DNA of 64,000 nt from Thermobaculum terrenum ATCC BAA-798 (GTDB lineage: Bacteria > Chloroflexota > Chloroflexia > Thermobaculales > Thermobaculaceae): contig NC_013526.1 of assembly GCF_000025005.1 (NCBI RefSeq), positions 124,001 to 188,000 of the forward strand, written 5' to 3'. The notes beneath the pieces were generated by a model, which saw only the letters and a list, made by a program, of their open reading frames with translations, was not told the DNA's origin and did no database searches. This document shows, in pieces, positions 1-64,000 of the stretch. The position numbers were made by a program, and so were the translations under genes. Positions within the stretch are counted from its first letter, which is position 1, and each line of letters opens with the position of its first letter.

Positions 1-1
1 A

Positions 2-349
2 GCCAAAGCTTCGAAGCATCCGGATGAGGCGGCAGAGTTCATCAACTGGTTCATACAGCCCTCTATACAGGAGAAGTACTACGATATATCGGGCTCTACC
101 GCCACGGCCAACGTCAAGCTGGATCCCAAGAAGTACCCATTGGTCAACGAGTGGAACCAGGTGGTAGCGACCCACGAGGCGTATCCACCCACCGACCAGG
201 CTTTCTACAAGGAGCTGATGGATAGCTACTTCCGGGTGCAGGATGCGATCATAGATGGCAGGATGACTCCCGAGCAGGGGGCCAAGGAGATGCAGAAGGC
301 TGCGGAGGAATGGAAGGCGCGGAACCCTGGCAAATGCGGCATGTGTTAG
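2..349 (+). CDS. CUT1 sugar ABC transporter substrate-binding protein, C-terminal fragment
   Basis: The reading frame is open from base 2, so this is the 3' end (about 115 residues) of a gene that begins before the window. The helical C-terminus contains EAAEFINWFIQPSIQEKYY and ends in an AAEEWKARNP-type tail. This resembles the C-lobe end of extracellular solute-binding proteins of carbohydrate transporters, including the binding protein at 57473-59083 whose tail is also AAKAAEEEM. Two permease genes follow on the same strand after a strong hairpin, the usual order binding protein, permease, permease. The substrate is not visible here; the downstream catabolic operon suggests a sugar acid, lactone or related carbohydrate. 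Confidence 0.85.
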   Translation, partial: AKASKHPDEAAEFINWFIQPSIQEKYYDISGSTATANVKLDPKKYPLVNEWNQVVATHEAYPPTDQAFYKELMDSYFRVQDAIIDGRMTPEQGAKEMQKAAEEWKARNPGKCGMC

Positions 350-353
350 CTTG

Positions 354-384
354 GCCTGGGGGCAGCATACACCTGCCCCCAGGC
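354..384 (+). terminator. Intercistronic stem-loop between binding protein and permease genes
   Basis: A perfect 12-bp stem (354-365 pairs with 373-384) closes a 7-base loop. It lies in the 60-bp gap between the binding-protein stop and the first permease. No U-run follows, so it more likely stabilises the upstream mRNA 3' end or attenuates read-through than fully terminates, a common way to make more binding protein than permease. Confidence 0.75.
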
Positions 385-409
385 ATGTGCATGTTACGGA
401 GGGAGTTAG

Positions 410-1369
410 ATGGACTTGCTTGAGGTTTCCAAGGGAGTAGGGGAGAGGCTGGCGGAGCGTGAGGTCTCCAGGGCTTCGTACATGTCCCGTTTTCTCCGTA
501 AGAGGGTGAGCGTGACGCCTTACCTTTTCCTGCTGCCGGCGCTGGTCATATATCTGACATTCCTGGTGTACCCTGCGATCTACTCGTTGTATCTGAGTCT
601 GACCGAGTGGGATGGTCTGTCTCCCCAGAAGAAGTTCGTAGGCTTGCAGAACTACATCAGTCTTTGGGGGGATCCCGTCTTCAGGTTAGCTCTCAGGAAC
701 AACGTCATATGGACGGTGGTCACGCTGCTGGTGCCCACGATCGGAGGGTTAGCTTTGGCGGTAGCGCTCAACCAACCTCTGAGAGGGCGCAACCTATTTC
801 GGGCGGTGTTCTACGCTCCCGGGGTGCTGCCGTTGGTGGCTGTGGCCTCCATCTGGGGATGGATCTACAATCCCAACTTTGGCTTCATCAACGAGATGCT
901 GAGGCACATAGGTTTGGGCAGTCTGGCGCATGGTTGGCTGGCGGACTACGACACGGCGCTGCCTGCGACGTTGGTGACGGCGATCTGGCAGGGGATTGGG
1001 TTGCCGATGATGTTCTACCTGGCAGGGCTGCAGGTGATACCCCAGGAGCAGTACGAGGCGGCGGCGATAGATGGTGCCAATGCCTGGCAGAGGTTTTGGC
1101 ACATCACGTTGCCTTGGCTTAGTCAGACGCACGTGATAGTGATCACGCTGGCTGTGATCTCGTCCTTCAGGGTGTTTGACTTGATCTATGCCATGACGTA
1201 TGGGGGACCTGGGCAGACGACGCAGGTGTTGGCGACGTGGATGTATTTCAACACGTTTCAGTATTACCATGCCGGGTATGGTTCGGCGATAGCATGGGTG
1301 ATAGCGGCCATATCGTTGCTGGTGACCATACCTTACATACGGCTGATGGCCAGATCTCAGCAGGAGTAG
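410..1369 (+). CDS. CUT1 sugar ABC transporter permease (MalF/UgpA type)
   Basis: This 319-residue protein is predicted to be an inner-membrane subunit with about six transmembrane helices. The N-terminal hydrophobic segment begins near residue 38 ([13 protein letters not shown]). The cytoplasmic EAA loop that docks to the ATPase is visible as [20 protein letters not shown], near residues 210-230. The ATG at 410 has a clear GGAGGG ribosome-binding site at 398-403. It pairs with the next permease to form the membrane channel of the importer whose binding protein ends at 349. No ATPase gene is in this cluster, so a shared MsmX/UgpC-type ATPase is expected elsewhere. Confidence 0.93.
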
Positions 1370-1370
1370 T

Positions 1371-2228
1371 GTGATGGCGGTGGAAGTGAGCTTGTCGAGG
1401 AGACCACTGGGTTTAGGTAGGGTGTTGTTGTACTTGGTGCTTGGGTTGCTTGGGGTGGTATGGTTGTCGCCGTTTGTGATAGTGGTGATAACGGCGTTCA
1501 GGTCGGAGGCTGATTTTTTCAACTACGGGGTGTTTTCGATACCGCACTCATTTGAGTGGCGCAACCTTTTGGACGCCTGGGAGATAGGCAACTTTCAGGT
1601 ATATTACCGCAACAGCTTGATAGTATCCTTTCTGAAGGTGCCGTTGGGGATACTGATAGCGTCGTTGGCGGCGTATCCGCTGGCGAAGATGAGGTTTCCG
1701 CTGGACAACAGCATATTTCTATTGTTTCTGATAGGGTTGGCCGTGCCGATACATGTGACGCTGTTGCCCGTGTTCATCTTGATCAGGCATCTGGGGTTGT
1801 CCAACACGCTGTGGTCGTTGTTTCCGCCGTACATAGCTTTTGGGTTGCCGTTGCAGATCTTCGTGATGCGGGGTTTCTTCAAGATGATACCTACGGAGCT
1901 GCTGGAGGCAGCCCGATTGGATGGGGCGACGGAGCTGAGGAACTTCTGGTTGATCATGATGCCGTTGGCCAAGCCGGCGTTGGCCACGCTGTTCATCATA
2001 GATTTTGTGAGCACTTGGAACGAGCTGCTGATAGCGTTGGTGCTGCTCAACTCTGAGAGTGTGAGGACGGTGCCTTTGGGGTTGCTCAACTTCCAGGGGC
2101 AGTACTCGTCGCAGATCACCGATCTGAACGCGGGGATATTGCTGTCGATATTGCCGATCATAGTGGTGTTTCTAGCGTTTCAGAGGTATCTGGTGGCTGG
2201 TTTGACGGGAGGGGCGCTGAAGGAGTAG
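1371..2228 (+). CDS. CUT1 sugar ABC transporter permease (MalG/UgpE type)
   Basis: This 285-residue membrane protein has a single N-terminal helix around residues 15-40 and further helices to the C-terminus. Its EAA loop, [18 protein letters not shown], contacts the transporter ATPase. The C-terminal GGALKE tail is typical of MalG-like permeases. The first codon could be GTG 1371 or ATG 1374, directly after the preceding stop; the overlap-like spacing implies translational coupling. It completes the heterodimeric channel with the 410-1369 product. The substrate is inferred only from context: the genes downstream look like a sugar-acid or lactone catabolic route. Confidence 0.93.
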
Positions 2229-2236
2229 AGGGGAGC

Positions 2237-3307
2237 ATGAGGGGACTGGCTTCTGCACCTGGCAAGATAATCCTGTTTGGGGAGCACGCGATCAACAGGC
2301 AGCAGGCGGGGATCTCGGCGGCGGTCGACAGGCGAGCGTATGCGCTGGTCACCCTGGCTGGGAGCGATGTGGAGCTGGTGTTCAGGGCTGAGGGGCAGCG
2401 GCTGACCTGGGAGGGGCTTGGGGAGTTCCGGGCTAGGGTGGATGCCCTCCGGACGCACCACGATCTCTATGGCATAAGGGATTTGGTCCGCGGGGATTTC
2501 TTTGCGCCCGCCAAGTACGTGCTCTCGCTCCTTAGAGATCGGCTAGGCTACGATGGTGGCTGCAGGGTGGAGTGGAGGTCCGCCCTCCCTATGGGTTCTG
2601 GGATGGGGTCGGGGGCAGCGGCCAGCGCGGCCATGATAGGGGCGTTCGCGACCGCCCTTGGGCGAGATCTGCCGCCGGTGGAGGTGGCGCACCTTGCCTG
2701 GCAGGGGGACATCCTGGCACACGGAGGGGTGGCCTCGGCTTTGGACAGTAGCGCGTGCACTTTGGGAGGATGCGTGCTGGTCTCGACCTCCTGGCCTCCG
2801 AGGACGCTGAGCGGCGTGCTCGAGCTGCCGATAGTGGTCGGTGATACGGGGGTGAGGGCTAGCACCGGCGAGGTGAACACGAGGGTGCGGGAGGCGCTGC
2901 AGAGCCGGCCGCACCTGGGGATGCTCTTTGAGGAGATAGGGCTGCTCGTCGAGCGCGCCGTGCCTGCGTTGGAGAGGGGCGACTTGCAAGTGGTGGGGCG
3001 CCTGATGCACATGAACCACCTGCTGCTGAGGGAGCTGGGTGTCTCCTGCCCGGAGCTGGAGCGGCTGGTGGAGGCCGCCCTCTCGGCGGGCGCCTGGGGG
3101 GCCAAGCTCTCCGGCTCGGGGGGAGGGGGCATAATGGTGGCTTTGGCGCCCGGAGACCGCGTGGCAGAAGTCGCTTGTGCCCTGGAGGGCGCGGGTGGAC
3201 GCCCGATGGCGCTGAGGGTGGGCGTCGAGGGCGTGCGCTCGGAGCCTGTGGAGCTGTGGGACAAATTAGGAGAGGAGATGTTGCAGCATGCGGATTCCGA
3301 AAGGTAG
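2237..3307 (+). CDS. GHMP-family kinase, mevalonate-kinase-like
   Basis: This 356-residue protein has the three GHMP motifs: N-terminal APGKIILFGEHA (residues about 7-18), the phosphate-binding PMGSGMGSGAAASAAM (about 115-130), and C-terminal KLSGSGGGG (near 290). The family phosphorylates small alcohols such as mevalonate, galactose or homoserine using ATP. The GEHA motif resembles mevalonate kinase rather than galactokinase. However, the gene lies 8 bp after a sugar permease and overlaps the next enzyme gene by 20 bp, inside a catabolic operon. I therefore think a sugar-derived substrate is at least as likely as mevalonate. Mevalonate kinase remains the main alternative, since a type 2 isopentenyl diphosphate isomerase is encoded at 50079. 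Confidence 0.8.
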   Translation: MRGLASAPGKIILFGEHAINRQQAGISAAVDRRAYALVTLAGSDVELVFRAEGQRLTWEGLGEFRARVDALRTHHDLYGIRDLVRGDFFAPAKYVLSLLRDRLGYDGGCRVEWRSALPMGSGMGSGAAASAAMIGAFATALGRDLPPVEVAHLAWQGDILAHGGVASALDSSACTLGGCVLVSTSWPPRTLSGVLELPIVVGDTGVRASTGEVNTRVREALQSRPHLGMLFEEIGLLVERAVPALERGDLQVVGRLMHMNHLLLRELGVSCPELERLVEAALSAGAWGAKLSGSGGGGIMVALAPGDRVAEVACALEGAGGRPMALRVGVEGVRSEPVELWDKLGEEMLQHADSER

Positions 3308-3956
3308 GGTCGTAGATCTCACGCACGTGCTGCTGCCCGGGAAGGAGCAGTACACGCTGGAGGTGGCGCGCCGCAACGAGCGCCACGGTCGGGAAGGTGA
3401 CATAATGAGTGTGGTGTATATGTGGTCCCATGTGGGCACCCACGTGGAGGCGCCGTTGCACTTCCTCTCGGACGGTGCGGATACCGCCAGCATCCCCATC
3501 GAGAGGCTGATGGGCCCTGCTATCGTCCTCGACTTCAGGCACAAGCAGGTGAACGAGGCCATCACCTTGGAGGAGGTTAGGTCGGCGGGGGACGTGCGGG
3601 AGGGCGATAGGGTGCTCATCATGACCGGCCGGCACGGCCAGTACCGCACCCCACAGTCGCACGACAGGCCATACCTGTCGGAAGAGGCCGCCAGGTGGCT
3701 GGTCCACGACCGGCGGATCAACTGCCTGGGCACGGACAGCTCAGGCTACGAGGTGCGCGGCGTGGATCATTATCCGAACCACCGCCTGTTCAACGAGGCC
3801 GGGGTGCCGGTCATTGAGTGCTTGTGTAACCTGGTGGAGCTGCGGAGGCAGAGGGTGTTCCTGATAGCGCTGCCGCTGCCCGTCGTCGGGCTGGATGCCT
3901 CGCCGGTGCGGGCTATAGCCATAGAGCCGGAGGACGAGGATGACATCTGGGGTTAG
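3288..3956 (+). CDS. Cyclase / kynurenine-formamidase-like metal-dependent hydrolase
   Basis: This 222-residue cytoplasmic protein begins MRIPKGRVVDLTHVL and carries the metal-binding signature SHVGTHVEAPLHF (residues about 46-58), the H-x-GTH-x-E/D-x-P-x-H pattern of the cyclase family (PF04199). Members hydrolyse formylkynurenine, isatin or cyclic amides and esters using Mn or Zn. The gene overlaps the upstream kinase by 20 bp and the downstream epimerase-like gene by 17 bp, which implies tight co-translation. A role in opening a lactone or other cyclic intermediate of the pathway is an inference. I see no tryptophan-pathway neighbours that would support true kynurenine formamidase activity. 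Confidence 0.82.
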   Translation: MRIPKGRVVDLTHVLLPGKEQYTLEVARRNERHGREGDIMSVVYMWSHVGTHVEAPLHFLSDGADTASIPIERLMGPAIVLDFRHKQVNEAITLEEVRSAGDVREGDRVLIMTGRHGQYRTPQSHDRPYLSEEAARWLVHDRRINCLGTDSSGYEVRGVDHYPNHRLFNEAGVPVIECLCNLVELRRQRVFLIALPLPVVGLDASPVRAIAIEPEDEDDIWG

Positions 3957-4629
3957 GTTGGGGGCTGCGCTCTTCAACGCCGACCACAGCAGGCTGGGGG
4001 AGGAGCTCGCCAGGGTGGAGGCGGCGGGGCTGGATTTCGTGCACCTGGATGTGTTCGACGGGCGGTTAGTGCCCGACCTCGGCTTTCCCCCCAGGACCAT
4101 AGAGCACTTGAGGCCCCTGACTCGACTGCCCTTCGAGGTGCATCTGGCTGCCGAGGAGCCGCTCAGGTTCCTGCCGGTGCTCAGGGATGCGGGGGTGGAC
4201 CTCCTGCTCCTGCACGTCGAGAGCGTCCGCCTGCTGTACGAGGCGGTGTTCTCGGTGAGGGATGCCGGGCTGCGCGTGGGGTTGGTGTTCGGCCTGGGCA
4301 CGCCGCTCGAGCTCCTGCCGCCCGTGGCGGGTATGCTGGATGCGGTGCTGTTGCTCGCCAGGGTGACGGGCGAGGGCACCAGGGGGGCGAGCTTCAACCC
4401 CATGGTCATCCCGAGGGTGAGGCGGGCGCGCGAGCTCATAGATCAGGCCGAAGCGGGCGTAGACCTGCAGGTCGCCGGCGGGGTGCGTCGGGAGCACGTG
4501 CGCGACCTCGTGGCCGCCGGTGCTACCTCCCTGGCTCTGGGGGGAGGGATCTACAGAGTGCCCGACATGGGCGCCGAGGTGCGGGCGATTCGTCGCACGC
4601 TGGCGGGGGAGGCGGTAGATGTCGGCTGA
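3940..4629 (+). CDS. Ribulose-phosphate 3-epimerase-like protein lacking one catalytic Asp
   Basis: This 229-residue TIM-barrel protein aligns by eye with ribulose-phosphate 3-epimerase. His35, Asp37 and Asp40 lie in FVHLDVFDG, and His68 in FEVHL. The phosphate-binding end of the barrel is ALGGGIYRVPD (about 199-209). In the family the fourth metal ligand and acid/base is the Asp of a VDGG motif; here that segment reads LQVAGGV, with Ala179 in place of Asp. The mobile loop that usually reads NPGFGGQ is also replaced (near RVTGEGTRGASF). It is probably a divergent member with a changed reaction or substrate. The ATG at 3940 overlaps the upstream gene. Confidence 0.8.
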   Translation: MTSGVRLGAALFNADHSRLGEELARVEAAGLDFVHLDVFDGRLVPDLGFPPRTIEHLRPLTRLPFEVHLAAEEPLRFLPVLRDAGVDLLLLHVESVRLLYEAVFSVRDAGLRVGLVFGLGTPLELLPPVAGMLDAVLLLARVTGEGTRGASFNPMVIPRVRRARELIDQAEAGVDLQVAGGVRREHVRDLVAAGATSLALGGGIYRVPDMGAEVRAIRRTLAGEAVDVG

Positions 4630-5578
4630 GCGCAGGTGGAGGGTGTTGATAGGCTCGAGGTCCTTCGGCCAGGCCGATCCCTCGCACATCCGGCAGCTGG
4701 AGGAGGCGGGCTGCGAGGTGGTGCCGAACTCCTTGGGCAGGGCCTACAGGGAAGAGGAGCTGCTCGAGCTGCTCCCGGAGATGGACGCGATCATCACGGG
4801 CACGGACGAGCTCACCGCCCGGGTGATAGAGGCGGCGGGTCGCCTGAGGACCATCGCCAAGCACGGCGTGGGACTGGACAATATAGACCTGGAGGCCGCC
4901 AGGCGGCGGGGAATAGTGGTGACCGCCACGCCCGGCGCCATCCACGACTCCGTGGCCGACCTGACCATGGGGCTCATCATCGCCGTGGCCAGGCAGATCG
5001 TGCCCGCCCACAACTCGACGGTCGCTGGGGAGTGGCGCAACTTCGTGGGCCTGGAGCTGAGGGACAAGACGCTGGGGATAATAGGCCTGGGGCGGATAGG
5101 CAAGGGGGTGTGCCTGCGGGCGCTGCCGTTCGGGATGAGGGTGGTGGCCTACGACCTCTATCCAGACGAGGAGTTCGCGCGCGCGCACGGAGTCAGGTTC
5201 GTGGGGCTGGAGGAGCTGCTGGCTACCTCGGACGTGGTCACCCTGCACGCCTCCGCCGGCAACGATGGGAGGCTGCTGGGGCGCCGCGAGATCGGCCTGA
5301 TGAAGCCTGGGGCTATATTTATCAACACGTCTCGTGGTAAGTTAGTGGACGAGGGAGCGCTCTGCGAGGCGCTGGCCGTCGGCAGGCTGGCTGGAGCGGG
5401 GCTGGATGTGTTCGAGGAGGAGCCCCCCAGAGGGCCTCTGCTGGAGCTGCCGAACGTCGTCCTGACGCCCCACATAGCGGGCCAGACCAGGGAGGGCATG
5501 ATCAGGATGGGAGAGATGACCGTGCAGAACTGCCTGCGAGCCCTGCGAGGCGAGGAGCCTCTATACAGGGTGGTATGA
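4619..5578 (+). CDS. D-2-hydroxyacid dehydrogenase (phosphoglycerate dehydrogenase-like)
   Basis: This 319-residue NAD-dependent enzyme of the D-isomer-specific 2-hydroxyacid dehydrogenase family. The substrate segment KHGVGLDNIDL (near 81-91) matches SerA-type enzymes. The Rossmann motif GIIGLGRIGKG follows near 155. Catalytic Arg lies in NTSRGKLVDE and catalytic His in LTPHIAGQ near 286. There is no C-terminal ACT domain, so it is probably not a regulated SerA. It overlaps the preceding gene by 11 bp, with a GGGGGAGG site upstream. In this operon it probably oxidises or reduces a sugar-acid intermediate. A similar protein starts at 63228 in the polyol cluster. Confidence 0.9.
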   Translation: MSAERRWRVLIGSRSFGQADPSHIRQLEEAGCEVVPNSLGRAYREEELLELLPEMDAIITGTDELTARVIEAAGRLRTIAKHGVGLDNIDLEAARRRGIVVTATPGAIHDSVADLTMGLIIAVARQIVPAHNSTVAGEWRNFVGLELRDKTLGIIGLGRIGKGVCLRALPFGMRVVAYDLYPDEEFARAHGVRFVGLEELLATSDVVTLHASAGNDGRLLGRREIGLMKPGAIFINTSRGKLVDEGALCEALAVGRLAGAGLDVFEEEPPRGPLLELPNVVLTPHIAGQTREGMIRMGEMTVQNCLRALRGEEPLYRVV

Positions 5579-5588
5579 GGGGGAAGAG

Positions 5589-6386
5589 ATGGTGACGGAC
5601 AAGTTGAGGCTAGATGGCAAGGTAGCGCTGGTGACTGGTGGTAGCCAGGGACTGGGCAGGGCCATGGCGGTGGCGTTGGCGGAGGCCGGGGCGGACGTGG
5701 CGCTCTGCGCCCGCAGCCGGGAGAGGCTGTGCGCCGTGGCCGATGAGATCCGCGCCCTGGGCAGGGGGGCCCTCGTGCTGCCGGCAGACCTGTCGGACGT
5801 CGATGCCGCCGTGGGGGTGGTGGACGACGTCGTCCGCCGGCTGGGGAGGCTGGACGTGCTGGTGACCTCCGCCGCCACCCAGCTCCGGAAGCCCGCGCTC
5901 GAGGTCACCCTCGAGGAGTGGGACCGCCTGGTGGCGGTGAACCTCCGCTCCGTGTACTTCATGTGCCAGCGCGCCGCCCAGCACATGATCGCGCGCGAGG
6001 ACGTGCCGGCTGGGGCTTCCAGGGGCAAGATCATCAACATAGCCTCTCTAACCTCCGTGGGGGCCTGGCCCGACGTGAGCGTGTACGCCACGACGAAGGG
6101 GGGCATCCTGCAGATGACGAGGGCGTTCGCGCTGGAGTGGGCCAGGTACCACATCTGCGTCAACGCCATAGGCCCTGGCACCTTCCACACGGAGCTGACC
6201 GATGCCCTGTACTCGGACCCGGAGCGCGCCCAGAGGATAGTGTCGCGCATCCCGCTGGGCAGAGCCGGGCTGCCGGAGGACCTGGCGGGGGCGGTGGTCT
6301 ACCTGGCCTCTCCCGCCTCGGACTACGTTACCGGCCAGGTGCTGTGGGTGGATGGGGGCTTTATGCTGATGGGAGCGGGCCTATGA
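5589..6386 (+). CDS. Short-chain dehydrogenase/reductase
   Basis: This 265-residue classical SDR has the cofactor motif TGGSQGLGRA (residues about 16-25). The usual NNAG structural motif is replaced here by a TSAA segment. The catalytic YATTK lies near 158-162, and the C-terminus VDGGFMLMG is typical of FabG/gluconate-dehydrogenase-like enzymes. It probably oxidises a secondary alcohol of a sugar, lactone or sugar acid with NAD(P). It follows the hydroxyacid dehydrogenase by 10 bp and overlaps the start of the lactonase-like gene by 4 bp (ATGA). If the lactonase assignment is right, this enzyme or the zinc dehydrogenase may produce the lactone; that step is inferred. Confidence 0.92.
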   Translation: MVTDKLRLDGKVALVTGGSQGLGRAMAVALAEAGADVALCARSRERLCAVADEIRALGRGALVLPADLSDVDAAVGVVDDVVRRLGRLDVLVTSAATQLRKPALEVTLEEWDRLVAVNLRSVYFMCQRAAQHMIAREDVPAGASRGKIINIASLTSVGAWPDVSVYATTKGGILQMTRAFALEWARYHICVNAIGPGTFHTELTDALYSDPERAQRIVSRIPLGRAGLPEDLAGAVVYLASPASDYVTGQVLWVDGGFMLMGAGL

Positions 6387-8314
6387 ACCCGAGGGTGATG
6401 CTTTACGGCCGCGATCAACCTCTGCCGGAGAGGGTGCCCCTCTCGGCCGGTCCCCTGAGGATGGTGTTCGAGGGCGGGGACCTGCGCTACATCAGGTTGG
6501 GCGACCTGGAGGTCTGGCGCAGGGTCTACGTGGCGGTGCGCGACCGGAACTGGAACACCATCCCCGCCAGCATCTCCAACCTGGATGTGGTGGCCGGGGA
6601 GGGCTGGTTCCGGGTGCGGTACGACGCGGAGCACGTGTCCGGAGATATAGACTTCTACTGGCACGCCAGCCTCGAGGGGGATCGGGATGGCCGGATCACC
6701 TGCGAGATGGATGGGGTGGCCAGGTCCACCTTCCTGCGCAACAGGATAGGCTTCTGCCTGCTGCACCCCATAAGGGAGTGCGCGGGCCGCAGGGTGGAGG
6801 TCGAGCACGCCGATGGATCCCTGGAGGAGGGGGTGTTCCCCAGGGTGATATCGCCCCACCAACCTTTCATGGATATCAGGGGGTTGGCGCATGAGCTACC
6901 GAGCGGTGGCTGGGCCAGGGCCAGCTTCGAGGGGGACGTGTTCGAGATGGAGGACCAGCGTAACTGGACGGATGCCTCCTTCAAGACCTACTCCACCCCG
7001 CTGGCGCTCCCCTTCCCGGTGGAGGTGCCCGCAGGCACGCGGATACACCAGAGGGTCACGCTCTGGCTCGAAGGCGGTGAGGTCTCACAGCAGTACATCG
7101 TTCGGGAGGCAGGGCGTGTGGAGCTGTCGCTATCACGGGCGAGCGGGCAGGTACCCGAGTTGGGGCTGTGCGTGCCGAGCGATGGGAGGGCACACTCCCC
7201 CCGGGAGGTCGACAGGCTGCGGGCTATGGGCCCGACGCACCTGCGAGCCGAGCTCTGGATGCGCGGCCGATGGCGGGACGAGCTCGCGCGGGCGCTGTCG
7301 CTGGCGGGGGCGCTGGGCTGCCGGCTGGAGCTGGCGGTGTTCGCTCCGGAGGAGGCCGGCTGGGCGCCCGCGCTGCTGGACGCGGTCGGGCCGCACGCTG
7401 CCCAGGTGTCCCGGGTGCTGCTCTTCCACGAGGCGGACAGGCTCACCAGAGCGGAGCAGCTTGAGCACCTGCGGGCCGAGCTCTCGCGGCGGGGGCTGCG
7501 CCTGCAGGTAGGGGGCGGGACCGATGCCTACTTCGCCCAGCTCAACCGCAGCAGGCCCGAGCCCTCCAAGCTGGACTGTGTGTGCTACTCCGCCAATCCC
7601 CAGGTGCACGCCGAGGATAACTCCTCCCTGGTCGAGAACCTCGAGGGCCAGCTTTATCCCGTGGTGAGCGCCAGAGAGGTGTTCGGTGAGCGGCCGGTGT
7701 ACGTGACCCCCCTCACCCTTAGGCCGAGGTTCAACCCCGCGGCGACCGCGCCGGAGCCGCCGGCGAGCGAGGGGGAGCTGCCCTCGCAGGTGGACCCCAG
7801 GCAGATGTCGCTGTTTGGGGCGGCGTGGACCCTGGGAGCGCTCACCTACCTGGCGCTGGGGGGCGCTAGCGGCGTGACCTGCTACGAGACCGTGGGCTGG
7901 CTCGGGGTGATGGAGGGCGCGCAGGGCTCCCCCCTGCCGGAAGCCTTCGGGTCCGTGCCGGGCGGGGTCTTCCCGCTCTACCACGTGCTGGCCGACTGGT
8001 GCGAGTTCGTCGGTGGGGAGTGGCGGGCCCTGGAGTCGAGCGATCCGCTCTCCGCCGTGGGGATCATGCTCCGCCGCGGGGGGAGAGCGACGCTGCTCGT
8101 GGCCAACCTGCTGCCCACGGCCAACAGGATCGTGATCAGCGGGGAGGATCTGGAGCTCCGGCTGAGGGTGCTGGATCAGGGGAACTACATGCGAGCCGTG
8201 ACCGACCCCGAAGGCTACAGGGAGTCGGAGTGGAGGCGCGTAGCGAAGTGGGACGGCAGGTTCGAGCTCGAGCTCGGGCCCTACGCCGTCGCTCGGATGG
8301 ACGTAGCAAGCTAG
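6383..8314 (+). CDS. apnL: D-apionate lactonase (ApnL)-like protein
   Basis: The start is the ATG at 6383 that overlaps the SDR stop, giving 643 residues; a longer open frame upstream is a shadow of the SDR gene. The N-terminal region has the order LYGRDQPL, LRYIRLGDLEV, VRDRNWNT, LHPIRECAGR, VEHADGSLEEGVFP, ISPHQPFMDI and EMEDQRNWTDASFKTY. I recognise this order from the D-apionate lactonase family described in bacterial apiose catabolism. A second barrel-like domain and a C-terminal beta domain follow. No signal peptide is seen, so it is cytoplasmic. The gene neighbours differ from published apionate pathways (no RuBisCO-like decarboxylase or oxidoisomerase is visible), so the true substrate may be another aldonolactone. 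Confidence 0.75.
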   Translation: MNPRVMLYGRDQPLPERVPLSAGPLRMVFEGGDLRYIRLGDLEVWRRVYVAVRDRNWNTIPASISNLDVVAGEGWFRVRYDAEHVSGDIDFYWHASLEGDRDGRITCEMDGVARSTFLRNRIGFCLLHPIRECAGRRVEVEHADGSLEEGVFPRVISPHQPFMDIRGLAHELPSGGWARASFEGDVFEMEDQRNWTDASFKTYSTPLALPFPVEVPAGTRIHQRVTLWLEGGEVSQQYIVREAGRVELSLSRASGQVPELGLCVPSDGRAHSPREVDRLRAMGPTHLRAELWMRGRWRDELARALSLAGALGCRLELAVFAPEEAGWAPALLDAVGPHAAQVSRVLLFHEADRLTRAEQLEHLRAELSRRGLRLQVGGGTDAYFAQLNRSRPEPSKLDCVCYSANPQVHAEDNSSLVENLEGQLYPVVSAREVFGERPVYVTPLTLRPRFNPAATAPEPPASEGELPSQVDPRQMSLFGAAWTLGALTYLALGGASGVTCYETVGWLGVMEGAQGSPLPEAFGSVPGGVFPLYHVLADWCEFVGGEWRALESSDPLSAVGIMLRRGGRATLLVANLLPTANRIVISGEDLELRLRVLDQGNYMRAVTDPEGYRESEWRRVAKWDGRFELELGPYAVARMDVAS

Positions 8315-8332
8315 ATATTACGGAGGTGAGCC

Positions 8333-9346
8333 ATGCAAGCTGTCATCATGGATGCCCCCAGGCAGGCGCGTGTGGGCCAGTGGGAGGCCCGCCAGCCAGG
8401 CGAGGGTGAGGTGCTGGTCAGGGTGAGGTCCGTGGGCGTGTGCGCCGGCGACATGTACTTCTACCTGGGCAAGAACCCCTACGCCGTCTATCCCCAGGTG
8501 TGCGGTCACGAGATATCCGGCGTGGTGGAGTCCCTGGGGGAGGGCGTGCGGGGGCTGAGCGCGGGCGACCATGTGGTGGTCGAGCCCTTCATCGGTTGCG
8601 GCCGGTGCTACGCCTGCCGGATCGGCAAGCGCAACTGCTGCCGCCGGCTGCAGATCATCGGCATCCACCGCCCCGGAGGGTTCGCGGAGTACGTGCTGGC
8701 CCCGGCGCAGAACGTGCACAAGATCCCAGAGTCCCTGCCCTTCGAGCGGGCGTCGCTGTCGGAGCCGATAGCCATAGCTGTGCAGGCCAGCCGAAGGGGC
8801 CAGATCACGGCCGAGGACCAGGTGCTGGTGATGGGCTGTGGCCCCATAGGCCTGGCCTTGATCGATGTGCTCAGCGCCAAGGGGGCACAGGTCTTCGCCA
8901 CAGATATCAACCCCGCGAGGCTGGACGCGGCCTCGCAGCTGGGCGCACGGCCCCTGCCGGGGGGCGAGGAGCTGCCCTCCAGGGTGTCGGAGCTCACCGA
9001 GGGGGACGGTATGCCGGTGGTGATCGAGGCGACAGGCAACCCACAGGCGATGCGGCAGGCGGTAGACCTGGTGGCGCCTGGGGGCAGGGTGGTCATCGTG
9101 GGGCTAGTGCCCCAGGGGGTGGATGTGCCCATGCCTGGCCTGGACTTCACCCGGAAGGAGATGACCATCCTGGGCTCGAGGGCGTCGGTCAACTGCTTCC
9201 CGGAGGCGATCGAGCTGCTGGCGGGCGGCAAGATCCGCTACGCGGACCTGGCCACAACCTTCAGCTTGTGGGATGCGCCAGCGCTGTTCGCCGACTGGGC
9301 GCAGCATCCGGGCTCCGTGCAGAAGGCGATACTGAGGGTCGACTGA
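8333..9346 (+). CDS. Zinc-dependent medium-chain dehydrogenase (threonine/sorbitol dehydrogenase type)
   Basis: This 337-residue MDR enzyme has catalytic-zinc residues in VCGHEISG (near 58-66). Structural-zinc cysteines are spaced as in GCGRCYACRIGKRNCC (about 87-102), and the Rossmann segment is VMGCGPIGLALIDVL. A GGAGGTGAG ribosome-binding site precedes ATG 8333. It is the last gene of the operon, 18 bp after the lactonase-like gene. The family oxidises polyols, sugar acids (for example L-galactonate) or threonine with NAD. Context favours a polyol or sugar-acid substrate. The operon then meets a convergent regulator gene three bases downstream. Confidence 0.92.
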   Translation: MQAVIMDAPRQARVGQWEARQPGEGEVLVRVRSVGVCAGDMYFYLGKNPYAVYPQVCGHEISGVVESLGEGVRGLSAGDHVVVEPFIGCGRCYACRIGKRNCCRRLQIIGIHRPGGFAEYVLAPAQNVHKIPESLPFERASLSEPIAIAVQASRRGQITAEDQVLVMGCGPIGLALIDVLSAKGAQVFATDINPARLDAASQLGARPLPGGEELPSRVSELTEGDGMPVVIEATGNPQAMRQAVDLVAPGGRVVIVGLVPQGVDVPMPGLDFTRKEMTILGSRASVNCFPEAIELLAGGKIRYADLATTFSLWDAPALFADWAQHPGSVQKAILRVD

Positions 9347-9349
9347 TCG

Positions 9350-10051
9350 CTAGCCCCTATCCAGCCGGTAGCCCACGCCCTGGATGGCGCGCACGCAGGT
9401 CCGATCAGCGCCCGCCTGCTCAAGGCGGTTGCGCAACCGGTTGACGTACACCTTGACGACCGACTCGTCGTAGTGCTCCTCCGCGCCGTGGAGGGCGCGG
9501 AGGAGCTCCCTCTTGGAGACTACCTTCCCGCCGGCCTCCATCAGCGCCCTGAAGATCTGGAACTCGCAGGGGGTGAGGGGCACTACCCTGTCGCCGTAGC
9601 GGGCCTCGTACCTGCCCACGTCCAGCTGGAAGCGCCCGTGGACCAGCACGCCTCCCTCCCCCAGCCCCTCCCTGGTGAGGAACACCACCCGCAGGAGCAG
9701 CTCCTCCAGTGGGTAGGGGGCGACCAGCATCTGGAAGGGCGCAGGCCAATCCTGCTTGAGCTGCACCAGCCGTTGCCAGTAGGTGGCGATCAGCTCCTCC
9801 CTCACCACGATCATGAGCGGCACGGAGAACCTCTTCTCCCAGAGCTCCTGCATCAGCTGCTCCATCTCGATGGATCGTGTGCTGACATCGATCACCCAGA
9901 TGTGCGAGGGCTGCTCCGTCCAGCTCTCCAGATCGCTGCTTGCCAGCTTGACGCTCCAACCCGCCATCTCCAGGTCTCGATCGGCTTGGGTGTTGGATCC
10001 CAGAGGGGAGTAGATCAGAGCGGTTGGCAGAGATGATCCCGAATCATTCAC
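9350..10051 (-). CDS. OmpR/PhoB-type DNA-binding protein with a degenerate receiver-like domain
   Basis: This 233-residue protein has a typical C-terminal winged helix. It runs from about residue 140 to the end and includes RYEARYGDRVVPLTPCEFQI, KRELLRALHG and YVNRLRNRLE, ending GVGYRL. The N-terminal ~120 residues look receiver-like, with a VID segment near 54. They lack the acidic pair expected at the first strand (it reads TALIYSPLG) and the conserved Lys (it reads VAPYPLEEL). Phosphorylation by a histidine kinase is therefore doubtful, and none is encoded nearby. It converges on the sugar operon with a 3-bp gap, and could regulate that operon or an unlinked target. Confidence 0.85.
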   Translation of the reverse strand: MNDSGSSLPTALIYSPLGSNTQADRDLEMAGWSVKLASSDLESWTEQPSHIWVIDVSTRSIEMEQLMQELWEKRFSVPLMIVVREELIATYWQRLVQLKQDWPAPFQMLVAPYPLEELLLRVVFLTREGLGEGGVLVHGRFQLDVGRYEARYGDRVVPLTPCEFQIFRALMEAGGKVVSKRELLRALHGAEEHYDESVVKVYVNRLRNRLEQAGADRTCVRAIQGVGYRLDRG

Positions 10052-10160
10052 TCCAGGCCACCTGCAAGGACGTCAACTTAATTCTGTCCCGGCGCTGTGT
10101 TTTTTAGGTCACACATCCGTTGAGAAACCCAAGATAAATGGTATAGGAGGCACATACAAA

Positions 10161-10185
10161 GGGAGTGGAGGCATCCTCCACTCCC
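10161..10185 (-). terminator. Strong hairpin downstream of the repeat-protein gene
   Basis: A perfect 11-bp stem (10161-10171 with 10175-10185) with a 3-base loop lies 24 bp beyond the stop of the minus-strand gene ending at 10210. Read on the minus strand, it is followed by TTTGTATG, a weak U-tract. It is a plausible intrinsic terminator for that gene. Confidence 0.7.
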
Positions 10186-10209
10186 TCGGGAAGACTCATT
10201 TGCCCAGGG

Positions 10210-11751
10210 CTACTCTCCGCCGGAGTTGGTGAACCTCAGGACGTTGATGCCCCTGCCTATCCTCACGTTGGCCGTGCCCGCACCCAGATCGGTGGAGATG
10301 ATGCCGCCGTAGGGGGCCGGTGGGCTTGCGCCCCATGGGCTGTAGGTGATGTTGGTGACTGAGTAGCCGTTGGTGGCCTCGTCCACCATGGTCGGCGTGC
10401 CCAACGGGAACCTGACGATCTCCAGCTCTGGATCGTTGTCCAGGTTGGCCCGGAGCAGGTTGCAGTAGCCAACTCTGATGTTGCGCACCCAGGTGCCGTA
10501 CTCGTTGGTGATCAGGAACCTGAAGGCCGTGCCGGACGGCACACCGCCACCGTTGAGCTTGCAGATCTTCAGGGCGCCGAAGCCTCCGACGTCGTTGAAG
10601 GTCACCGTGGTAACGTTCGCCGATATGGCGACCAAGGCGACCGCGTCGCTGTACATGCTGCCCAGGTTCTCAGAGAGCAGCGCGCCCGCGGGGTTGGTTG
10701 AGATGTCGTTGACGTAGAAGCCGAGGTAGGGCAGCTCCTCGGAGACGGACAGCCTGGTGTTCATCAGGAACCTCATGCCGCCGTTGTAGATCACGCAGCG
10801 GCCAGCGCGCACCGTCAGGTTGCCGGGGGCTGCGCCGTTGGTGTCCGGCAGCACGTTGCCGTTCTGGCGAACCGTGAAGTAGAACGGCAGCAGGCTCTGG
10901 TAGGCGCCGCTGACGGTCTTGCAGACCTTGAGGACGCCGGTGGGCATCGGGGCGTTGTAGAACGTGACCACCGTCTCGTTCGTCTCATCGCCAGCCACCA
11001 CGTTGATGATCGCCCACCTGCCGGAGGCGCTCCAGCTCACGAGCATGTTGTCGCCCGTCTGTATGGCCTCTGCCTCCACGTCGGTCAGCATGGTGCCGGT
11101 GTCTGGCAGCTCGCGCACGGTCACCTGGCCGTACGGCACGGGGATGAGGTCAGTGCACTCACCTATGCCCAGGCTGTAGGTGTCGTCGCGACCGTTGATG
11201 CGGAACCTGAAGTCGTTGTTCGTCAGGTAGCCTAGCGGGTCGTTGGTGTCCGAAGCTTCCTTGCAGATCTGGATGTAGCCCAGCACCGCGTCGGTGAAGG
11301 TCACCAGGGTGGTCTCGCCCTCCACTACCGCCACGCGCGCCACGCCCAAGGTGTTGGCGTCGGGGTCGGGGTTCATGTTGCGGGAGATCAGCCTGTTGGT
11401 GTTGCCCTGCGAGCCACCCAGGGCGGTGATATCCGCCACGATCACCCCTGGCTGGTACTGCTCGCGGACGGTGGCGGAGTCACCCGGTACGTCTATGGGG
11501 GCAGTACACTCGCCGGGGAAGAGTGACCAGCTCATGCCGGGCATCTCGTCTATGGTGAACACGAACTCGGTGTCCGCCAGAGAAGCGTCCAGCCCGCTGG
11601 CATCGCGCAGCTCTTTGCAGATCTCGAGGTCGTCACCCTGTGCCTTGGCAGCCCTGGGGGCGGACACCGCCGCGAGCATCGGCAGCAGGGTAGCAAGTAC
11701 CAGTAACACGGTAAGAGGTAGGTTTATGACTGTACGAAGCTTAGTATACAT
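10210..11751 (-). CDS. Secreted protein of four tandem beta-domains, each with a cysteine pair
   Basis: I place the start at ATG 11751, preceded by AAGGAG, rather than at an upstream in-frame ATG; this gives 513 residues and a clean signal peptide (hydrophobic core about 12-30, Ala-rich cleavage region near 32-37). Four similar ~110-residue units follow, at about 42-155, 159-266, 273-386 and 393-510. Each opens with an ICK/VCK motif and has a second Cys in a G-E/R/Y-C motif (45/82, 163/199, 277/319, 397/430). Each ends in a TVVTF-like strand. The pattern resembles prealbumin-like/SpaA-type folds of surface proteins. There is no LPXTG motif or C-terminal membrane anchor. I do not recognise a specific function; structural or adhesive roles are possible. 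Confidence 0.75.
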   Translation of the reverse strand: MYTKLRTVINLPLTVLLVLATLLPMLAAVSAPRAAKAQGDDLEICKELRDASGLDASLADTEFVFTIDEMPGMSWSLFPGECTAPIDVPGDSATVREQYQPGVIVADITALGGSQGNTNRLISRNMNPDPDANTLGVARVAVVEGETTLVTFTDAVLGYIQICKEASDTNDPLGYLTNNDFRFRINGRDDTYSLGIGECTDLIPVPYGQVTVRELPDTGTMLTDVEAEAIQTGDNMLVSWSASGRWAIINVVAGDETNETVVTFYNAPMPTGVLKVCKTVSGAYQSLLPFYFTVRQNGNVLPDTNGAAPGNLTVRAGRCVIYNGGMRFLMNTRLSVSEELPYLGFYVNDISTNPAGALLSENLGSMYSDAVALVAISANVTTVTFNDVGGFGALKICKLNGGGVPSGTAFRFLITNEYGTWVRNIRVGYCNLLRANLDNDPELEIVRFPLGTPTMVDEATNGYSVTNITYSPWGASPPAPYGGIISTDLGAGTANVRIGRGINVLRFTNSGGE

Positions 11752-11983
11752 CTCTGTAGTCTCCTTGATTATCCTCCGAGAGAATGGGGTTGAACTATGC
11801 GTTGATGTGCGTCTTGTGGCTGCTTCCCTACTACACCTCCTTCCCTTCGGGCCCATCGGCCGCGAGCCTCTGTCAATAGGGATGATAAGCATGTGAGGTT
11901 GAAAAGACGGTGTCGAGAGGTGACCCGTCGGTGACTTCCAGATAACAGCCCGGTTACGCGCACCCCAAAGGACTTATTTAATC

Positions 11984-12012
11984 TTGACGTACCAGAGAAT
12001 TTAACTTATCCT
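11984..12012 (+). promoter_or_regulatory. Sigma70-type promoter of the siderophore operon
   Basis: TTGACG (11984-11989), a 17-bp spacer and TATCCT (12007-12012) lie about 43 bp upstream of the operon's first start codon. Just downstream a CTAA-N9-TTAG dyad (about 12011-12027) overlaps the likely transcription start and could be an operator. It resembles in position the dyad at the 17823 promoter. The rest of the 303-bp gap from 11752 shows no gene. Confidence 0.65.
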
Positions 12013-12054
12013 AATATTGTTCGTTAGTTGTAATGAATTGTTGTGGAGGTGCAG

Positions 12055-14043
12055 ATGCTCTGTGGTAAGCGCTCCGGCCTGATCTGGATGTTGTTGACCG
12101 CATTGCTCCTGATAGCTTGCGGGGCTCCCTCGGCAGAGGTGACGCCCACCCCCGGTACATCTACCCCTTCCCCTTCGCCCACCGCAGTGCCCGCCAGCCC
12201 AGCCTCACCCACCCCCGAGGCTACCCAGTCGGCCACCAGGACCATCAAGCACGCGATGGGCACCACCGAGGTGCCGGCCCATCCCAAGCGGGTGGTGGTG
12301 CTGGACACCGGCGAGCTCGATACCGCCATGACGCTTGGGGTCAAGCCTGTGGGGGCGGTGGAGGCCATCGCCGGCGAGGGGCTGCCTGCCTACTTGCAGG
12401 GCACGGAGGGCATACAGCTCGTGGGCACGATCAACGAGCCCAACCTGGAGAAGATCGCCGCCCTCAAGCCCGACCTGATCTTGAGCAGCAAGATGAGGCA
12501 CGAGGCCATATACAAACAGCTCTCTCAGATCGCCCCCACGGTGTTCGCTGAGCGGACCGGCGTGACCTGGAAGGAGAACTTCGACCTGTTCGCCCGCGCC
12601 CTGGGCAAGGAAGAGGAGGCCGAGCGGGTCAAGCAGGAGTACCAGGCGCACGTCCAGGAATTTCGGCGCAAGATGGGCGATCGCCTCAAGCAGACCGAGG
12701 TCACGGTGATAAGGTTTCTCCCCGGCGACACCCGCCTGTACCAGAAGGAGTCGTTCATCGGCACCGTGCTGGAGGACCTGGGGCTGCCCCGACCGCCCTC
12801 GCAGGACGTGAACGACTTCGCGATGTACAACGTCAGCGAGGAGTTCATTCCGCAGATAGGGGGTGACGTGATCTTCGTGACCGTCTACGGCAACGAGGCT
12901 GACACCGCCAAGCGGGACTTCATGACCAGCCCTCTGTGGCAGAAGCTGGAGGCCGTGCGCGCCGGCAGGGTGTACGAGGTATCCGACGACCTGTGGATGC
13001 TGGGCATCGGGTACACCGCGGCCAACGGCGTGATAGACGACCTGGAGCGCTACCTGCTGGGCGAGGGGGCGCAGGTCACCCCCACGGCTGCCAGCGGCGA
13101 GGGCACCTCGGCCTTCCCGGTCACGATCGAGCATAAGTACGGCAAGACGGTGATCCAGAAGCAGCCCAAGCGGGTCGTCGTCATAGGCTTCAACGACCAG
13201 GACCCGGTGCTGGCGCTGGGCGTCAAGCCCGTGGCCATCCGCGACTGGTTCGGCAACCAGCCGTACGGCGTGTGGCCCTGGGCGAGGGACGAGCTCGGCG
13301 ATGCCAAGCCGGTGCTGCTCCCCTCGGGAGACCTCAACTTCGAGCAGATATCTGCCCTCAAGCCCGACCTGATCGTGGGCATATCCTCGGGCATGACGGA
13401 TAAGGACTACAGGACCCTGTCCAAGATCGCCCCGACGATAGCTCAGCCCAAGGGCTACGTGGAGTATGGCACCCCCTGGCAGGAGCAGACCAGGATCATA
13501 GGCAGGGCCCTGGGGAAGGAGCAGGAGGCGGAGGAGCTGGTGTCCAAAGTAGAGGCGCAGATAGAGGCCGTGCGCCGGCAGTACCCGCAGCTCGAGGGAG
13601 CGACCGGCCTGGTGGCGGCCAGGTTCGAGGGCACCCTCTACGTCTACGGCGAGCAGGATTCGCGGGGCCGCTTCCTCTCCCAGCTGGGGATGAGGATGCC
13701 GAAGGAGGTCGCGGATCTGGCCGCCGACCAGTTCTACGCTACCCTCAGCCAGGAGCGCATGGACCTGCTGGACGTGGATGCTCTCATCTGGCTGATAGGC
13801 GACCAGGACAGACGAGAGCTGGAGAGCGACCCTATTTACACCAGGCTGAAGGTCCACACGGAGGGCAGGGACATCTTTCTGGATTCCAACAGCACCCTCA
13901 GCGGGGCGATATCCTTCAGCACCGTGCTGAGCATCCCCTACACCCTGGAGCACCTGGTGCCACAGCTGGTGGATGCCCTGGATGGCAAGCCCTCTTCGGC
14001 GCTGCCCGTGGGCTACGCGGGCGCGAGCTACATAGGAGGCTGA
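12055..14043 (+). CDS. Iron-siderophore binding lipoprotein with two tandem periplasmic-binding domains
   Basis: The start at ATG 12055 has GTGGAGGTG as its ribosome-binding site; the GTG at 12043 belongs to that site. The 662-residue product starts with a lipoprotein signal (lipobox LLIAC, Cys near residue 20) and a Pro/Ser/Thr linker. Two homologous FhuD/BtuF-type domains follow. Both open with HPKRVVVL or QPKRVVVIG and contain ALKPDLI. Domain 1 spans about 60-335 and domain 2 about 350-640. Class III binding proteins normally have one such domain, so this is an internal duplication. It probably delivers ferric siderophores or heme-like ligands to the FecCD permeases at 14880-16963. The first gene of a five-gene operon. 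Confidence 0.9.
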   Translation: MLCGKRSGLIWMLLTALLLIACGAPSAEVTPTPGTSTPSPSPTAVPASPASPTPEATQSATRTIKHAMGTTEVPAHPKRVVVLDTGELDTAMTLGVKPVGAVEAIAGEGLPAYLQGTEGIQLVGTINEPNLEKIAALKPDLILSSKMRHEAIYKQLSQIAPTVFAERTGVTWKENFDLFARALGKEEEAERVKQEYQAHVQEFRRKMGDRLKQTEVTVIRFLPGDTRLYQKESFIGTVLEDLGLPRPPSQDVNDFAMYNVSEEFIPQIGGDVIFVTVYGNEADTAKRDFMTSPLWQKLEAVRAGRVYEVSDDLWMLGIGYTAANGVIDDLERYLLGEGAQVTPTAASGEGTSAFPVTIEHKYGKTVIQKQPKRVVVIGFNDQDPVLALGVKPVAIRDWFGNQPYGVWPWARDELGDAKPVLLPSGDLNFEQISALKPDLIVGISSGMTDKDYRTLSKIAPTIAQPKGYVEYGTPWQEQTRIIGRALGKEQEAEELVSKVEAQIEAVRRQYPQLEGATGLVAARFEGTLYVYGEQDSRGRFLSQLGMRMPKEVADLAADQFYATLSQERMDLLDVDALIWLIGDQDRRELESDPIYTRLKVHTEGRDIFLDSNSTLSGAISFSTVLSIPYTLEHLVPQLVDALDGKPSSALPVGYAGASYIGG

Positions 14044-14046
14044 GAC

Positions 14047-14883
14047 ATGGCGCTCTCGGAGCTGACCACGGCTGGGATTGCGCCCGTTCCGGGCATCCTG
14101 GATACGCTGCGGGAGGTTGCTGCCAGGGACCGCTTCCTGTCGGCCCTGGCAGGCCACCAAGCCGGGGAAGGCTGGATGCCGCTGGAGGATCTGCCCACCT
14201 CAGGGATGGTAGAGCGCCAGATGGTGGGCCTGGGGGAGTCCTACGGCACGAGGGACCGAAGGGTCATCGCCTCGATGCTGGTGCTGCGGTACGGCTGGTA
14301 CCTGGCCGCTCCCCTGATAGGGAGCTACATGCTGGAGGGCAAGGTGCCGCGCACCACCGGCAACGTGGAGGTGCAGCCCTGCCCCGACGGCACCCTGCTG
14401 GTGGCCTTCCTGCGGGATGCCGGGGCAGTGATCGAGGGCGACCCCGCGGAGTCCTTGCCTGAGGTGGTGGCTGTGGGGTCCCGGGAAGAGCTGCGTGCTG
14501 GGCTGAGGCGAGAGCTGGTGGAGGCCCACGAGCCGCTCGTGGCGCTCCTGGGAAGGGTGACCCCTTTCAGCACCCGCACCCTCTGGCGCATGCTGGCCGA
14601 CCGCTGGGGGGAAGTGTGCGCCTGGGTGGGGACGGTGATGGGCGACCCTCAGGGCTGCGCGCTCGAGGGCCAGCGGCTGTTGGAGCTACCCGGGGCACCC
14701 TGGCGCCGGCCGCCGAGCTTCGTCTACCTGGAGCACGCCGGCAGGGGACGAACCTTCCTGGCGCGCGCGACCTGCTGCTGTAGCTACAGGCTGCCGGGGG
14801 GTGCCAAGTGCAGCACCTGCCCGCTGCTGCCCGAGGAGGAGCGAATGGCCAAGATGCTGGCCGCACTGGAGGGGTCGGAATGA
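14047..14883 (+). CDS. fhuF: FhuF-like siderophore-iron reductase (2Fe-2S protein)
   Basis: This 278-residue cytoplasmic protein ends in the FhuF-type iron-sulfur motif: Cys243-245, Cys255 and Cys258 in [18 protein letters not shown]. FhuF family proteins reduce ferric siderophores after import and release Fe(II). The gene starts 3 bp after the binding-protein stop and its own stop overlaps the next permease start (ATGA), so it is part of the transporter operon. There are three adjacent cysteines rather than the usual two, so the exact ligand set (244, 245, 255, 258) is inferred. Symbol given by family, not proven orthology. Confidence 0.85.
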
Positions 14884-15911
14884 CGGCGGTAAGCCTGACC
14901 AGCACCATCGGCCTGCGGCGCACCCGGGGGGTGCTCGCGCTTGGGCTGCTGGTGGGGTTGGGCCTGCTGCTCGCCACGATGCTGCTGAGCGTGCTGTTCG
15001 GCGCCGCCGACATCGGCCCATCTGAGGTGCTCGCGGCACTGCTCCACCCAAACGACTCCACCGAGCATCTGATCATCCGCACGCTGCGGGTGCCCAGGGC
15101 GGTGGTGGCCGTGCTGGTGGGCGGGGCGCTGGCCGTGGCGGGGGCCATCATGCAGGGCATCACCCGCAACCCGCTGGCCTCCACTGACTTGCTGGGGATA
15201 AACGCCGGCGCGGCCTTCGGCGTGGTGGTCGCGGTGTACCTGCTGGGGGTATCGTCCCTGCTGGTGTACGCCTGGTTCGCGCTGGCCGGGGCGCTGCTGG
15301 CCGCCGCGCTGGTGTACCTGCTGGGGTCGCTGGGAGGGGGAGCTCCCACCCCCATGAGGCTCACCCTTGCCGGGGCGGCGCTCACGGCGCTGCTGGGCTC
15401 GCTCACCACGGCGGTGCTACTGCTGGACCAGCGCACCCTGGAGCAGGTGCGCTTCTGGCTGGCGGGCTCGGTGGCCGGGCGTGACCTGCACCTCATGCTG
15501 CAGTCGCTGCCGTACATAGGCTTCGGGCTCGTGCTGGCCCTGCTGCTTGGCGGGCAGATAACCCTGCAGACTCTGGGGGAGGAGGTGGCCAGTGGCCTGG
15601 GGCAGAGGACCACTCTGGTCAAGGCGCTGTCCACGCTCGCGGTGGTGATGCTGGCCGGCGGAGCGGTGGCAGTGGCCGGGCCGGTGGGGTTCGTGGGTCT
15701 GGTCATTCCCCACGTGGTGCGCTTCTTCGTTGGCGTGGACTACCGATGGGTGCTGCCCTACTGCGCCCTTGCCGGGGGGATGTTCCTGGTGCTGTCCGAC
15801 GTGGCGGCGAGGATGGTGCTGCGTCCGCAGGAGCTGCCGGTGGGCGTCATGACCGCGATCATAGGCGGGCCCTGCTTCGTGTACCTTGTGCGATGGAAGG
15901 TGAGGAGATGA
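14880..15911 (+). CDS. FecCD-family ABC transporter permease (first)
   Basis: The ATG at 14880 overlaps the preceding stop, giving 343 residues; an upstream extension in the same frame is a shadow. It is a polytopic membrane protein of the FecCD/BtuC type, with about nine to ten helices. Hallmarks are [20 protein letters not shown] near 65-85, the [13 protein letters not shown] segment, and [10 protein letters not shown] near 285-295, which couples to the ATPase. It forms a heterodimeric siderophore channel with the next gene. The two permeases share about the same layout and probably arose by duplication. Confidence 0.93.
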
Positions 15912-16963
15912 GCGGGCGCTGGGTGGTGGTCAGGGCCGGTCATGGGGTGTCTTTCAGGCTAGATAGGCGGGTGCCCTTTGTCCTGCTGGCGCTGGCGGGG
16001 CTCACCTGCGCCGGCCTGGTGCTAAGCATCGGGGTGGGGGAGTACAACATCTCCCCACTGGACGTCGTCAGGGCGATCCTAGGGATGCAGACCGGCGACC
16101 CTCAGCACCCGTTCGTGGTGAACACCCTGCGCCTGCCCAGGGCGCTCGTGGCGCTCATGGTCGGCTTCGCCCTGGGGGTGGCGGGGGCCATCATGCAGGG
16201 CATCACGCGCAACCCGTTGGCGTCGCCCGAGCTGACCGGCGTGGTCGCGGGAGCCTCGCTCGCCGCCGTGACGCTGATCGTGCTTGTGCCCTCGGCATCG
16301 ATCTCTCTCCTGCCGCCCGCTGCGCTGGTGGGCGCCGCCGTGGTGGCCGCTGGGGTGTACGTGCTTGCCTGGAAGGGGGGAGATTCCCCCATCAGGCTGG
16401 TGCTGGTGGGGGTGGGGTTGACCTCGGTGCTGGGGGCTTTGACCACCCTGATGGTGACCTTCGGGGACATCAACCAGGTCAGCCAGGCCCTCGTGTGGCT
16501 GACCGGCAGCGTCCACGGCAGGAGCTGGGAGGAGGTCAGGGCCATGCTGCCGTGGCTGTTGCTGCTCCTGCCGGCGGCGCAGCTGATGGCCACCAGGATA
16601 GACTTGCTGGCGCTGGGCGAGGAGGTCGCCCGAGGTCTGGGGAGCAGGGTCGGCCTGGACAGGGCCATCCTGATAGCCTTGGCCGCCGCCCTGACGGCGG
16701 CCTCCGTGGCGGTCGCAGGAGCTGTGGGGTTCGTGGGGCTGATGGCCCCCCACATCGCCCGCAGGCTCGTGGGCAACGGCCACCAGGGGCTGCTGCCGGC
16801 CGCCGGCCTGGCTGGAGGGCTCGTGATGGTGCTGGCTGACCTCGTGGGCAAGACCGTGTTCGCGCCGATAGAGATCCCGGTGGGGGTGGTGACCGCGGCC
16901 GTCGGGTCGCCGTTCCTGCTGTACCTGCTGTACAGAACCGCACGCTATGGAGGCAAGCTATGA
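15908..16963 (+). CDS. FecCD-family ABC transporter permease (second)
   Basis: The ATG at 15908 overlaps the first permease's stop and is the preferred start (351 residues); an in-frame ATG at 15893 has weaker support. It shares the FecCD signature segments [33 protein letters not shown] and [13 protein letters not shown] with its upstream partner. It is predicted to lie in the inner membrane as the second half of the iron-siderophore channel. The next gene, the ATPase, overlaps by 4 bp. Regulation is probably by the iron-responsive promoter at 11984. Confidence 0.93.
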
Positions 16964-17796
16964 GGGAGATACGCGTTGAGGGACTGCGTCTGGGCTACGA
17001 CAAGCTGGACATCGTGACCGGTCTGGACGTCCTGCTGCGAGGTGGGGAGATAACCGCCCTGGTCGGGCCCAACGGCTGTGGTAAGTCCACCCTGCTGCGG
17101 GGGATCGCCAGGATTCTCAAGCCGCGGGCGGGGACCGTGTACCTGGACGGTCACTCGGTCCACAGGCTGCCTACCAAGGAGCTGGCCAGGAGGCTGGGCA
17201 TCCTCCCCCAGACGCCGTCGGCACCGGAGGGGATGACGGTGCGCGAGCTGGTCGCCCAGGGGAGGTTCCCGCACCAGGGCTGGCTGCAGCAGTGGAGCGC
17301 CAGGGACGAGGAGGCGGTGCATCGGGCGCTGGAGATCACAGGGATGCTGTCCTTGGCCGATCGAGTGGTGGATGAGCTCTCGGGCGGCCAGCGACAGCGG
17401 GCTTGGATCGCGATGACCCTGGCGCAGGAGACGGAGGTGCTCCTGCTGGATGAGCCCACCACCTTCCTCGACATGGCACACCAGCTGGAGGTGCTGCAGC
17501 TGCTGCAGCACCTCAACGGGCAGGAAGGCAGGACGATAGTCATGGTGCTGCACGACCTGAACCAGGCAGCCAGGTACGCGCACCGCCTGGTGGTGATGTC
17601 GCGGGGCGAGGTGTTCGCCGCCGGCAGCCCTCGAGAGGTGATAACTCCCCAGATGCTGCGGGAGGTGTTCGGGGTGGAGGCCAGGATACTGGTGGATCCA
17701 GAGAGCGGCGCCTCCTACTGCCTGCCCCTGGGGCTCTGCAGCCGGGAGGCGCACCCTGCCCCGGCGCTCGACGGGGCGATGCTGACGCGGCCCTAG
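16960..17796 (+). CDS. Iron-siderophore ABC transporter ATPase (FecE/FhuC type)
   Basis: This 278-residue nucleotide-binding subunit has all expected motifs. Walker A is [11 protein letters not shown] (near 37-47), the signature is [12 protein letters not shown] (near 137-148), Walker B is VLLLDEPTT (near 158-166), and the H-loop His is in [12 protein letters not shown]. It hydrolyses ATP to drive the FecCD permeases encoded upstream and overlaps the second permease by 4 bp. Unlike the CUT1 clusters in this window, this transporter has its own ATPase. It is the last gene of the siderophore operon. Confidence 0.95.
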
Positions 17797-17822
17797 CACG
17801 GGAGCTGCAGGCGAGAGGAGGT

Positions 17823-17851
17823 TTGACAGATGAGTTGTTAAGCTTTATCAT
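17823..17851 (+). promoter_or_regulatory. Near-consensus sigma70-type promoter of the FTR1 iron cluster
   Basis: TTGACA (17823-17828), a 17-bp spacer and TATCAT (17846-17851). The predicted start is near 17858, about 108 bases before the lipoprotein start codon at 17966. The -10 element abuts a TTAG-N6-CTAA dyad (17851-17864), a likely repressor site. Confidence 0.75.
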
Positions 17852-17910
17852 TAGGGCGGGCTAATGTTTAGATTTGGATATTCTGAACATAGATAGGTGG
17901 TCCGCCCTAA
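17851..17910 (+). repeat. Inverted repeat in the 5' leader of the FTR1 iron cluster
   Basis: TTAGGGCGG at 17851-17859 is exactly repeated in inverted form as CCGCCCTAA at 17902-17910, 42 bases apart. The left arm also belongs to a shorter dyad, TTAG-N6-CTAA. Arms overlapping a -10 region suggest operator sites for a metal-responsive repressor. An RNA hairpin in the leader is the alternative. Confidence 0.55.
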
Positions 17911-17965
17911 AACAGGTCGTTTATCGCATGCACGCTGAACAACATCTCGGAAGGGGGTACATGCA

Positions 17966-19150
17966 ATGGTCGGACCATCTCTCAGGATACTAACTCGACG
18001 TCTGGTGGCTGTCTCGATGGCGGGCCTGCTGATGGTAGCCTGTGGCGCCAACGAGAGCAGCACGCCCACGGTTTCCGTAGGCGCTTCCTCACCATCACCT
18101 TCACCCGCGATGGAGGCGGAGGCCTCCCCCACACCCACCATAGGGGTGGTAGAAACCCCTCACTCGGAGCACGGTGCTGAGAGCGGGTCAGCCTCGAGCG
18201 ACGAGACCGTGCGCGTCGTGAGCCAGCTGGCGCAGATGTGGGGGCACCTTGAGGCCAGCGCCGCCAACGCAGATGCCGGCAACTGGGCCATGGCGGGCAC
18301 CCATGCCGGGCACCCGGTAGGTGAGTACTGGGACGCGGTCAAGGGTACATTGGCGGAGGCCGGCGTGGATCAGGAGGTGCGCCAGGCTCTGGATGCGTAC
18401 CAGCAGGCGGTGGACGATCGTTCCAACCAGATAGACGCCAGGCTGCAGGACGCTCGTAAGGCTCTGCAGGACGCCATGAGCGCGGTCGCTGGCGAGGACT
18501 GGAACGATCCCAAGTTCAGGGGAGAGGTGCTGCGCGACCTGCTGGAGGCCGTGGAGCATGAGTACGGCGAGGCCGTGCAAGGGAAGAAGATAGCCAACCT
18601 CGAGGAGTACCAGGACGCCTGGGGGTTCCTCCAGGTGGCCGACGACCTCTACAGGGAGATAGCCGGTGATGTGAGGTCAGGCTCGGCCGAGGCTGCCGAG
18701 GAGATAGATCACGAGCTCGAGGAGCTGCGCAAGGCCTTCCCGCAGGTCACTCTGGAGAACGCGAGGGCTGAGCTCTCCCAGGTCGAGGAGGCCGTGGGCG
18801 AGGTAAGGGCCGAGCTGGCCAAGGCGCTGGGTATCCAGGTGAGCACCGCCCAGGGGCCAGAGGCCCAGGCGGAGGAGATCAAGGGCATGATGGAGGAGGC
18901 CCTGTCCGCCTACAAGGCCGGCAACACAGATGAGGCCTACGAGCACGCTGCCAACTCCTACCTGGAGGGATTCGAGCACATGGAGGGCGATCTCCTGCAG
19001 CAGGGACAGCGCGAGCTGGTGGAGGACCTGGAGCTCAAGTTCAAGGACCTGCGAGACGCCATCCGAGCCGGTAAGCCGGCGAGCGAGGTCGAGGCTATAG
19101 CTGAGGAGATCGAGCAGGGGCTCGATCAGGCGGTACAAGCTTTGAAGTAA
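17966..19150 (+). CDS. Iron-uptake lipoprotein related to the FTR1 extracytoplasmic domain
   Basis: This 394-residue lipoprotein has its signal and lipobox at LLMVAC (Cys near residue 27), then a Ser/Pro/Thr-rich linker to about residue 60. Two helical domains follow. The C-terminal one (about 290-390), with AYKAGNTDEAYEHAANSYL and FEHMEGDL, matches by eye the N-terminal domain of the adjacent FTR1 permease (AYRAGDRERAYTLARAAYL, FELVEIPL). That suggests a free copy of the same iron-handling module. An EfeO-like role, presenting ferrous or ferric iron to the permease, is inferred. ATG 17966 has a GGAAGGGGG site upstream. The gene is 18 bp from the permease gene. Confidence 0.75.
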   Translation: MVGPSLRILTRRLVAVSMAGLLMVACGANESSTPTVSVGASSPSPSPAMEAEASPTPTIGVVETPHSEHGAESGSASSDETVRVVSQLAQMWGHLEASAANADAGNWAMAGTHAGHPVGEYWDAVKGTLAEAGVDQEVRQALDAYQQAVDDRSNQIDARLQDARKALQDAMSAVAGEDWNDPKFRGEVLRDLLEAVEHEYGEAVQGKKIANLEEYQDAWGFLQVADDLYREIAGDVRSGSAEAAEEIDHELEELRKAFPQVTLENARAELSQVEEAVGEVRAELAKALGIQVSTAQGPEAQAEEIKGMMEEALSAYKAGNTDEAYEHAANSYLEGFEHMEGDLLQQGQRELVEDLELKFKDLRDAIRAGKPASEVEAIAEEIEQGLDQAVQALK

Positions 19151-19168
19151 CTTGTCTGGGGGCGGATC

Positions 19169-20410
19169 ATGCTGCGAGCTATCTTGAAGCTATCTGTGAT
19201 GACGCTGGTACTGGTGGCGGTGCTATCGGCGCGTGGGCCGAGCGCCCTGGCCGCCAGCGAGCAGGTCGACGTGGAGCGAGAGGTAGCGGCCATCCGCTCC
19301 CTGATGGCTGAGAGCCTGGAGGCGTACCGTGCGGGCGACAGGGAGCGGGCCTACACCCTCGCCCGCGCGGCCTATCTGGACCACTTCGAGCTGGTGGAGA
19401 TCCCCCTGCGCATAGTGGACTCCAGCTTCACGCTGGAGATGGAGTACAAGTTCGCGCACTGGCGCAGCCGGATAGAGGACGGGGCGCCCGTGGGGGAGAT
19501 CGAGCAGATCGTCAGGGACATCGACGGAGGCCTGGACGAGACCCTGGCCCTGCTGCAAGGCCCTGGTATGACGGGCAAGGCGCTGGTCACCATAGCCTCC
19601 TTCTCCATCCTGTTCCGGGAGGGGCTGGAGGTCATACTGGTGCTCGCGGCGCTGTTCGGGTACGTGCGCACTCGAGACCCGCGGCTGCGCAGGCCCATAG
19701 CGTTGGGCGCCCTGCTGGCGATACCGGCCAGCATCGTCACCTGGGCGCTGCTCAGCTTCGTGCTCAACGTAGCGCCGGTGGGGAGGGAGCTGCTGGAGGC
19801 GGTGGTGTCGCTGGTGGCGGTGGCCTTCCTCTTCTACGTGAGCTTCTGGTTGCTGCAGCGCATGGAGGTGCGCCACTGGATGGAGTTCCTGCGGTCCCAC
19901 GTGTGGGAGGCCGTGGCTGCCGGTAACGCCTCGGCGCTGGCCGTGCTGGGGTTCGTCAGCGTGTACCGGGAGGGCGCCGAGACGGCGCTGTTCTACCAGG
20001 CGCTGCTGTGGATGGCCGAGAACATGGAGGCGTGGATCCTGCTCGGGATCCTCCTGGCGACCGCCGTGCTCGCCGTCATAGGCTACGCTATCCTGTGGGC
20101 CGGCGCCAGGCTGCCGGTGAGGGTGTTCCTGACCACGGCCATGGTGATGGTCATGCTGCTGTCGGTGGCGATGCTCGGCAACGCGGTCAGAGAGCTGCAG
20201 GACGCCGACGTGATCAGCATCACGTCGCTGTTCGACACGTTCCCCAGGATCAACCCGTTCGTGGCGCAGTTCCTGGGCATCTACCCCACGGTGGAGACGG
20301 TGGCGGCACAGGTGGCGCTGCTGCTGGTGTACGTGATCGGCGGGGTGTACTTCTACCTTGGCCCCGCCAGGCGGGCCCGCCTGGCCGAGGCCCGCACCAG
20401 GCAGGCGTGA
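19169..20410 (+). CDS. efeU: FTR1/EfeU-family iron permease with N-terminal extracytoplasmic domain
   Basis: This 413-residue membrane protein begins with a signal peptide, followed by an extracytoplasmic helical domain (about 30-130). About seven membrane helices follow. The two iron-coordinating REXXE motifs of the FTR1 family are present: REGLE near residue 151 and REGAE near residue 270. The protein imports iron across the cytoplasmic membrane. The preceding lipoprotein gene encodes a related helical domain. No EfeB peroxidase is visible, so iron oxidation, if needed, would come from elsewhere. Symbol given by family. Confidence 0.9.
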   Translation: MLRAILKLSVMTLVLVAVLSARGPSALAASEQVDVEREVAAIRSLMAESLEAYRAGDRERAYTLARAAYLDHFELVEIPLRIVDSSFTLEMEYKFAHWRSRIEDGAPVGEIEQIVRDIDGGLDETLALLQGPGMTGKALVTIASFSILFREGLEVILVLAALFGYVRTRDPRLRRPIALGALLAIPASIVTWALLSFVLNVAPVGRELLEAVVSLVAVAFLFYVSFWLLQRMEVRHWMEFLRSHVWEAVAAGNASALAVLGFVSVYREGAETALFYQALLWMAENMEAWILLGILLATAVLAVIGYAILWAGARLPVRVFLTTAMVMVMLLSVAMLGNAVRELQDADVISITSLFDTFPRINPFVAQFLGIYPTVETVAAQVALLLVYVIGGVYFYLGPARRARLAEARTRQA

Positions 20411-20430
20411 GTGTTTGGGAGGTGAGCAGG

Positions 20431-22554
20431 TTGAGAGCCAGGATAGGGATAGACGTGGGCGGCACCTTCACGAAGGCCGTGCTGCTGGACAGCGAGAGCG
20501 GCAGGTTGCTCCGCAAGGTCACGGTGCCCACCACGCACGACGCCGACACCGGGGTGGCCCGGGGCGTCGTGCAGGCCTTCCGGCGCGTGTTGGCGGCCGG
20601 CGACGTGAGCCCCGGGGACGTGGAGCTCGTGGTGCTCAGCACCACTCAGGCGGTGAACGCCCTGTTGGAGGGGGACGTGGCCACCGTGGGGATCGTGGCC
20701 ATCGGCAGGGCCGGGGAGCAGCGGCAGGTGATCAAGCGCACCCGCATGGACAGGATACGCCTGTCGCCGGACAAGGACCTGCGGCTGCTGCACAGGTTCC
20801 TGGCCTCCGAGGACGCCTCCGACCGCTCGAAGGTGGAGCAAGCCCTGCTCTCCCTCGTGGAGGAGGGAGCGGAGGCCGTGGTGGCCAGCGGGGCCTTCAG
20901 CGTGGAGGACCCCTCGGACGAGTCCCGGGTGCTGGAGGCCGCCCGTCGCCTCGAGCTGCCCGCCACCGCCGGCCACGAGATGAGCGGCCTCTACGGCCTC
21001 GAGGTGCGCACGGTCACCGCAGCGGTCAACGCCAGCATCCTGCCCAAGATGGCCCGCACCATCACCTGGGTGGAGCACAGCATGCGCGAGACCGGGCTCA
21101 CATCCCCCCTGATGGTGATGCACGGGGACCTAGAGGTCACGGGGCTTGCGGAGGCCCGTAGGCGTCCCGTATCGACGGTGCTCTCTGGGCCGGCGGCCAG
21201 CGTGGCCGGCGCCCTGCTGTACCACAGGGTGCTGCACGGTCTGTTCGTAGAGGTGGGGGGCACCAGCACGAACGTAGGGGTGGTCAGGAACGGGCGCCCC
21301 GCCTCCAAGTACGTGAGCATCATGGATCACCCCACCTGCCTGAAGTCGGTCGACGTCCGCGTGGCCGGCGTTGCGGGGGGAAGCCTCGTCCGCTTGAGGC
21401 GCGGGAAGCTGAGCGACGTCGGTCCCAGGAGCGCCCACATCGCCGGCCTGCCGTATCCCAGCTTCGTGGACCCCGCCCGGCTGAGGGACCTCAGGCTGGT
21501 CACGATAGCCCCGCGGCCGGGGGACTCGCCGGACTACGCAGTGGTGGAATCCGCCGCGGGGGAGAGGTTCGCTCTCACCCTCACAGACGCGGCCAATGCC
21601 CTGGGGATCGTGCCCGCAGGCGACTACGCGCTCGGCCGCCGCGAGTCGGCGCGCAGGGCCCTCGAGCCCCTGGCAGAGTACCTGGGGGTATCGGTGGATG
21701 AGGCCGCGAGCCGGATGCTGGACCTGGCCGCCTCCAAGGTGTTGCCCACCATCAAGGAGCTGCGCGAGGAGTACAAGCTGGGTGATTGCCCCCTGCTGGG
21801 CCTGGGGGGTGGGGCCAGCGTGCTCGTACCATGGCTAGCGAAGAAGTTGGATATGTCGCACCAAGTGGTGCCCAACGCCGAGGTCATATCCTCCATAGGG
21901 GTAGCAATGGCGCCTGTGGGGGTGGAGCTTGAGCGCAGCCTGGGGCGGGACGACCCTGAGCTGCTGAGCCGCTGGGTGCGCGAGGCCGAGAGGGCCGCTG
22001 TGGCGGCGGGGGCCGATCCAGAGACGGTGCGTGTGACCGTGGAGCCCGTGCCGGAGAGGTCGGCCGTGAGGCTCCGGGCCGTGGGCTCGGCCTACGCCCG
22101 CAGGGATGGCTGGACCAGCCTGGACGCGGAAGCCGCCAGGGGGCTGGCCGCGAGGGCCTTGGGGCAGACACCGAGCTCGATCGCGCTGATCTACGAGAAC
22201 GCGCACTTTCGGGTGTTCCAGGGCGAGATCGTCAGGCGCCTGGGGCCGTTCCGTCGGGTGCGCAGGCCCATAGCCGTGGTGGACAGGGAGGGAGCAGTGC
22301 TCTTCACGGCCTCAGACGGCAGCTGGCAATGCTACAATTGGAGTGACATAGATAGCTGCAAGCTCCCGGTGGGCGATGGCAAAGGCGGCCTGCTGTCCTC
22401 ACCTCCCAGGGTGGCCGTGCTGTGGGGAGGCAACCTGCTGGACCTGCCGCTAGGCATGTCGGGGCAGCTGCGCGAGGTGGTGCGCTCACTTCGCCCAACA
22501 GATGCCTCCGAGCCCATCTTGGTGCTTGCAGGATCTTCGAGCGATGCGAGGTAG
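20431..22554 (+). CDS. Hydantoinase/oxoprolinase-family (HyuA-type) protein
   Basis: I choose TTG 20431 as the start: GGGAGGTG lies 6 bases upstream and the product begins MRARIGIDVGGTFTK, where the family usually begins. GTG 20407 or 20422 are alternatives. The 707-residue protein has the actin-like ATPase motifs IDVGGTFTKAVLLD near 5, VEVGGTSTN near 275 and LGLGGGASVLVP near 455. The family hydrolyses cyclic imides or 5-oxoproline with ATP, or serves as a carboxylase subunit, normally with a HyuB partner. No HyuB is present here. It follows the iron permease by 20 bp, so its role in this setting is unknown. Confidence 0.85.
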   Translation: MRARIGIDVGGTFTKAVLLDSESGRLLRKVTVPTTHDADTGVARGVVQAFRRVLAAGDVSPGDVELVVLSTTQAVNALLEGDVATVGIVAIGRAGEQRQVIKRTRMDRIRLSPDKDLRLLHRFLASEDASDRSKVEQALLSLVEEGAEAVVASGAFSVEDPSDESRVLEAARRLELPATAGHEMSGLYGLEVRTVTAAVNASILPKMARTITWVEHSMRETGLTSPLMVMHGDLEVTGLAEARRRPVSTVLSGPAASVAGALLYHRVLHGLFVEVGGTSTNVGVVRNGRPASKYVSIMDHPTCLKSVDVRVAGVAGGSLVRLRRGKLSDVGPRSAHIAGLPYPSFVDPARLRDLRLVTIAPRPGDSPDYAVVESAAGERFALTLTDAANALGIVPAGDYALGRRESARRALEPLAEYLGVSVDEAASRMLDLAASKVLPTIKELREEYKLGDCPLLGLGGGASVLVPWLAKKLDMSHQVVPNAEVISSIGVAMAPVGVELERSLGRDDPELLSRWVREAERAAVAAGADPETVRVTVEPVPERSAVRLRAVGSAYARRDGWTSLDAEAARGLAARALGQTPSSIALIYENAHFRVFQGEIVRRLGPFRRVRRPIAVVDREGAVLFTASDGSWQCYNWSDIDSCKLPVGDGKGGLLSSPPRVAVLWGGNLLDLPLGMSGQLREVVRSLRPTDASEPILVLAGSSSDAR

Positions 22555-22557
22555 TTG

Positions 22558-23004
22558 ATGGCTGTATACAGCGGCAGAAGGCACAGGGCTACAGGGATCA
22601 GGATCGCGCTGGGCGTGGCCCTGCTGTTCATCCTGTTCATGCTTGGCGTCATATTCTGGTCGCTGCTGGGCCCAGGTAGCTCCCAGCAGATCCCGAACGC
22701 CCTCGAGACGATGTCCAACCAGATAGAGGTGATGAGGGTGTCCCACTACACCAGCGCCACCGTGAAGGACGGCAAGATCCTCAACCAGGGCGAGTACGAG
22801 GCGGCGCTGGAGGACCTGAAGCGAGCGCGCGAGGAATGGCGTGCTATCGGGGGCAAGATCGACTCCTCCTGGCGGACGCAGGTGGAGGAGGGCCTGGACG
22901 ACCTGCAGCGCATGGTGGAGGGGAAGTACCCTGCCGATGATGTCAACGGGCGCGCCAAGGAGCTTCAGAACCTGCTCAAGCGCATCAAGCAGGAGTACAG
23001 CTAG
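22558..23004 (+). CDS. Small membrane-anchored helical protein of unknown function
   Basis: This 148-residue protein has one N-terminal membrane helix (about 15-38, VALLFILFMLGVIFW) followed by a mostly charged helical region with a QGEYEAALEDLKRAREEW segment. I do not recognise the family. The pattern resembles the helical iron-binding modules of the two genes upstream only loosely. It begins 3 bp after the hydantoinase-family stop (ATG 22558; TTG 22555 is the alternative). It precedes a Crp-type regulator by 22 bp, so it probably belongs to the same transcript. Confidence 0.65.
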   Translation: MAVYSGRRHRATGIRIALGVALLFILFMLGVIFWSLLGPGSSQQIPNALETMSNQIEVMRVSHYTSATVKDGKILNQGEYEAALEDLKRAREEWRAIGGKIDSSWRTQVEEGLDDLQRMVEGKYPADDVNGRAKELQNLLKRIKQEYS

Positions 23005-23026
23005 GGCGCACCTCAAGGAGTCACCT

Positions 23027-23746
23027 ATGGCCAAGCCAGCCACGATCCATACTCCACCCTCCTGGACCCTCGAGGCGCGCCGGTCGCTGCTGAGGGAGGT
23101 GCCGCTGTTTGCTGGGCTTTCGGAGGAGACGGTGGCAAGCGTGGCCCAGCGCCTGATGCCCCGCCGCTACCTACGGGGCGAGATGATCTTCGCGCGCGGC
23201 ATGCCCGCGGACGCCTTCAACCTCCTGGCGGAGGGCAAGGTGAAGATCGTGCGGGAGACCGAGGAGGGGCGGCAGGTGATCCTCCGCCTGATCGAGCCCA
23301 AGCAGATGTTCGGTGTGTCGGGCGGCTGGGGCGAGATGCTGTACCCGGCCAGCGCCTACGCGCTGGAGGACTCGGTGGTCCTGCGCCTGGCGGCTTGGGA
23401 GTTCAACAGGCTGCTGTCCACCCACCCCGACCTGGCGATGTCGGTGATACGTGACCTGGGCAGGCGGCTGCGGCAGGCCGAGGAGAGGATCCTCGAGCTG
23501 CAGACCGTGGGGGTGGAGTGCAGGCTAGCTCGGGCCCTGCTGCGCATGCTCGAGGACAGCCCGGACGGCGTCACCATCAACCTGTCGCGGCAGGACCTGG
23601 CGGACCTCACGGGCACCACTCTCAGCACCACGAGCCGCATACTCAGCTCCTGGCATCGGCGAGGTATCGTGCTGGCGGGCAGGGAGCGCGTGAGGGTGGT
23701 CGATCTGGATGAGCTGGAGGGGATCGCCCTCCGCCCCTCGCAGTAG
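23027..23746 (+). CDS. Crp/Fnr-family transcriptional regulator
   Basis: The ATG at 23027 with CAAGGAG upstream gives 239 residues; the longer frame is an overlap shadow. The N-terminal cyclic-nucleotide-binding-like beta-barrel (about 20-130) contains LFAGLSEETV and GEMIFARGMPADAFNLL. The C-terminal winged helix (about 160-230) has the recognition region LADLTGTTLSTTSRIL. No Cys cluster of the Fnr type is seen at the N-terminus, so oxygen sensing by an Fe-S cluster is unlikely. It may control the iron cluster upstream, being its last gene, but the target is not shown. Confidence 0.88.
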   Translation: MAKPATIHTPPSWTLEARRSLLREVPLFAGLSEETVASVAQRLMPRRYLRGEMIFARGMPADAFNLLAEGKVKIVRETEEGRQVILRLIEPKQMFGVSGGWGEMLYPASAYALEDSVVLRLAAWEFNRLLSTHPDLAMSVIRDLGRRLRQAEERILELQTVGVECRLARALLRMLEDSPDGVTINLSRQDLADLTGTTLSTTSRILSSWHRRGIVLAGRERVRVVDLDELEGIALRPSQ

Positions 23747-23761
23747 CCCCTGGCTGGAGCC

Positions 23762-24715
23762 CTAAGATCGCTCGGCGTAGCTCGCTATCTCCGCAGCCAG
23801 ACGTCGGAGCTCATCCCTCAGCTCCGGTGGCTCCCTTACGACGAGCGGGTAACCCAGCCCCACCAGGAACCTGGCCATCCATGCCAGATCGTAGCTGTGG
23901 CAACGCAACACCACCCCCTCATCGGACTCCGTCAGCGTCCCCATCACGGGGGGTATCTTCTCCTGGGCACGCGCCATCGAGGTCTCCAGGACCACCTCCA
24001 CGTACCAATCGTCGGGTATGTTGGCTATGGTCCGGACCACCTCCTGCAGCGGATCAAAGCCCTCGGGGCGCTCGAATGTCGCATCCAACATAGCTATGCA
24101 GAGGACGCGGTCCAGGCGAAAGAGGCGCTGTGCCCGTCGCAGGTGGCAGTAACCCGTGGTGTACCATCGACCGTCGCGGTACACAAGCCCGTAGGGGTCG
24201 AACTCGCGCTCGGTCTCCTCGCCGTTCCAGGCCCTGTAGGTCATCCTTACCCGTTGCTGCTTGTGCACCGCCAGGCTCATGGTGAGTATCACCGAGCTAT
24301 CCGGCGGGCTCTCGGCAGGTGCAACGTCCAGGATCAGGCTCTCCTCCACGGCCTGCACCTGCTCCTGCAAGCTGGCCGGCATGACCCGGGACAGCTTGGC
24401 CAGTGCGCTCTCGATGGCGGGCGTGGCGGCGCCCAGCGCCGACCTCCTGGACAGGAGCAAGCCCAGGGTCAGGGCCAGCGCCTCGTCCTCGGTGAACATC
24501 ATCGGCGGCAGCTTGTACCCCGGCCTCAGCCTGTAGGCCCCGTAGCGGCCGCGCTCCCCCTCTATCGGGATGCCCAGGTCCTGGAGCATCTCTATGTATC
24601 TGCGGGCGGTCCTCACGTCCACCTCCAGGCGCCTTGCGAGCTCGGCCCCGGTCATCCGTCCGTGAGCCTGCAGGAGCTCGAGGGCTGCCAGGACGCGGGT
24701 AGTTGGATGGTACAT
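23762..24715 (-). CDS. HTH/WYL-domain transcriptional regulator (YafY/DeoR-like)
   Basis: This 317-residue regulator has an N-terminal winged HTH (about 5-60: LLQAHGRMTGAELARRLEVD and VRTARRYIEML). A WYL domain follows near residues 140-235, with a DGRWYTTGYCHLRRAQ segment, and a C-terminal WCX-type region. WYL domains are proposed to bind nucleic-acid or small-molecule ligands. The gene converges on the Crp gene with a 15-bp gap and is divergent from a small orphan gene. A perfect 14-bp palindrome 24-37 bp before its start is a candidate autoregulatory site. Confidence 0.88.
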   Translation of the reverse strand: MYHPTTRVLAALELLQAHGRMTGAELARRLEVDVRTARRYIEMLQDLGIPIEGERGRYGAYRLRPGYKLPPMMFTEDEALALTLGLLLSRRSALGAATPAIESALAKLSRVMPASLQEQVQAVEESLILDVAPAESPPDSSVILTMSLAVHKQQRVRMTYRAWNGEETEREFDPYGLVYRDGRWYTTGYCHLRRAQRLFRLDRVLCIAMLDATFERPEGFDPLQEVVRTIANIPDDWYVEVVLETSMARAQEKIPPVMGTLTESDEGVVLRCHSYDLAWMARFLVGLGYPLVVREPPELRDELRRLAAEIASYAERS

Positions 24716-24738
24716 GAGTTTTATTTTCTCCTGATATC

Positions 24739-24752
24739 GTCCTAATTAGGAC
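24739..24752. promoter_or_regulatory. Perfect 14-bp palindrome upstream of the WYL regulator
   Basis: GTCCTAATTAGGAC reads identically on both strands and lies between the divergent WYL-regulator and small-protein genes. On the minus strand it falls in the spacer downstream of a TTGGCA hexamer (24764-24759). That makes it a good candidate operator, probably bound by the adjacent regulator. Confidence 0.6.
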
Positions 24753-24845
24753 CGTTTATGCCAACTTTTAGTGCTAGGCTGGTGTTGGTCGCGTGAGGTG
24801 ACACACGATTATAGCTTGATCAAAGGTCTGGTTAGGAGGTATCGC

Positions 24846-25067
24846 ATGCACGATCTAAGAGGGGCCGAGGTGGCTAAGGAGAGGCAGGCTTCTCTCCTGG
24901 CGGACGTGGAGGCGCACCGCCTGGCGCGGCTGGCCCAGGATGATAGCGGTGCCCCCACGCGCTATGTGCTTGGGTCCCGCCCTGCCGGCTGTCTCATGAG
25001 GTTGATGCGCGCTGCCAAGTGGCCGGCAAGGCGCTTCTACAGCGCGATCATGATCATCGACCTGTGA
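24846..25067 (+). CDS. Small hypothetical protein (73 residues)
   Basis: The start at ATG 24846 has GGAGG at 24835-24839; a longer frame from 24771 has no such site. The product starts MHDLRGAEVAKERQASLLAD, with a basic helical stretch EAHRLARLAQ and a C-terminus rich in Arg/Ala and hydrophobic residues (RRFYSAIMIIDL). I do not recognise it. It is divergent from the WYL regulator, shares the palindrome at 24739 and is followed by a strong hairpin at 25112, so it looks like a monocistronic gene. A possible promoter, TTGGTC-N18-TTATAG, lies at 24785-24814. Confidence 0.6.
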   Translation: MHDLRGAEVAKERQASLLADVEAHRLARLAQDDSGAPTRYVLGSRPAGCLMRLMRAAKWPARRFYSAIMIIDL

Positions 25068-25111
25068 GCGATCTGCGCCACGGAGAGGCGGGCGGGAAGG
25101 CGCCCGAGGGG

Positions 25112-25137
25112 GCGAAGGGAGGGGGACCTCCCTTCGC
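25112..25137. terminator. Stem-loop between convergent genes
   Basis: An 11-bp perfect stem (25112-25122 with 25127-25137) with a 4-base loop sits between the small orphan gene (ends 25067) and the convergent permease gene (ends 25145). No long U-run follows on either strand, but its position and strength suggest bidirectional termination. Confidence 0.65.
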
Positions 25138-25144
25138 AGCCTAA

Positions 25145-26032
25145 TTAGAAGCCCTTGATGGCCCCGGCGGTCAGGCCCTCGATGAACTGCCTCTGGAAGA
25201 TGAAGAACACGACTATCACGGGCAGGGATGCCAGCAGCGCGCCAGAGAGCAGGATCCCGTACTGGTAATCGTAGGGCCCCACGAGGGATGCCAGCCCCAG
25301 GTTGATGACGAACATCGAGGGGTTAGTGGTCACGATCAGCGGCCAGAAGAAGTCGTTCCACAGGCCGGTGAAGGACAATATGGCCAGCACTGCCAGCCCC
25401 GGCCTCACCAGCGGCAGCACTACCCTCCACCATATGCCGAACTCGCTGGCGCCGTCTATCCGGGCGGCATCAAGCAGCTCGTCGGGCACGCCTATGGTGT
25501 ACTGGCGCATCAGGAAGATGCCGAAGGCGGTCACGGCGCCGGGCACTATCAGCGCCTGATAGGTGTTGAACCAGCCTAGCGCCCGTATGATCTGGAACTG
25601 GGGCACGAGCAGCACCTGGAACGGTATGAGCAGGGTCAGCAGCATCAGCGTGAACAGCAGGTTGCGGCCCCGGAAGTTGTACTTGGCGAAGGCGTAGCCC
25701 GCCAGCGACGCGAGCAGCACCGAGAGGACCGTGCCCACGCCCGCGACGATCGCGGTGTTGAGGTACCACCGGCCGTACGGGAACTCCGAGAGGAGCCGCT
25801 GCATGTTGTCCCACACCCACACGCGCGGCCAGATCGTGAGGGGCGTGCCGAAGATCTCGTCGTTGCGCTTGAAGGCGCTGAACGCCATGTAGATGTAGGG
25901 GATGGCCGTGAGCACCACTATCATCAGCATGACGATGTTGGTGATGATCAGGCCCAGGTAGAACCTCAGCCTGTAGGCCGAGACGCCTCCCTTGACCTTT
26001 GCCCTGGTTGCGGTCGTCTCAGTAGTTGCCAT
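25145..26032 (-). CDS. CUT1 sugar ABC transporter permease (MalG type)
   Basis: This 295-residue inner-membrane permease has its first helix around residues 28-50, several more helices, and the EAA-type loop DELLDAARIDGASEFGIWW. The C-terminus GLTAGAIKGF is typical of MalG-like subunits. An AAGGAGGT site precedes the start at 26032. It is the third gene of a binding protein, MalF-type, MalG-type set transcribed from 28342-28370. There is no ATPase or enzyme gene in the set, so the sugar transported cannot be deduced. Confidence 0.93.
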   Translation of the reverse strand: MATTETTATRAKVKGGVSAYRLRFYLGLIITNIVMLMIVVLTAIPYIYMAFSAFKRNDEIFGTPLTIWPRVWVWDNMQRLLSEFPYGRWYLNTAIVAGVGTVLSVLLASLAGYAFAKYNFRGRNLLFTLMLLTLLIPFQVLLVPQFQIIRALGWFNTYQALIVPGAVTAFGIFLMRQYTIGVPDELLDAARIDGASEFGIWWRVVLPLVRPGLAVLAILSFTGLWNDFFWPLIVTTNPSMFVINLGLASLVGPYDYQYGILLSGALLASLPVIVVFFIFQRQFIEGLTAGAIKGF

Positions 26033-26044
26033 GTCCTGACCTCC

Positions 26045-26956
26045 TTAAGCCTCAGTGGAGTAGCCCCTGAACAGGTAGATGTTCAGGAGAGAGAGTATCA
26101 GCAGGATGACCACCATCGAGTAGGCTATCGCGCTGGCATAGCCCACGTTGAAGTAGACGAAGCCCTGGTTGTACAGGTACAGCGTGATCGTGAGGGAAGC
26201 ATCGGACGGGCCGCCGTTGGTGAGCAGCAGCGGCTGCGCGAACAGGTTGTACGAGCCCACGATCGCCTGTATCACCACGAAGAGCGTCACCGGCCGGAGC
26301 AGCGGCAGGGTTATGTGCCAGAACGCCTGCCACTTGTTGGCGCCGTCGGTGTAGGCGGCCTCGTACAGCTCGCGGCTGATGCCCGTGAGCCCCGCTATCC
26401 AGTAGAGCATGTTGATCCCGAGGTAGGTCCAGATCGCCATGATGATGAACGAGGGCATCACGAACTTGGGATCGGTCAGCCACCCGTAGGGCCCCAGCCC
26501 GAACCACCGCAGCAGGGCGTTCAGCAGGCCGTACTGCTGGTCGAGCACCCTGGCGAAGATGATCGCGATCACGACGGCGGAGGTGATCACCGGGAAGAAT
26601 AGCATTGCCTTGTAGAAGCTCTTGAGCTGTCCCGGCACTAAGCGGGAGTTCACCACCAGCGCCAGGATCAGCGCCAGAGGCGACAGGATGAAGACGCTGC
26701 CCGCCGCGAAGTAGGTGGTGTTGATCACCGCCTTGATGTACCGCTCATCCTGGAACAGGTGGATGTAGTTGCCCAGGCCGAAGAAGGTCTTCTCCTCGAA
26801 CCCGAAGCCCTTGAAGAAGCTCAGGTACAGCGAGTACACGATGGGGTACAGCCCGAACACCAGGAACAGGATCCAGAATGGGGCTATAAACAGGTAGGGC
26901 GCTATCTTCCGCTCGTTGCGCCTCCACCAGCTGGTGTGATAAGTCGTTGCAGCCAT
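26045..26956 (-). CDS. CUT1 sugar ABC transporter permease (MalF type)
   Basis: This 303-residue membrane protein has an N-terminal helix (PYLFIAPFWILFLVFGLYP, near 18-36). The EAA loop is ELYEAAYTDGANKWQAFWHI, and a second half LLTNGGPSDASLTIT precedes the last helices. It partners the permease at 25145-26032 and takes substrate from the Tat-type binding lipoprotein encoded just upstream (stop 20 bp before this start). Unlike the operons at 1-2228 and 37141-48762, there is no hairpin between the binding-protein and permease genes. Confidence 0.93.
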   Translation of the reverse strand: MAATTYHTSWWRRNERKIAPYLFIAPFWILFLVFGLYPIVYSLYLSFFKGFGFEEKTFFGLGNYIHLFQDERYIKAVINTTYFAAGSVFILSPLALILALVVNSRLVPGQLKSFYKAMLFFPVITSAVVIAIIFARVLDQQYGLLNALLRWFGLGPYGWLTDPKFVMPSFIIMAIWTYLGINMLYWIAGLTGISRELYEAAYTDGANKWQAFWHITLPLLRPVTLFVVIQAIVGSYNLFAQPLLLTNGGPSDASLTITLYLYNQGFVYFNVGYASAIAYSMVVILLILSLLNIYLFRGYSTEA

Positions 26957-26976
26957 TATACCTTCACCTCCCTTGC

Positions 26977-28281
26977 CTAGGCAGTCTCGAACTCGATGAT
27001 GTCGAGGGCCTCCTGCTGGGCGTTGTCCAGGGCCTGCTTAGGGGACATCCTCAGGTTCTGGAGCGCTGGAGTGATGCCCTTGCGGACGCACGCGTCGGTG
27101 GTCTCCGGCCAGAAAGGCGAGTTGTACCACTTGTTGATCTCTGGGGAGACCTCCTCTATGAGCTCACCCACCCGCTGGTTGTCGAAGAACTCTATCGGCT
27201 CGGTGAGCCTGGGGTCCTCAAAGGCTGGCCTCCAGGTGGGCCACACCTGCCGTTCCTCGAAGTCGAACATCACTGCCTCGGTGGTGGTGTGCTCCCAGAT
27301 GACGAAGTCCAACGCCTCCTCGATGTAGGGCGATGTGCGCAGGACGCACACCCCAGTGCCGCCCCAAGTGGCGGTGCGGGACCCACCCTCAGTCCACCTG
27401 GGGAAGGGCTGCAGGTGCCACTTGCCCTTCGTGTTGGGCAGCGACTGCTGGACGAAGCCGCTGAAGTTCCAGGAGGGTCCTAGCAGGCTGGTGATGTCGC
27501 CGTTGAAGAGCGCGGTGTTGTAGGCGGGGCCCGATGGTCTGTAAGTGGTCCACCCGTCCTTAAGGGACTGCTGCCAGAACGAGAGCGTGTTCACCCCCTC
27601 CTTGGAGTTGAGTGTAGGCTGGCCGTCGGGTCCGAAGAACCCTCCACCCTGCTGCAGCGTGAGCATCCACCACTGGCCCCAGCCCGTGAACTCGACGTCG
27701 ATGAGGTACTTCTTGGTGTCGCGGTGGAACTTCTTGCCGATCTCCACGAACTCCTCCCAGGTCTCGATCGGCGTCTTGATGCCGGCCTTCTCCCAGATAT
27801 CCCACCGATAGCTCAGCAGGCAGGTGTTGAGCTCGTTGCCCAGGCCGTACACCTTGCCCTGCCAACTCCAAGGGTCCGTGGCTGAGGGCCTGTAGAACTT
27901 GTCAAGGGCTCCTATCTCCTGGAGCTTAGGCGTCATGTCGACGAAGATCACGTCGCCCTTGATGTATCGGGAGAACTGACTGATCTCGATGTCGGCTATG
28001 TCGGGGCCACCGGAGCCAGCCTGCGAGACGATCATGATCTTGTCGTGCATCTGGTTGTAGGGGAAAACTATGAAGTTGAGCTCGAAATCCGGCTTCTTCC
28101 TTTGCTTGTACAGCTCCCAGGCCTTGCGCTGCCAGGCGATGCGCGTCTCGGTGAAGGCCCAGAAGTTCAGCGTAGGTTTGGCGCCCCTGTTGTAGGCCGG
28201 GGCGCATCCTCCGAGGAAGGCCGTGCCCGCTGCCGCGGCGGCCGTCTTCTTGAGGAACTCCCGCCTCGTCATCTGCTGCAT
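26977..28281 (-). CDS. CUT1 sugar-binding lipoprotein, predicted Tat export
   Basis: I take the ATG at 28281, directly preceded by CAGGAGGAG, rather than the in-frame ATG at 28296; this gives 434 residues. The N-terminus has a twin-arginine pattern (TRREFLKK), a hydrophobic stretch and a lipobox-like LGGC, so it should be exported folded and lipidated. The mature part is a family 1 extracellular solute-binding protein with LNFWAFTE and WGGTGVCVL segments. It captures an unknown sugar for the two permeases downstream. The promoter TTGAAA-N17-TATTCT is at 28370-28342. Confidence 0.9.
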   Translation of the reverse strand: MQQMTRREFLKKTAAAAAGTAFLGGCAPAYNRGAKPTLNFWAFTETRIAWQRKAWELYKQRKKPDFELNFIVFPYNQMHDKIMIVSQAGSGGPDIADIEISQFSRYIKGDVIFVDMTPKLQEIGALDKFYRPSATDPWSWQGKVYGLGNELNTCLLSYRWDIWEKAGIKTPIETWEEFVEIGKKFHRDTKKYLIDVEFTGWGQWWMLTLQQGGGFFGPDGQPTLNSKEGVNTLSFWQQSLKDGWTTYRPSGPAYNTALFNGDITSLLGPSWNFSGFVQQSLPNTKGKWHLQPFPRWTEGGSRTATWGGTGVCVLRTSPYIEEALDFVIWEHTTTEAVMFDFEERQVWPTWRPAFEDPRLTEPIEFFDNQRVGELIEEVSPEINKWYNSPFWPETTDACVRKGITPALQNLRMSPKQALDNAQQEALDIIEFETA

Positions 28282-28341
28282 GTTCTCCTCCTGCATCTTG
28301 TATAGGTATCCAAAGCAGATTGTGTACTAAATGTTTGCTAT

Positions 28342-28370
28342 AGAATATATGCACTCTCGCGGTTTTTCAA
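28342..28370 (-). promoter_or_regulatory. Promoter of the 25145-28281 transporter operon
   Basis: On the minus strand, TTGAAA (28370-28365), a 17-bp spacer and TATTCT (28347-28342). The predicted transcript starts near 28335, about 54 bases before the start codon. Its -35 hexamer is the same six bases used by the divergent promoter at 28365-28393. Confidence 0.65.
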
Positions 28371-28393
28371 GAGTCTTTTGCGGCGGTTATACT
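28365..28393 (+). promoter_or_regulatory. Possible promoter of uvsE sharing the -35 with the divergent promoter
   Basis: TTTCAA (28365-28370), a 17-bp spacer and TATACT (28388-28393), predicted start near 28400. The -10 is good and the -35 weak. Sharing one hexamer between opposite promoters would make the two transcripts compete for RNA polymerase. Confidence 0.5.
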
Positions 28394-28425
28394 GAGATGT
28401 CGCGATCGTGCGCTGAGGAGTGGGC

Positions 28426-29361
28426 ATGCGATTAGGCTTTGCAGTCAAGGTGCTGGGCAGGCCGGGACTGAAGAGCGACGACTCCCGCAGGTGGATGAAC
28501 TCCCCCCACCTGCGGGTGAGCCTGGGTTACCTGGAGGCCATATTCGACTACCTGCAGGAGCGGCGCATCTGCATGTACCGCATATCCTCCAACATAGCCC
28601 CGTACATCACCCACCCGGAGATGCCTCAGTTCCACCACCAGATAGAGGAGTGCGCCGAGGAGATTGAGAAGTTGGGGCGCAAGGCTCGGGCGCTCAACCT
28701 GCGGCTGTCGATGCACCCTTCGCAGTACATCGTGCTCAACTCGCCGCGGGAGGAGGTGCACCTAGCGGCGGTGATGGCACTCGAGTACCACGCGCGCTTC
28801 CTGGATGCCATGGGGCTTGGCCCTGAGGCAGTGGTAGTGATCCACGGAGGCGGGGCCTACGGGGATAAGAGGGCAGCAATGGACCGCTTTGTGCGGCGCT
28901 ACTTGGAGCTGCCGGAAAGGGTGAGGAGACGACTGGTGGTGGAGAACGACGAGAAGGTCTTCTCGGTGAGCGACGTGTTGTGGTTGCACGAGAGGACGGG
29001 AGCGCCCGTGGTGTTCGATCACCTGCACCACCGCGTGCACGATCCCGATGGCTGGCAGACCCGCGAAGCCGTGGCAGCCTGCCTGGCCACCTGGCCCCAG
29101 GGGGTGGTGCCGAAGGTCCACTTCAGCAGCCCGCGCACGGAGCCCAGGAGCACGGAGCGCGGGGAGAGCGATCCATTGCCCTGGCAGCACGGCGATTGGA
29201 TAGACGCGTGGGAGTTCGCCGGGTTCTTGAGGGAGTGCGAGGGGTTGGCCTTCGATGTGATGCTGGAGGCCAAGAAGAAGGACTTGGCGCTGCTGAGGCT
29301 GAGGGAGGAGCTGAGAGGCATGGGGATGGATGTCGATTGCTGTGATGCGGAGCGGGGATAA
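28426..29361 (+). CDS. uvsE: UV DNA damage endonuclease (UvsE/UVDE family)
   Basis: This ~311-residue TIM-barrel metalloenzyme nicks DNA 5' to UV photoproducts and abasic sites, starting the alternative excision repair pathway. The family segments are clear: MYRISSNIAPY near 50, SMHPSQYIVLNSP near 95, VIHGGGAYGDK near 140, ENDEK near 178, FDHLHH near 202 and PKVHFSSPR near 234. These carry the metal-binding His, Glu and Asp residues. I prefer ATG 28426, with TGAGGAG at 28414-28420, over GTG 28420. It is near a CarH-like light-responsive regulator (29717-30673), though on the opposite strand. Confidence 0.93.
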   Translation: MRLGFAVKVLGRPGLKSDDSRRWMNSPHLRVSLGYLEAIFDYLQERRICMYRISSNIAPYITHPEMPQFHHQIEECAEEIEKLGRKARALNLRLSMHPSQYIVLNSPREEVHLAAVMALEYHARFLDAMGLGPEAVVVIHGGGAYGDKRAAMDRFVRRYLELPERVRRRLVVENDEKVFSVSDVLWLHERTGAPVVFDHLHHRVHDPDGWQTREAVAACLATWPQGVVPKVHFSSPRTEPRSTERGESDPLPWQHGDWIDAWEFAGFLRECEGLAFDVMLEAKKKDLALLRLREELRGMGMDVDCCDAERG

Positions 29362-29373
29362 TGGCTCTCAGCC

Positions 29374-29389
29374 CCTCCCTCAGGGGAGG
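29374..29389. terminator. Short hairpin between convergent genes
   Basis: CCTCCC (29374-29379) can pair with GGGAGG (29384-29389) over a 4-base loop between uvsE and the convergent small membrane-protein gene. The stem is short and there is no U-run, so this is only a weak terminator candidate. Confidence 0.35.
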
Positions 29390-29608
29390 TTAGGCGCGCT
29401 TCTGCTGCTCGCTCAGCAGCTTGTGGAAGATGCCGAACAGCAGGAAGGTGGGTGGCCACTGGCCGACGAACACCGCCCAATCCTTCCGCCCCGTCAGCTG
29501 CAGGGTGGCCGAGGCTATGATCGAGGCCAGTGCTGCCCAGTACCACACCTGTCCTGGGACCTGGTCGGTTACCCTGAAGTACTCTTCGGTTACCTGGGTG
29601 TTGCTCAT
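29390..29608 (-). CDS. Small two-helix membrane protein
   Basis: The start at ATG 29608 has GGAGGAG immediately upstream and gives 72 residues; a longer frame from 29704 lacks such a site. Two hydrophobic stretches are visible, VWYWAALASIIASATLQL (about 21-38) and FLLFGIFHKLL (about 55-65), with a polar N-terminus MSNTQVTEEYFRVTDQVPGQ. I do not recognise a function. It lies downstream of the CarH-like regulator gene on the same strand (108-bp gap) and could be under its control. Confidence 0.7.
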   Translation of the reverse strand: MSNTQVTEEYFRVTDQVPGQVWYWAALASIIASATLQLTGRKDWAVFVGQWPPTFLLFGIFHKLLSEQQKRA

Positions 29609-29716
29609 GATAGCTCCTCCATGTGAGATCAACTTGCTGCGACGTTGGTCGCAGTGTCCCTGTGTTCGCAAGAGGTGTGCCAAGGTTTTGAAAAGGGTAT
29701 GCATAGGTTGTGCAGA

Positions 29717-30673
29717 CTATGCCCCCTTGAGCCTCTCGGAGGCGTCGACCCTGCTGAGCTCCTCGCGGATGAGGTCGGCGGCCTGCACGGCGTCCATGAC
29801 GATCCTAGAGGGCTGCACTAGATCTGCCAGGGAAGGATCGGAGACGAAAGCGTAGCCGCCATAGAGCAGCCTGGGACCAAGCAATCTCCGGAGGTGCCCC
29901 GTCTGTTCGATGAGCCTTGTGGCCAGCGTGTTGGAGGAGGCGGAGAGGCACACGAAGCGGGCGCCCGTATGCTGTATCATGTCGTCGAGGTCCTTGATGG
30001 GCACGTCCGCCCCCAGATGCACCACGCGCACGCCGCGGCGCATGAGCAGCATCGCCAGCATCAGGAGGCCGATCTCGTGCTGCTCACCGGGCGCGCAGGC
30101 GGTGATCACAGGTCCCAGCGTGCCTGTGAGGGCGTACATGCTCAGCAGCATCATGAGCTTCATCTGGATGAACTGGCTGCAGAAGTGCTCCACCGAGACG
30201 CTGATCTTCTGGTGCTCCCAGCTCTCGCCTATCCTGTACAGCACGGGCTGGAGCACCCTGAGGCAGGTGGCCTCCACGCCGAACATCGTCAGGGTGCTGG
30301 AGATGATCCGGTCCGCCTCCCAGGTGTCCAGGCGCACCAGGCTGTCGTAGAGGGCGTCGGCCACGTCCTGCAGCCTGCCCTCGCTCTCGGCCATGGGGGC
30401 AGTGGCGCTGGCCAGGGCCTCCTTGACGATCTCCGTGATGCGGGACAGGGGCACGCCAGCCTCCGACTGCTCCTTCAACCACAGGATGCAGAGGATGTCC
30501 CGCTCGGAGTACAGCCGCCTGCCATCCGCCGACCTGTAGGGGCGCGGCACGCCGTACCTCCTCTCCCATGAGCGGATAGTGCCTTGAGGGACCCCGGTGC
30601 GCTCAGACACCGTAGATATGCTGTACAGCGGTACATCCGAGCTCGTGCGGAGTTGTTGCGAGAAAGCTATCAC
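29717..30673 (-). CDS. CarH/LitR-like MerR-family regulator with cobalamin-binding domains
   Basis: This 318-residue protein has a MerR-type HTH (about 16-85: LYSISTVSERTGVPQGTIR). A helical cobalamin-capping domain (about 95-180) carries the CarH signature Trp152-x9-Glu162-His163. The B12-binding Rossmann domain (about 186-310) has Glu197-x-His199-x-x-Gly202, whose His is the expected lower ligand. In CarH these bind adenosylcobalamin and sense light, repressing carotenoid genes in the dark. The residue after Trp152 is Glu, where CarH from Thermus has a His used after photolysis; a His follows one position later. The start is GTG 30673, probably leaderless. Confidence 0.85.
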   Translation of the reverse strand: MIAFSQQLRTSSDVPLYSISTVSERTGVPQGTIRSWERRYGVPRPYRSADGRRLYSERDILCILWLKEQSEAGVPLSRITEIVKEALASATAPMAESEGRLQDVADALYDSLVRLDTWEADRIISSTLTMFGVEATCLRVLQPVLYRIGESWEHQKISVSVEHFCSQFIQMKLMMLLSMYALTGTLGPVITACAPGEQHEIGLLMLAMLLMRRGVRVVHLGADVPIKDLDDMIQHTGARFVCLSASSNTLATRLIEQTGHLRRLLGPRLLYGGYAFVSDPSLADLVQPSRIVMDAVQAADLIREELSRVDASERLKGA

Positions 30674-30679
30674 AACGCA

Positions 30680-30708
30680 ATCGTATATGGATTGGTTCGT
30701 GCTGTCAA
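30680..30708 (-). promoter_or_regulatory. Promoter of the CarH-like regulator; predicts a leaderless mRNA
   Basis: On the minus strand, TTGACA (30708-30703), a 17-bp spacer and TACGAT (30685-30680). The expected transcription start is about 7 bases further, at or next to the GTG start codon at 30673. No Shine-Dalgarno sequence fits, which supports leaderless translation. Confidence 0.65.
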
Positions 30709-30718
30709 ATGTCTCGGC

Positions 30719-31165
30719 CTAGGGCAGCCGCACCTCGCAGCCCACGGCCGTGTCCCCCGGGTCAAACACACCATAGCAAATATCGTACCCCGGACCGCCG
30801 TTCACGTAGTCGGCGCCGCTCCCGGCCAGGATGATGTCGTCCCCATCGCTCCCGCTGATGAAGTCGTTGCCCGCCCCGGCCACGATGCAGTCGTCGTCGA
30901 TGCCGGCGAAGATGTAATCCGGGCCGCTGGACCCCAGGATGAGGGTGGGGACGTGGGGCGAGAAGCCAAAGCCATTGACTACCAGGAGGTTGGTCAGGTT
31001 GAGGGACGCGCACTGGGAGGGCTTGAGGGCGTTGGGGCCGATGGAGGAGGTGGATGTGCTCAGGCCGCTGGGGGGCACGCTGTTGCCCGTGGCCAGGGCG
31101 GCCATCGAGAGCGCCGCGAGGAGCATAAGCAGCGTCGCCAGGCGTCCGGTCAGCTTGCGCGTCAT
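30719..31165 (-). CDS. Secreted protein with RTX-like calcium-binding repeats
   Basis: This 148-residue protein has an N-terminal signal peptide (about 1-26, LATLLMLLAALSMAALATG). After a short linker, acidic glycine-rich nonapeptide-like repeats follow at about 78-130: GSSGPDYIF, GAGNDFISG, GSDGDDIIL, GSGADYVNG and GGPGYDICYG. Such repeats form calcium-bound parallel beta-rolls. It has two C-terminal cysteines. The gene overlaps the SipW-like signal peptidase gene by 4 bp (31162-31165), so it is a likely dedicated substrate or partner of that enzyme. The final function (adhesion, coat, enzyme) is unknown. Confidence 0.8.
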   Translation of the reverse strand: MTRKLTGRLATLLMLLAALSMAALATGNSVPPSGLSTSTSSIGPNALKPSQCASLNLTNLLVVNGFGFSPHVPTLILGSSGPDYIFAGIDDDCIVAGAGNDFISGSDGDDIILAGSGADYVNGGPGYDICYGVFDPGDTAVGCEVRLP

Positions 31166-32628
31166 CGCCCCTCCGCGGCGTACAGATAGGTCTGGCCGTC
31201 GACCATCACGTAGTAGTAGTGGTGGTCTCCCTGCCGAGCGTGGAGGAGCCTGGCGCTCGGGGCGCTAGCCAGCAGTGCCTCCAGGCTGCCCAGGTCGCGC
31301 AGGGGCACGATCCCCTCTGCCCTGGGGGGCTCCAGCACGTCCACCAGCGCGTGCCCCCAGCGCGAGGCTATCACGGCGTGCTCCCCCTGCTCCAGCAGCC
31401 GGCGCGACCAGCCCTGGAGGGCGATCAGCCCAAGGATAGAGCCTAGCAGGAGCAGCGTCGCCAGCCACCTGGCGGCGATCACCGGCAGGCGCAACGGCCC
31501 CAGCGAGAGGTAGTTGGTCTCCAGGGCGGGCACCCGCAGAATCGCCTGCACCGACTTGCCCGTGGCCTCGCCCTCCGTGGGCTGCAACAGCTGCAGGCGG
31601 AGCGAGTCCATCTGGAAAGCCATGGCGGGGGCGAATTGGGCCCTGAACTGTTGCCCGTCGAGCGTACCCTCCGTGGCTATCTGGGCCAGGATCGTCAGGG
31701 TGTACTGCTCACTCTGCACCCCGGTCAGCCGCTGGGCCTCAGCCAGCAGCTGCTGGACGCGGCGCAGGTCGAGCTGGAAGCTCCTCTCAAAGCCGTCTCC
31801 TCGGAAGGGAGTAGATGGCACTAGCTCGATGCTCCTCCTCCACCCACTATCGTCGCCGACTTGGGCTAGCACTTTGTAGCTGCCCCCTACTTCGTGGGGC
31901 TGAGGGGAGGAGAAGCGGTAGGCCAGCCGCAGCTGCAGGGTATCCACCAGCCTGCGGAAGACGGGCTGCCCTGTGGTGATCACCCCGCCATCGTACACCA
32001 ATGGGTTCGCCCGGGCGGTGTAACCGAACCTGCCGGCCTGGGTGTAGGGCACCTCCTGGACCGCCTCGATGCGCGTGGGGCGCGTGAAGGCGAGGGCGCC
32101 AAGCAGGAGGGAGAGGGCAGCGGCCACCAGCAGCCCGCTGCCGACCGTGGGCATCGCCCTGGTCGCCGTGGAGGCGGATCGCCTCGCGCCGAGCGCTGCC
32201 GGTCCCAGCGACACCGCTCCTATCACCATGGCCAGGATCGCGAATTCGAGGGGAGAGCGCATGTTGCCTATTAGACCTCCGATCTTGGGTATCTTCAGCC
32301 AGTAACTGCCGATCACCTCCGCGGGCGTGGGCCTGTAGCCGTCCGTCCAGGAGTTGTGGTCTCCTTTAAATATCAGGCGGTCGCCCGCAGTGCCGACCAC
32401 GCGATGGATGACCGTCCCGACGTCCGGGTAGCGGTAGGCGGCGATCTGCCCAGGGGAGTAGCTCTCGGCGCGGCGCACGAGCACGAGGTCCCCCCTGTGC
32501 AGGGTGGGGTACATGCTGTTGCCGTTGACGATGACGTAGGCGGTCCTGCCCCCCAGCTGCACCGGGAGCAGCCACCAAGCGAGAACCACCAACAGCAGAA
32601 GCTGCCAGGGGAGCAGGACCTTCCTCAA
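31162..32628 (-). CDS. SipW/ER-type signal peptidase I fused to a large DUF5305-like region
   Basis: This 488-residue membrane protein has a first helix at about 5-23. The catalytic Ser38 lies in NGNSMYPTL, and the Ser/His-type catalytic His75 in VIHRVV, with Asp90 in KGDHN; there is no catalytic Lys of the Lep type. Two further helices (about 118-140 and 155-178) lead to a ~220-residue extracytoplasmic beta-rich region (about 185-400) containing PYTQAGRFGYTA. A final helix follows near 405-428. The C-terminal part resembles the DUF5305 family as I recall it. The module lies between two small secreted-protein genes and probably processes or assembles them. Confidence 0.8.
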   Translation of the reverse strand: MRKVLLPWQLLLLVVLAWWLLPVQLGGRTAYVIVNGNSMYPTLHRGDLVLVRRAESYSPGQIAAYRYPDVGTVIHRVVGTAGDRLIFKGDHNSWTDGYRPTPAEVIGSYWLKIPKIGGLIGNMRSPLEFAILAMVIGAVSLGPAALGARRSASTATRAMPTVGSGLLVAAALSLLLGALAFTRPTRIEAVQEVPYTQAGRFGYTARANPLVYDGGVITTGQPVFRRLVDTLQLRLAYRFSSPQPHEVGGSYKVLAQVGDDSGWRRSIELVPSTPFRGDGFERSFQLDLRRVQQLLAEAQRLTGVQSEQYTLTILAQIATEGTLDGQQFRAQFAPAMAFQMDSLRLQLLQPTEGEATGKSVQAILRVPALETNYLSLGPLRLPVIAARWLATLLLLGSILGLIALQGWSRRLLEQGEHAVIASRWGHALVDVLEPPRAEGIVPLRDLGSLEALLASAPSARLLHARQGDHHYYYVMVDGQTYLYAAEGR

Positions 32629-32643
32629 AACCGGGCCTCCGGA

Positions 32644-33039
32644 CTACTGAGCGGCCACGACCCGGAGCTGATCCGCTGCCTGCACCGTGGCCTGTGGGGC
32701 GGTGGTGTTGCAGCTGTAAGCGTACGGTGAGTTGGTCGAGTTCGTGGTGCAGGTGTACCAGGTGTTGCTGCTGCTCACGAGCTTGATCTTCACGACGTTC
32801 GGCTTGAGCACGCTGGGAGCGGCGCTCAGGTTGAACGTGACGGCGTTGATCTTGGTGGGATCGTTGCTGTCCAGCGTGTAGCTGATGTTGCTGACGGTGT
32901 AGCCCGTGATGTTGCCCGAGCCGTCGCCGGCGCCCGAGTCGGGCACGGTGTTGGCCGCCGCGAAGCCGTAAGCGGCCACGCCGAGCAGCACCAGCACGAG
33001 GGAGAGGGTCACCAGCCGCAGGTTGAAGATTTGTATCAT
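32644..33039 (-). CDS. Small secreted protein, SipW-type signal (TasA/pilin-like candidate)
   Basis: This 131-residue protein has a polar N-terminus, a hydrophobic core LVTLSLVLVLLGVAAYGFA (about 8-26) and an ANTVP segment. The mature part is rich in Ser, Thr, Asn and beta-strand patterns (GYTVSNISYTL, INAVTFNLSA), with two cysteines near YTCTTN and YSCNTT. The long signal with a Gly/Ala/Phe-Ala end is like SipW-processed proteins such as TasA. It is the first gene of the unit, 15 bp before the signal peptidase gene, and has a strong promoter at 33114-33142. It is probably an extracellular fibre or matrix subunit; that is inferred. Confidence 0.65.
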   Translation of the reverse strand: MIQIFNLRLVTLSLVLVLLGVAAYGFAAANTVPDSGAGDGSGNITGYTVSNISYTLDSNDPTKINAVTFNLSAAPSVLKPNVVKIKLVSSSNTWYTCTTNSTNSPYAYSCNTTAPQATVQAADQLRVVAAQ

Positions 33040-33113
33040 GAACGCGAATCCTCCTTGTATTTTATTGCATTAATTAAGAAATCTCTCTGCGTCTATGAGA
33101 TTTGTCATGGCAT

Positions 33114-33142
33114 ATTATACGGTCAACGCACCCGGATTGCAA
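33114..33142 (-). promoter_or_regulatory. Strong promoter of the signal-peptidase module
   Basis: On the minus strand, TTGCAA (33142-33137), a 17-bp spacer and consensus TATAAT (33119-33114). The predicted start is near 33107, a leader of about 68 bases before the start codon at 33039, which has an AAGGAGG site. Confidence 0.75.
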
Positions 33143-33281
33143 TACCGCAAGGCAAAAACCCCGTCTGTAACTTGTATTTGACATAAGCGACTGAGGGTCG
33201 GGCGCGGGCCCAGCCGCTTAGCCTTCGGGCGGTGCGTCGTTTATACTGTTAGGAGAGCAAAATTTAAGAAGGAGTACGCTT

Positions 33282-33572
33282 ATGGCTCTGTACTTTGTAG
33301 AGCACAGACACTCGCCAGATACCTGCCCCGCGAGGGACCCGAGGATGGGCGCCATGCTCCTGCAGCACCTCTCTCCTGCCAACGCTGAGCAGCACGGCGT
33401 CAAGATCCAGGGCGAGGCCGTGCTGGACGGCCAGCACACCCTGGTGATGATCGTGGAGGCGCAGGACGCCGAGGCCGTCAAGCGATTCATGCAGCCCTTC
33501 GAGCAGGCAGGCAGCGTGGAAGTCACAGCCGCCAACCACTGCGAGACCGTCGTCGAGCGTGGCGGCTGCTAG
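33282..33572 (+). CDS. Small alpha/beta ferredoxin-like protein (DUF3303-like)
   Basis: This 96-residue protein begins MALYFVEHRHSPDTCPA and contains a TLVMIVEAQDAEAVKRFMQP segment, a beta-alpha-beta pattern typical of small dimeric alpha/beta-barrel proteins. Cysteines occur near residue 15, near 87 and at the last residue. An AAGAAGGAG site precedes ATG 33282. I know this family only as uncharacterised and sometimes poorly named in databases. The gene is 10 bp upstream of the HemQ-like gene; co-transcription suggests a heme- or redox-linked role, but this is a guess. A TATACT -10 candidate is at 33242-33247. Confidence 0.7.
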   Translation: MALYFVEHRHSPDTCPARDPRMGAMLLQHLSPANAEQHGVKIQGEAVLDGQHTLVMIVEAQDAEAVKRFMQPFEQAGSVEVTAANHCETVVERGGC

Positions 33573-33582
33573 GAGTCGGGCT

Positions 33583-34365
33583 TTGACGGATAACACTCTG
33601 ACCACGCAGCAGATGGCGGCGCCCGAGGTGGAGGCTCCCGAGACCATCGAGGGCTATTGGGTGCTCCACGACTTCCGCCGGATCGACTGGCCGCGCTGGC
33701 GCTCGCTGCCGGAGGCCGCCAGGTCGCGACTCCTGGAGGAGCTGCTGGGCTTTCTCGGGGAGTGCGCCTCGGTGGAGGGGGTCGAGCGCGGGGGCTCGAG
33801 CAGGGCCTACAGGGTGATCACCCAGAAGGCGGACCTCGCGGTCATCCACTTTCGGCCGGATCCCGCGCAGCTGTTCGACCTGCAGGCGGGGCTCTGGAGG
33901 TGCGGCATCGCCGACTTCCTGTTGCCTGCCTACTCCTACTTCTCGGTCATCGAGCTCAGCCTGTACAGGGGGCCCTCCTCCCGTCCGGAGGTGATGGAGC
34001 GGCGGCTATACCCGCGTATCCCCGACAGGCGCTACATGTGCTTCTACCCCATGAACAAGCGCAGGGGGGAGCGGTACAATTGGTACGATCTACCGGCGTC
34101 CGAGAGGCGCGAGATGATGAAGGGGCACGGCAGAGTGGGTCACAAGTACGCTGAGCAGGTGACTCAGATCATTACTGGCTCTCAAGGCCTGGACGATTGG
34201 GAGTGGGGGGTGACGCTCTTTGCGGACCACCCCATACACTTCAAGAAGCTGGTGTACGAGATGCGCTTTGACCCCGCCAGCTCCAGGTACGCCGAGTTCG
34301 GGCCGTTCTACATCGGGATGACGGCGTCCCCGCAGGACATCACTGCTCTGCTGCTGGGGAGCTAG
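33583..34365 (+). CDS. hemQ: Coproheme decarboxylase (HemQ/ChdC), chlorite-dismutase family
   Basis: I choose TTG 33583, with AGGAG at 33571-33575, over GTG 33559; this gives 260 residues. The C-terminal core is highly typical: CFYPMNKRRGE with NWYDLP (the region of the catalytic Tyr) and MKGHGRVGHKYAEQVTQII with the proximal His region. GLDDWEWGVTLFADHPIHFK and MRFDPASSRYAEFGPFY follow. The enzyme converts coproheme III to heme b using peroxide in the coproporphyrin-dependent pathway of Gram-positives and Chloroflexota-like bacteria. A distal Arg of true chlorite dismutases is not evident, so chlorite dismutation is unlikely. It is followed by a GNAT gene after 2 bp. Confidence 0.9.
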   Translation: MTDNTLTTQQMAAPEVEAPETIEGYWVLHDFRRIDWPRWRSLPEAARSRLLEELLGFLGECASVEGVERGGSSRAYRVITQKADLAVIHFRPDPAQLFDLQAGLWRCGIADFLLPAYSYFSVIELSLYRGPSSRPEVMERRLYPRIPDRRYMCFYPMNKRRGERYNWYDLPASERREMMKGHGRVGHKYAEQVTQIITGSQGLDDWEWGVTLFADHPIHFKKLVYEMRFDPASSRYAEFGPFYIGMTASPQDITALLLGS

Positions 34366-34367
34366 CG

Positions 34368-35006
34368 TTGTCGCGGCCTGGCCAACAGCTCTCGCCGTGC
34401 CTGATACCCGTGCCCGAGGAGGTACGCGGAGAGAAGGTGCTGCTGCGCCCCTACCGCGAGGAGGACGCGCCGGCGCTCTGGGAGGCGATAGAGGAGTCCC
34501 GCCGGGACCTGGAGCCTTGGCTGCCTTGGGTGAGGAGCTACGATCGCCCGGATGTGGCCCTCGAGTTCGTGATACGGCATAAGGCCCGGTGGCTCCTGCG
34601 GGAGGACCTCACCATGGGGATCTTCGACCCCTCCACCGGGCGCCTGCTGGGCGGCACCGGTCTCCACCGCATAGACTGGACCACCCGCAAGTTCGAGATA
34701 GGCTACTGGCTGCGATCGAGTGCGCAGGGCAAGGGGTACGTGACCGACGCGGTGCGCGCGCTCACCCGCACCGCCTTCGACCTGTTCGACGCCGCTCGCG
34801 TGGAGATCCGGATGGACGCCAGGAACGAGCGCAGCCGGCGCGTGCCCGAGCGGCTCGGGTTCACCCACGAGGCCACTCTCAGGCGCAACATGCGGGACGG
34901 CGACGGCCACCTCAGGGACACGCACGTGTACGCGCTCATCCGCGAGGAGTACGAGCGCCTCCCCTGGAGGGGATCCTCCGCTGGTACGCTTCCTGCTACC
35001 TCCTGA
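34368..35006 (+). CDS. GNAT N-acetyltransferase (RimJ/RimL type)
   Basis: This 212-residue protein has the RimJ/RimL-type layout: KVLLRPYREEDAPALWEAI near 23-41, LGGTGLHRIDW near 93-103, the acetyl-CoA-binding segment RSSAQGKGYVTDAVRALT near 118-135, and RRVPERLGFTHEATLRRNM near 160-178. It probably transfers an acetyl group to a protein N-terminus, amine or antibiotic-like compound. The start TTG 34368 follows a GGGGAG site. It lies between the hemQ and GH15 genes with 2-bp and 3-bp gaps and is surely cotranscribed, but no functional link is visible. Confidence 0.85.
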   Translation: MSRPGQQLSPCLIPVPEEVRGEKVLLRPYREEDAPALWEAIEESRRDLEPWLPWVRSYDRPDVALEFVIRHKARWLLREDLTMGIFDPSTGRLLGGTGLHRIDWTTRKFEIGYWLRSSAQGKGYVTDAVRALTRTAFDLFDAARVEIRMDARNERSRRVPERLGFTHEATLRRNMRDGDGHLRDTHVYALIREEYERLPWRGSSAGTLPATS

Positions 35007-35009
35007 CTC

Positions 35010-36797
35010 GTGACCGACGCCAGCTTCTACCCTCCGATAGAGGACTACGGGATCATCGGCGACATGCACACCGCCGCGCTGGTGAGCAGCCGCGGCTCCG
35101 TAGATTGGCTGTGCGTGCCTGCCTTTGACTCCCCTGCCCTCTTCTGCCGCCTTCTGGACTGGGAGAAGGGGGGATTCTGGCAGGTATCGCCGGTCGGGAA
35201 GTACAGGGTCAGGCGCCGGTACCTGGAGGACACCAACATCCTGGAGACGGTGTTCACCTGCGACGCGGGCCGGGTCAGGATGCTGGACTGCCTGGTGGTC
35301 ATCCCGGAGCTGCGCGGGACCGGCCACAGGGTGATGGTGCGCCTGCTGGAGGGTATCGAGGGCGCTCCCGAGATGGAGAGCACGTGCCGCCCTACCCCCA
35401 ACTACGCGCTGGCTGGGGTGTCGGCACGCATCGACGGGTGCAGGCTGACCTGGGATCGGTGCTTCTTGGACTCACCGTTCGAGTGGTCCGCGGGGGAGGG
35501 GATCTTCCGCAGCCGCGGCAGGGTGCGCAAGGGCGAGTCCCGGGCCTTCGTGTTGGCCTGCATGGGCGAGGAGTCCCAGCACCTGCGGCTGCCGGAGCCG
35601 AGCGCCATGCTGCGCGCCACGGAGGAGTTCTGGCGCCGGTGGGCGGGGGCCTGCACCTACGACGGGCCCTACCGGGAGCAGGTGGTGAGGAGCGCCCTGG
35701 CCCTCAAGCTGCTGATCTACGAGCCCACCGGTGCCATCGTAGCTGCGCCCACCACGTCCCTGCCCGAGGAGATAGGGGGTGAGCGCAACTGGGACTACAG
35801 GTTCGCCTGGATCAGGGACGCCTCCCTCACGCTGTACGCCCTGCTGATGGCCGGCTACAAGGATGAGGACGATGCCTTCTTCGGATGGATCACGAGGACC
35901 GTCCAGATAGAGCACGAGGGCATGCGGGTGCTTTACCCCATAACGCCCGAGGGGGACACCACCGAGCGGGTGCTGGAGCACCTCCAGGGCTACCGTGGTT
36001 CCCGCCCCGTCCGGGTGGGCAACGCCGCCTCCGACCAGCTGCAGCTGGACATGTACGGCGAGGTGTTGGACGCCCTGTACTTCGCGGTGCACGCGGGGGA
36101 TTACGACCCGAGGGGCGTGTGGGACCACTTCGTGCCCATAGTCGACTGGGTGGCCGAGCACTGGCCGGAGCCCGGCAACGGCATCTGGGAGGTGCGGGGC
36201 GGCAGGAGGCATTTCGTGTACAGCAAGGCGATGTGCTGGGTGGCACTCGACCGCGCGATCAAGCTGTGCGAGGAGCTGGGCCTGCGTGGTGATCTCGAGC
36301 GCTGGCGGCGGGAGCGGGAGGCGATCAGGTCGCAGGTGCTCCAGAGGGGCTGGAGCGAGAGGCTGGGGGCGTTCAAGCAGTCCTACGAGGACGAGCGCCT
36401 GGACGCCTCCAACCTGCTGCTGTCGAGCATGGGCTTCATAGCCGGCGACGACCCGAGGATGGTCTCCACGATCGACGCTACCCTGGACCAGCTGGTGGTG
36501 GATGGCCTCTGCTACAGGTACCTCGACGCCCCTGAGGGCGTGTCGGGCAACGAGGGGGCCTTCGTGCTGTGCACCTTCTGGCTGATCAACGCCCTGGCGC
36601 TCGCTGGGCGGCACGATGAGGCTCGGGAGATGTTCGAGCGCATGCTTCGGAGGGCTAGCCCCCTGGGGCTGTACGCCGAGGAGATAGACCCCTCCACCGG
36701 GCACCACCTGGGCAACTACCCCCAGGCCTTCTCCCACATCGGGGTGATAGCCTCAGCAGTCACCCTGGCGCGCGGGCGGGGCTTCAGCTCCGACTAG
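35010..36797 (+). CDS. Glycoside hydrolase family 15 protein (glucoamylase/trehalase-like)
   Basis: This 595-residue protein has the N-terminal GH15 beta-domain (IEDYGIIGDMHTAALVSSRG, residues about 9-28, and WLCVPAFDSPALF). The (alpha/alpha)6 barrel begins near 220. Its key segments are ERNWDYRFAWIRDAS near 258-272, GNGIWEVRGG with a probable general-acid Glu near 395, and SGNEGAFVLC with a probable general-base Glu near 514. Members of this cytoplasmic type hydrolyse trehalose or alpha-glucans by inversion. No signal peptide is seen. It starts with GTG 35010, 3 bp after the GNAT stop. Confidence 0.9.
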   Translation: MTDASFYPPIEDYGIIGDMHTAALVSSRGSVDWLCVPAFDSPALFCRLLDWEKGGFWQVSPVGKYRVRRRYLEDTNILETVFTCDAGRVRMLDCLVVIPELRGTGHRVMVRLLEGIEGAPEMESTCRPTPNYALAGVSARIDGCRLTWDRCFLDSPFEWSAGEGIFRSRGRVRKGESRAFVLACMGEESQHLRLPEPSAMLRATEEFWRRWAGACTYDGPYREQVVRSALALKLLIYEPTGAIVAAPTTSLPEEIGGERNWDYRFAWIRDASLTLYALLMAGYKDEDDAFFGWITRTVQIEHEGMRVLYPITPEGDTTERVLEHLQGYRGSRPVRVGNAASDQLQLDMYGEVLDALYFAVHAGDYDPRGVWDHFVPIVDWVAEHWPEPGNGIWEVRGGRRHFVYSKAMCWVALDRAIKLCEELGLRGDLERWRREREAIRSQVLQRGWSERLGAFKQSYEDERLDASNLLLSSMGFIAGDDPRMVSTIDATLDQLVVDGLCYRYLDAPEGVSGNEGAFVLCTFWLINALALAGRHDEAREMFERMLRRASPLGLYAEEIDPSTGHHLGNYPQAFSHIGVIASAVTLARGRGFSSD

Positions 36798-36900
36798 CGC
36801 CACCGATGCTCAACGCCTATGGCACGCTAGTTGCTATAGATATCCAGGTCCCTGCAAAGGACCCAAAGTAGATATGCAAAGTAGAGAAAGGAGATTCGAA

Positions 36901-37089
36901 ATGGACGACAGACTCGAGGGCAAGGGCAAGGAGCTATCTGGCAAGGTGAAGGAGGCCGCTGGCGACCTCACGGACAACGAGAGGCTCCAGGCCGAGGGCG
37001 AGAAGGAGCAGGCCGAGGGGAAGATTCAGCAGGCCGTGGGTGACGTCAAGGACAAGGTGGCCGACTTTCTGGATAGGGATAAGAAGTAG
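36901..37089 (+). CDS. CsbD-family stress-associated small protein
   Basis: The 62-residue product starts at ATG 36901, with AAAGGAG at 36888-36893; an upstream ATG at 36874 is out of place. It is highly charged, with the CsbD pattern LEGKGKELSGKVKEAAGDLT, then a second similar half EGKIQQAVGDVKDKVADFL. CsbD proteins are general-stress proteins of unknown mechanism. A 5-bp hairpin (36847-36851 with 36859-36863) lies in the leader. A strong intrinsic terminator at 37108 follows, so this is a single-gene transcript. Confidence 0.9.
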   Translation: MDDRLEGKGKELSGKVKEAAGDLTDNERLQAEGEKEQAEGKIQQAVGDVKDKVADFLDRDKK

Positions 37090-37107
37090 GTTCATCCTCC
37101 TGCACTC

Positions 37108-37132
37108 GGGGCTCGGGTAACTCCCGAGCCCC
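37108..37132. terminator. Intrinsic terminator between csbD and the rhamnoside operon
   Basis: A perfect 10-bp GC-rich stem (37108-37117 with 37123-37132), a 5-base loop and then CTTTTTAT on the plus strand. It should end csbD transcription, and as a hairpin next to the convergent operon's last stop (37141) may also serve that operon. Confidence 0.85.
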
Positions 37133-37140
37133 CAAGCTTT

Positions 37141-40100
37141 TTATCCCCTCAACAACCTGACCGGCCCGAACAGCCCTGAGACCCGCTGTCGGGGGAACAC
37201 GTAGTGTGTGGGGCTGAATTCATCGAGATACGGCGCCAGCGTGTTGTACACCGTGATCTCCAGGGTGTTGTCCCCCTCGACCAGCGCGTCGCCCAGCTCG
37301 TACCGGTAGGGAGACCACACGCGCGCTCCGATCACAGCCCCGTTCAGCTTCACCTCCGCCGTGCCCCTCACGCGGCCGAGGTCCAGCAGCACGCGCCCCA
37401 GCTGGCCGCCGTAGCTGAAGGTCTGCCTGTAGGTGACGCCACCGCTCCAGCCCACCAGCCCCTCCGATTCCCAGTCGCCCAGCCTCATCCTGCCGGGGCC
37501 CTCCACGAAGGTGATGGGGCCGTCTAGGATCGCCCCGCCGTTGTGCCCCTGCTCGGTCACCACTCTGACGGCGCACCATCGCCCCACCGCCTCGGGCCGG
37601 GGTAGCTCCACCTCCAACAGGGTGCTGCCGCCCTCTCCCTGGTGGGCTGGCTGGACCTCCTGGCCGTCCACGAACACCCTGGCATCGCCGTGCAGGCTGA
37701 GACGCATGCTCCTGGCGCCCGGCGGCAGCGGGAACCTCAGCCACTCCACCCTGCCCCCGCTGCCTGGGAGCCCGGGGGGCAGGTCCTCGACGTCGTCCCC
37801 TGGTATCCTGTTCTCTAGCCAGGAAGAGTGCTTCAATGGGTGTGGGCGTCGCCACAGGTGAGTCCATCCAGGATCCCCCCACTGAGTGCGTCGCAGCACC
37901 ACCTGTGCAGGTATCCCGTCTCTTGTGGCCAGCCAAGAGGTATCTGACAACACCTCTACCCTCTCTCCTCCGCCCTCTATTAAGCCGTCCACGAGCAGCA
38001 CACCCCGGGAACGCAGGTCGATCACCACTATCTCGATCTGGTTCTCCCCCGGGCGCAGCCAGCGGCGGAGGTCGTAGGGACGGATGCGCGCGCTGTCGGA
38101 CTCGAAGTAGGGGTCAAAGCCCCCGTGCCTGCCCACCTCGTGGCCGTTGACTCGCACCCTGCATGGGTCCACGCTGGCCACCTGCAGGACGGCCCTCTCG
38201 ATCCGGTCGGGGGCGTGCACCGCCTTGCTGAACACTATGAGGGAGTCCTTCTGCACTTCCCCTTCCAGGCGCATCCACTCCGGCCGCCTGTAGCGCTGTG
38301 GGTCTCGCACGCAGGCGAAGTGCGCCCGCAGCCGCACGTCCTCCTCGGCCTCGAGCCTTATCTCCAGCAGGTTGTCCCCCTCCCTGAGGTGTACCGCTCC
38401 GAAGGCTAGGTAGCCTGGGTCCTCCATGTGCACCTCCTCGCCGTTGAGCCAGGCCCTCTTGGCGGCGGCGGCTCCCACGGCAAGGTAGGTGCGCAGGGCG
38501 CTCCGGGCTCGGAGGACGGTGCGCAGCTGCACCGCCTGGCCCGCGCGCACGCTCCCGAAGTCCAGGAACTCCTCCGGCACGTGCCCCTTGGGCCCGAGCG
38601 TCGGCACGTGCACGGGGTCCTTGTGGATGCCCCTGGAGAGCGAGTACTCGGCCTCCCGCCAAAGCCCATCGTCCCCGGAGCCTGGTGAGGGCAGGTCTTC
38701 CGGGTTCGAGGGGCCCGTCCACAGCACCCGGGGGCCGAAGCTGGCGTGGACCTCCCGCCAACCATCCGTTGGGACCTCGCGGGCCTGCCATCTGAGCTCC
38801 AGGCCATCCTCGCCCGGTGCCTCCGCCCTGTGCAGCAGGCTCCACCTCTGCAGGGGTACCTCCTTGCCCGGGGGCATGTCGAAGTCTCCCCAGCGGTTGT
38901 CCAAGGTGCGCACGAGCTCCACCTCCCAAGTGTCGCCCAGCTCCAGCAGCTCCGCCTCGGTGCCTCCTGCCTCGGGGAGTGCTGGGTCCTCCTCTCCCCA
39001 CACCAGGAGCATCGCCGGGCTGCCTGCGAAGCGTAGCCTCGCCCAGCACCCTCCGTCCGACTCCCAGGTCTCCACCTCCCTGCGCTCCCCGGAGTACGGG
39101 TCCCATGCCTGGGCGCGGCCGGAGGCGCCCCTTACCCACACCTCCATCTCACGGGCGTACCTAGCGGAGTCGAAGGTGTAGTCCACCTGCAGCCACGACC
39201 ACCCGTCTTCGTCCTCCTCGCTCCTCATCCTCGTGGCCCTGGGCCATGCTGCGGGCACGTACACCACCGTCTTGTCCTGGTAGCGGCGGACCAGAGTGGC
39301 CACAGGGGCCTTCACTAGGGGCTGTCCTTCCATCAGCAGCCTCTCGAGCTCCTCTGGCCCGCTCGCCCGCACGCACGCCTCGCCCAGCCGGCGCACGACC
39401 GCATCTTCGTCCTCCATGCCCGCGCCCAGCGACGGAGGCCTGCCCAGGGCTATGAGCTCCCCGCCACCCTCGACGAACTCCAGCAGCTTCCTGGCCACGG
39501 GCTCGGGCAGGGACGTGCAGTTGGGCAGCACCAGCCTGGAGTAGGACTCGTTGCCTATCCGGAGCCTGCCTTCCCGGACCTCGCCCCTTGCTATCGATTC
39601 CTCGTCCAGCACATCGTAGTCCAGGCACATCCTGTCGAATAGGCCAGGCTCCATCTTGTACCAGTGCTTCTTCCCCACGAGCTGGAGGTACAGGTCGTGG
39701 GCCACCTCCCCATCCTCCAGCGCTCCCCCCAGGCCGAGGTTGGCCTGCACGGTGGATGCCGGGAACAGCAACCCCACGTCGCAGACGTGGTCCCCCATCG
39801 AGAGCACCGCGCACAGGCGGGCCACCGCTTCCGCGAAGCCCTTGTAATGCCGCCAGTAGGGCTGGCGCCAGTCGGTGGCCGGCGGCGCCCACTCCCACCA
39901 GCCGCCGTGGGTGCTGTAGTACACCGCGTGGGGGTCGTAGAGGGTAGCGCCGTCCCTGATCCAGTTCAGGAGCCAGTCGAAGGTCTCCTCCAGCGTGCCG
40001 CCCCAGCCCGAGCTGTGGAAGGCCTCCAACCACACCCTGGGACGCCCGTAAAGGTGCGCCAGGGAGGAGTGGATCTTGGTCTCGCCGTGGTGGTCGCTCC

Positions 40101-41100
40101 CCGGAGCTCCGTACCACCTGTGGGTGCGTTGGTAGTCCGCGTAGAGGGACATGCTCTGCAGGGGGTATCCTGCCCGGGCGGGGTGCTGCTGATCGAAGCC
40201 GCAGATGAGCCCGCGCGACTCGTGCCACTCGAACAGCGGGCGGAAAAATGCCCGCTCAGCGAGCTCCGCCCGGGTGAGGTGGTAGTCGCGGCGCACCTTC
40301 TTGGCTTCCTCCCCGTAGTCCTCCCACAGCGCAGCCAGCCTGGGCACCAGGTCGTAGCCCCTGGCTTGCCTGAAAAGCCCGGGGAAATCCTCGGACCAGG
40401 TGGGCATCGACGGCAGCTCGTCCTGGAAGGAGCCGACTATGACGCTGCCGAAGAACTCGCCGAGCCGCCTCTCGAACTCGCCGTGCACGGTGTCCAGCAG
40501 CCTGCTGCAGGCCTCGGGGTTGAAGTAGTCGAAGCCCCTCTCCACGGAGTAGAAGAGCATCACCCTGTGGCGGGAGTTGCCCCTCCAGCGCAGGCGCCTG
40601 CCCTCGAGCTCCAGGGGCTGCGGTGGTCCCACCGGGCGCCCGCTGTCGTCTATGGGGATGGCTGCGGCCCCGACCGGCGTGCCCCCACCAGGCACCACCA
40701 GCTCGGCCTCGTCCTCCGCCTCCACCTGGAGCCTCTCGAGGGATCTCCCCGCGTAGCCGGGGTTGGCCTTGACGATCTCCCCCTGGACGTTGGCCCCTGA
40801 GAACCCCAGCTGGTCGTAGAACCAGAGGTAGATTTCGAGCTCCTTGGCGTCCTCGCAGACGCCGCGGAATATCTCCCACCAGGCGTCCGAGAGGAAGGGC
40901 GGATCGTCGGCATCCGAGCCGTACATGGGGCTAGTGGGCGCCAGGTTGAGCACCACCAGGTTGTGTACCCCGCCCTCGGCGAACCTCTCAAGCTGCCACC
41001 GCAGCCTCTCCCGCTCCAGCCTGTCGCCGCTCCACCACCAGATGGGGACCGGCGAGAAGGCTTTCGGCGGTCTCTCGAACCTCTCTCTCAGCAACGACAT
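37141..41100 (-). CDS. Large GH106/GH2-like glycoside hydrolase, probable alpha-L-rhamnosidase
   Basis: This 1319-residue protein has no signal peptide, so it acts in the cytoplasm. The N-terminal barrel region has PVPIWWWSGDRLERERLRWQ, WFYDQLGFSGANVQGEIVK near 93-111, SFQDELPSMPTWSEDFPGLF near 225-244, and a long segment ending AVARLCAVLSMGDHVCDVG. This order resembles GH106 alpha-L-rhamnosidases and related unclassified enzymes. Several beta-sandwich domains follow. The last one (about 1220-1319) resembles a GH2 sugar-binding domain (RVLLDLGRVRGTAEVKLNG). It is the last gene of the operon with GH78 and an AraA-type isomerase, which supports rhamnoside cleavage. The start at 41100 has AAGAGGAG. 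Confidence 0.75.
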   Translation of the reverse strand: MSLLRERFERPPKAFSPVPIWWWSGDRLERERLRWQLERFAEGGVHNLVVLNLAPTSPMYGSDADDPPFLSDAWWEIFRGVCEDAKELEIYLWFYDQLGFSGANVQGEIVKANPGYAGRSLERLQVEAEDEAELVVPGGGTPVGAAAIPIDDSGRPVGPPQPLELEGRRLRWRGNSRHRVMLFYSVERGFDYFNPEACSRLLDTVHGEFERRLGEFFGSVIVGSFQDELPSMPTWSEDFPGLFRQARGYDLVPRLAALWEDYGEEAKKVRRDYHLTRAELAERAFFRPLFEWHESRGLICGFDQQHPARAGYPLQSMSLYADYQRTHRWYGAPGSDHHGETKIHSSLAHLYGRPRVWLEAFHSSGWGGTLEETFDWLLNWIRDGATLYDPHAVYYSTHGGWWEWAPPATDWRQPYWRHYKGFAEAVARLCAVLSMGDHVCDVGLLFPASTVQANLGLGGALEDGEVAHDLYLQLVGKKHWYKMEPGLFDRMCLDYDVLDEESIARGEVREGRLRIGNESYSRLVLPNCTSLPEPVARKLLEFVEGGGELIALGRPPSLGAGMEDEDAVVRRLGEACVRASGPEELERLLMEGQPLVKAPVATLVRRYQDKTVVYVPAAWPRATRMRSEEDEDGWSWLQVDYTFDSARYAREMEVWVRGASGRAQAWDPYSGERREVETWESDGGCWARLRFAGSPAMLLVWGEEDPALPEAGGTEAELLELGDTWEVELVRTLDNRWGDFDMPPGKEVPLQRWSLLHRAEAPGEDGLELRWQAREVPTDGWREVHASFGPRVLWTGPSNPEDLPSPGSGDDGLWREAEYSLSRGIHKDPVHVPTLGPKGHVPEEFLDFGSVRAGQAVQLRTVLRARSALRTYLAVGAAAAKRAWLNGEEVHMEDPGYLAFGAVHLREGDNLLEIRLEAEEDVRLRAHFACVRDPQRYRRPEWMRLEGEVQKDSLIVFSKAVHAPDRIERAVLQVASVDPCRVRVNGHEVGRHGGFDPYFESDSARIRPYDLRRWLRPGENQIEIVVIDLRSRGVLLVDGLIEGGGERVEVLSDTSWLATRDGIPAQVVLRRTQWGDPGWTHLWRRPHPLKHSSWLENRIPGDDVEDLPPGLPGSGGRVEWLRFPLPPGARSMRLSLHGDARVFVDGQEVQPAHQGEGGSTLLEVELPRPEAVGRWCAVRVVTEQGHNGGAILDGPITFVEGPGRMRLGDWESEGLVGWSGGVTYRQTFSYGGQLGRVLLDLGRVRGTAEVKLNGAVIGARVWSPYRYELGDALVEGDNTLEITVYNTLAPYLDEFSPTHYVFPRQRVSGLFGPVRLLRG

Positions 41101-41118
41101 CCTCTTCTCCTCTTATAT

Positions 41119-42531
41119 CTATCCTATTGAGACGAACTCCAGACCGAGCAACCTGCCCACCTTCCTGAGGGCGCTCAACCTGTGTCCCACCCCCAGCGCG
41201 CAGTGGTGAGTGGGTCCCTGCTCGCACCAGGCATTCATGAACTTGGCTGGGGGCAGCCCGAACCGCAGGCGGCTGTTCGTGTTGCCGATCTGCAGGATGG
41301 GGCCCGGGATGGACTCTCCCTCGGCCGCCAGCAGCTTGAGCCGCCCGTGGCGGGTCTGGGTGACCCCGAAGATCGTTATCGGGCCTGTGCGCACGTTGAA
41401 CTCCACCGACACACCGAAGCCTGCTTTCCCATGGTAGAGAGGTAGCTCCCTCAGGATGGGTTTGCGGTCGCTGATGGAGATGTGCCCTGGGCCGTCGTGC
41501 CCCATCAGGATGAAGTTCTCCTTGAAGTCCATGGCGTAGAACTCCGTGTAGGAGCCCCCAGCGCCGAGGGTGTCCATCACCTTCATCGCCACGGCGTTCT
41601 TGAGGTCCCCCTCTCCGGATGCCGGCACGCCGTTGGCCGTGAGAATGGAGTTGCCCAGGATCATGCCCGCGCCGATCCTCTCGTAGAGGTCACCCCTCGT
41701 GCCCCTGTAGTAGTAGGCCAGGGCATCCAGGTCGAAGTCCTCCACCAGCTTCTCCAGCCCCACCGCCACCTTGGCGGCCCATTCCAGGTTCTCGCTGGTC
41801 ACGCTCCTGTCGAGCTCGAAGATCTCGCGCGCCTCCTCTATCTTGCGCCGGACCTCCTCAGGCGTGGCGTCCAACACCCGGTCCTTGAGGTCGTCCATCT
41901 CGAGCACCTCGACGTGCGCTCCCAGCTGGGCGTGGATCATCGTGAAGTCGGAGTACATGTCCAGCATGCCGGGATAGGTATGTCCCAGGAATCCGAAGCG
42001 CGCCCCTCTGAGATTGGCCACGGCCATGGCCGCCTCGCACCACTCCTGGATCTCCCGCCAGGCCTCCTCGTCATCAAAGAGCATGCCGGAAACCACGTTG
42101 AAGTCTATCCCGGAGCGCTCGAAGGCGCATGAGATCTCGGGCACGCAGCAGGCAGAGCAGTTGGCTAGCCACTCACCGGTATCGGTGTGCTCGTAGTCCA
42201 GTGCAGCCGACGGCTGCAGGTTGAGCACCACCACCGGCACGCGCCGCTCCTGCACGATCGGCAGCACCTGCGAGCTGGTGGCGTAGGTGGCGGTATAGCA
42301 CACCAGCAGGTCGACCATCTCTCGTGAGAAGAGCCTGCCGGCCTCGTAAGCCGCCGGGGCCGTGTCCACCAGCCCGGCCGACACGACATCCGCCCACTTG
42401 GAGATCTCCGACTCCACGTGCCGCTGATAGCCCTCCAGCCTCTCGCGGAGCCCGGGGAACTGCGGCCAGTAGGCCGCAAGCCCCACCCCGAACACTCCGA
42501 CCTTCGCCCTTCTTGGTTCGCGTCTCTCCAT
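41119..42531 (-). CDS. L-arabinose-isomerase-family sugar isomerase
   Basis: The start is ATG 42531, with AAGGAGGAG just upstream; the longer frame to 42897 is antisense-type extension overlapping GH78. The 470-residue protein carries the four metal-binding positions of AraA-type isomerases: Glu in ASGEGD, Glu in YTEFYAMD, His in LMGHDG and His in PTHHCALG. The N-terminal part has LVCYTATYATSSQVLP and GFLGHTYPGMLDMYSDFT. It interconverts an aldose and a ketose. The gene sits between two predicted rhamnosidase genes, so L-rhamnose or a sugar released with it (L-arabinose, L-fucose) is the probable substrate. No kinase or aldolase is nearby. Confidence 0.85.
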   Translation of the reverse strand: MERREPRRAKVGVFGVGLAAYWPQFPGLRERLEGYQRHVESEISKWADVVSAGLVDTAPAAYEAGRLFSREMVDLLVCYTATYATSSQVLPIVQERRVPVVVLNLQPSAALDYEHTDTGEWLANCSACCVPEISCAFERSGIDFNVVSGMLFDDEEAWREIQEWCEAAMAVANLRGARFGFLGHTYPGMLDMYSDFTMIHAQLGAHVEVLEMDDLKDRVLDATPEEVRRKIEEAREIFELDRSVTSENLEWAAKVAVGLEKLVEDFDLDALAYYYRGTRGDLYERIGAGMILGNSILTANGVPASGEGDLKNAVAMKVMDTLGAGGSYTEFYAMDFKENFILMGHDGPGHISISDRKPILRELPLYHGKAGFGVSVEFNVRTGPITIFGVTQTRHGRLKLLAAEGESIPGPILQIGNTNSRLRFGLPPAKFMNAWCEQGPTHHCALGVGHRLSALRKVGRLLGLEFVSIG

Positions 42532-42548
42532 GATCTCCTCCTTGTCAG

Positions 42549-45416
42549 CTACTGCGGTGCTATATCTCTCACCCGTTCTTCGACCTCCAGCTCGTAACCC
42601 TCCGGAGGCACGACCTCCAGCTCCACCTCCCGAGGCCTCTCCACGCGGAGCAGCAGCTTCTGCCCCGACCTCCTCCAGGAGACGTCCACCCTGTCCCCTC
42701 GGGGTAGTGGGACGCTGCCCCGGGCCCACGCTAGGTCGCACGGCTGCGGGGCCACGATCACCCTGCGCCACCCCGGCCCTCCGGGCCTGACCCCCAGCAC
42801 GTACGCTCCCAGAAAGTAGCCCGGAGCCGCGGACCACGCATGGCAGTGGCTGCGGGTGTACCTTGCGCCCAGGGCTCCGGGGAACGTCTCCCAGCACGTG
42901 GTCGCCCCGTGCTCCAGCATTATGCCGTACTTGTGCCTGACATCCTCGAGCATCTGGGCGTACATCCCTTGACGCACCATGGCCTCGTAGAGGAAGAAGG
43001 ACATGAACGGGCTGCCTATCTGCACCCAGCCGGCTGGAGGGGATGCGATGTAGCTCCGAACGACTTCCGCCCTGTCCCCCTCGGCGACGCCGGTCAGCAG
43101 CGCCACCACCTGCGTCTGCATGCTGAGGGTGTCGGACCTACGGCCGTCGGCGTGGATGCTGTCTATGTAGGCCCTATGCTGGGGGCACCACAGGTGGGCG
43201 TTGATCGCGGCCGCGAGCTCCCGGGCCCTCTCCGCGTACCTCCTCGCGGTCTCGTCCCCGGCGCTCCGCCCCAGCTCGTCGGCGTCCATGAGGGCGCGCA
43301 CGAGGAAGCAGTTCTGGTGGGTGACCACGCCGCTGTTGGGCTGGTCTATGGGCGCCCAGTCCAGCAGGTTCCAGGCGGATATCTCCAGCAGCCCGTCGCC
43401 GTTGATGTGCTGCAGGTAATGGTCTAGGGTGTATTGGATATCTGGCCAGATGCCTTGGACGAAAGCCAGATCGCCCGTCCTCTCGTAGTACTCCCTGCAG
43501 GCCATCACCCACAGGAAGGTCCAGTTGGGTATGACGCTCACCCAGCCGCTGGGCACCTGGTCCATGTAGAGGGGGGTGTACCGCCTCGAGCCTGGCACCA
43601 GCCGGAGGCACCTCCTCACCAGCCCCTCGGCACCGAAGAGGTAGTAGGCTATGAGCGCCTCGTTGCGGCTGTCGCCCACCCAGAAGGTCTGCTCGTAGGC
43701 CGGGCAGTCCACGAACGTGTCCTCCATGCACAGCTTGGTCGTGAGCCTGCTGATCTCCCAGATGTCGTTCAGCAGCGGGTCCGAGCACCGGAAGGTGCCT
43801 GCCTGGGAGACCGGATAGGTGCTCTGCACCACGCCCACGCCGTGCACGCGCAGGGGAGCCCTGGCGTGCCTGACGGTCAGCATCAGGTAGCGTAGGCCGC
43901 GCCTCTGGGGTGAGACGTAGCGCTGCCTGCCCTCCCTGCAGGTGTAGCGCAGGGTGTTGTCCAGCCCTACCGTGTCCTGCCGGTAGTCGTCCTCCATGAA
44001 CTCGAAGCCATAGAGGTCGATCACGGTGCCCTCCGAAGCCTCCACGTCCAGGAACAGGTAGCCGGATACCTCCTGCCCAAAGTCGAGCACTAGCTCGGTA
44101 TCCCCCGCCCGCAGGATGGGCGCCACGCCCGGGTCCTGGCTGGGGACCACCATGGCCTCCACGTCCTTCCCCGTGCTCAGTCTCTCCCTCCGCCTTGGCC
44201 AGGTGCACAGCGTGAAGACGTCTGCCGGACTGACCAGCTCGGGTGGCACGGGACGCAGGAGGTGCGACCAAGCGTGCAGGTCTGCCGCCGAGGCGCAGCT
44301 GCTTATCCGTTGGACGGCGGCCTCGTCGTACTCCAGGGGCCGGCTGAAGTCGAAGTTGCGCACCACCCGTGAGCCCAGCGGACCGATCGCGACGAACGGC
44401 GACTCCCCACCCAGCGGGGGCACAAGCTCTAGCCCCAGGTCGGAGTCCAGCGCCAGTCGCAGGGGATCGGCATGGTCGCTGCCGCACACGTACACCAGCA
44501 GGAGGTTGTCCCCCGCCGAGAGCTCGAGGTGGAGCTCTCGGCCCGTGGGGGTGCGCGTCATCCGGTCCGCCCAGTACACCTGCCCGTTGACGCTGGCGGC
44601 GATGCCGTCGCCCAACCATGGCTTGGAGAGCAGGAGCCTGGCGGTGCCCTCGCCATCGGCCCTCAGGATCGTGGCCAAGAAGCCCGCGTACTGCACCTGC
44701 TCGGCGTGGTCGGCGCTATCGGGCATCATGATGGTGCGCATGTCCACGGCCACGGCCACCTGCGGCGGGACTACCGAGTGCAGGGAGACGACCCTCGTGG
44801 GGTGCAGCACCTCCTCCGTCAGGAACGGGATATCCCTGGGCACGAGCCGCTCCCAGGGCGGAGTGCCCGCGGGCCCCACGATCTTGGCGTCCTCCCAACC
44901 GGAGTCGTCGTACACCGGATCCGTCCACTCGCCGGGCCAGGCACGAGCGTCGAGTTGCTCGACGAACCCCTGCTGCGGGGATATGCGCGTGGTACGTCGG
45001 CTGTACCCCAGGTGCCTGTGCACCTTCCAGGAGCCGTCCGTTCCCAGGGTCGTGCGACCGTCGCCGGTGGAGAGCTCGAGCTGCGCCAGCAGCCCCCCTC
45101 TGCCCCGGACGTACGAGAAGGTCGAGACGCCGAAGTGCGTCACCAGTACCGCCAGGCAATTGCGGCCGGGGCGCAGCAGATGGTGCAGGTCGTAGGTGTC
45201 GTAGGACTGCTCGAAAGGCCAGGACCTCACCGGTCCCCGGCCGACCAGTTGGCCGTTGACGTACAGGACGTACCTCGAGTCCGCGGTTATGGAGAGCCTG
45301 GCCTCCTCAAGCCGCGAGGCATGTCGGTCGAGCTCGAAGCTCTTGCGAAAGCACACCCAGGCATTGCGAGGGCTGGGTTCCCCCTCGAGCCATATCCAGC
45401 TAGCTTGCCACTGCAT
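42549..45416 (-). CDS. Alpha-L-rhamnosidase, glycoside hydrolase family 78
   Basis: This 955-residue enzyme lacks a signal peptide. The N-terminal beta-domains are recognisable from QASWIWLEGEPSPRNAWVCF, ADSRYVLYVNGQLVGRGP and YDTYDLHHLLRPGRN. The (alpha/alpha)6 catalytic domain begins near residue 540, with the family hallmark DCPAYEQTFWVGDSRNEALI and WTFLWVMACREYYERTGD; acidic residues here are the expected catalytic groups. A C-terminal beta-domain contains WARGSVPLPRGDRV. GH78 enzymes release L-rhamnose from glycosides by inversion. It begins 3 bp after the permease stop and ends 17 bp before the isomerase start, so imported rhamnosides are probably cleaved inside the cell. Confidence 0.9.
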   Translation of the reverse strand: MQWQASWIWLEGEPSPRNAWVCFRKSFELDRHASRLEEARLSITADSRYVLYVNGQLVGRGPVRSWPFEQSYDTYDLHHLLRPGRNCLAVLVTHFGVSTFSYVRGRGGLLAQLELSTGDGRTTLGTDGSWKVHRHLGYSRRTTRISPQQGFVEQLDARAWPGEWTDPVYDDSGWEDAKIVGPAGTPPWERLVPRDIPFLTEEVLHPTRVVSLHSVVPPQVAVAVDMRTIMMPDSADHAEQVQYAGFLATILRADGEGTARLLLSKPWLGDGIAASVNGQVYWADRMTRTPTGRELHLELSAGDNLLLVYVCGSDHADPLRLALDSDLGLELVPPLGGESPFVAIGPLGSRVVRNFDFSRPLEYDEAAVQRISSCASAADLHAWSHLLRPVPPELVSPADVFTLCTWPRRRERLSTGKDVEAMVVPSQDPGVAPILRAGDTELVLDFGQEVSGYLFLDVEASEGTVIDLYGFEFMEDDYRQDTVGLDNTLRYTCREGRQRYVSPQRRGLRYLMLTVRHARAPLRVHGVGVVQSTYPVSQAGTFRCSDPLLNDIWEISRLTTKLCMEDTFVDCPAYEQTFWVGDSRNEALIAYYLFGAEGLVRRCLRLVPGSRRYTPLYMDQVPSGWVSVIPNWTFLWVMACREYYERTGDLAFVQGIWPDIQYTLDHYLQHINGDGLLEISAWNLLDWAPIDQPNSGVVTHQNCFLVRALMDADELGRSAGDETARRYAERARELAAAINAHLWCPQHRAYIDSIHADGRRSDTLSMQTQVVALLTGVAEGDRAEVVRSYIASPPAGWVQIGSPFMSFFLYEAMVRQGMYAQMLEDVRHKYGIMLEHGATTCWETFPGALGARYTRSHCHAWSAAPGYFLGAYVLGVRPGGPGWRRVIVAPQPCDLAWARGSVPLPRGDRVDVSWRRSGQKLLLRVERPREVELEVVPPEGYELEVEERVRDIAPQ

Positions 45417-45419
45417 ACC

Positions 45420-46337
45420 CTACCCCTTGATGCCCGTAAGCGTGATGCCCTGGATGAACGTCTTCTGGGTGAAGAAGAACAGCACCACCACTGGCAAGAG
45501 CATGACCGTGCTGGCCGCCATCAGCGCCCCGAAGTCGGTGGTGTACTGGCCCTGGAAGAACGACAGCCCTAGAGATACTGTGTACTTGTTGGGGTCGTTC
45601 AGGTAGATCAACGGCCCTAGGAAATCGCCCCAAGCTCCCAGGAACTGGAATAGGGCCACGGTGGCTAGGGCGGGCACCGAAAGCGGCAGGATGATACGCG
45701 CGAATATCAGGAGCTCGTTGGCTCCATCCACCCTGGCTGCCTCCGACAGCTCCCTGGGTATGGTCATGAAGAACTGCCTGAGCAGGAAGATATAGAATGG
45801 GCTCCCGAAGAACGCGGGCACGATCAGCGGGAGAAACGTGTTGGTCCATCCCATGCTCCTGAACAGGGTGAAGAGCGGGATCATGGTCACGTAGAAGGGG
45901 ATCATAGTCGTCGCCAGGATGATGATCAGCAGCGGCGTGCGTAGCGGCCAGTCTATCCTTGCCAGGCCGTACGCCACCATGGCACTGGACAGGACCACGC
46001 CAACGACCGAGAAGCCGCAGATGATCAGGGTGTTCACGATGTACCTGGCGAACGGCACGACCCTGAGCCCGTATAGATAGTGCTCCAGGGTGATCGGGTC
46101 GGGTATCCAGACCGGGGGGAAGGCGTTGAGCTGCTGGTTGGTCTTGAAGGACCCGGTGACCATCCAGAAGAACGGGATGGAGAACACCACGCTCAGGAAT
46201 ACGAGCACGATATGGGCGATCAGGCTCTGCAGGAGGCTTCTGGTGCTGCGCCTCCTCTGCCTTGTGATGGCTGGTATCCTGGTCGCACCGACCTCCTGCA
46301 TGTAGGTTTGTTCGCTGCTCGTGCTGGGTACGGTCAT
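45420..46337 (-). CDS. CUT1 sugar ABC transporter permease (MalG type), rhamnoside operon
   Basis: I choose ATG 46337, with CGGAGGTG 7 bases upstream, over GTG 46346; this gives 305 residues and a 1-base gap to the upstream stop. After an N-terminal ~35-residue polar part the first helix is LIAHIVLVFLSVVFSIPFFW. The EAA loop is ELSEAARVDGANELLIFARI, and the C-terminus is TLTGIKG. It forms the channel with the 46339-47256 product. Its operon also encodes rhamnosidases but no ATPase. The substrate is probably a rhamnose-containing oligosaccharide. Confidence 0.93.
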   Translation of the reverse strand: MTVPSTSSEQTYMQEVGATRIPAITRQRRRSTRSLLQSLIAHIVLVFLSVVFSIPFFWMVTGSFKTNQQLNAFPPVWIPDPITLEHYLYGLRVVPFARYIVNTLIICGFSVVGVVLSSAMVAYGLARIDWPLRTPLLIIILATTMIPFYVTMIPLFTLFRSMGWTNTFLPLIVPAFFGSPFYIFLLRQFFMTIPRELSEAARVDGANELLIFARIILPLSVPALATVALFQFLGAWGDFLGPLIYLNDPNKYTVSLGLSFFQGQYTTDFGALMAASTVMLLPVVVLFFFTQKTFIQGITLTGIKG

Positions 46338-46338
46338 G

Positions 46339-47256
46339 CTAAGCACCTCCGTAGTATATGCGCCTGGAGAGGGTTCTAAAGGTCAGCAGGGTTATCACCA
46401 GTATGATCAGGAACAGGATCCAGGCCATGGCGCTGGCGTAGCCCATCTTGAAGTAGCGGAAGGCGTTCTGGTACAGGTACAGGGCCGCGATCAGCGTGGA
46501 CCTGGCGGGGCCGCCGTTGCCCCCGGTGAGCACGTACGCTGGGGTGAAGTACTGGAAGCCAGCTATCAGCCCCGTGACCAGCGCGTAGAAGAGGTGAGGG
46601 CTGAGGAAAGGCAACGTGACGTTCCAGAAGCTGGCCCACCACCCTGCGCCGTCCACCTTGGCGGCGTCGTAGATCTCCTGGGGCACGTCCTGGAGCCCTG
46701 CCAGCAGGATGATCATCAGGTTGCCCGCGCCCCACACGCTCATGATGATCAGGGCGGGCTTGGCCCAGGTGGGGCTGGCGAGCCAGCCCGGCCCGTTGAT
46801 CCCGAAGATCCTGAGTATGTTGTTCAGTATGCCGTACTGCGGGTTGAACACGTAGGCCCATACCACCGCGGAGGCCACCGCCGGCACTATGCTGGGCAGG
46901 TAGAAGAGCGTGCGGTAGATGGCCATCCCCCTGACCTTCATGTTGAGCAGGAGGGCGAGCACCAGCGCCGTGATGATACCCAGGGGTATGGAGCCGACCA
47001 GGATGTACACCGTGTTGTACAGCGAGACCCACCAGTTATCATCCGACATAAGGTCCCTGTAGTTCTGCAGCCCTATCCACTTGGCGCCCCCGAAGAGGGA
47101 GTACGAAGTGAAGCTGTAGTAAAAGGAGGCCAGCAGCGGGTAAGCTGTGAACCAGAGCAGGCCGATTATGGCTGGCGAGGTGAAGAATAAGCCCCAGAGG
47201 AAGTCCCTGCGCGCCCTAGCGTTCGCCCGTCTGCCTCTCATGGATATAGCGGCCAT
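46339..47256 (-). CDS. CUT1 sugar ABC transporter permease (MalF type), rhamnoside operon
   Basis: This 305-residue membrane protein has an N-terminal Arg-rich segment (MRGRRANARARRDFLWG) and a first helix FFTSPAIIGLLWFTAYPLLAS. The EAA loop is EIYDAAKVDGAGWWASFWNV, with LTGGNGGPARSTLIAALYLY near residue 260. An AAGGAGTAAG site precedes ATG 47256. It sits between the binding-protein gene (with a hairpin in the gap) and the MalG-type permease gene. Confidence 0.93.
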   Translation of the reverse strand: MAAISMRGRRANARARRDFLWGLFFTSPAIIGLLWFTAYPLLASFYYSFTSYSLFGGAKWIGLQNYRDLMSDDNWWVSLYNTVYILVGSIPLGIITALVLALLLNMKVRGMAIYRTLFYLPSIVPAVASAVVWAYVFNPQYGILNNILRIFGINGPGWLASPTWAKPALIIMSVWGAGNLMIILLAGLQDVPQEIYDAAKVDGAGWWASFWNVTLPFLSPHLFYALVTGLIAGFQYFTPAYVLTGGNGGPARSTLIAALYLYQNAFRYFKMGYASAMAWILFLIILVITLLTFRTLSRRIYYGGA

Positions 47257-47279
47257 ATCTTACTCCTTCCTGTAGACGT

Positions 47280-47302
47280 GGGGAGGGGTTATCCCCCTCC
47301 CC
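47280..47302 (-). terminator. Stem-loop between binding-protein and permease genes
   Basis: A 9-bp near-perfect GC stem (47280-47288 with 47294-47302) lies in the 54-bp gap between the binding-protein stop (47311) and the permease start (47256) on the minus strand. There is no U-run. As at 354-384, it probably stabilises the binding-protein mRNA or partially terminates. Confidence 0.7.
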
Positions 47303-47310
47303 AGGCTTGA

Positions 47311-48762
47311 TTACGCGTTCTGCTTCATGAAGCGCTGCATCTCTTTCATGGTGTTTTCCTTGGCGGTGCGCATCGCGGCCAGAGGCGTCTTCTTGCCGTT
47401 GATCGCCTCTCCCACCTGCTCGCCTATCTGCCCGAAGTAGTAGGCTCCTACCGGGATGGCCGGGCGCGAGTGCTTGGCGGATATCAGCACGTTGTAGTAG
47501 GGGCCCATGATCGGGTCGTTCTTGATCTCCTCGAGCACCGGAGCCTTCTTCCAGGCGGGCGGGAATCCCACCGTCTCCCACTGGGCCTTGGTGCCCTCTG
47601 GCGTCGCGGAGACCCACTTGATGAACTCCCAGGCAGCATCGGGGTTCTTGGCACCCTTGGGTATGAAGAGCCCCCAACCGCCGAACCACGCCCCAGCACC
47701 GGGTTGCTTGGCCCCAGGGGGTTCGTACGGGAGCAGCCCGTGTCCGATCTTCATGTCGGGCTTGGCGTTCCTGATGTCTCGGTAGTTCGGGACTACGAGC
47801 GGGTACATGCCTATGTTGCCCGACCCGAAGGGATGCAGCTGCAGGTTGGGAGGCGTCACAGACAGCTTGTCCGGGCCACCCACCGACTTGGCGTACTTCA
47901 CCATCCACTCCAGGGCCTTGACGACGTAGTCGTTGTCCGGGGTAACCTCCTGTTTGTCTGGGTCCCAGAACTCGCCGCCGAAGGACCATCCCCAGGTGAA
48001 CAGGGAGTTCTCCGGCCCGTACACGTCCCAGGGGATCATCCCTATGCGCACGACCTTGCCGTTCCGGATGGTGTTGATCTTCTTGGAGTACTCATCCACC
48101 TCGTCGATGGTCTGCGGTCCCTTATCGGGATCGAGCCCCACCTCCTCGAATAGGTTCTGATTCCAGAAGAATGGGAAGTTAGGGTCCGCATCCCACTGCA
48201 CCTGGTAGAACTTGCCCTCCCACTGCATGTCGTTCCAAGCAGGTGGAAACCAGTCGTCCTCGGTCCATCCCTCCTGCTTGACGTATTCTGTGAGGTCCGT
48301 CATCACGCCCAGCAGAGCCCACTGGGGTGTGCTGAAGGGGGTCAGGTGAGCCAGGTCGGGAGCGGCACCGCCCGCGATCGACGTCAGCAGTTTGGGGTTG
48401 TCCTGGTGCCCCGGTGAGTAGGTGATCTTGATACCTACGTCCGACTGCACCTGCTCGTAGCGCTCAGCCAGCTTGATCCATCCCTGATGCTCGTTGCCGG
48501 CGAACACACTGTACAGCTCGAGCACGATCTTGCGTCCCTTGGGAGCCTCGCGTACCGCCGGGGTGGCGTTTGCAGCCGGGGGCGGAGCTTGGCTTGCCGC
48601 CGGGGTAGTTGCCGGCGTCTTGTTCGCGGAGCCTGGAGAACCAGTAGTAACACCACAGGCTGCGAGGGTGGCCCCGGCTGCGCCCAAGGCTATTGCTTTC
48701 AGGGCCTGCCTTCTAGATAGTTTCTTCCTGCCGTATGGATACCTATCTGGGTATCTGGACAT
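47311..48762 (-). CDS. CUT1 sugar-binding lipoprotein, predicted Tat export, rhamnoside operon
   Basis: I choose ATG 48762, with GGAGG 6 bases upstream, over the in-frame ATG at 48777; this gives 483 residues. The N-terminus has KLSRRQALKAIALGAAGATLA and an AAC lipobox, so a Tat-type, lipidated protein is predicted, followed by a Thr/Pro/Ala-rich linker to about residue 75. The mature domain is a family 1 solute-binding protein (WIKLAERYEQVQSDVGIKI, WGLFIPKGAKNPDAAWEFI). It should bind rhamnose-containing oligosaccharides, inferred from the operon. It is the first gene, with a ~220-base leader from the promoter at 48988-49016. Confidence 0.9.
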   Translation of the reverse strand: MSRYPDRYPYGRKKLSRRQALKAIALGAAGATLAACGVTTGSPGSANKTPATTPAASQAPPPAANATPAVREAPKGRKIVLELYSVFAGNEHQGWIKLAERYEQVQSDVGIKITYSPGHQDNPKLLTSIAGGAAPDLAHLTPFSTPQWALLGVMTDLTEYVKQEGWTEDDWFPPAWNDMQWEGKFYQVQWDADPNFPFFWNQNLFEEVGLDPDKGPQTIDEVDEYSKKINTIRNGKVVRIGMIPWDVYGPENSLFTWGWSFGGEFWDPDKQEVTPDNDYVVKALEWMVKYAKSVGGPDKLSVTPPNLQLHPFGSGNIGMYPLVVPNYRDIRNAKPDMKIGHGLLPYEPPGAKQPGAGAWFGGWGLFIPKGAKNPDAAWEFIKWVSATPEGTKAQWETVGFPPAWKKAPVLEEIKNDPIMGPYYNVLISAKHSRPAIPVGAYYFGQIGEQVGEAINGKKTPLAAMRTAKENTMKEMQRFMKQNA

Positions 48763-48874
48763 AGTTTTCCTCCACATAGTGTGATACTTCCCGACTTCTA
48801 AATAGAGCCAAAACCGTTTTATGCCACGCGATCACCTCCCCGAGATAGGATGCTGCAAAGTCGTCCTAGGGATG

Positions 48875-48916
48875 CTATATGGCAGGGTCAGGGCTCTGAC
48901 TCTTGTCCGCTCTCAT
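48875..48916 (-). other. Candidate leader peptide ORF upstream of the rhamnoside binding-protein gene
   Basis: In the 5' leader on the minus strand, ATG at 48916 opens a 13-codon frame (MRADKSQSPDPAI, stop 48875-48877), with CAGGAGGAG about 9 bases upstream. The leader (48763-48981) holds no other gene. A leader peptide could act in attenuation, but this may be a chance ORF. Confidence 0.4.
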
Positions 48917-48987
48917 CTCTTCAATCTCCTCCTGCGCCGTGCTACCATAGGACCAGAGAGCTCTAATACTCTCCGTACATGTGCGTT

Positions 48988-49016
48988 ATAATACAAACAA
49001 CGTTTTATGCTGTCAA
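48988..49016 (-). promoter_or_regulatory. Consensus-like promoter of the rhamnoside operon
   Basis: On the minus strand, TTGACA (49016-49011), a 17-bp spacer and TATTAT (48993-48988). The predicted start near 48981 gives a leader of about 219 bases before the binding-protein start. The divergent DeoR-type regulator gene starts at 49078, so its operators probably lie in or near this element. Confidence 0.8.
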
Positions 49017-49042
49017 TATCTAACATGTAAATGCACAGAATT

Positions 49043-49063
49043 TAACGAACTAAATTTGCGTTA
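49043..49063. promoter_or_regulatory. Inverted repeat before the DeoR-type regulator
   Basis: TAACG (49043-49047) and CGTTA (49059-49063) form a dyad with an 11-bp spacer, ending 14 bp before the GTG start. CGTT also recurs at 49001-49004 next to the divergent promoter. It is a candidate operator for the adjacent regulator; short arms keep confidence low. Confidence 0.4.
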
Positions 49064-49077
49064 GGGGGCGGTGAGGC

Positions 49078-49881
49078 GTGGCTACGAACGGCAAATCCGG
49101 CGAGAGAAGTCTGGTACCCGAGGAGAGGCGCAGGCGGATACTAGAGCGACTTAGAAAGGAGGGCGGAGTCAGCGTCTCGGCTCTGGAGCAGGAGCTGGGC
49201 GTGTCCTCAATGACCATCAGGCGCGACCTGGAGGTGCTGGAGCAGCAGGGCAAAGCCAGGAGGACTCACGGGGGAGCCATCTTGCCCGAGCTTGCGGGCC
49301 ACGAGGACTCCTTCCAACAGAGGGTGGAGACCAACGTCGAGCAGAAGAAGCGTCTAGGCGAGGCGGCCGCGGCCAAGATATCCGCCGGGGAGAGCGTGTT
49401 CCTGGACGCCTCCAGCACCTCCTACTACGCCGCCAGGAGCATCCTCGATGCCGGCAAGAAGGTGACGGTGATCGCCAGCCTCGTGCCCATCATGGACCTG
49501 CTCTCCTCCCAGCCCCTCTCGGGGGTGGATCTCATCGGGCTGGGGGGCAGCCTGCGCAAGCTCACCAGGTCCTTCGTCGGCCCCCAGACCACGCGCGCCA
49601 TCAGCGCCTACTTCACGGACAAGGTGTTCCTCAGCGTGCGAGGGGTCACCCAGGACGGCCACTTGACGGACCCTGACCCCCTGGAGGCGGAGGTCAAGCG
49701 CGCGATGATCGCCCACGCCAGGGAGGCCATCTTGCTCGTGGACGGCTCGAAGTTCGGCGCGCAGGCGCTCTGCGTGGTGGCCCATGTCTCCAACCTATCC
49801 CTGGTCATCACCACCAGCGACGCTCCGGAAGAGGCGATCAGGAGCATAACGCAGCTGGGGGTGCCGGTGGAGATCGTGTGA
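49078..49881 (+). CDS. DeoR-family sugar-operon transcriptional regulator
   Basis: This 267-residue protein starts with GTG 49078. The N-terminal winged HTH (about 15-70) has PEERRRRILERLRKEGGVSV and SSMTIRRDLEVLEQQGKARR, the DeoR signature. The C-terminal phosphosugar-binding domain (about 90-260) contains GESVFLDASSTSYY, IGLGGSLRKLTRSFVGP, and LLVDGSKFGAQALCVVA. Such proteins repress divergent sugar operons until a phosphorylated sugar binds. It is divergent from the rhamnoside operon and probably controls it. The following 197-bp gap (49882-50078) holds only the carotenoid promoter. Confidence 0.92.
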   Translation: MATNGKSGERSLVPEERRRRILERLRKEGGVSVSALEQELGVSSMTIRRDLEVLEQQGKARRTHGGAILPELAGHEDSFQQRVETNVEQKKRLGEAAAAKISAGESVFLDASSTSYYAARSILDAGKKVTVIASLVPIMDLLSSQPLSGVDLIGLGGSLRKLTRSFVGPQTTRAISAYFTDKVFLSVRGVTQDGHLTDPDPLEAEVKRAMIAHAREAILLVDGSKFGAQALCVVAHVSNLSLVITTSDAPEEAIRSITQLGVPVEIV

Positions 49882-49993
49882 TCCCCCGGCTTCCCGCTCC
49901 GTCCCCACCGAGGTCTCCCGGATCTAACCTGCGATGGGACTCTCTTCTGCCCTCACATCTTGTGCGTCTCATGCTCGCCGTCTATGCATCAGT

Positions 49994-50022
49994 TTGGCAG
50001 CCAGCCTCCAAGCGGTTATACT
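49994..50022 (+). promoter_or_regulatory. Promoter of the carotenoid operon
   Basis: TTGGCA (49994-49999), a 17-bp spacer and TATACT (50017-50022). The predicted start near 50029 gives a leader of about 50 bases before the GTG at 50079, which follows a GGAGGCGG site. Confidence 0.7.
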
Positions 50023-50034
50023 AAGCTAAGTAAT

Positions 50035-50045
50035 TCGATAATCGA
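50035..50045. promoter_or_regulatory. Small palindrome just downstream of the carotenoid promoter
   Basis: TCGATAATCGA (5-bp arms around one base) lies a few bases after the predicted start, next to a CTAAG direct repeat (50021-50030). A repressor bound here would block transcription; the CarH-like protein at 29717 is one candidate. Short and unproven. Confidence 0.4.
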
Positions 50046-50078
50046 GTGAACGCGATCTATCAAAGCTGGAGGCGGTAG

Positions 50079-51128
50079 GTGTTAGACGACGGCAGCACGG
50101 CTGCGCGCAAGGACAGGCAACTGCAGGCCGTGCTTGACTCAGCGGGAGACGATGGGAGGCTGGAGGGGGGCTTCGACGCCCTGAGGCTGCCCCACAGGGC
50201 TCTCCCCGAGATCTCCCTCAGCGAGGTCTCGACCCGTACGGTGTTCCTGGGCAGGGAGCTGGGGGCGCCCTTGCTCATCTCCTGCACTACCGGAGGCACC
50301 CCCAGGACCTACGAGATCATAGCCCGCCTGGCGAGGGCCGCGCAGGTGAGGCGATTAGCCTTTGGGCTGGGCTCCCAGCGAGTCATGTTGGAGTTCCCGG
50401 AAGCTGCGCGCTTCTTCCAGGTCAGGGCCCTGGCTCCGGACGTGCCGATCCTCTCGAACCTGGGCGCCGTGCAGCTGAACTACGGCGTGACCGTGGACGA
50501 TTGCCGGAGGCTGGTCGAGCTCTCGGAGTCTGATGCGCTCGTGCTGCACCTCAATCCCCTGCAAGAGGCGTTGCAGGAGGGGGGCAACACGAACTTCTCG
50601 GGACTGCTCGGAAAGATAGAGGCGCTGTGCAGGCAGCTGCCGGTGCCGGTCATAGCCAAGGAGATAGGCTACGGTATCTCCGGCGAGGTGGCGAGGCAGC
50701 TGGTGGATGCTGGCGTGTGGGGCATAGACGTGGCGGGCGCGGGAGGGACCTCCTGGAGCCAGATAGAGTCTAAGCTGGCGTCCTCCCCGCGAGGGCGGAT
50801 GGTCGGCCGCGCCTTCGCCGCCTGGGGGATACCCACGTCTCGGGCAGTGGTCAGCGTCAGGCGGGCGCTGCCGCAGGTACCGCTGATAGCCAGCGGCGGC
50901 CTGAGGGACGGGGTGGATGTGGCCAAGGCGATCGCCCTGGGCGCCGATATGGCCGGCATCGCGGGGCCGCTCGTCAAGGCAGCTGCTGCCTCGGAGGAGG
51001 CGCTGATGGAGTACGTCGACGCCCTCGTCCAGCAGCTGCGAGTGGCCATGTTCTGCACCGGCGCCGCCGATGTGTCCTCCCTGCGGCAGGTCGAGGTGAT
51101 CTGGGAGGGGCAAGCGAGTACCTACTGA
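50079..51128 (+). CDS. fni: Isopentenyl-diphosphate delta-isomerase, type 2 (FMN-dependent)
   Basis: This 349-residue TIM-barrel flavoprotein starts with GTG 50079. The N-terminal RKDRQLQAVLD matches the family's RK-D segment. Other hallmarks are SCTTGGTPRTYEI near 68-80, the strand LNPLQEALQEGGNTNFSG near 155-172, VIAKEIGYGIS near 195, and the FMN phosphate-binding IASGGLRDGVDVAKAIALGA near 270-290. The enzyme interconverts isopentenyl and dimethylallyl diphosphate, supplying isoprenoid units for the carotenoid genes immediately downstream (gap of 11 bp). It is the first gene of the operon. Confidence 0.93.
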   Translation: MLDDGSTAARKDRQLQAVLDSAGDDGRLEGGFDALRLPHRALPEISLSEVSTRTVFLGRELGAPLLISCTTGGTPRTYEIIARLARAAQVRRLAFGLGSQRVMLEFPEAARFFQVRALAPDVPILSNLGAVQLNYGVTVDDCRRLVELSESDALVLHLNPLQEALQEGGNTNFSGLLGKIEALCRQLPVPVIAKEIGYGISGEVARQLVDAGVWGIDVAGAGGTSWSQIESKLASSPRGRMVGRAFAAWGIPTSRAVVSVRRALPQVPLIASGGLRDGVDVAKAIALGADMAGIAGPLVKAAAASEEALMEYVDALVQQLRVAMFCTGAADVSSLRQVEVIWEGQASTY

Positions 51129-51139
51129 GGAGGTGTGGC

Positions 51140-52612
51140 TTGGCAGGTAGAGTGGTGGTCATAGGAGGTGGCATCGGGGGGCTGGGCACGGCCTGCCTGC
51201 TTGGCAGGAGCGGCTACGAGGTGACCCTGCTGGAGAAGAACGAGCGGGTGGGCGGACGCGCCAACCTCCTGGAGGATGTGGGATTCCGATGGGATATGGG
51301 ACCTTCCTGGTACCTCATGCCCGATGTGTTCGAGGCCTTCTTCGACCTGCTGGGGGAGAAGGTCGGAGACCACCTCCGGCTGCGGAGGTTGTCCCCCAGC
51401 TACAGGATATTCTTCGAGGACGGCGATGTGGTGGACATGACCGGTGATCTCGAGGCGGATGCAGAGACCTTTGAGCGCTATGAGCCCGGGGCAGGTGCCA
51501 GGCTGAGGGAGTACCTCAGGCTCAGCGAGTACCAGTACCAGGTGGCTATGAGCCAGTTCGTACCCAGGAACTACGACTCGATCTTTGAGTTCTTCAATCC
51601 TATGCTGCTCCTCAAGGGCTCGAGCCTGCACGTCTTCGAGAGGATGGAGGACTACGTCTCCCGGTACTTCAGCCATCCCAAGCTTAGGAAGATCATCCAG
51701 TACACGCTGGTCTTCCTGGGGAGCTCGCCGTACACCACCCCTGCGCTCTACAACATCATGAGCCATGTGGACTTCAACCTGGGGGTGTGGTACCCCGAGG
51801 GCGGTATCTACGAGATCGTGCGCGTGCTCGAGCGCCTGGCCCGGGAATCTGGAGTGGAGATAGTCACAAGCTGCCCGGCCGAGGCCATAGTCGTGGAGGG
51901 TGGCAGGGTGAGCGGGGTGTCGACGTCCAGGGGGTTCTACCGTGCCGACGTGGTGGTCTCCAACGCCGACGTCTACCACACCGAGACCCGCCTGCTGCCT
52001 CCCAGGTACAGGAGCTACAGCGAGCGGTACTGGAGGCGGCGCACGCTCGCGCCCTCAGCCTTCATCATCTACCTCGGCGTGAGGGGAGAGTTGCCCCAGC
52101 TCCTGCACCACAACCTCTACTTCTGCGAGGACTGGCGCACGAACTTCGCCCAGATATTTGACAGGCCCGAGTACCCACGCAACCCCTCGGTGTACGTGTG
52201 CTGCCCGAGCCGGACCGATCCCAGCGTGTCCCCGGCCGGCCACGAGAACCTCTTCGTGCTGGTCCCCATCGCCCCGGGGCTGCCGGACAACGACGAGATC
52301 AGGAGGAGCTACGCAGCCCGCGTGCTCGGCCTGCTGTCCGAGAAGCTCGATATCCCGGACCTGCGGGAGAGGGTGGTGGTGCAGCATACCTTCTCCCGTC
52401 GGGACTTCGAGGAGCGCTACAACAGCTATCGCGGGTCGGCGCTGGGGCTGGCACACACCCTGTCGCAGTCGGCGGTGTTCCGCCCAAGCAACAGGAGCCG
52501 GAAGGTGCGGGGGCTCTTCTACGTGGGAGCCAACACCAACCCTGGGATAGGTATGCCGATGTGCCTGATATCGGCCGAGCTCGCTTGGAGGCGTGTGGTG
52601 TATGGTAAGTGA
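51140..52612 (+). CDS. crtI: Phytoene desaturase (CrtI-type)
   Basis: This 490-residue FAD-dependent enzyme starts with TTG 51140, with GAGGAGGTG at 51127-51134. The N-terminal dinucleotide motif VIGGGIGGLGTACLLGRSGY is followed by ERVGGRA, FRWDMGPSWYLMPDVFEAFF and YEIVRVLERLA. The C-terminal family motif is FYVGANTNPGIGMPM. It desaturates phytoene stepwise to lycopene or a related product. The start of crtB overlaps its end by 11 bp. Related desaturases (CrtN, CrtO) are alternatives, but the adjacent CrtB supports CrtI. Confidence 0.93.
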   Translation: MAGRVVVIGGGIGGLGTACLLGRSGYEVTLLEKNERVGGRANLLEDVGFRWDMGPSWYLMPDVFEAFFDLLGEKVGDHLRLRRLSPSYRIFFEDGDVVDMTGDLEADAETFERYEPGAGARLREYLRLSEYQYQVAMSQFVPRNYDSIFEFFNPMLLLKGSSLHVFERMEDYVSRYFSHPKLRKIIQYTLVFLGSSPYTTPALYNIMSHVDFNLGVWYPEGGIYEIVRVLERLARESGVEIVTSCPAEAIVVEGGRVSGVSTSRGFYRADVVVSNADVYHTETRLLPPRYRSYSERYWRRRTLAPSAFIIYLGVRGELPQLLHHNLYFCEDWRTNFAQIFDRPEYPRNPSVYVCCPSRTDPSVSPAGHENLFVLVPIAPGLPDNDEIRRSYAARVLGLLSEKLDIPDLRERVVVQHTFSRRDFEERYNSYRGSALGLAHTLSQSAVFRPSNRSRKVRGLFYVGANTNPGIGMPMCLISAELAWRRVVYGK

Positions 52613-53441
52613 CCTGGAGATATGCCGACGTATATTTCGCAAGTACTCGTGGACCTACTACTACTCCACCCAGATGCTCCCACCCGACGTCCGCAAGCGG
52701 GTGTGGGTGCTCTACGCCTTCTTCAGGCTCGCGGACGAGCACGTGGATAACCCCGTGCTGGAGCCCGCCGAGCAGCTGCGCGCCTTCAGGGAAGATGTGG
52801 ACTTTGCCTGGAGCCGGGGCACCTCCCGTGAGCCGGTCCTGAGATGCTTCGTGCGGGTGGCCCGACAGCACGGCATCGAGCGTCCCTGGGTGGAGGCTTT
52901 CCTGGATTCCATGGAGATGGACCTCACGGTCTCCTGCTACCCCAGATACTCGGACCTGGAGCGCTACGTCTACGGCTCCGCAGAGGTCGTGGGGCTGATG
53001 ATGGCCAGGGTGATGCGGGCGCCCGATGCGGGGCTGGACCACGCCCGCCTGCTGGGCCACGCCATGCAGATCACCAACTTCTTGCGGGACGTCGCCGAGG
53101 ATCACGCGCGCGGCAGGATATACATCCCGCTGGAGGATCTGAGCAGGTTCGGGATAGACCCCAGCTCCTGGGGGCCGGGGGTACCAGAGGGGCGCTTCCG
53201 GGCGCTCATGGCTCACCAGATAAGGCGGAACATGCGCCAGTACATGGAGGCCCATCAGGGCCTTCGATACGTGCCTCCCGCCTGCAGGTTCGGTGTGGCC
53301 CTGGCGTCGTTCAGCTACCAGAGCGTGCTGTACCGCATCTCCAGAGACCCGGTAAGCGTGTGGCACAACAGGGTCAAGAACGCCCGTGGGGACTACCCGC
53401 CCGTGCTGTGGAGGGCCGCGTATGCTTCCTTCATGGCGTGA
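52602..53441 (+). CDS. crtB: Phytoene synthase (CrtB)
   Basis: The ATG at 52602 overlaps the crtI stop; a few in-frame codons upstream starting with GTG 52593 are less likely. The 279-residue protein belongs to the squalene/phytoene synthase family. The first aspartate-rich motif lies in FRLADEHVDN (near 40), and the second in NFLRDVAEDHARGRIYIP (near 165-182), both binding Mg-diphosphate. It condenses two geranylgeranyl diphosphates to phytoene. A squalene synthase is the alternative, but the neighbours favour carotenoids. The next gene starts inside its last codons. Confidence 0.92.
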   Translation: MVSDLEICRRIFRKYSWTYYYSTQMLPPDVRKRVWVLYAFFRLADEHVDNPVLEPAEQLRAFREDVDFAWSRGTSREPVLRCFVRVARQHGIERPWVEAFLDSMEMDLTVSCYPRYSDLERYVYGSAEVVGLMMARVMRAPDAGLDHARLLGHAMQITNFLRDVAEDHARGRIYIPLEDLSRFGIDPSSWGPGVPEGRFRALMAHQIRRNMRQYMEAHQGLRYVPPACRFGVALASFSYQSVLYRISRDPVSVWHNRVKNARGDYPPVLWRAAYASFMA

Positions 53442-54285
53442 CCTTAGGTGGCTGCTGAAGGTCTCTCGCCCCAAGTTCTGGTTGTACCTGCTGGGGACCT
53501 ACGCCCTGGGCTGCATCCTCGGGGCGGACAGCCTCCCTGCGCTCATGAGCTGGCGGACGCTGTGGTTCTTTGTCTGGTTCACGTTGCCAGCTAACCTGCT
53601 GCTGTACGGCGTCAACGATCTCTCGGACTACGATACCGATGTGCACAACCCCAAGAAGGGCGATTGGGAAGCGCTCGTGCGGCCAGAGATGCGCCCCAGG
53701 CTGCTTGTGGCGGTGTTGATAGCTGTTGCGCTCGCTCTTCCCCCGCTGTTGGGCGCTAGCCCTTTGAGCTGGTTGGCCTGGCTGCTGTTCGTGGTGCTCT
53801 CCGTGATCTACAGCGCGCCGCCGATCAGGCTCAAGTCCCGGCCCGTGATAGACTCGCTGAGCAACGTGCTGTACGTCACGCCTATGTTCTTGGGGTGGTC
53901 GCTCTACTCGAGCTCTCCACCCTCCTGGCGCCTGGCGCTGGCCGGTGCATGCTGGTGTGCCGCTATGCACGCCTATTCTGCTATCCCAGACATAGTGCCA
54001 GATACCCGCGCCGGTGTGAGGACCGTGGCCACGCTGCTGGGAGAGTTGGGCACGCTCCGATATTGCCTGGTGATGTATCTTTTGGCGGCCATCCTCGTAT
54101 TGCCCAGTGACCTGTTCTCCGGCGTCATCCTGATGGTTTATCCAGGCATCATGCTCGCCCAGATGCGCCTTGCTCCCCATGCCGTGGCGCGTTGGTATCC
54201 CTATTTCCCGCTGATCAATGGGGTCGCGGGGATGGTCCTTACCCTGAGGTTCCTGCTACCGCTGTCGATGCATTCGCCCCTGTGA
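53422..54285 (+). CDS. UbiA-family prenyltransferase, candidate lycopene elongase/hydratase
   Basis: The start at ATG 53422 overlaps crtB by 20 bp; 287 residues. It is a polytopic membrane protein with the UbiA Asp-rich motif NDLSDYDTDVHNPKK (residues 65-79). The second motif is PDIVPDTRAGVRTVATLLG near 190-208. Lycopene elongases of C50-carotenoid makers (CrtEb, LbtBC, LyeJ) carry very similar ND-x2-D-x-D-x-D and NPKK segments, and the gene is in a carotenoid operon. I infer prenylation or hydration of lycopene. Generic quinone prenyltransferase activity is the alternative. Its 3' end overlaps the convergent glycosyltransferase gene by 30 bp. Confidence 0.8.
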   Translation: MLPSWRDLRWLLKVSRPKFWLYLLGTYALGCILGADSLPALMSWRTLWFFVWFTLPANLLLYGVNDLSDYDTDVHNPKKGDWEALVRPEMRPRLLVAVLIAVALALPPLLGASPLSWLAWLLFVVLSVIYSAPPIRLKSRPVIDSLSNVLYVTPMFLGWSLYSSSPPSWRLALAGACWCAAMHAYSAIPDIVPDTRAGVRTVATLLGELGTLRYCLVMYLLAAILVLPSDLFSGVILMVYPGIMLAQMRLAPHAVARWYPYFPLINGVAGMVLTLRFLLPLSMHSPL

Positions 54286-55533
54286 CCTCATGAAGGCCTC
54301 CAGCAGGTCGGCGGTGGTGGACGTGCCTACCTCCGTCCTGGCCCGCCCGGCTACCTCCCCGGCCCGCCCGGCGATGGGCCCGTCCATGACCCTGCCCAGG
54401 GCACGCAGGAGCGCTGCCTGGGAGTAGGCCCGCAGTAGGAGGACCTCCGCGACGCCCGCCTCCTGGGCGCGCGCAGCGTTGAAGAAGTGGTCCGCGCCCC
54501 ACGGGAGGATCAGCTGCGGGACGCCCGCGAGCATGGCCTCCTGTACCGTCCCGACGCCGCCGTGGTGGATCACCGCCGCGCAGCGAGGCATCACCTCTTG
54601 GAAGGGCACGAAGGGTACCGCCATGGACCTCTTGCCCACATGTCCCTCTCGCGGCCCTACCAGGAGCGCCTTGGCCCCTAGAATCTCCACCGCCCCAAGA
54701 CAGATGCTATAGAGCCGATGGGAGTGTTTGTCCTCCCCGTGCGCCATCGAGCCCGCGGTCACCAGCACCAGCCTTCCCCGGGCCTCCAGGAACCGCCGGA
54801 GCTCGGGGCTCGGACGCCACGCTCTATAACCTCTGTAAGGGCAGTAGCCGGTCTGATGCACTTGAGGAGGCCATCTTGGTGACATGGGGGTAAAGCTGGG
54901 CAGGGCGGTAAGGATTGATAGGTACGGGGAGAGGTTGCCAGTGAGCATCCAGTCCGATCTGGTAGGCAGTCCCAGAGCTCCCCTATGCTCGTTGACCAGT
55001 GGGTCCACGTACCGGCGCATCCACCATCGACCGAGAGCCCACCCCACACGGCTCAAAGCTCGTCGCAGGAGAGGAGGGCACGCATTAGGTAAGGTGTAGG
55101 GAGATAGCTCCGATGGTAGGATGGCTGGGGCTATGAACACGGTGGCCCAAGGTATCCGAACCATCTCCGCGGCCGAGGCTGCCGCTAGTTGGGTGGCCGA
55201 GGACACCAGCAGATCGTACTCCAGGCAGAGGCGGGCCAGGCTCCTGGCTCGCTCGGCAAGCCAAGGAGACTCGGCAGCCACCACGCTCCGAGTGCTTGCG
55301 AAGGGCGCGGCCCTGCCGAAGGGGAAGGTGATGCCCCTAAGGGCCGACCCCTCCGCAGCTGGATCGCCAGGTAGCGTGTGGACGAGGAAGCCTTCCTCCT
55401 CACCCCTGCCAGCCAGCGACGGTGGCAGCGCCAGGGCCACCTGGTGTCCCCTGCGCGCCAGCTCCTTGCCCACGGCCAGCTGCTGGCTCAGATCGCCAAA
55501 TGACCCGGAGGTGGTGATCAGTACCTTGGCCAA
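54256..55533 (-). CDS. UGT/GT1-like glycosyltransferase, possible carotenoid glycosyltransferase
   Basis: This 425-residue protein starts with TTG 55533 after GAGGAG. It has the GT-B layout: an N-terminal Rossmann domain (MAKVLITTSGSFGDLSQQLAV) and a C-terminal donor-binding motif (HHGGVGTVQEAMLAGVPQLI, near 335-354, then GADHFFNA). Similar enzymes glycosylate hydrophobic aglycones such as macrolides, sterols or zeaxanthin (CrtX). Its convergent 30-bp overlap with the lycopene elongase-like gene places it in the carotenoid region, so glycosylation of a hydroxylated carotenoid is plausible. No signal peptide is seen. The acceptor is not determined. Confidence 0.82.
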   Translation of the reverse strand: MAKVLITTSGSFGDLSQQLAVGKELARRGHQVALALPPSLAGRGEEEGFLVHTLPGDPAAEGSALRGITFPFGRAAPFASTRSVVAAESPWLAERARSLARLCLEYDLLVSSATQLAAASAAEMVRIPWATVFIAPAILPSELSPYTLPNACPPLLRRALSRVGWALGRWWMRRYVDPLVNEHRGALGLPTRSDWMLTGNLSPYLSILTALPSFTPMSPRWPPQVHQTGYCPYRGYRAWRPSPELRRFLEARGRLVLVTAGSMAHGEDKHSHRLYSICLGAVEILGAKALLVGPREGHVGKRSMAVPFVPFQEVMPRCAAVIHHGGVGTVQEAMLAGVPQLILPWGADHFFNAARAQEAGVAEVLLLRAYSQAALLRALGRVMDGPIAGRAGEVAGRARTEVGTSTTADLLEAFMRSQGRMHRQR

Positions 55534-55601
55534 GCGCGTGCTCCTCTCAGTGTGTCGGTCATTATAATAGTAGCTGATGGTATCGGTTGTGGAGGTGAGT
55601 C

Positions 55602-56294
55602 ATGGTCAGCAGCGTTGTGCGTGACAAGATGAAGCAGATCCTAGAGGATAGGCTGGCGGATGAGGTCAAGCTCGTGCTCTTCTCCCAGAAGGAGCTACCT
55701 ATATATGTACCCGGCAGGGAGTGCCCGCAATGTCCCGTTGCCAGGAAAGTCCTCGAAGAGCTAGTGGGCATGTCCCCCAAGCTGCAGCTCGAGTTCCACG
55801 ACATCTACTCCGAGGGTGACCTGGCGCGCGAGCGAGGGGTGGAGCGCATTCCCACGATAGAGATAGAGGGCAGGAATAGGGGCAGGATGAGGTTCCTTGG
55901 AGCCCCCGCGGGTCATGAGCTGTCCGCCCTGTTGGACGCGATCTCGGATGCCTCAACAGGATCCACCAGCCTAGGGAATGATACTAAGCAATGGCTGCAG
56001 GAACTGGGCTCATCGCTGCACATCCGGGTGTTCAGCACCCCGACATGCCCGTACTGCCCTCAGATGGCGCGCCTGGCCTGGCAGCTTGCTGTCGAGAGTC
56101 CTCAGGTGACCGCCGAGGTGGTGGATGCCACGGCTTTCCCGGATCTAGCCCAGCGCTACATGGTGTACGGTGTGCCCAAGACAATCGTCAACGACCGGCT
56201 CAGCCTCGAGGGTGCCATGGCGGAGGCTGATCTGGTTGCGCAGCTGCGTACCCTGCTCGTGCCCCCATCGGAGGATCGCAGGGGAACGGAGTGA
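55602..56294 (+). CDS. Protein disulfide oxidoreductase (double-thioredoxin PDO)
   Basis: This 230-residue protein has two thioredoxin folds with CxxC active sites. CPQC lies near residue 46 (GRECPQCPV) in the first half, and CPYC near 153 (TPTCPYCPQM) in the second. Each half has a cis-Pro site (RIPTIEIEG and GVPKTIVN). Such PDO proteins occur widely in thermophilic archaea and bacteria, where intracellular disulfides are common, and transfer or isomerise disulfide bonds. ATG 55602 has GGAGGTGA upstream. A TATAAT (55563-55568) precedes it, and the same region reads as TATAAT on the other strand (55566-55561). Confidence 0.9.
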   Translation: MVSSVVRDKMKQILEDRLADEVKLVLFSQKELPIYVPGRECPQCPVARKVLEELVGMSPKLQLEFHDIYSEGDLARERGVERIPTIEIEGRNRGRMRFLGAPAGHELSALLDAISDASTGSTSLGNDTKQWLQELGSSLHIRVFSTPTCPYCPQMARLAWQLAVESPQVTAEVVDATAFPDLAQRYMVYGVPKTIVNDRLSLEGAMAEADLVAQLRTLLVPPSEDRRGTE

Positions 56295-56303
56295 TACCTC
56301 TCA

Positions 56304-57275
56304 TCAGTCTTTGTGGGCTAACATCGCCAGGGCTGCGTCCTCGTCCGTCACGAGGATGTTGATCAGCCCCGCCCTCGCGGCCCCGATGTTGGCCAGCGCC
56401 TTGTGCTCTCCCCAGCTGACGCCGACCTTGTTAGGTACGGCTTTCAGCACATCGCTGGATACCGCCAGGATCCTATCATGGATCTCGAGGGGAGCTATCG
56501 AACCGTCCAGCATGAAGAAGGTGCCGCAGATGTCGCCCACCGCTCCCTGCCCGGCTATGTACTCCAGATCGGCATCGTTGAGGTACCCTGCCCTGTAGAG
56601 CCCCGACCTCTGGCTCACCAAGCCGACGGAGACGAGGGTGATGTCTGACCGCCGGGCGACCTCGAGCGTCCGCCGGATGTGCTGGTCGCGCAGCAGTCCC
56701 TGCCTGACCGAGCTGTCCGTGACTATCATCGGTGCGTGCAAGTAGTACACGGTGGCCCCCAGCATGTTACCCAGCTGTGAGGCTATCTGAGCTCCATCTA
56801 TGTCTGGAGTCACACCTCCTATGCTGCCCATAAGCTGAGCCACCTTGACGTCCTTCTTCGGCGTGAGGTACCCGCTGCTCACCGTCTCATAGACGGCGCT
56901 GCCCCAGCCCAGGCCTATGGTGCTGCCCTGCCGGATGATCTTCTGGAGGTACCTGGCTGCCAAGGCTCCCACCTTCTTGCCCGTGTCTAGACCAAACATG
57001 CTGTTGGTCTGGCGAGCTAGCACCACGCAGTCCTTGAGGTTGAACCTTGCCTTCAGCTCGCCCTCCAGGCGGCTATCTCTTTGCAGGGGGTGGTTGATGC
57101 GCACCTCTACCAAGCCAGACTCCCTGGCGCTCTTCAGCATCCTGGACACGTGGGATCTAGACAGACCAACACGGCGTGCTATCTCATCCTGAGTCAGCCC
57201 GTCCATGTAGTAGAGCTGGGCGATCTCAGCCAGCATCAAGGTGTTTTCCAGAGACTCCCTCGTTCTAGGCGACAT
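56304..57275 (-). CDS. SorC/DeoR-type sugar-binding transcriptional regulator
   Basis: This 323-residue protein has an N-terminal HTH (about 10-55: LAEIAQLYYMDGLTQDEIAR and RVGLSRSHVSRMLKSARESG). The large C-terminal SorC sugar-phosphate-binding domain contains IGLGWGSAVYETV, VKVAQLMGSIGGV and GSIAPLEIHDRILAV. SorC proteins bind phosphorylated sugars or polyols and control an adjacent operon. It is divergent from the polyol transporter operon and has a promoter at 57299-57327 whose -35 contains a TGTGCA half-site, so autoregulation is likely. Confidence 0.9.
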   Translation of the reverse strand: MSPRTRESLENTLMLAEIAQLYYMDGLTQDEIARRVGLSRSHVSRMLKSARESGLVEVRINHPLQRDSRLEGELKARFNLKDCVVLARQTNSMFGLDTGKKVGALAARYLQKIIRQGSTIGLGWGSAVYETVSSGYLTPKKDVKVAQLMGSIGGVTPDIDGAQIASQLGNMLGATVYYLHAPMIVTDSSVRQGLLRDQHIRRTLEVARRSDITLVSVGLVSQRSGLYRAGYLNDADLEYIAGQGAVGDICGTFFMLDGSIAPLEIHDRILAVSSDVLKAVPNKVGVSWGEHKALANIGAARAGLINILVTDEDAALAMLAHKD

Positions 57276-57298
57276 CCAACCTCCACCCTTATGGGAAA

Positions 57299-57327
57299 AT
57301 TATAGATATAGCTGAGCAAGTGTGCAA
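57299..57327 (-). promoter_or_regulatory. Promoter of the SorC-type regulator
   Basis: On the minus strand, TTGCAC (57327-57322), a 17-bp spacer and TATAAT (57304-57299). The predicted start near 57292 leaves a short leader to the ATG at 57275. The plus-strand TGTGCA at 57321-57326 overlaps the -35, matching half of the palindrome at 57365. Confidence 0.7.
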
Positions 57328-57364
57328 TAAAACACCCCTTAACAACCTATGAAAAGTATCTTAA

Positions 57365-57380
57365 ATGCACATTTGTGCAT
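57365..57380. promoter_or_regulatory. Candidate SorC operator palindrome
   Basis: ATGCACA and TGTGCAT form perfect 7-bp arms around TT, centred about 70 bp before the predicted start of the polyol operon. TGTGCA occurs again at 57321-57326 and TGTGC at 57394-57398. The set looks like a multi-site operator for the adjacent SorC protein. Confidence 0.6.
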
Positions 57381-57407
57381 ATTTAGCAACAATGTGCCCA
57401 GAAGATA

Positions 57408-57436
57408 TTGAACTTGGCAGGGAGAGGTGATATCTT
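57408..57436 (+). promoter_or_regulatory. Promoter of the polyol operon
   Basis: TTGAAC (57408-57413), a 17-bp spacer and TATCTT (57431-57436). The predicted start near 57443 lies 30 bases before the ATG at 57473, which has an AAGGAGG site. Confidence 0.6.
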
Positions 57437-57472
57437 AATCGGCACCAGTTCAGGTGCAAGGAGGTTTCGGCA

Positions 57473-59083
57473 ATGAACTCGATTCCAGGTAGACTCAAAT
57501 CCTATCTGTTACCGGTGCTCATCCTCGCGCTGCTGCTGGGTGCGTGTGGAGGGCAAGCAGGACAGACCCCGACAGTTGGGCAGACTACGTCTCCGTCCCC
57601 ATCACCATCGGTTGCTAGTCCGTCTCCTTCGGCCGCACCTTCGGCATCACCCAGTGCATCTCCTACTCCAGCGCAGGCTGGGCAGTCTCCACAGCCCACG
57701 CAGGGAGCAGCGAGCGATCAGTGGTGGCGATCCGCCGCTGAGAAGGCAGCGTGTGTGGGGCAGACCATCAGGGGAGTCACCGAGAGCACTCCGCCCTCCA
57801 AGTATGCCGCCGATGTGTTGGCCAAGCAGTTCGAGCAGGCTACTGGCATCAAGGTCGAGCTGGAGACCACCTCTTGGGACCAGATGTACGACAAGGCCAT
57901 CAAGGACATGGAGGCCAAGACGGGCATCTACGACTTCGTCTACACGGAGCAGGATATAGTCTACGGCTACATGGCCCGCAACTTCTTGGTCGATCTCACC
58001 AAGATGATGGAGGAGAACCCCGACCTGAAGGCTCCTACCTTCGATCTGAACAAGTTCACCTCGTTCATCAACTACTTCAAGGACCCCAAGACCGGGCATC
58101 TGTATGGTGTGCCGATGGAGTCGTTCATCAAGACCTATGTCTATAGGAAGGACCTCTTTGAGGACCCAGAGATAAGGGCTGCCTTCAAGAAGCAGTACGG
58201 GCACGACCTAGCCCCTGCCAAGAACTTCGAAGAATACAGGCAGATCGCGGAGTTCTTCACCAAATGGGGTAAGGACCACAACATGCAGCTGTGGGGCACC
58301 ACGGTGCAGGCGGCCTCCGGACATCCAGCGTCCTTCTACGAGCTAGTGGAGACGATATTCCCCAGCTGGGGCATATACAACTGGGGTATCAACACCAAGA
58401 CCTACAAGGCCACGGTAGAGCACGGTGGCCAAATGAACAGCGCCAAGGCCAAGCAAGCCCTCAAGTTCTGGCTTGACATGCTCAAGTATGCTCCGCCTGA
58501 GTCGACCAACAGCACCTGGGATGAGGTGGCAGCTACTTTCGCTGCCGGCAGGGCTGCTCAGGGCTGGATCTACGGAGAGAACGTGGCTTGGATCGCCACA
58601 GATCCTTCCAGATCGAAGGTAGTGGGCAAGGTTGGGGTGGCCCTGCCTCCGACGGCTCCGGGCGTAATGCAGGATGCCAAGTCCGGCAAGGGCTACATCG
58701 GCTACTACGACGGTGGTGCCTTCGCCATACCCTACTCTTCCAAGAAGCAGAAGTGCGCGCTGCTGTGGTTGGAGTACATAGGTCAGCCATCGGTGCAGCC
58801 CGAGTGGGCAGCCAAGACGGCCCGCATCACCCTCACCGAGACCTTCGACGACCCATTGGTCAAGGAGGTCGATCAGAAGACCGGCGGCTACTTCACCCTG
58901 ATGCGCAAGTACGGTGACCTGTTCGCTGGTGCTCCTCCGTTCCCGTTCCACGCACAGGTCAGGGAGGTCGTGGCGCCCTTCATTTATAAGGCGATATCTG
59001 GGCAGATGAGCCCTGATCAAGCCCTGGACGAGGCCGCCAAGGCCGCGGAGGAAGAGATGCAGAGACTAGGCTACGGGAAGTAG
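57473..59083 (+). CDS. CUT1-type polyol/sugar-binding lipoprotein
   Basis: This 536-residue lipoprotein has a signal ending in LLLGAC (Cys near residue 24), followed by an unusual Ser/Pro/Ala/Thr linker of about 60 residues ([20 protein letters not shown]). The mature domain is a family 1 solute-binding protein ([54 protein letters not shown]). Its length and the small membrane protein three genes later recall the glycerol/polyol ABC systems. The downstream dehydrogenases suggest erythritol, threitol or sorbitol-like substrates. It is the first gene of the operon, 11 bp from the permease gene. Confidence 0.9.
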
Positions 59084-59093
59084 GTGGTGGTGT

Positions 59094-59969
59094 ATGTGGT
59101 CTGCAAGAACTGGGTGGGCGCTCTTGGCGCCCACCCTCATAGTACTAGCTGTGACGGGGCTGGCGCCCTTCTTCTACGTGCTGTACGTGAGCTTCTTCAA
59201 CTGGAACGTCTTCTCGGCACAAGCTGGGCTGTCCTTCGCGGGGCTGGAGAACTACCGCAGGCTGGTGTTCGATCAGGCATTCTTGTCCTCGCTCTGGATC
59301 ACCATCAAGTTCACATTCTGGGCGGTGCTCAGCGAGATGGTACTGGGTTTCCTGCTGGCCCAGCTCCTCACCAGGGAGTTCCCCGGCAAGGCCTTCTTCA
59401 GGACCATCCACGCGTTGCCGCTCATGGTCGCACCGATCGCTGTGGGTGCCACCTGGCGGCTGATGATGATTCCAGGGTTCGGTCCTGTGCCCTACTACCT
59501 GCAGCAGTGGTTCCACATAGACTACAACATAGGGCGCTATAGTGGTCAAGCTTTCTGGACCACGATACTCATGGACGTGTGGCACTGGACGCCGCTCGTG
59601 ACCCTCACCCTGCTGGCTGGGCTGATATCCCTCCCCAGGGAGCCGTTCGAGAGCGCTCAGGTGGACGGCGCGAACGCCCTCCAGATCTTCAGGTACCTGA
59701 CGCTCCCTATGATCACCCCGGTGATGCTCACTACTCTGTTCATACGCATCATGGATGCGCTGCGCATCGTCGATGAGGTCTGGATGCTGACTGGGGGCGG
59801 CCCTGGGTCCGCCACTAGGTACACGGGCATACACTTGTGGCGCGAGGTGTTCCCCAAGACGGACTACGGCTACGGCTCCGCTATGTCCATGCTGTTGCTG
59901 TACTTCACGATAGTGTTGAGCTGGCTGCTGTTTGTTGCGATCACGAGCAGAGGGAGTAGGGTGACATGA
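59094..59969 (+). CDS. CUT1 ABC transporter permease (MalF/UgpA type), polyol operon
   Basis: This 291-residue inner-membrane protein has an N-terminal helix ([20 protein letters not shown]). The EAA loop is [19 protein letters not shown], and [18 protein letters not shown] lies near residue 230. The gene starts at ATG 59094 after a weak GGTGGTGG site and overlaps the next permease by 4 bp (ATGA at 59966). The expected role is import of a polyol with the partner permease and the lipoprotein upstream. No ATPase is encoded. Confidence 0.93.
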
Positions 59970-60823
59970 GCAAGGAGAGGCACGGCAGAAAGCTGAGAGG
60001 TAACATCCTGGTCTATCTGGTGTGGGTACTGTCCACGCTGCTCACGCTGTTGCCGATCTACTGGTTGTTCTTGGTGTCCATCCGCAGCAGAGTACAGCTG
60101 TTCGGGACGCCTTCGCTGATGATTCACGGCGTGTACACAGATAACTACGCGAGCTTCTTCGGAGATGCCACCTTCCGGAGGTACCTGATCAACTCGATCA
60201 TGGTATCCACCTCCAACGCCATCCTCGTGGCTGTCCTGGCGGTGATGGCTACTTATGCACTGTCCCGCTGGCGGCTGCAGGGGGAGCAGAACATCTTCTT
60301 CTGGACGATCACCAACAGGATGGCTCCCCCGGCGGCCTTCCTGCTGCCGCTCTTCCTGCTGTTCACCAGAGTGTTCAAGTTCGGGGGCTGGGATCTGTTC
60401 GATACCCGCCTTGGGCTCATCCTCTTCTACACGGTGTTCAACCTCCCGTTCGCCATCTGGCTCCTCAAGGGCATAATCGACAGCATCCCCATCGAGCTGG
60501 ATGAGGCGGCCATGGCCGACGGTGCGGACGTAAAGACAGTGTTGCTGAGGATAATAGTGCCACTTGCAGCACCAGGGATAGCCATCAGCGCCATCTTCAG
60601 CTGGGTGTTCTCCTGGAACGAGTATCTGCTAGCTGCCACACTCACCAGCGTCAATGCCCGCACGATCACTACTGGTCTGGCAGAATTCGTGACCGTCACC
60701 GGCACGAACTGGGGCGAGATGGCGGCGGTGTCCATGGTGGCTCTGCTGCCGGCTTTGATCTTCCTGGCGCTCGTGCAGCGCTACATAGTGATGGGGCTCA
60801 CTTTCGGAGCTGTAAAGGAGTAG
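59966..60823 (+). CDS. CUT1 ABC transporter permease (MalG/UgpE type), polyol operon
   Basis: This 285-residue membrane protein has a first helix [20 protein letters not shown]. The EAA-type loop is [19 protein letters not shown], and the C-terminal GLTFGAVKE is typical of MalG-like subunits. The start overlaps the preceding stop. It is followed after 4 bp by a small membrane protein gene, and together they resemble the glycerol/polyol type of CUT1 transporter that carries an extra small subunit. Confidence 0.93.
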
Positions 60824-60827
60824 GCTC

Positions 60828-61046
60828 ATGATGAGTGCAAAGGGCTTCGTCCCCCCGGAGGAGCATGAGGGACGCAAGGGCTTCCTGCCCATAGAGACCA
60901 ACCTGTTCGACAGGGTGTTCATCAGTTTGGTGTTGTTGGTGGCTATACACCTCTTCTGGATGAGGTTCGTGGAGTCGGTGCTGCCCATCTGGATCGCTAC
61001 GCTGATTTCGTTGATAATGGGGGCCGTGATAGTCACCAAAGGCTGA
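60828..61046 (+). CDS. Small membrane protein of the polyol transporter operon (DUF2160-like)
   Basis: This 72-residue protein has a polar N-terminus with a FVPPEEHEGRKGFLPIETN segment. It has two probable membrane helices, VFISLVLLVAIHLFWM (about 29-44) and LPIWIATLISLIMGAVIV (about 51-68). Small membrane proteins of this kind, DUF2160 in proteobacterial glycerol systems, accompany polyol ABC transporters; I am comparing by context and shape, not by clear sequence identity. AAAGGAG lies at 60814-60820. ATG 60828 or 60831 may be the start. It might assist permease assembly or polyol specificity. Confidence 0.7.
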   Translation: MMSAKGFVPPEEHEGRKGFLPIETNLFDRVFISLVLLVAIHLFWMRFVESVLPIWIATLISLIMGAVIVTKG

Positions 61047-61064
61047 GACCGGAAGGAGGAGAGT

Positions 61065-62156
61065 ATGTCTGACGATCTGCCCACGAGCATGAGGGCGGTG
61101 GTGTGCCATGGCCCCGAGGACTACAGGCTGGAGGAGCTGCCCGTGCCCCGGCCGGGCCCGGGCGAGGTGCTGGTGCGCGTGCCGGCGGTCGGGATCTGCG
61201 CCAGCGACCTGAAGTGCTACACGGGCGCGCCCATGTTCTGGGGTGATGAGCATCGCGTGGGCTACTGCCAGCCCCCGGTGGTGCCCGGGCACGAGTTTGT
61301 GGGCTATGTGGTGGCGCTGGGTGAGGGGGCCGGCGAGAAGTACGGCCTCCAGGTGGGGGGCCTGGCGGTCTCCGAGCAGATAGTGCCGTGCTGGCGGTGC
61401 AGGTTCTGCAGGCGGGGCCAGTACTGGATGTGCCAGCAGCACGATGTGTACGGCTTCAGGCAGAGAACCTTCGGCGCCATGGCTGAGTACATGCTGTGGC
61501 CGGCCGATGCCATCAACCACAAGGTGCCGCCCGACGTCCCTCCCCATCACGCGGCCTTCATAGAGCCGCTGGCGTGCGCCATCCACGCCGTCGACAGGGG
61601 GGAGATAAAGTTCGAGGACGTCGTGGTGATCGCTGGCGCTGGGCCCCTGGGGCTCGGCATGGTCGCCGCGGCGCGGATGAGAAACCCTCGGCTGCTGGTG
61701 GTCGTCGATCTGGAGGATCGGCGCCTGGAGGTGGCCCGCAGGTGCGGGGCGGACCTCACCCTCAACCCCTCCAAGGTGGACGTGGTGGAGGAGGTGCTGG
61801 GGCTCACGGAGGGTTACGGCTGCGACGTGTACATAGAGGCCACGGGGCACCCGGCGGCGGTGGAGCAGGGCCTGCGGATGATCCGCAAGCTGGGCACCTT
61901 CGTGGAGTTCAGCGTGATGCGGGAGCCCGTCACCGTGGACTGGACGATCATCGGCGATACGAAGGAGCTGAACATCCACGGCGCCCACCTCGGCCCTTAC
62001 TGCTACCCCATAGCGATCGACATGATCCGCAAGGGCAGGCTGCCGTTGGACGAGATCGTCACCCACAGGCTCCCCCTGGAAGATTTCCACAGGGGGATAG
62101 AGATCATGATGTCGCGCGAGCACTCGATCAAGGTGGTGCTCGAGCCCAACGCTTGA
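61065..62156 (+). CDS. eltD: Zinc-dependent erythritol/L-threitol dehydrogenase-like enzyme
   Basis: This 363-residue MDR protein has catalytic-zinc segments GICASDLKCYTGAP and VPGHEFVGYV, and structural-zinc cysteines in VPCWRCRFCRRGQYWMCQ. The Rossmann part is IAGAGPLGLGM. The segments MFWGDEHRVGY, EQIVPCW, DVYGFRQRTFGAMAEYM and GAHLGPYCYPIAID match my recollection of erythritol/L-threitol dehydrogenases. It would oxidise a tetritol to a ketose such as erythrulose with NAD. It sits 18 bp after the small membrane-protein gene. Other polyol substrates are possible. Confidence 0.8.
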   Translation: MSDDLPTSMRAVVCHGPEDYRLEELPVPRPGPGEVLVRVPAVGICASDLKCYTGAPMFWGDEHRVGYCQPPVVPGHEFVGYVVALGEGAGEKYGLQVGGLAVSEQIVPCWRCRFCRRGQYWMCQQHDVYGFRQRTFGAMAEYMLWPADAINHKVPPDVPPHHAAFIEPLACAIHAVDRGEIKFEDVVVIAGAGPLGLGMVAAARMRNPRLLVVVDLEDRRLEVARRCGADLTLNPSKVDVVEEVLGLTEGYGCDVYIEATGHPAAVEQGLRMIRKLGTFVEFSVMREPVTVDWTIIGDTKELNIHGAHLGPYCYPIAIDMIRKGRLPLDEIVTHRLPLEDFHRGIEIMMSREHSIKVVLEPNA

Positions 62157-62195
62157 AGTACAGGAGATGCTAGCTCAGAAAGGAGAGGCGAGCCA

Positions 62196-63224
62196 ATGCG
62201 TAACGAAGCAGCAGTGCTCTACGGTCCGCACGACGTGCGCCTGGAGGAGCGGCCAGTGCCTGTGCCAGGGCCACGGGAGGTGCTGGTGGAGGTCAGGTCC
62301 GTGGGCGTGTGCGGCTCCGACGTACATTACTACGAGCATGGCAGGATAGGTAGCTTCGTCGTTGAGCAGCCCCTGGTGCTGGGGCATGAGTCCATGGGCG
62401 TGGTGGTTGGCCTGGGCAGCGAGGTCACGAAGCACCATGTGGGCGAGAGGGTGGCGCTGGAGCCGGGCGTGCCGTGCGGCACCTGCCGGGAGTGCCGTGC
62501 CGGCAGGTACAACCTGTGCCCGTACGTCAAGTTCTTCGCGACCCCTCCGGTGGACGGGGCCTTCGCGAGGTACGTCACCATCCACGAGGACTTCGCCTAC
62601 GCCCTGCCCGATGAGATCTCGGACGATGCCGGCGCGCTGGTGGAGCCGGTCTCGGTGGGGCTGTGGGCGTGCAGGAAGGCGCGGCTGCGAGGCGGGGAGC
62701 ACGTGCTGGTGACCGGTGCCGGCCCGATCGGCCTGCTCGCCATGCAGGCGGCCTTCGCTCTGGGGGCTGCCAGGGTGACGGTGACCGACGTGGTCGACGA
62801 GCGCCTGCAGTTCGCCCGCAAGGTCGGAGCGACGGCCACGGTCAACGTCCGCAGCACACCCCTCGTCGAGGCCGGGGTCGAGGCCGACGTCCTCATAGAG
62901 TGCTCCGGCAGCCCCACCGCGGTCGCCGATGGCCTGAGGTGCCTCCGTCCCGCGGGTACGGCTGTGTTGGTGGGCATGGGGCCCGGGGAGACGGTCGAGA
63001 TACCTGTGGCGTACCTGCAGCAGCACGAGATCTGGCTCACCGGCACCTTCCGGTACGCCAACACCTATCCCGACGCCATCGAGCTGATCCGGGCAGGCAA
63101 GATACGCCCTGAGGAGATCATCACCGGGCATTACCCGCTCGCCGAGGCCGAGAGCGCGATGCAGGCGACCAGGCGGGACCCCTCCCAGGTCAAGGTCATG
63201 GTGCTGCCCCAGCTGGAGGCCTAG
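62196..63224 (+). CDS. Zinc-dependent sorbitol/xylitol-dehydrogenase-like enzyme
   Basis: This 342-residue MDR enzyme has a catalytic zinc region CGSDVHYYEHGRIG (near 36-49) and LGHESMGVVV with the zinc Glu/His. The structural-zinc loop is PCGTCRECRAGRYNLC (near 94-109), and the Rossmann motif VTGAGPIGLLAM follows. KFFATPPVDGAFARYV is characteristic of sorbitol and xylitol dehydrogenases. It oxidises polyols to ketoses with NAD. AAAGGAGAGG precedes ATG 62196. Two different polyol dehydrogenases in one operon suggest that the imported polyol is processed in successive steps or that the system handles several polyols. Confidence 0.9.
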   Translation: MRNEAAVLYGPHDVRLEERPVPVPGPREVLVEVRSVGVCGSDVHYYEHGRIGSFVVEQPLVLGHESMGVVVGLGSEVTKHHVGERVALEPGVPCGTCRECRAGRYNLCPYVKFFATPPVDGAFARYVTIHEDFAYALPDEISDDAGALVEPVSVGLWACRKARLRGGEHVLVTGAGPIGLLAMQAAFALGAARVTVTDVVDERLQFARKVGATATVNVRSTPLVEAGVEADVLIECSGSPTAVADGLRCLRPAGTAVLVGMGPGETVEIPVAYLQQHEIWLTGTFRYANTYPDAIELIRAGKIRPEEIITGHYPLAEAESAMQATRRDPSQVKVMVLPQLEA

Positions 63225-63227
63225 CGG

Positions 63228-64000
63228 ATGCCCAGGTACAGGGTGCTGCTGCTCGAGCCGATCCACGAGAGCGGCATGCGCAAGCTGGCGGAGCACGTCG
63301 AGCTGGTGCTGGCCGATGGCCTGGACGAGGAGGCGCTGTGCCGGCAGGTGAGGGGCGTCCATGCCTTGGTGGTGAGGGCCGGCGGGAGGATCACGCGGAG
63401 GGTGCTGGAGGCGGCGGATAGCCTCCGGGTGATAGGCCGGCACGGCGTGGGCCTGGACAACATCGACCTGGAGGCGGCCCGCGAGCTGGGCGTGGCCGTG
63501 GTGTACACCCCTCTGGCCAACGCCGAGTCGGTCGCCGAGCACGCGGTGGGGATGATGCTGGCGCTCGCCAAGCGGCTGCGGGAGGGCGATGCGGCGCTGC
63601 GCAGGGGCGAGTGGGGCGCCCGCTACTCGCTCACGGGCAGGGAGCTGCTCGGCAAGGCCCTGGGCGTGGTGGGCATGGGCAGGATAGGTCGCCGCGTGGC
63701 CGAGATCTGCTCCCTGGCCTTCTCGATGGAGGTGATGTTCCACGACGTCGTGGAGCCCCAGCTGCCGCCCGGCCTGCGGGCGATCAGGGTGGACCTGGAG
63801 GAGCTGCTGTCCAGGGCGGACTTCGTCAGCCTCCACGTGCCCTTGCTCCCGTCCACGTACCACATGCTGGGGGAGAGGGAGCTGAGGCTCATGCCCAGCA
63901 CCTCGTGCCTGGTGAACACCTCCAGGGGTGGGGTGGTGGACCAGGACGCTCTGGCCAAGGCGTTGCGCGAGGGCTGGATCGCCGGGGCGGCGCTGGACGT
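63228..64000 (+). CDS. D-2-hydroxyacid dehydrogenase, 3'-truncated by the window end
   Basis: The frame opens at ATG 63228, 3 bp after the preceding stop, and is open to the last base; about 257 codons are visible. It starts MPRYRVLLLEPIHESGMRKL, with RHGVGLDNIDLEAARELGV near 80-98. The Rossmann motif VVGMGRIGRRVAEICS lies near 145-160, and NTSRGGVVDQDALAKAL (catalytic Arg) near 226-242. It resembles phosphoglycerate-dehydrogenase-like enzymes and its relative at 4619-5578. In this polyol operon it probably reduces or oxidises a 2-hydroxyacid derived from the polyol. Confidence 0.9.
   Translation, partial: MPRYRVLLLEPIHESGMRKLAEHVELVLADGLDEEALCRQVRGVHALVVRAGGRITRRVLEAADSLRVIGRHGVGLDNIDLEAARELGVAVVYTPLANAESVAEHAVGMMLALAKRLREGDAALRRGEWGARYSLTGRELLGKALGVVGMGRIGRRVAEICSLAFSMEVMFHDVVEPQLPPGLRAIRVDLEELLSRADFVSLHVPLLPSTYHMLGERELRLMPSTSCLVNTSRGGVVDQDALAKALREGWIAGAALD

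Follow-up and report, generated by a model that had tools for sequence, protein, structure and literature searches.

Apiose is a branched sugar of the rhamnogalacturonan II of plant walls. Oxidative D-apiose catabolism was reportedly described by Carter et al. in 2018 (Nat Chem Biol 14:696), and Thermobaculum terrenum, the source of the operon analyzed here, is a heat-loving soil bacterium. The oxidative route, as summarised in PMC6302742, shares with this operon a Gfo/Idh enzyme of the apiose dehydrogenase type, an ApnL lactonase and a sugar ABC transporter. Some canonical loci share its apiosidase-like gene as well. The two differ downstream, since the genome of T. terrenum lacks ApnO and the RuBisCO-like OiaX, the locus lacks OiaK, and a GHMP kinase, a "cyclase", a protein like ribulose-phosphate 3-epimerase (RPE) and three other dehydrogenases are found instead. 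We propose that the operon probably serves the uptake and catabolism of D-apiose and that an alternative, undescribed but conserved downstream branch takes the place of the later steps published for the oxidative route.

Layout of the operon and its front end

The window, i.e. the whole stretch of 64,000 nucleotides analyzed, has its first base inside a twelve-gene operon at positions 120246-133346 of chromosome 2 (C2) of T. terrenum YNP1. The seven genes at 2237-9346 are all on the + strand, overlap or lie at most 18 bases apart, and follow two BPD_transp_1 permeases, which is the tightly coupled arrangement described in the original prediction. The features of the operon in the window are as follows.

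1..349, + strand: ABC sugar-binding protein, C-terminal end (stop at window position 349; SBP_bac_1, 138 bits)
410..1369, + strand: ABC sugar permease 1 (PF00528, 67 bits)
1371..2228, + strand: ABC sugar permease 2 (PF00528, 74 bits)
2237..3307, + strand: GHMP kinase, mevalonate-kinase-like in sequence (TIGR00549, 189.6 bits; cut-off 163)
3288..3956, + strand: PF04199 metal-dependent hydrolase, "cyclase" (PF04199, 102.9 bits)
3940..4629, + strand: RPE-fold protein whose VDGG motif lacks its catalytic Asp (PF00834, 144 bits)
4619..5578, + strand: D-2-hydroxyacid dehydrogenase of the phosphoglycerate dehydrogenase / glyoxylate reductase type (PF02826, 190 bits; TIGR01327, 267 bits; glyoxylate reductase NF009714, 245 bits)
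5589..6386, + strand: SDR dehydrogenase, KduD / gluconate 5-dehydrogenase-like (PF13561, 205 bits; TIGR01832, 237.6 bits, under its cut-off)
6383..8314, + strand: relative of the ApnL-type D-apionate lactonase (NF049900, 342 bits, E = 5.8e-102)
8333..9346, + strand: zinc-dependent medium-chain alcohol dehydrogenase (PF08240, 108 bits; PF00107, 98.5 bits)

The gene for the sugar-binding protein begins outside the window, at C2 position 122943 (8943-10349 of our locus L098, equal to C2:122943-124349). A Gfo/Idh dehydrogenase gene and one for an apiosidase-like glycosidase lie in the same operon, 1.1-3.8 kb upstream of the first base of the window. The best solved relative of the Gfo/Idh protein (C2:120246-121277) is 5UHW, which we take to be the D-apiose dehydrogenase ApsD, with a score of 235.7 bits compared to 84.6 for the next. 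The protein is homologous to the ApnL-adjacent Gfo/Idh genes of other loci and is 36% identical to a Sinorhizobium Gfo/Idh that adjoins ApnL near an ApnO homologue; by family, it is predicted to be an ApsD-type apiose dehydrogenase. The glycosidase matches PF13204 (Apiosidase, GH140-like) at 75.9 bits against a gathering cut-off of 26.5, and DUF5060 was matched upstream as well. The PF13204 match is modest when compared to the 229-261 bits of the copies in loci L110 and L031, and family membership makes the protein a predicted apiosidase. Apiosidase-like genes are present in L144, L005 and L110 as well.

These upstream genes change two points of the original prediction, which had noted no apiose dehydrogenase of the Gfo/Idh type and had assigned the first lactone to the SDR or the zinc enzyme. 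A Gfo/Idh gene lies just outside the window, and since it is of the apiose dehydrogenase type, neither the SDR nor the zinc enzyme need form that lactone. The presence of Gfo/Idh, apiosidase-like and sugar-binding genes upstream suggests that the pathway begins as the known route does, with apiosidase, apiose dehydrogenase and ApnL. Since the apiosidase-like gene lies beside the Gfo/Idh gene, the likely substrate is D-apiose itself instead of an unknown rare aldose. The original prediction is supported in part, in that the later enzymes fit no published apiose route.

The profile search bore out 6383-8314 as an ApnL relative, although its score on NF049900 (D-apionate lactonase) is under the curated equivalog cut-off of 750 bits. 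The relative in L020, a complete ApsD/ApnO/OiaK/OiaX-type locus, scores 327, so the cut-off is uninformative for this branch of ApnL. The protein had no Pfam match in the profile search, and no solved structure related to ApnL by sequence was found. It has relatives of 38-51% identity, many from loci that also encode Gfo/Idh, ApnO, OiaK and OiaX, and the Sinorhizobium relative is 34% identical. Elsewhere, ApnL relatives accompany OiaK (449 bits), OiaX (518 bits) and a KARI-like ApnO candidate.

Gene content, conservation and co-distribution of the back-end genes

OiaX (RuBisCO-like, NF042437) was not found in the T. terrenum genome by genome-wide profile search, nor in the four other genomes with the back-end module, where only an 84-bit RuBisCO-type fragment in genome G184 was detected. 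ApnO oxidoisomerase gave no match in T. terrenum or the four other module genomes with a query that does detect ApnO at 21 ApnL loci as well as at that of Sinorhizobium. The absence of a RuBisCO-like decarboxylase and an oxidoisomerase, noted in the original prediction for the visible partners, extends to the whole genome. The downstream enzymes match none of the published apiose routes, in agreement with the prediction of an ApnL-containing sugar-acid operon unlike them. Among the GHMP-type ApnL loci, none was found to carry the OiaK kinase.

The GHMP kinase, cyclase and RPE-like subfamilies match exactly the same five of 400 Chloroflexota genomes, and ApnL is present in all five. The same back-end genes occur in mostly the same order in G295 (loci L144 and L100), L005 and L014, and a further full set was found in Abditibacteriota. 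Zinc dehydrogenase homologues adjoin the module in L100 and L014 with 62-64% identity. The set is split in G184, G229 and G301: in G301 the RPE-like and GHMP kinase genes do not share a contig, and in G229 the cyclase gene is on another contig. None of the D-2-hydroxyacid dehydrogenase, the SDR and the zinc enzyme adjoins the core in G229, nor do the first two in G301, and these three may therefore be non-essential steps. The module did not appear among the best matches listed for plasmids, where the cyclase hits were remote and the RPE hits were true RPEs.

The gene neighbourhoods of 91 ApnL loci were compared. Loci L061 and L149 stem from one genome and count as one, and the pairs L018/L104 and L003/L100 were treated likewise. 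The set of GHMP kinase, cyclase and RPE-like genes never occurs together with ApnO, OiaK or OiaX, and 51 of the 91 loci lie outside the three recognised context types. As the T. terrenum protein also scores below the NCBIfam cut-off, the ApnL family may cover other lactones. In the ApnL tree, GHMP-type ApnLs are scattered among those of canonical apiose loci with at least three label changes, as expected if modules were swapped around one conserved lactonase.

Properties of the kinase, the RPE-fold protein and the cyclase

The GHMP kinase resembles mevalonate kinase in its fold, its glycine-rich loops and its score above the curated TIGR00549 cut-off. Unlike mevalonate kinase, it has no isoprenoid context and is always found with ApnL, and T. 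terrenum uses the MEP pathway. DXR of that pathway is present in four of the five module genomes (G000, G295, G229 and G301), and the fifth, G184, carries a separate and better mevalonate kinase (248 bits). A housekeeping mevalonate kinase was rejected on these grounds. The protein is a predicted sugar-acid kinase of the pathway, for which the name mevalonate kinase would be wrong.

The RPE-like protein shares with ribulose-phosphate 3-epimerase (PF00834) the fold (model pLDDT 89, TM 0.9), the metal histidines, one catalytic aspartate and the DVxDG motif. It differs in that Ala replaces both the VDGG aspartate and the PSIL serine in all seven members aligned, as the prediction of an altered epimerase had anticipated, and the NPGFGGQ loop is replaced by TGEGxRG. 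The two catalytic aspartates on opposite faces that an RPE requires are thus not both present. Members score 284-427 bits in the five genomes, and no other RPE exceeds 168. Since the subfamily is set apart by score and T. terrenum has a separate normal RPE at C1:308455-309093, a housekeeping epimerase role was rejected. The protein may instead be a metal-dependent C-C lyase that acts on a phosphorylated intermediate and replaces OiaX, an assignment that falls a little short of probable.

The cyclase matches the arylformamidase / isatin hydrolase family (PF04199) at 103 bits and retains the histidines of the metal motif. It departs from that family in having HxGTHxE in place of HxGTHxD and in its sugar-acid context. 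Copies in two other Chloroflexota genomes are 77-81% identical, and the protein is perhaps a second lactonase. An overlap of two G184 contigs at the cyclase gene was rejected: identity is 71% over 381 bases, and the contigs are therefore not one stretch but reflect two cyclase copies or a mixed assembly.

Proposed pathway and alternatives

Judging by family membership, the apiosidase-like glycosidase would free apiose, the ABC transporter would import it, the Gfo/Idh enzyme would oxidise it to apionolactone and ApnL would open the lactone to D-apionate. The following steps are less certain. The GHMP kinase may phosphorylate a hydroxymethyl group on apionate itself or on its oxidised form. At least one of the three further dehydrogenases may oxidise an apionate intermediate, and the RPE-fold protein, which retains one acid-base aspartate and three metal ligands, may break a C-C bond to give a metal-bound enediolate in the place of OiaX. 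The original scheme of oxidation, lactone opening, phosphorylation and rearrangement fits this in outline, except for the enzyme of the first oxidation; its later steps are inferred.

In the version that we favour, the zinc enzyme or the SDR would oxidise the free branch CH2OH to an aldehyde, retro-aldol cleavage of C2-C3 would yield triose phosphate and glyoxylate, and the D-2-hydroxyacid dehydrogenase, the neighbour of the lyase, would reduce the glyoxylate. Cleavage by this retro-aldol chemistry is doubtful. So is the full proposal of one more D-apiose pathway, where an RPE-derived aldolase would cleave apionate, once phosphorylated and oxidised, to triose phosphate and glyoxylate, together with a sugar-acid kinase derived from mevalonate kinase and a neofunctionalised PF04199 enzyme. 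The scheme leaves the cyclase without a convincing role. Malate synthase beside ApnL was rejected as a general sign of glyoxylate, as it occurs only in family f57 (G229 and G301); it was not found in the T. terrenum genome, and glyoxylate is less convincing as a general rule for that reason. The carbon sources listed for YNP1 are glucose, fructose, ribose, sorbitol, sucrose, xylose and xylitol, and apiose is not on the list (PMC3035366).

With the same operon and substrate, the RPE-fold protein could instead be a decarboxylase analogous to OiaX, such that C2 oxidation, rearrangement to a beta-keto acid, phosphorylation and loss of CO2 would lead to a tetrulose phosphate. The slots would parallel the known route, with a dehydrogenase for ApnO, the GHMP kinase for OiaK and the RPE-like TIM barrel for the RuBisCO-like one; decarboxylation and epimerisation share a metal-bound enediolate, and the RPE-like protein and the D-2-hydroxyacid dehydrogenase form one open frame in L014 (14504-16180). 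However, in the known route it is ApnO that carries out the hydroxymethyl migration to the beta-keto acid, and this operon has neither an ApnO homologue nor another obvious isomeroreductase, which leaves this reading rather unlikely. It is also unlikely that the operon degrades some other plant sugar or sugar acid, branched or rare, and that ApnL opens a different lactone. This reading would suit the distance of ApnL from its Sinorhizobium relative and from the NCBIfam cut-off, the altered metal or catalytic residues of both the cyclase and the RPE-like protein, and the three extra dehydrogenases. It sits poorly with the ApsD-type Gfo/Idh, with the apiosidase-like genes here and in three other loci, and with the position of GHMP-type ApnLs among those of canonical apiose loci. 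It is very improbable that the kinase and the other genes have housekeeping roles unrelated to ApnL (as mevalonate kinase, ribulose-phosphate epimerase and 2-hydroxyacid dehydrogenase) and lie beside it by chance: the kinase and the RPE-like protein do pass the TIGR00549 and PF00834 profiles, but the genome has DXR and a normal RPE of its own, and the subfamilies co-occur in exactly five of 400 genomes, always with ApnL.

A D-apiose operon with an alternative downstream branch, if true, would mean another way for bacteria to use apiose, one that dispenses with the RuBisCO-like enzymes of the established route. Since T. terrenum is a thermophile that has been cultured and fully sequenced, its enzymes are likely easy to make and assay. 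The pathway would also give a testable function to at least three subfamilies that databases would misname, namely those of the GHMP kinase, the PF04199 protein and the RPE-fold protein.

Gene content of the operon

The Thermobaculum terrenum YNP1 genome totals 3,101,581 bases (2,026,947 + 1,074,634), in agreement with the published chromosome sizes (PMC3035366). The operon is located on chromosome 2 (C2), of which the window is C2:124001-188000. The seven coupled genes of the original prediction (2237-9346) were confirmed, all being on the forward strand and overlapping or separated by no more than 18 bases. Six of them have Pfam matches, the ApnL-like (D-apionate lactonase-like) gene being the exception. 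The absence of a Gfo/Idh dehydrogenase holds for the window but not for the operon, which our reading of the upstream stretch (L098) extends as follows.

C2:120246-121277, Gfo/Idh dehydrogenase, upstream of the window
C2:121271-122860, protein with DUF5060, PF13204 Apiosidase and Collagen_bind_2, upstream of the window
C2:122943-124349, ABC sugar-binding protein (SBP), 3' end at window 1-349
2237-3307, +, GHMP kinase
3288-3956, +, cyclase (PF04199)
3940-4629, +, RPE-like protein
4619-5578, +, D-2-hydroxyacid dehydrogenase (DHDH)
5589-6386, +, SDR
6383-8314, +, ApnL-like protein
8333-9346, +, zinc dehydrogenase (ZnDH)

The top solved relative of the Gfo/Idh protein is 5UHW (235.7 bits; runner-up 84.6). 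Its database entry is titled only "oxidoreductase", and we take it to be the Agrobacterium apiose dehydrogenase. The protein is also 36% identical to a Sinorhizobium Gfo/Idh whose gene adjoins ApnL, with a homologue of the oxidoisomerase ApnO nearby. An AraC/PocR-type regulator, a possible regulator of the operon, and a second sugar ABC permease pair are encoded upstream on the opposite strand (L098 313-3835). Elsewhere in the window, the open frame 12043-14043, its translation read by eye, appears to encode a single protein with a tandem pair of substrate-binding modules of the iron/siderophore type.

Conservation and co-distribution of the module

We compared 80 ApnL loci from GTDB genomes and more from a set of 301 Chloroflexota genomes, 15 of which have ApnL; many of the loci are from metagenome-assembled genomes with short contigs.

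Gene order of the module
Window genome: Gfo/Idh-apiosidase-SBP-2 permeases-GHMP-cyclase-RPE-DHDH-SDR-ApnL-ZnDH
G295 (same family): Gfo/Idh-apiosidase-GHMP-cyclase-RPE-DHDH-SDR on one contig; ApnL and ZnDH on a second
L005 (Chloroflexia; draft with frameshifts): apiosidase-GHMP-cyclase-RPE-DHDH-SDR-Gfo/Idh-ApnL
L014 (Abditibacteriota): Gfo/Idh-ApnL-SDR-GHMP-cyclase-(RPE+DHDH, single open frame)-ZnDH-NAD epimerase

The module is split in three other Chloroflexota genomes (G184, G229 and G301). Compared with the window proteins, the cyclases are 57-81% identical, the RPE-like proteins 55-71% and the GHMP kinases 42-49%; linked DHDH copies are 53-68% identical. Subfamily profiles built from 3-5 members, with systematic sampling in Chloroflexota, placed the RPE-like protein, cyclase and GHMP kinase in the identical five of 400 genomes, all five of which have ApnL. 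The RPE-like profile scored 284-427 bits in these five versus at most 168 in all others (ordinary RPEs). For each extra marker, the probability of drawing those four other genomes again from 399 by chance is about 1e-9, a figure made rough by kinship among genomes; counted by families only (3 of ~90), it is about 1e-5, again rough owing to relatedness. Since markers co-occur even when they lie on separate contigs, as RPE and GHMP do in G301 and the cyclase does in G229, linkage by itself does not explain the pattern.

The GHMP kinase scores above the TIGR00549 mevalonate kinase cut-off, and automatic annotation would misname it accordingly. A housekeeping role for the kinase and RPE-like genes was rejected because DXR of the MEP pathway is found in four of the five genomes, the fifth (G184) has a separate, better mevalonate kinase (248 vs 145 bits), and an ordinary RPE is encoded elsewhere in the window genome (C1:308455-309093, on the other contig). 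Genome-wide searches of all five found neither ApnO nor OiaX, the RuBisCO-like decarboxylase of the published oxidative route. A literature search of open papers found no prior description of a GHMP/cyclase/RPE-like apiose branch.

Proposed pathway

From family knowledge, the apiosidase-like protein would free apiose, followed by import, oxidation and lactone opening. The cyclase is a possible second lactonase, as its family includes a dienelactone hydrolase; its metal motif is HxGTHxE in the module versus the usual HxGTHxD. The GHMP kinase would phosphorylate a pathway intermediate; mevalonate, its presumed ancestral substrate, likewise belongs to the branched hydroxy acids and carries both a tertiary alcohol and a CH2OH terminus.

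In all seven RPE-like proteins the VDGG aspartate and PSIL serine are replaced by Ala and the DVMDG methionine by Phe. TGEGxRG takes the place of the NPGFGGQ loop, with one frameshifted copy as the exception. The first aspartate and the two histidines are retained, as is the RPE fold in the predicted structure. The loss of the second aspartate argues against two-base epimerisation. Ancestral RPE chemistry passes through a metal-bound enediolate. The protein may cleave a C-C bond, and retro-aldol cleavage of C3-formyl, phosphorylated apionate would give triose phosphate and glyoxylate. A decarboxylase role is nearly as good an explanation. We prefer the retro-aldol version, as it avoids any rearrangement of the carbon skeleton and offers a role to the dehydrogenases. 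It also places a glyoxylate-reductase-like DHDH directly after the proposed lyase, the two sharing a single open frame in L014. The glyoxylate-consuming enzyme malate synthase is encoded next to ApnL in G229 and G301, two genera of one Chloroflexota family (L149 10433-11953; L110 5570-7087), but is missing from the window genome.

ApnL and its neighbourhoods

The predicted ApnL membership of 6383-8314 was upheld by the NCBIfam match (E 5.8e-102), although its 342 bits fall below the curated 750. As a relative encoded in L020, a canonical apiose locus with the complete gene set, reaches only 327, this cut-off shuts out a whole branch and is no argument against function. The predicted structure (pLDDT 91.8) is similar to glycoside hydrolases of the GH79/GH30 and GH97 families, at ~15% identity and with a best E of 1.9e-16. 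At least 90% of members keep Glu502, which lies where a barrel strand ends. A search for solved structures related in sequence found none. ApnL is a predicted lactonase with a glycosidase-like fold.

Three neighbourhood types showed zero overlap among 91 ApnL loci: ApnO, the kinase OiaK and/or OiaX (23); HpcH/HpaI aldolase (10, nine also with a 2-hydroxyacid dehydrogenase); and the GHMP kinase set (7 entries, 6 genomes). OiaK and OiaX were named from NCBIfam matches (449 and 518 bits), and ApnO from a KARI-like/PGDH_C match and its position in the locus. A compact operon of three genes, DHDH, HpcH/HpaI aldolase and ApnL (L007 4844-8632; likewise L004, L008, L011, L017, L033 and L102) occurs in Poribacteria, Latescibacterota, Planctomycetes and Chloroflexi; these operons contain no ApnO, OiaK, OiaX or GHMP set and are possibly yet another ApnL route. 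In a FastTree tree of 89 ApnLs, the GHMP-type proteins are dispersed. Their placement requires 5 changes of label, of which at least 3 cross branches with good support, these counts being rough for a tree of this kind. This dispersal suggests that downstream modules were swapped around a conserved ApnL.
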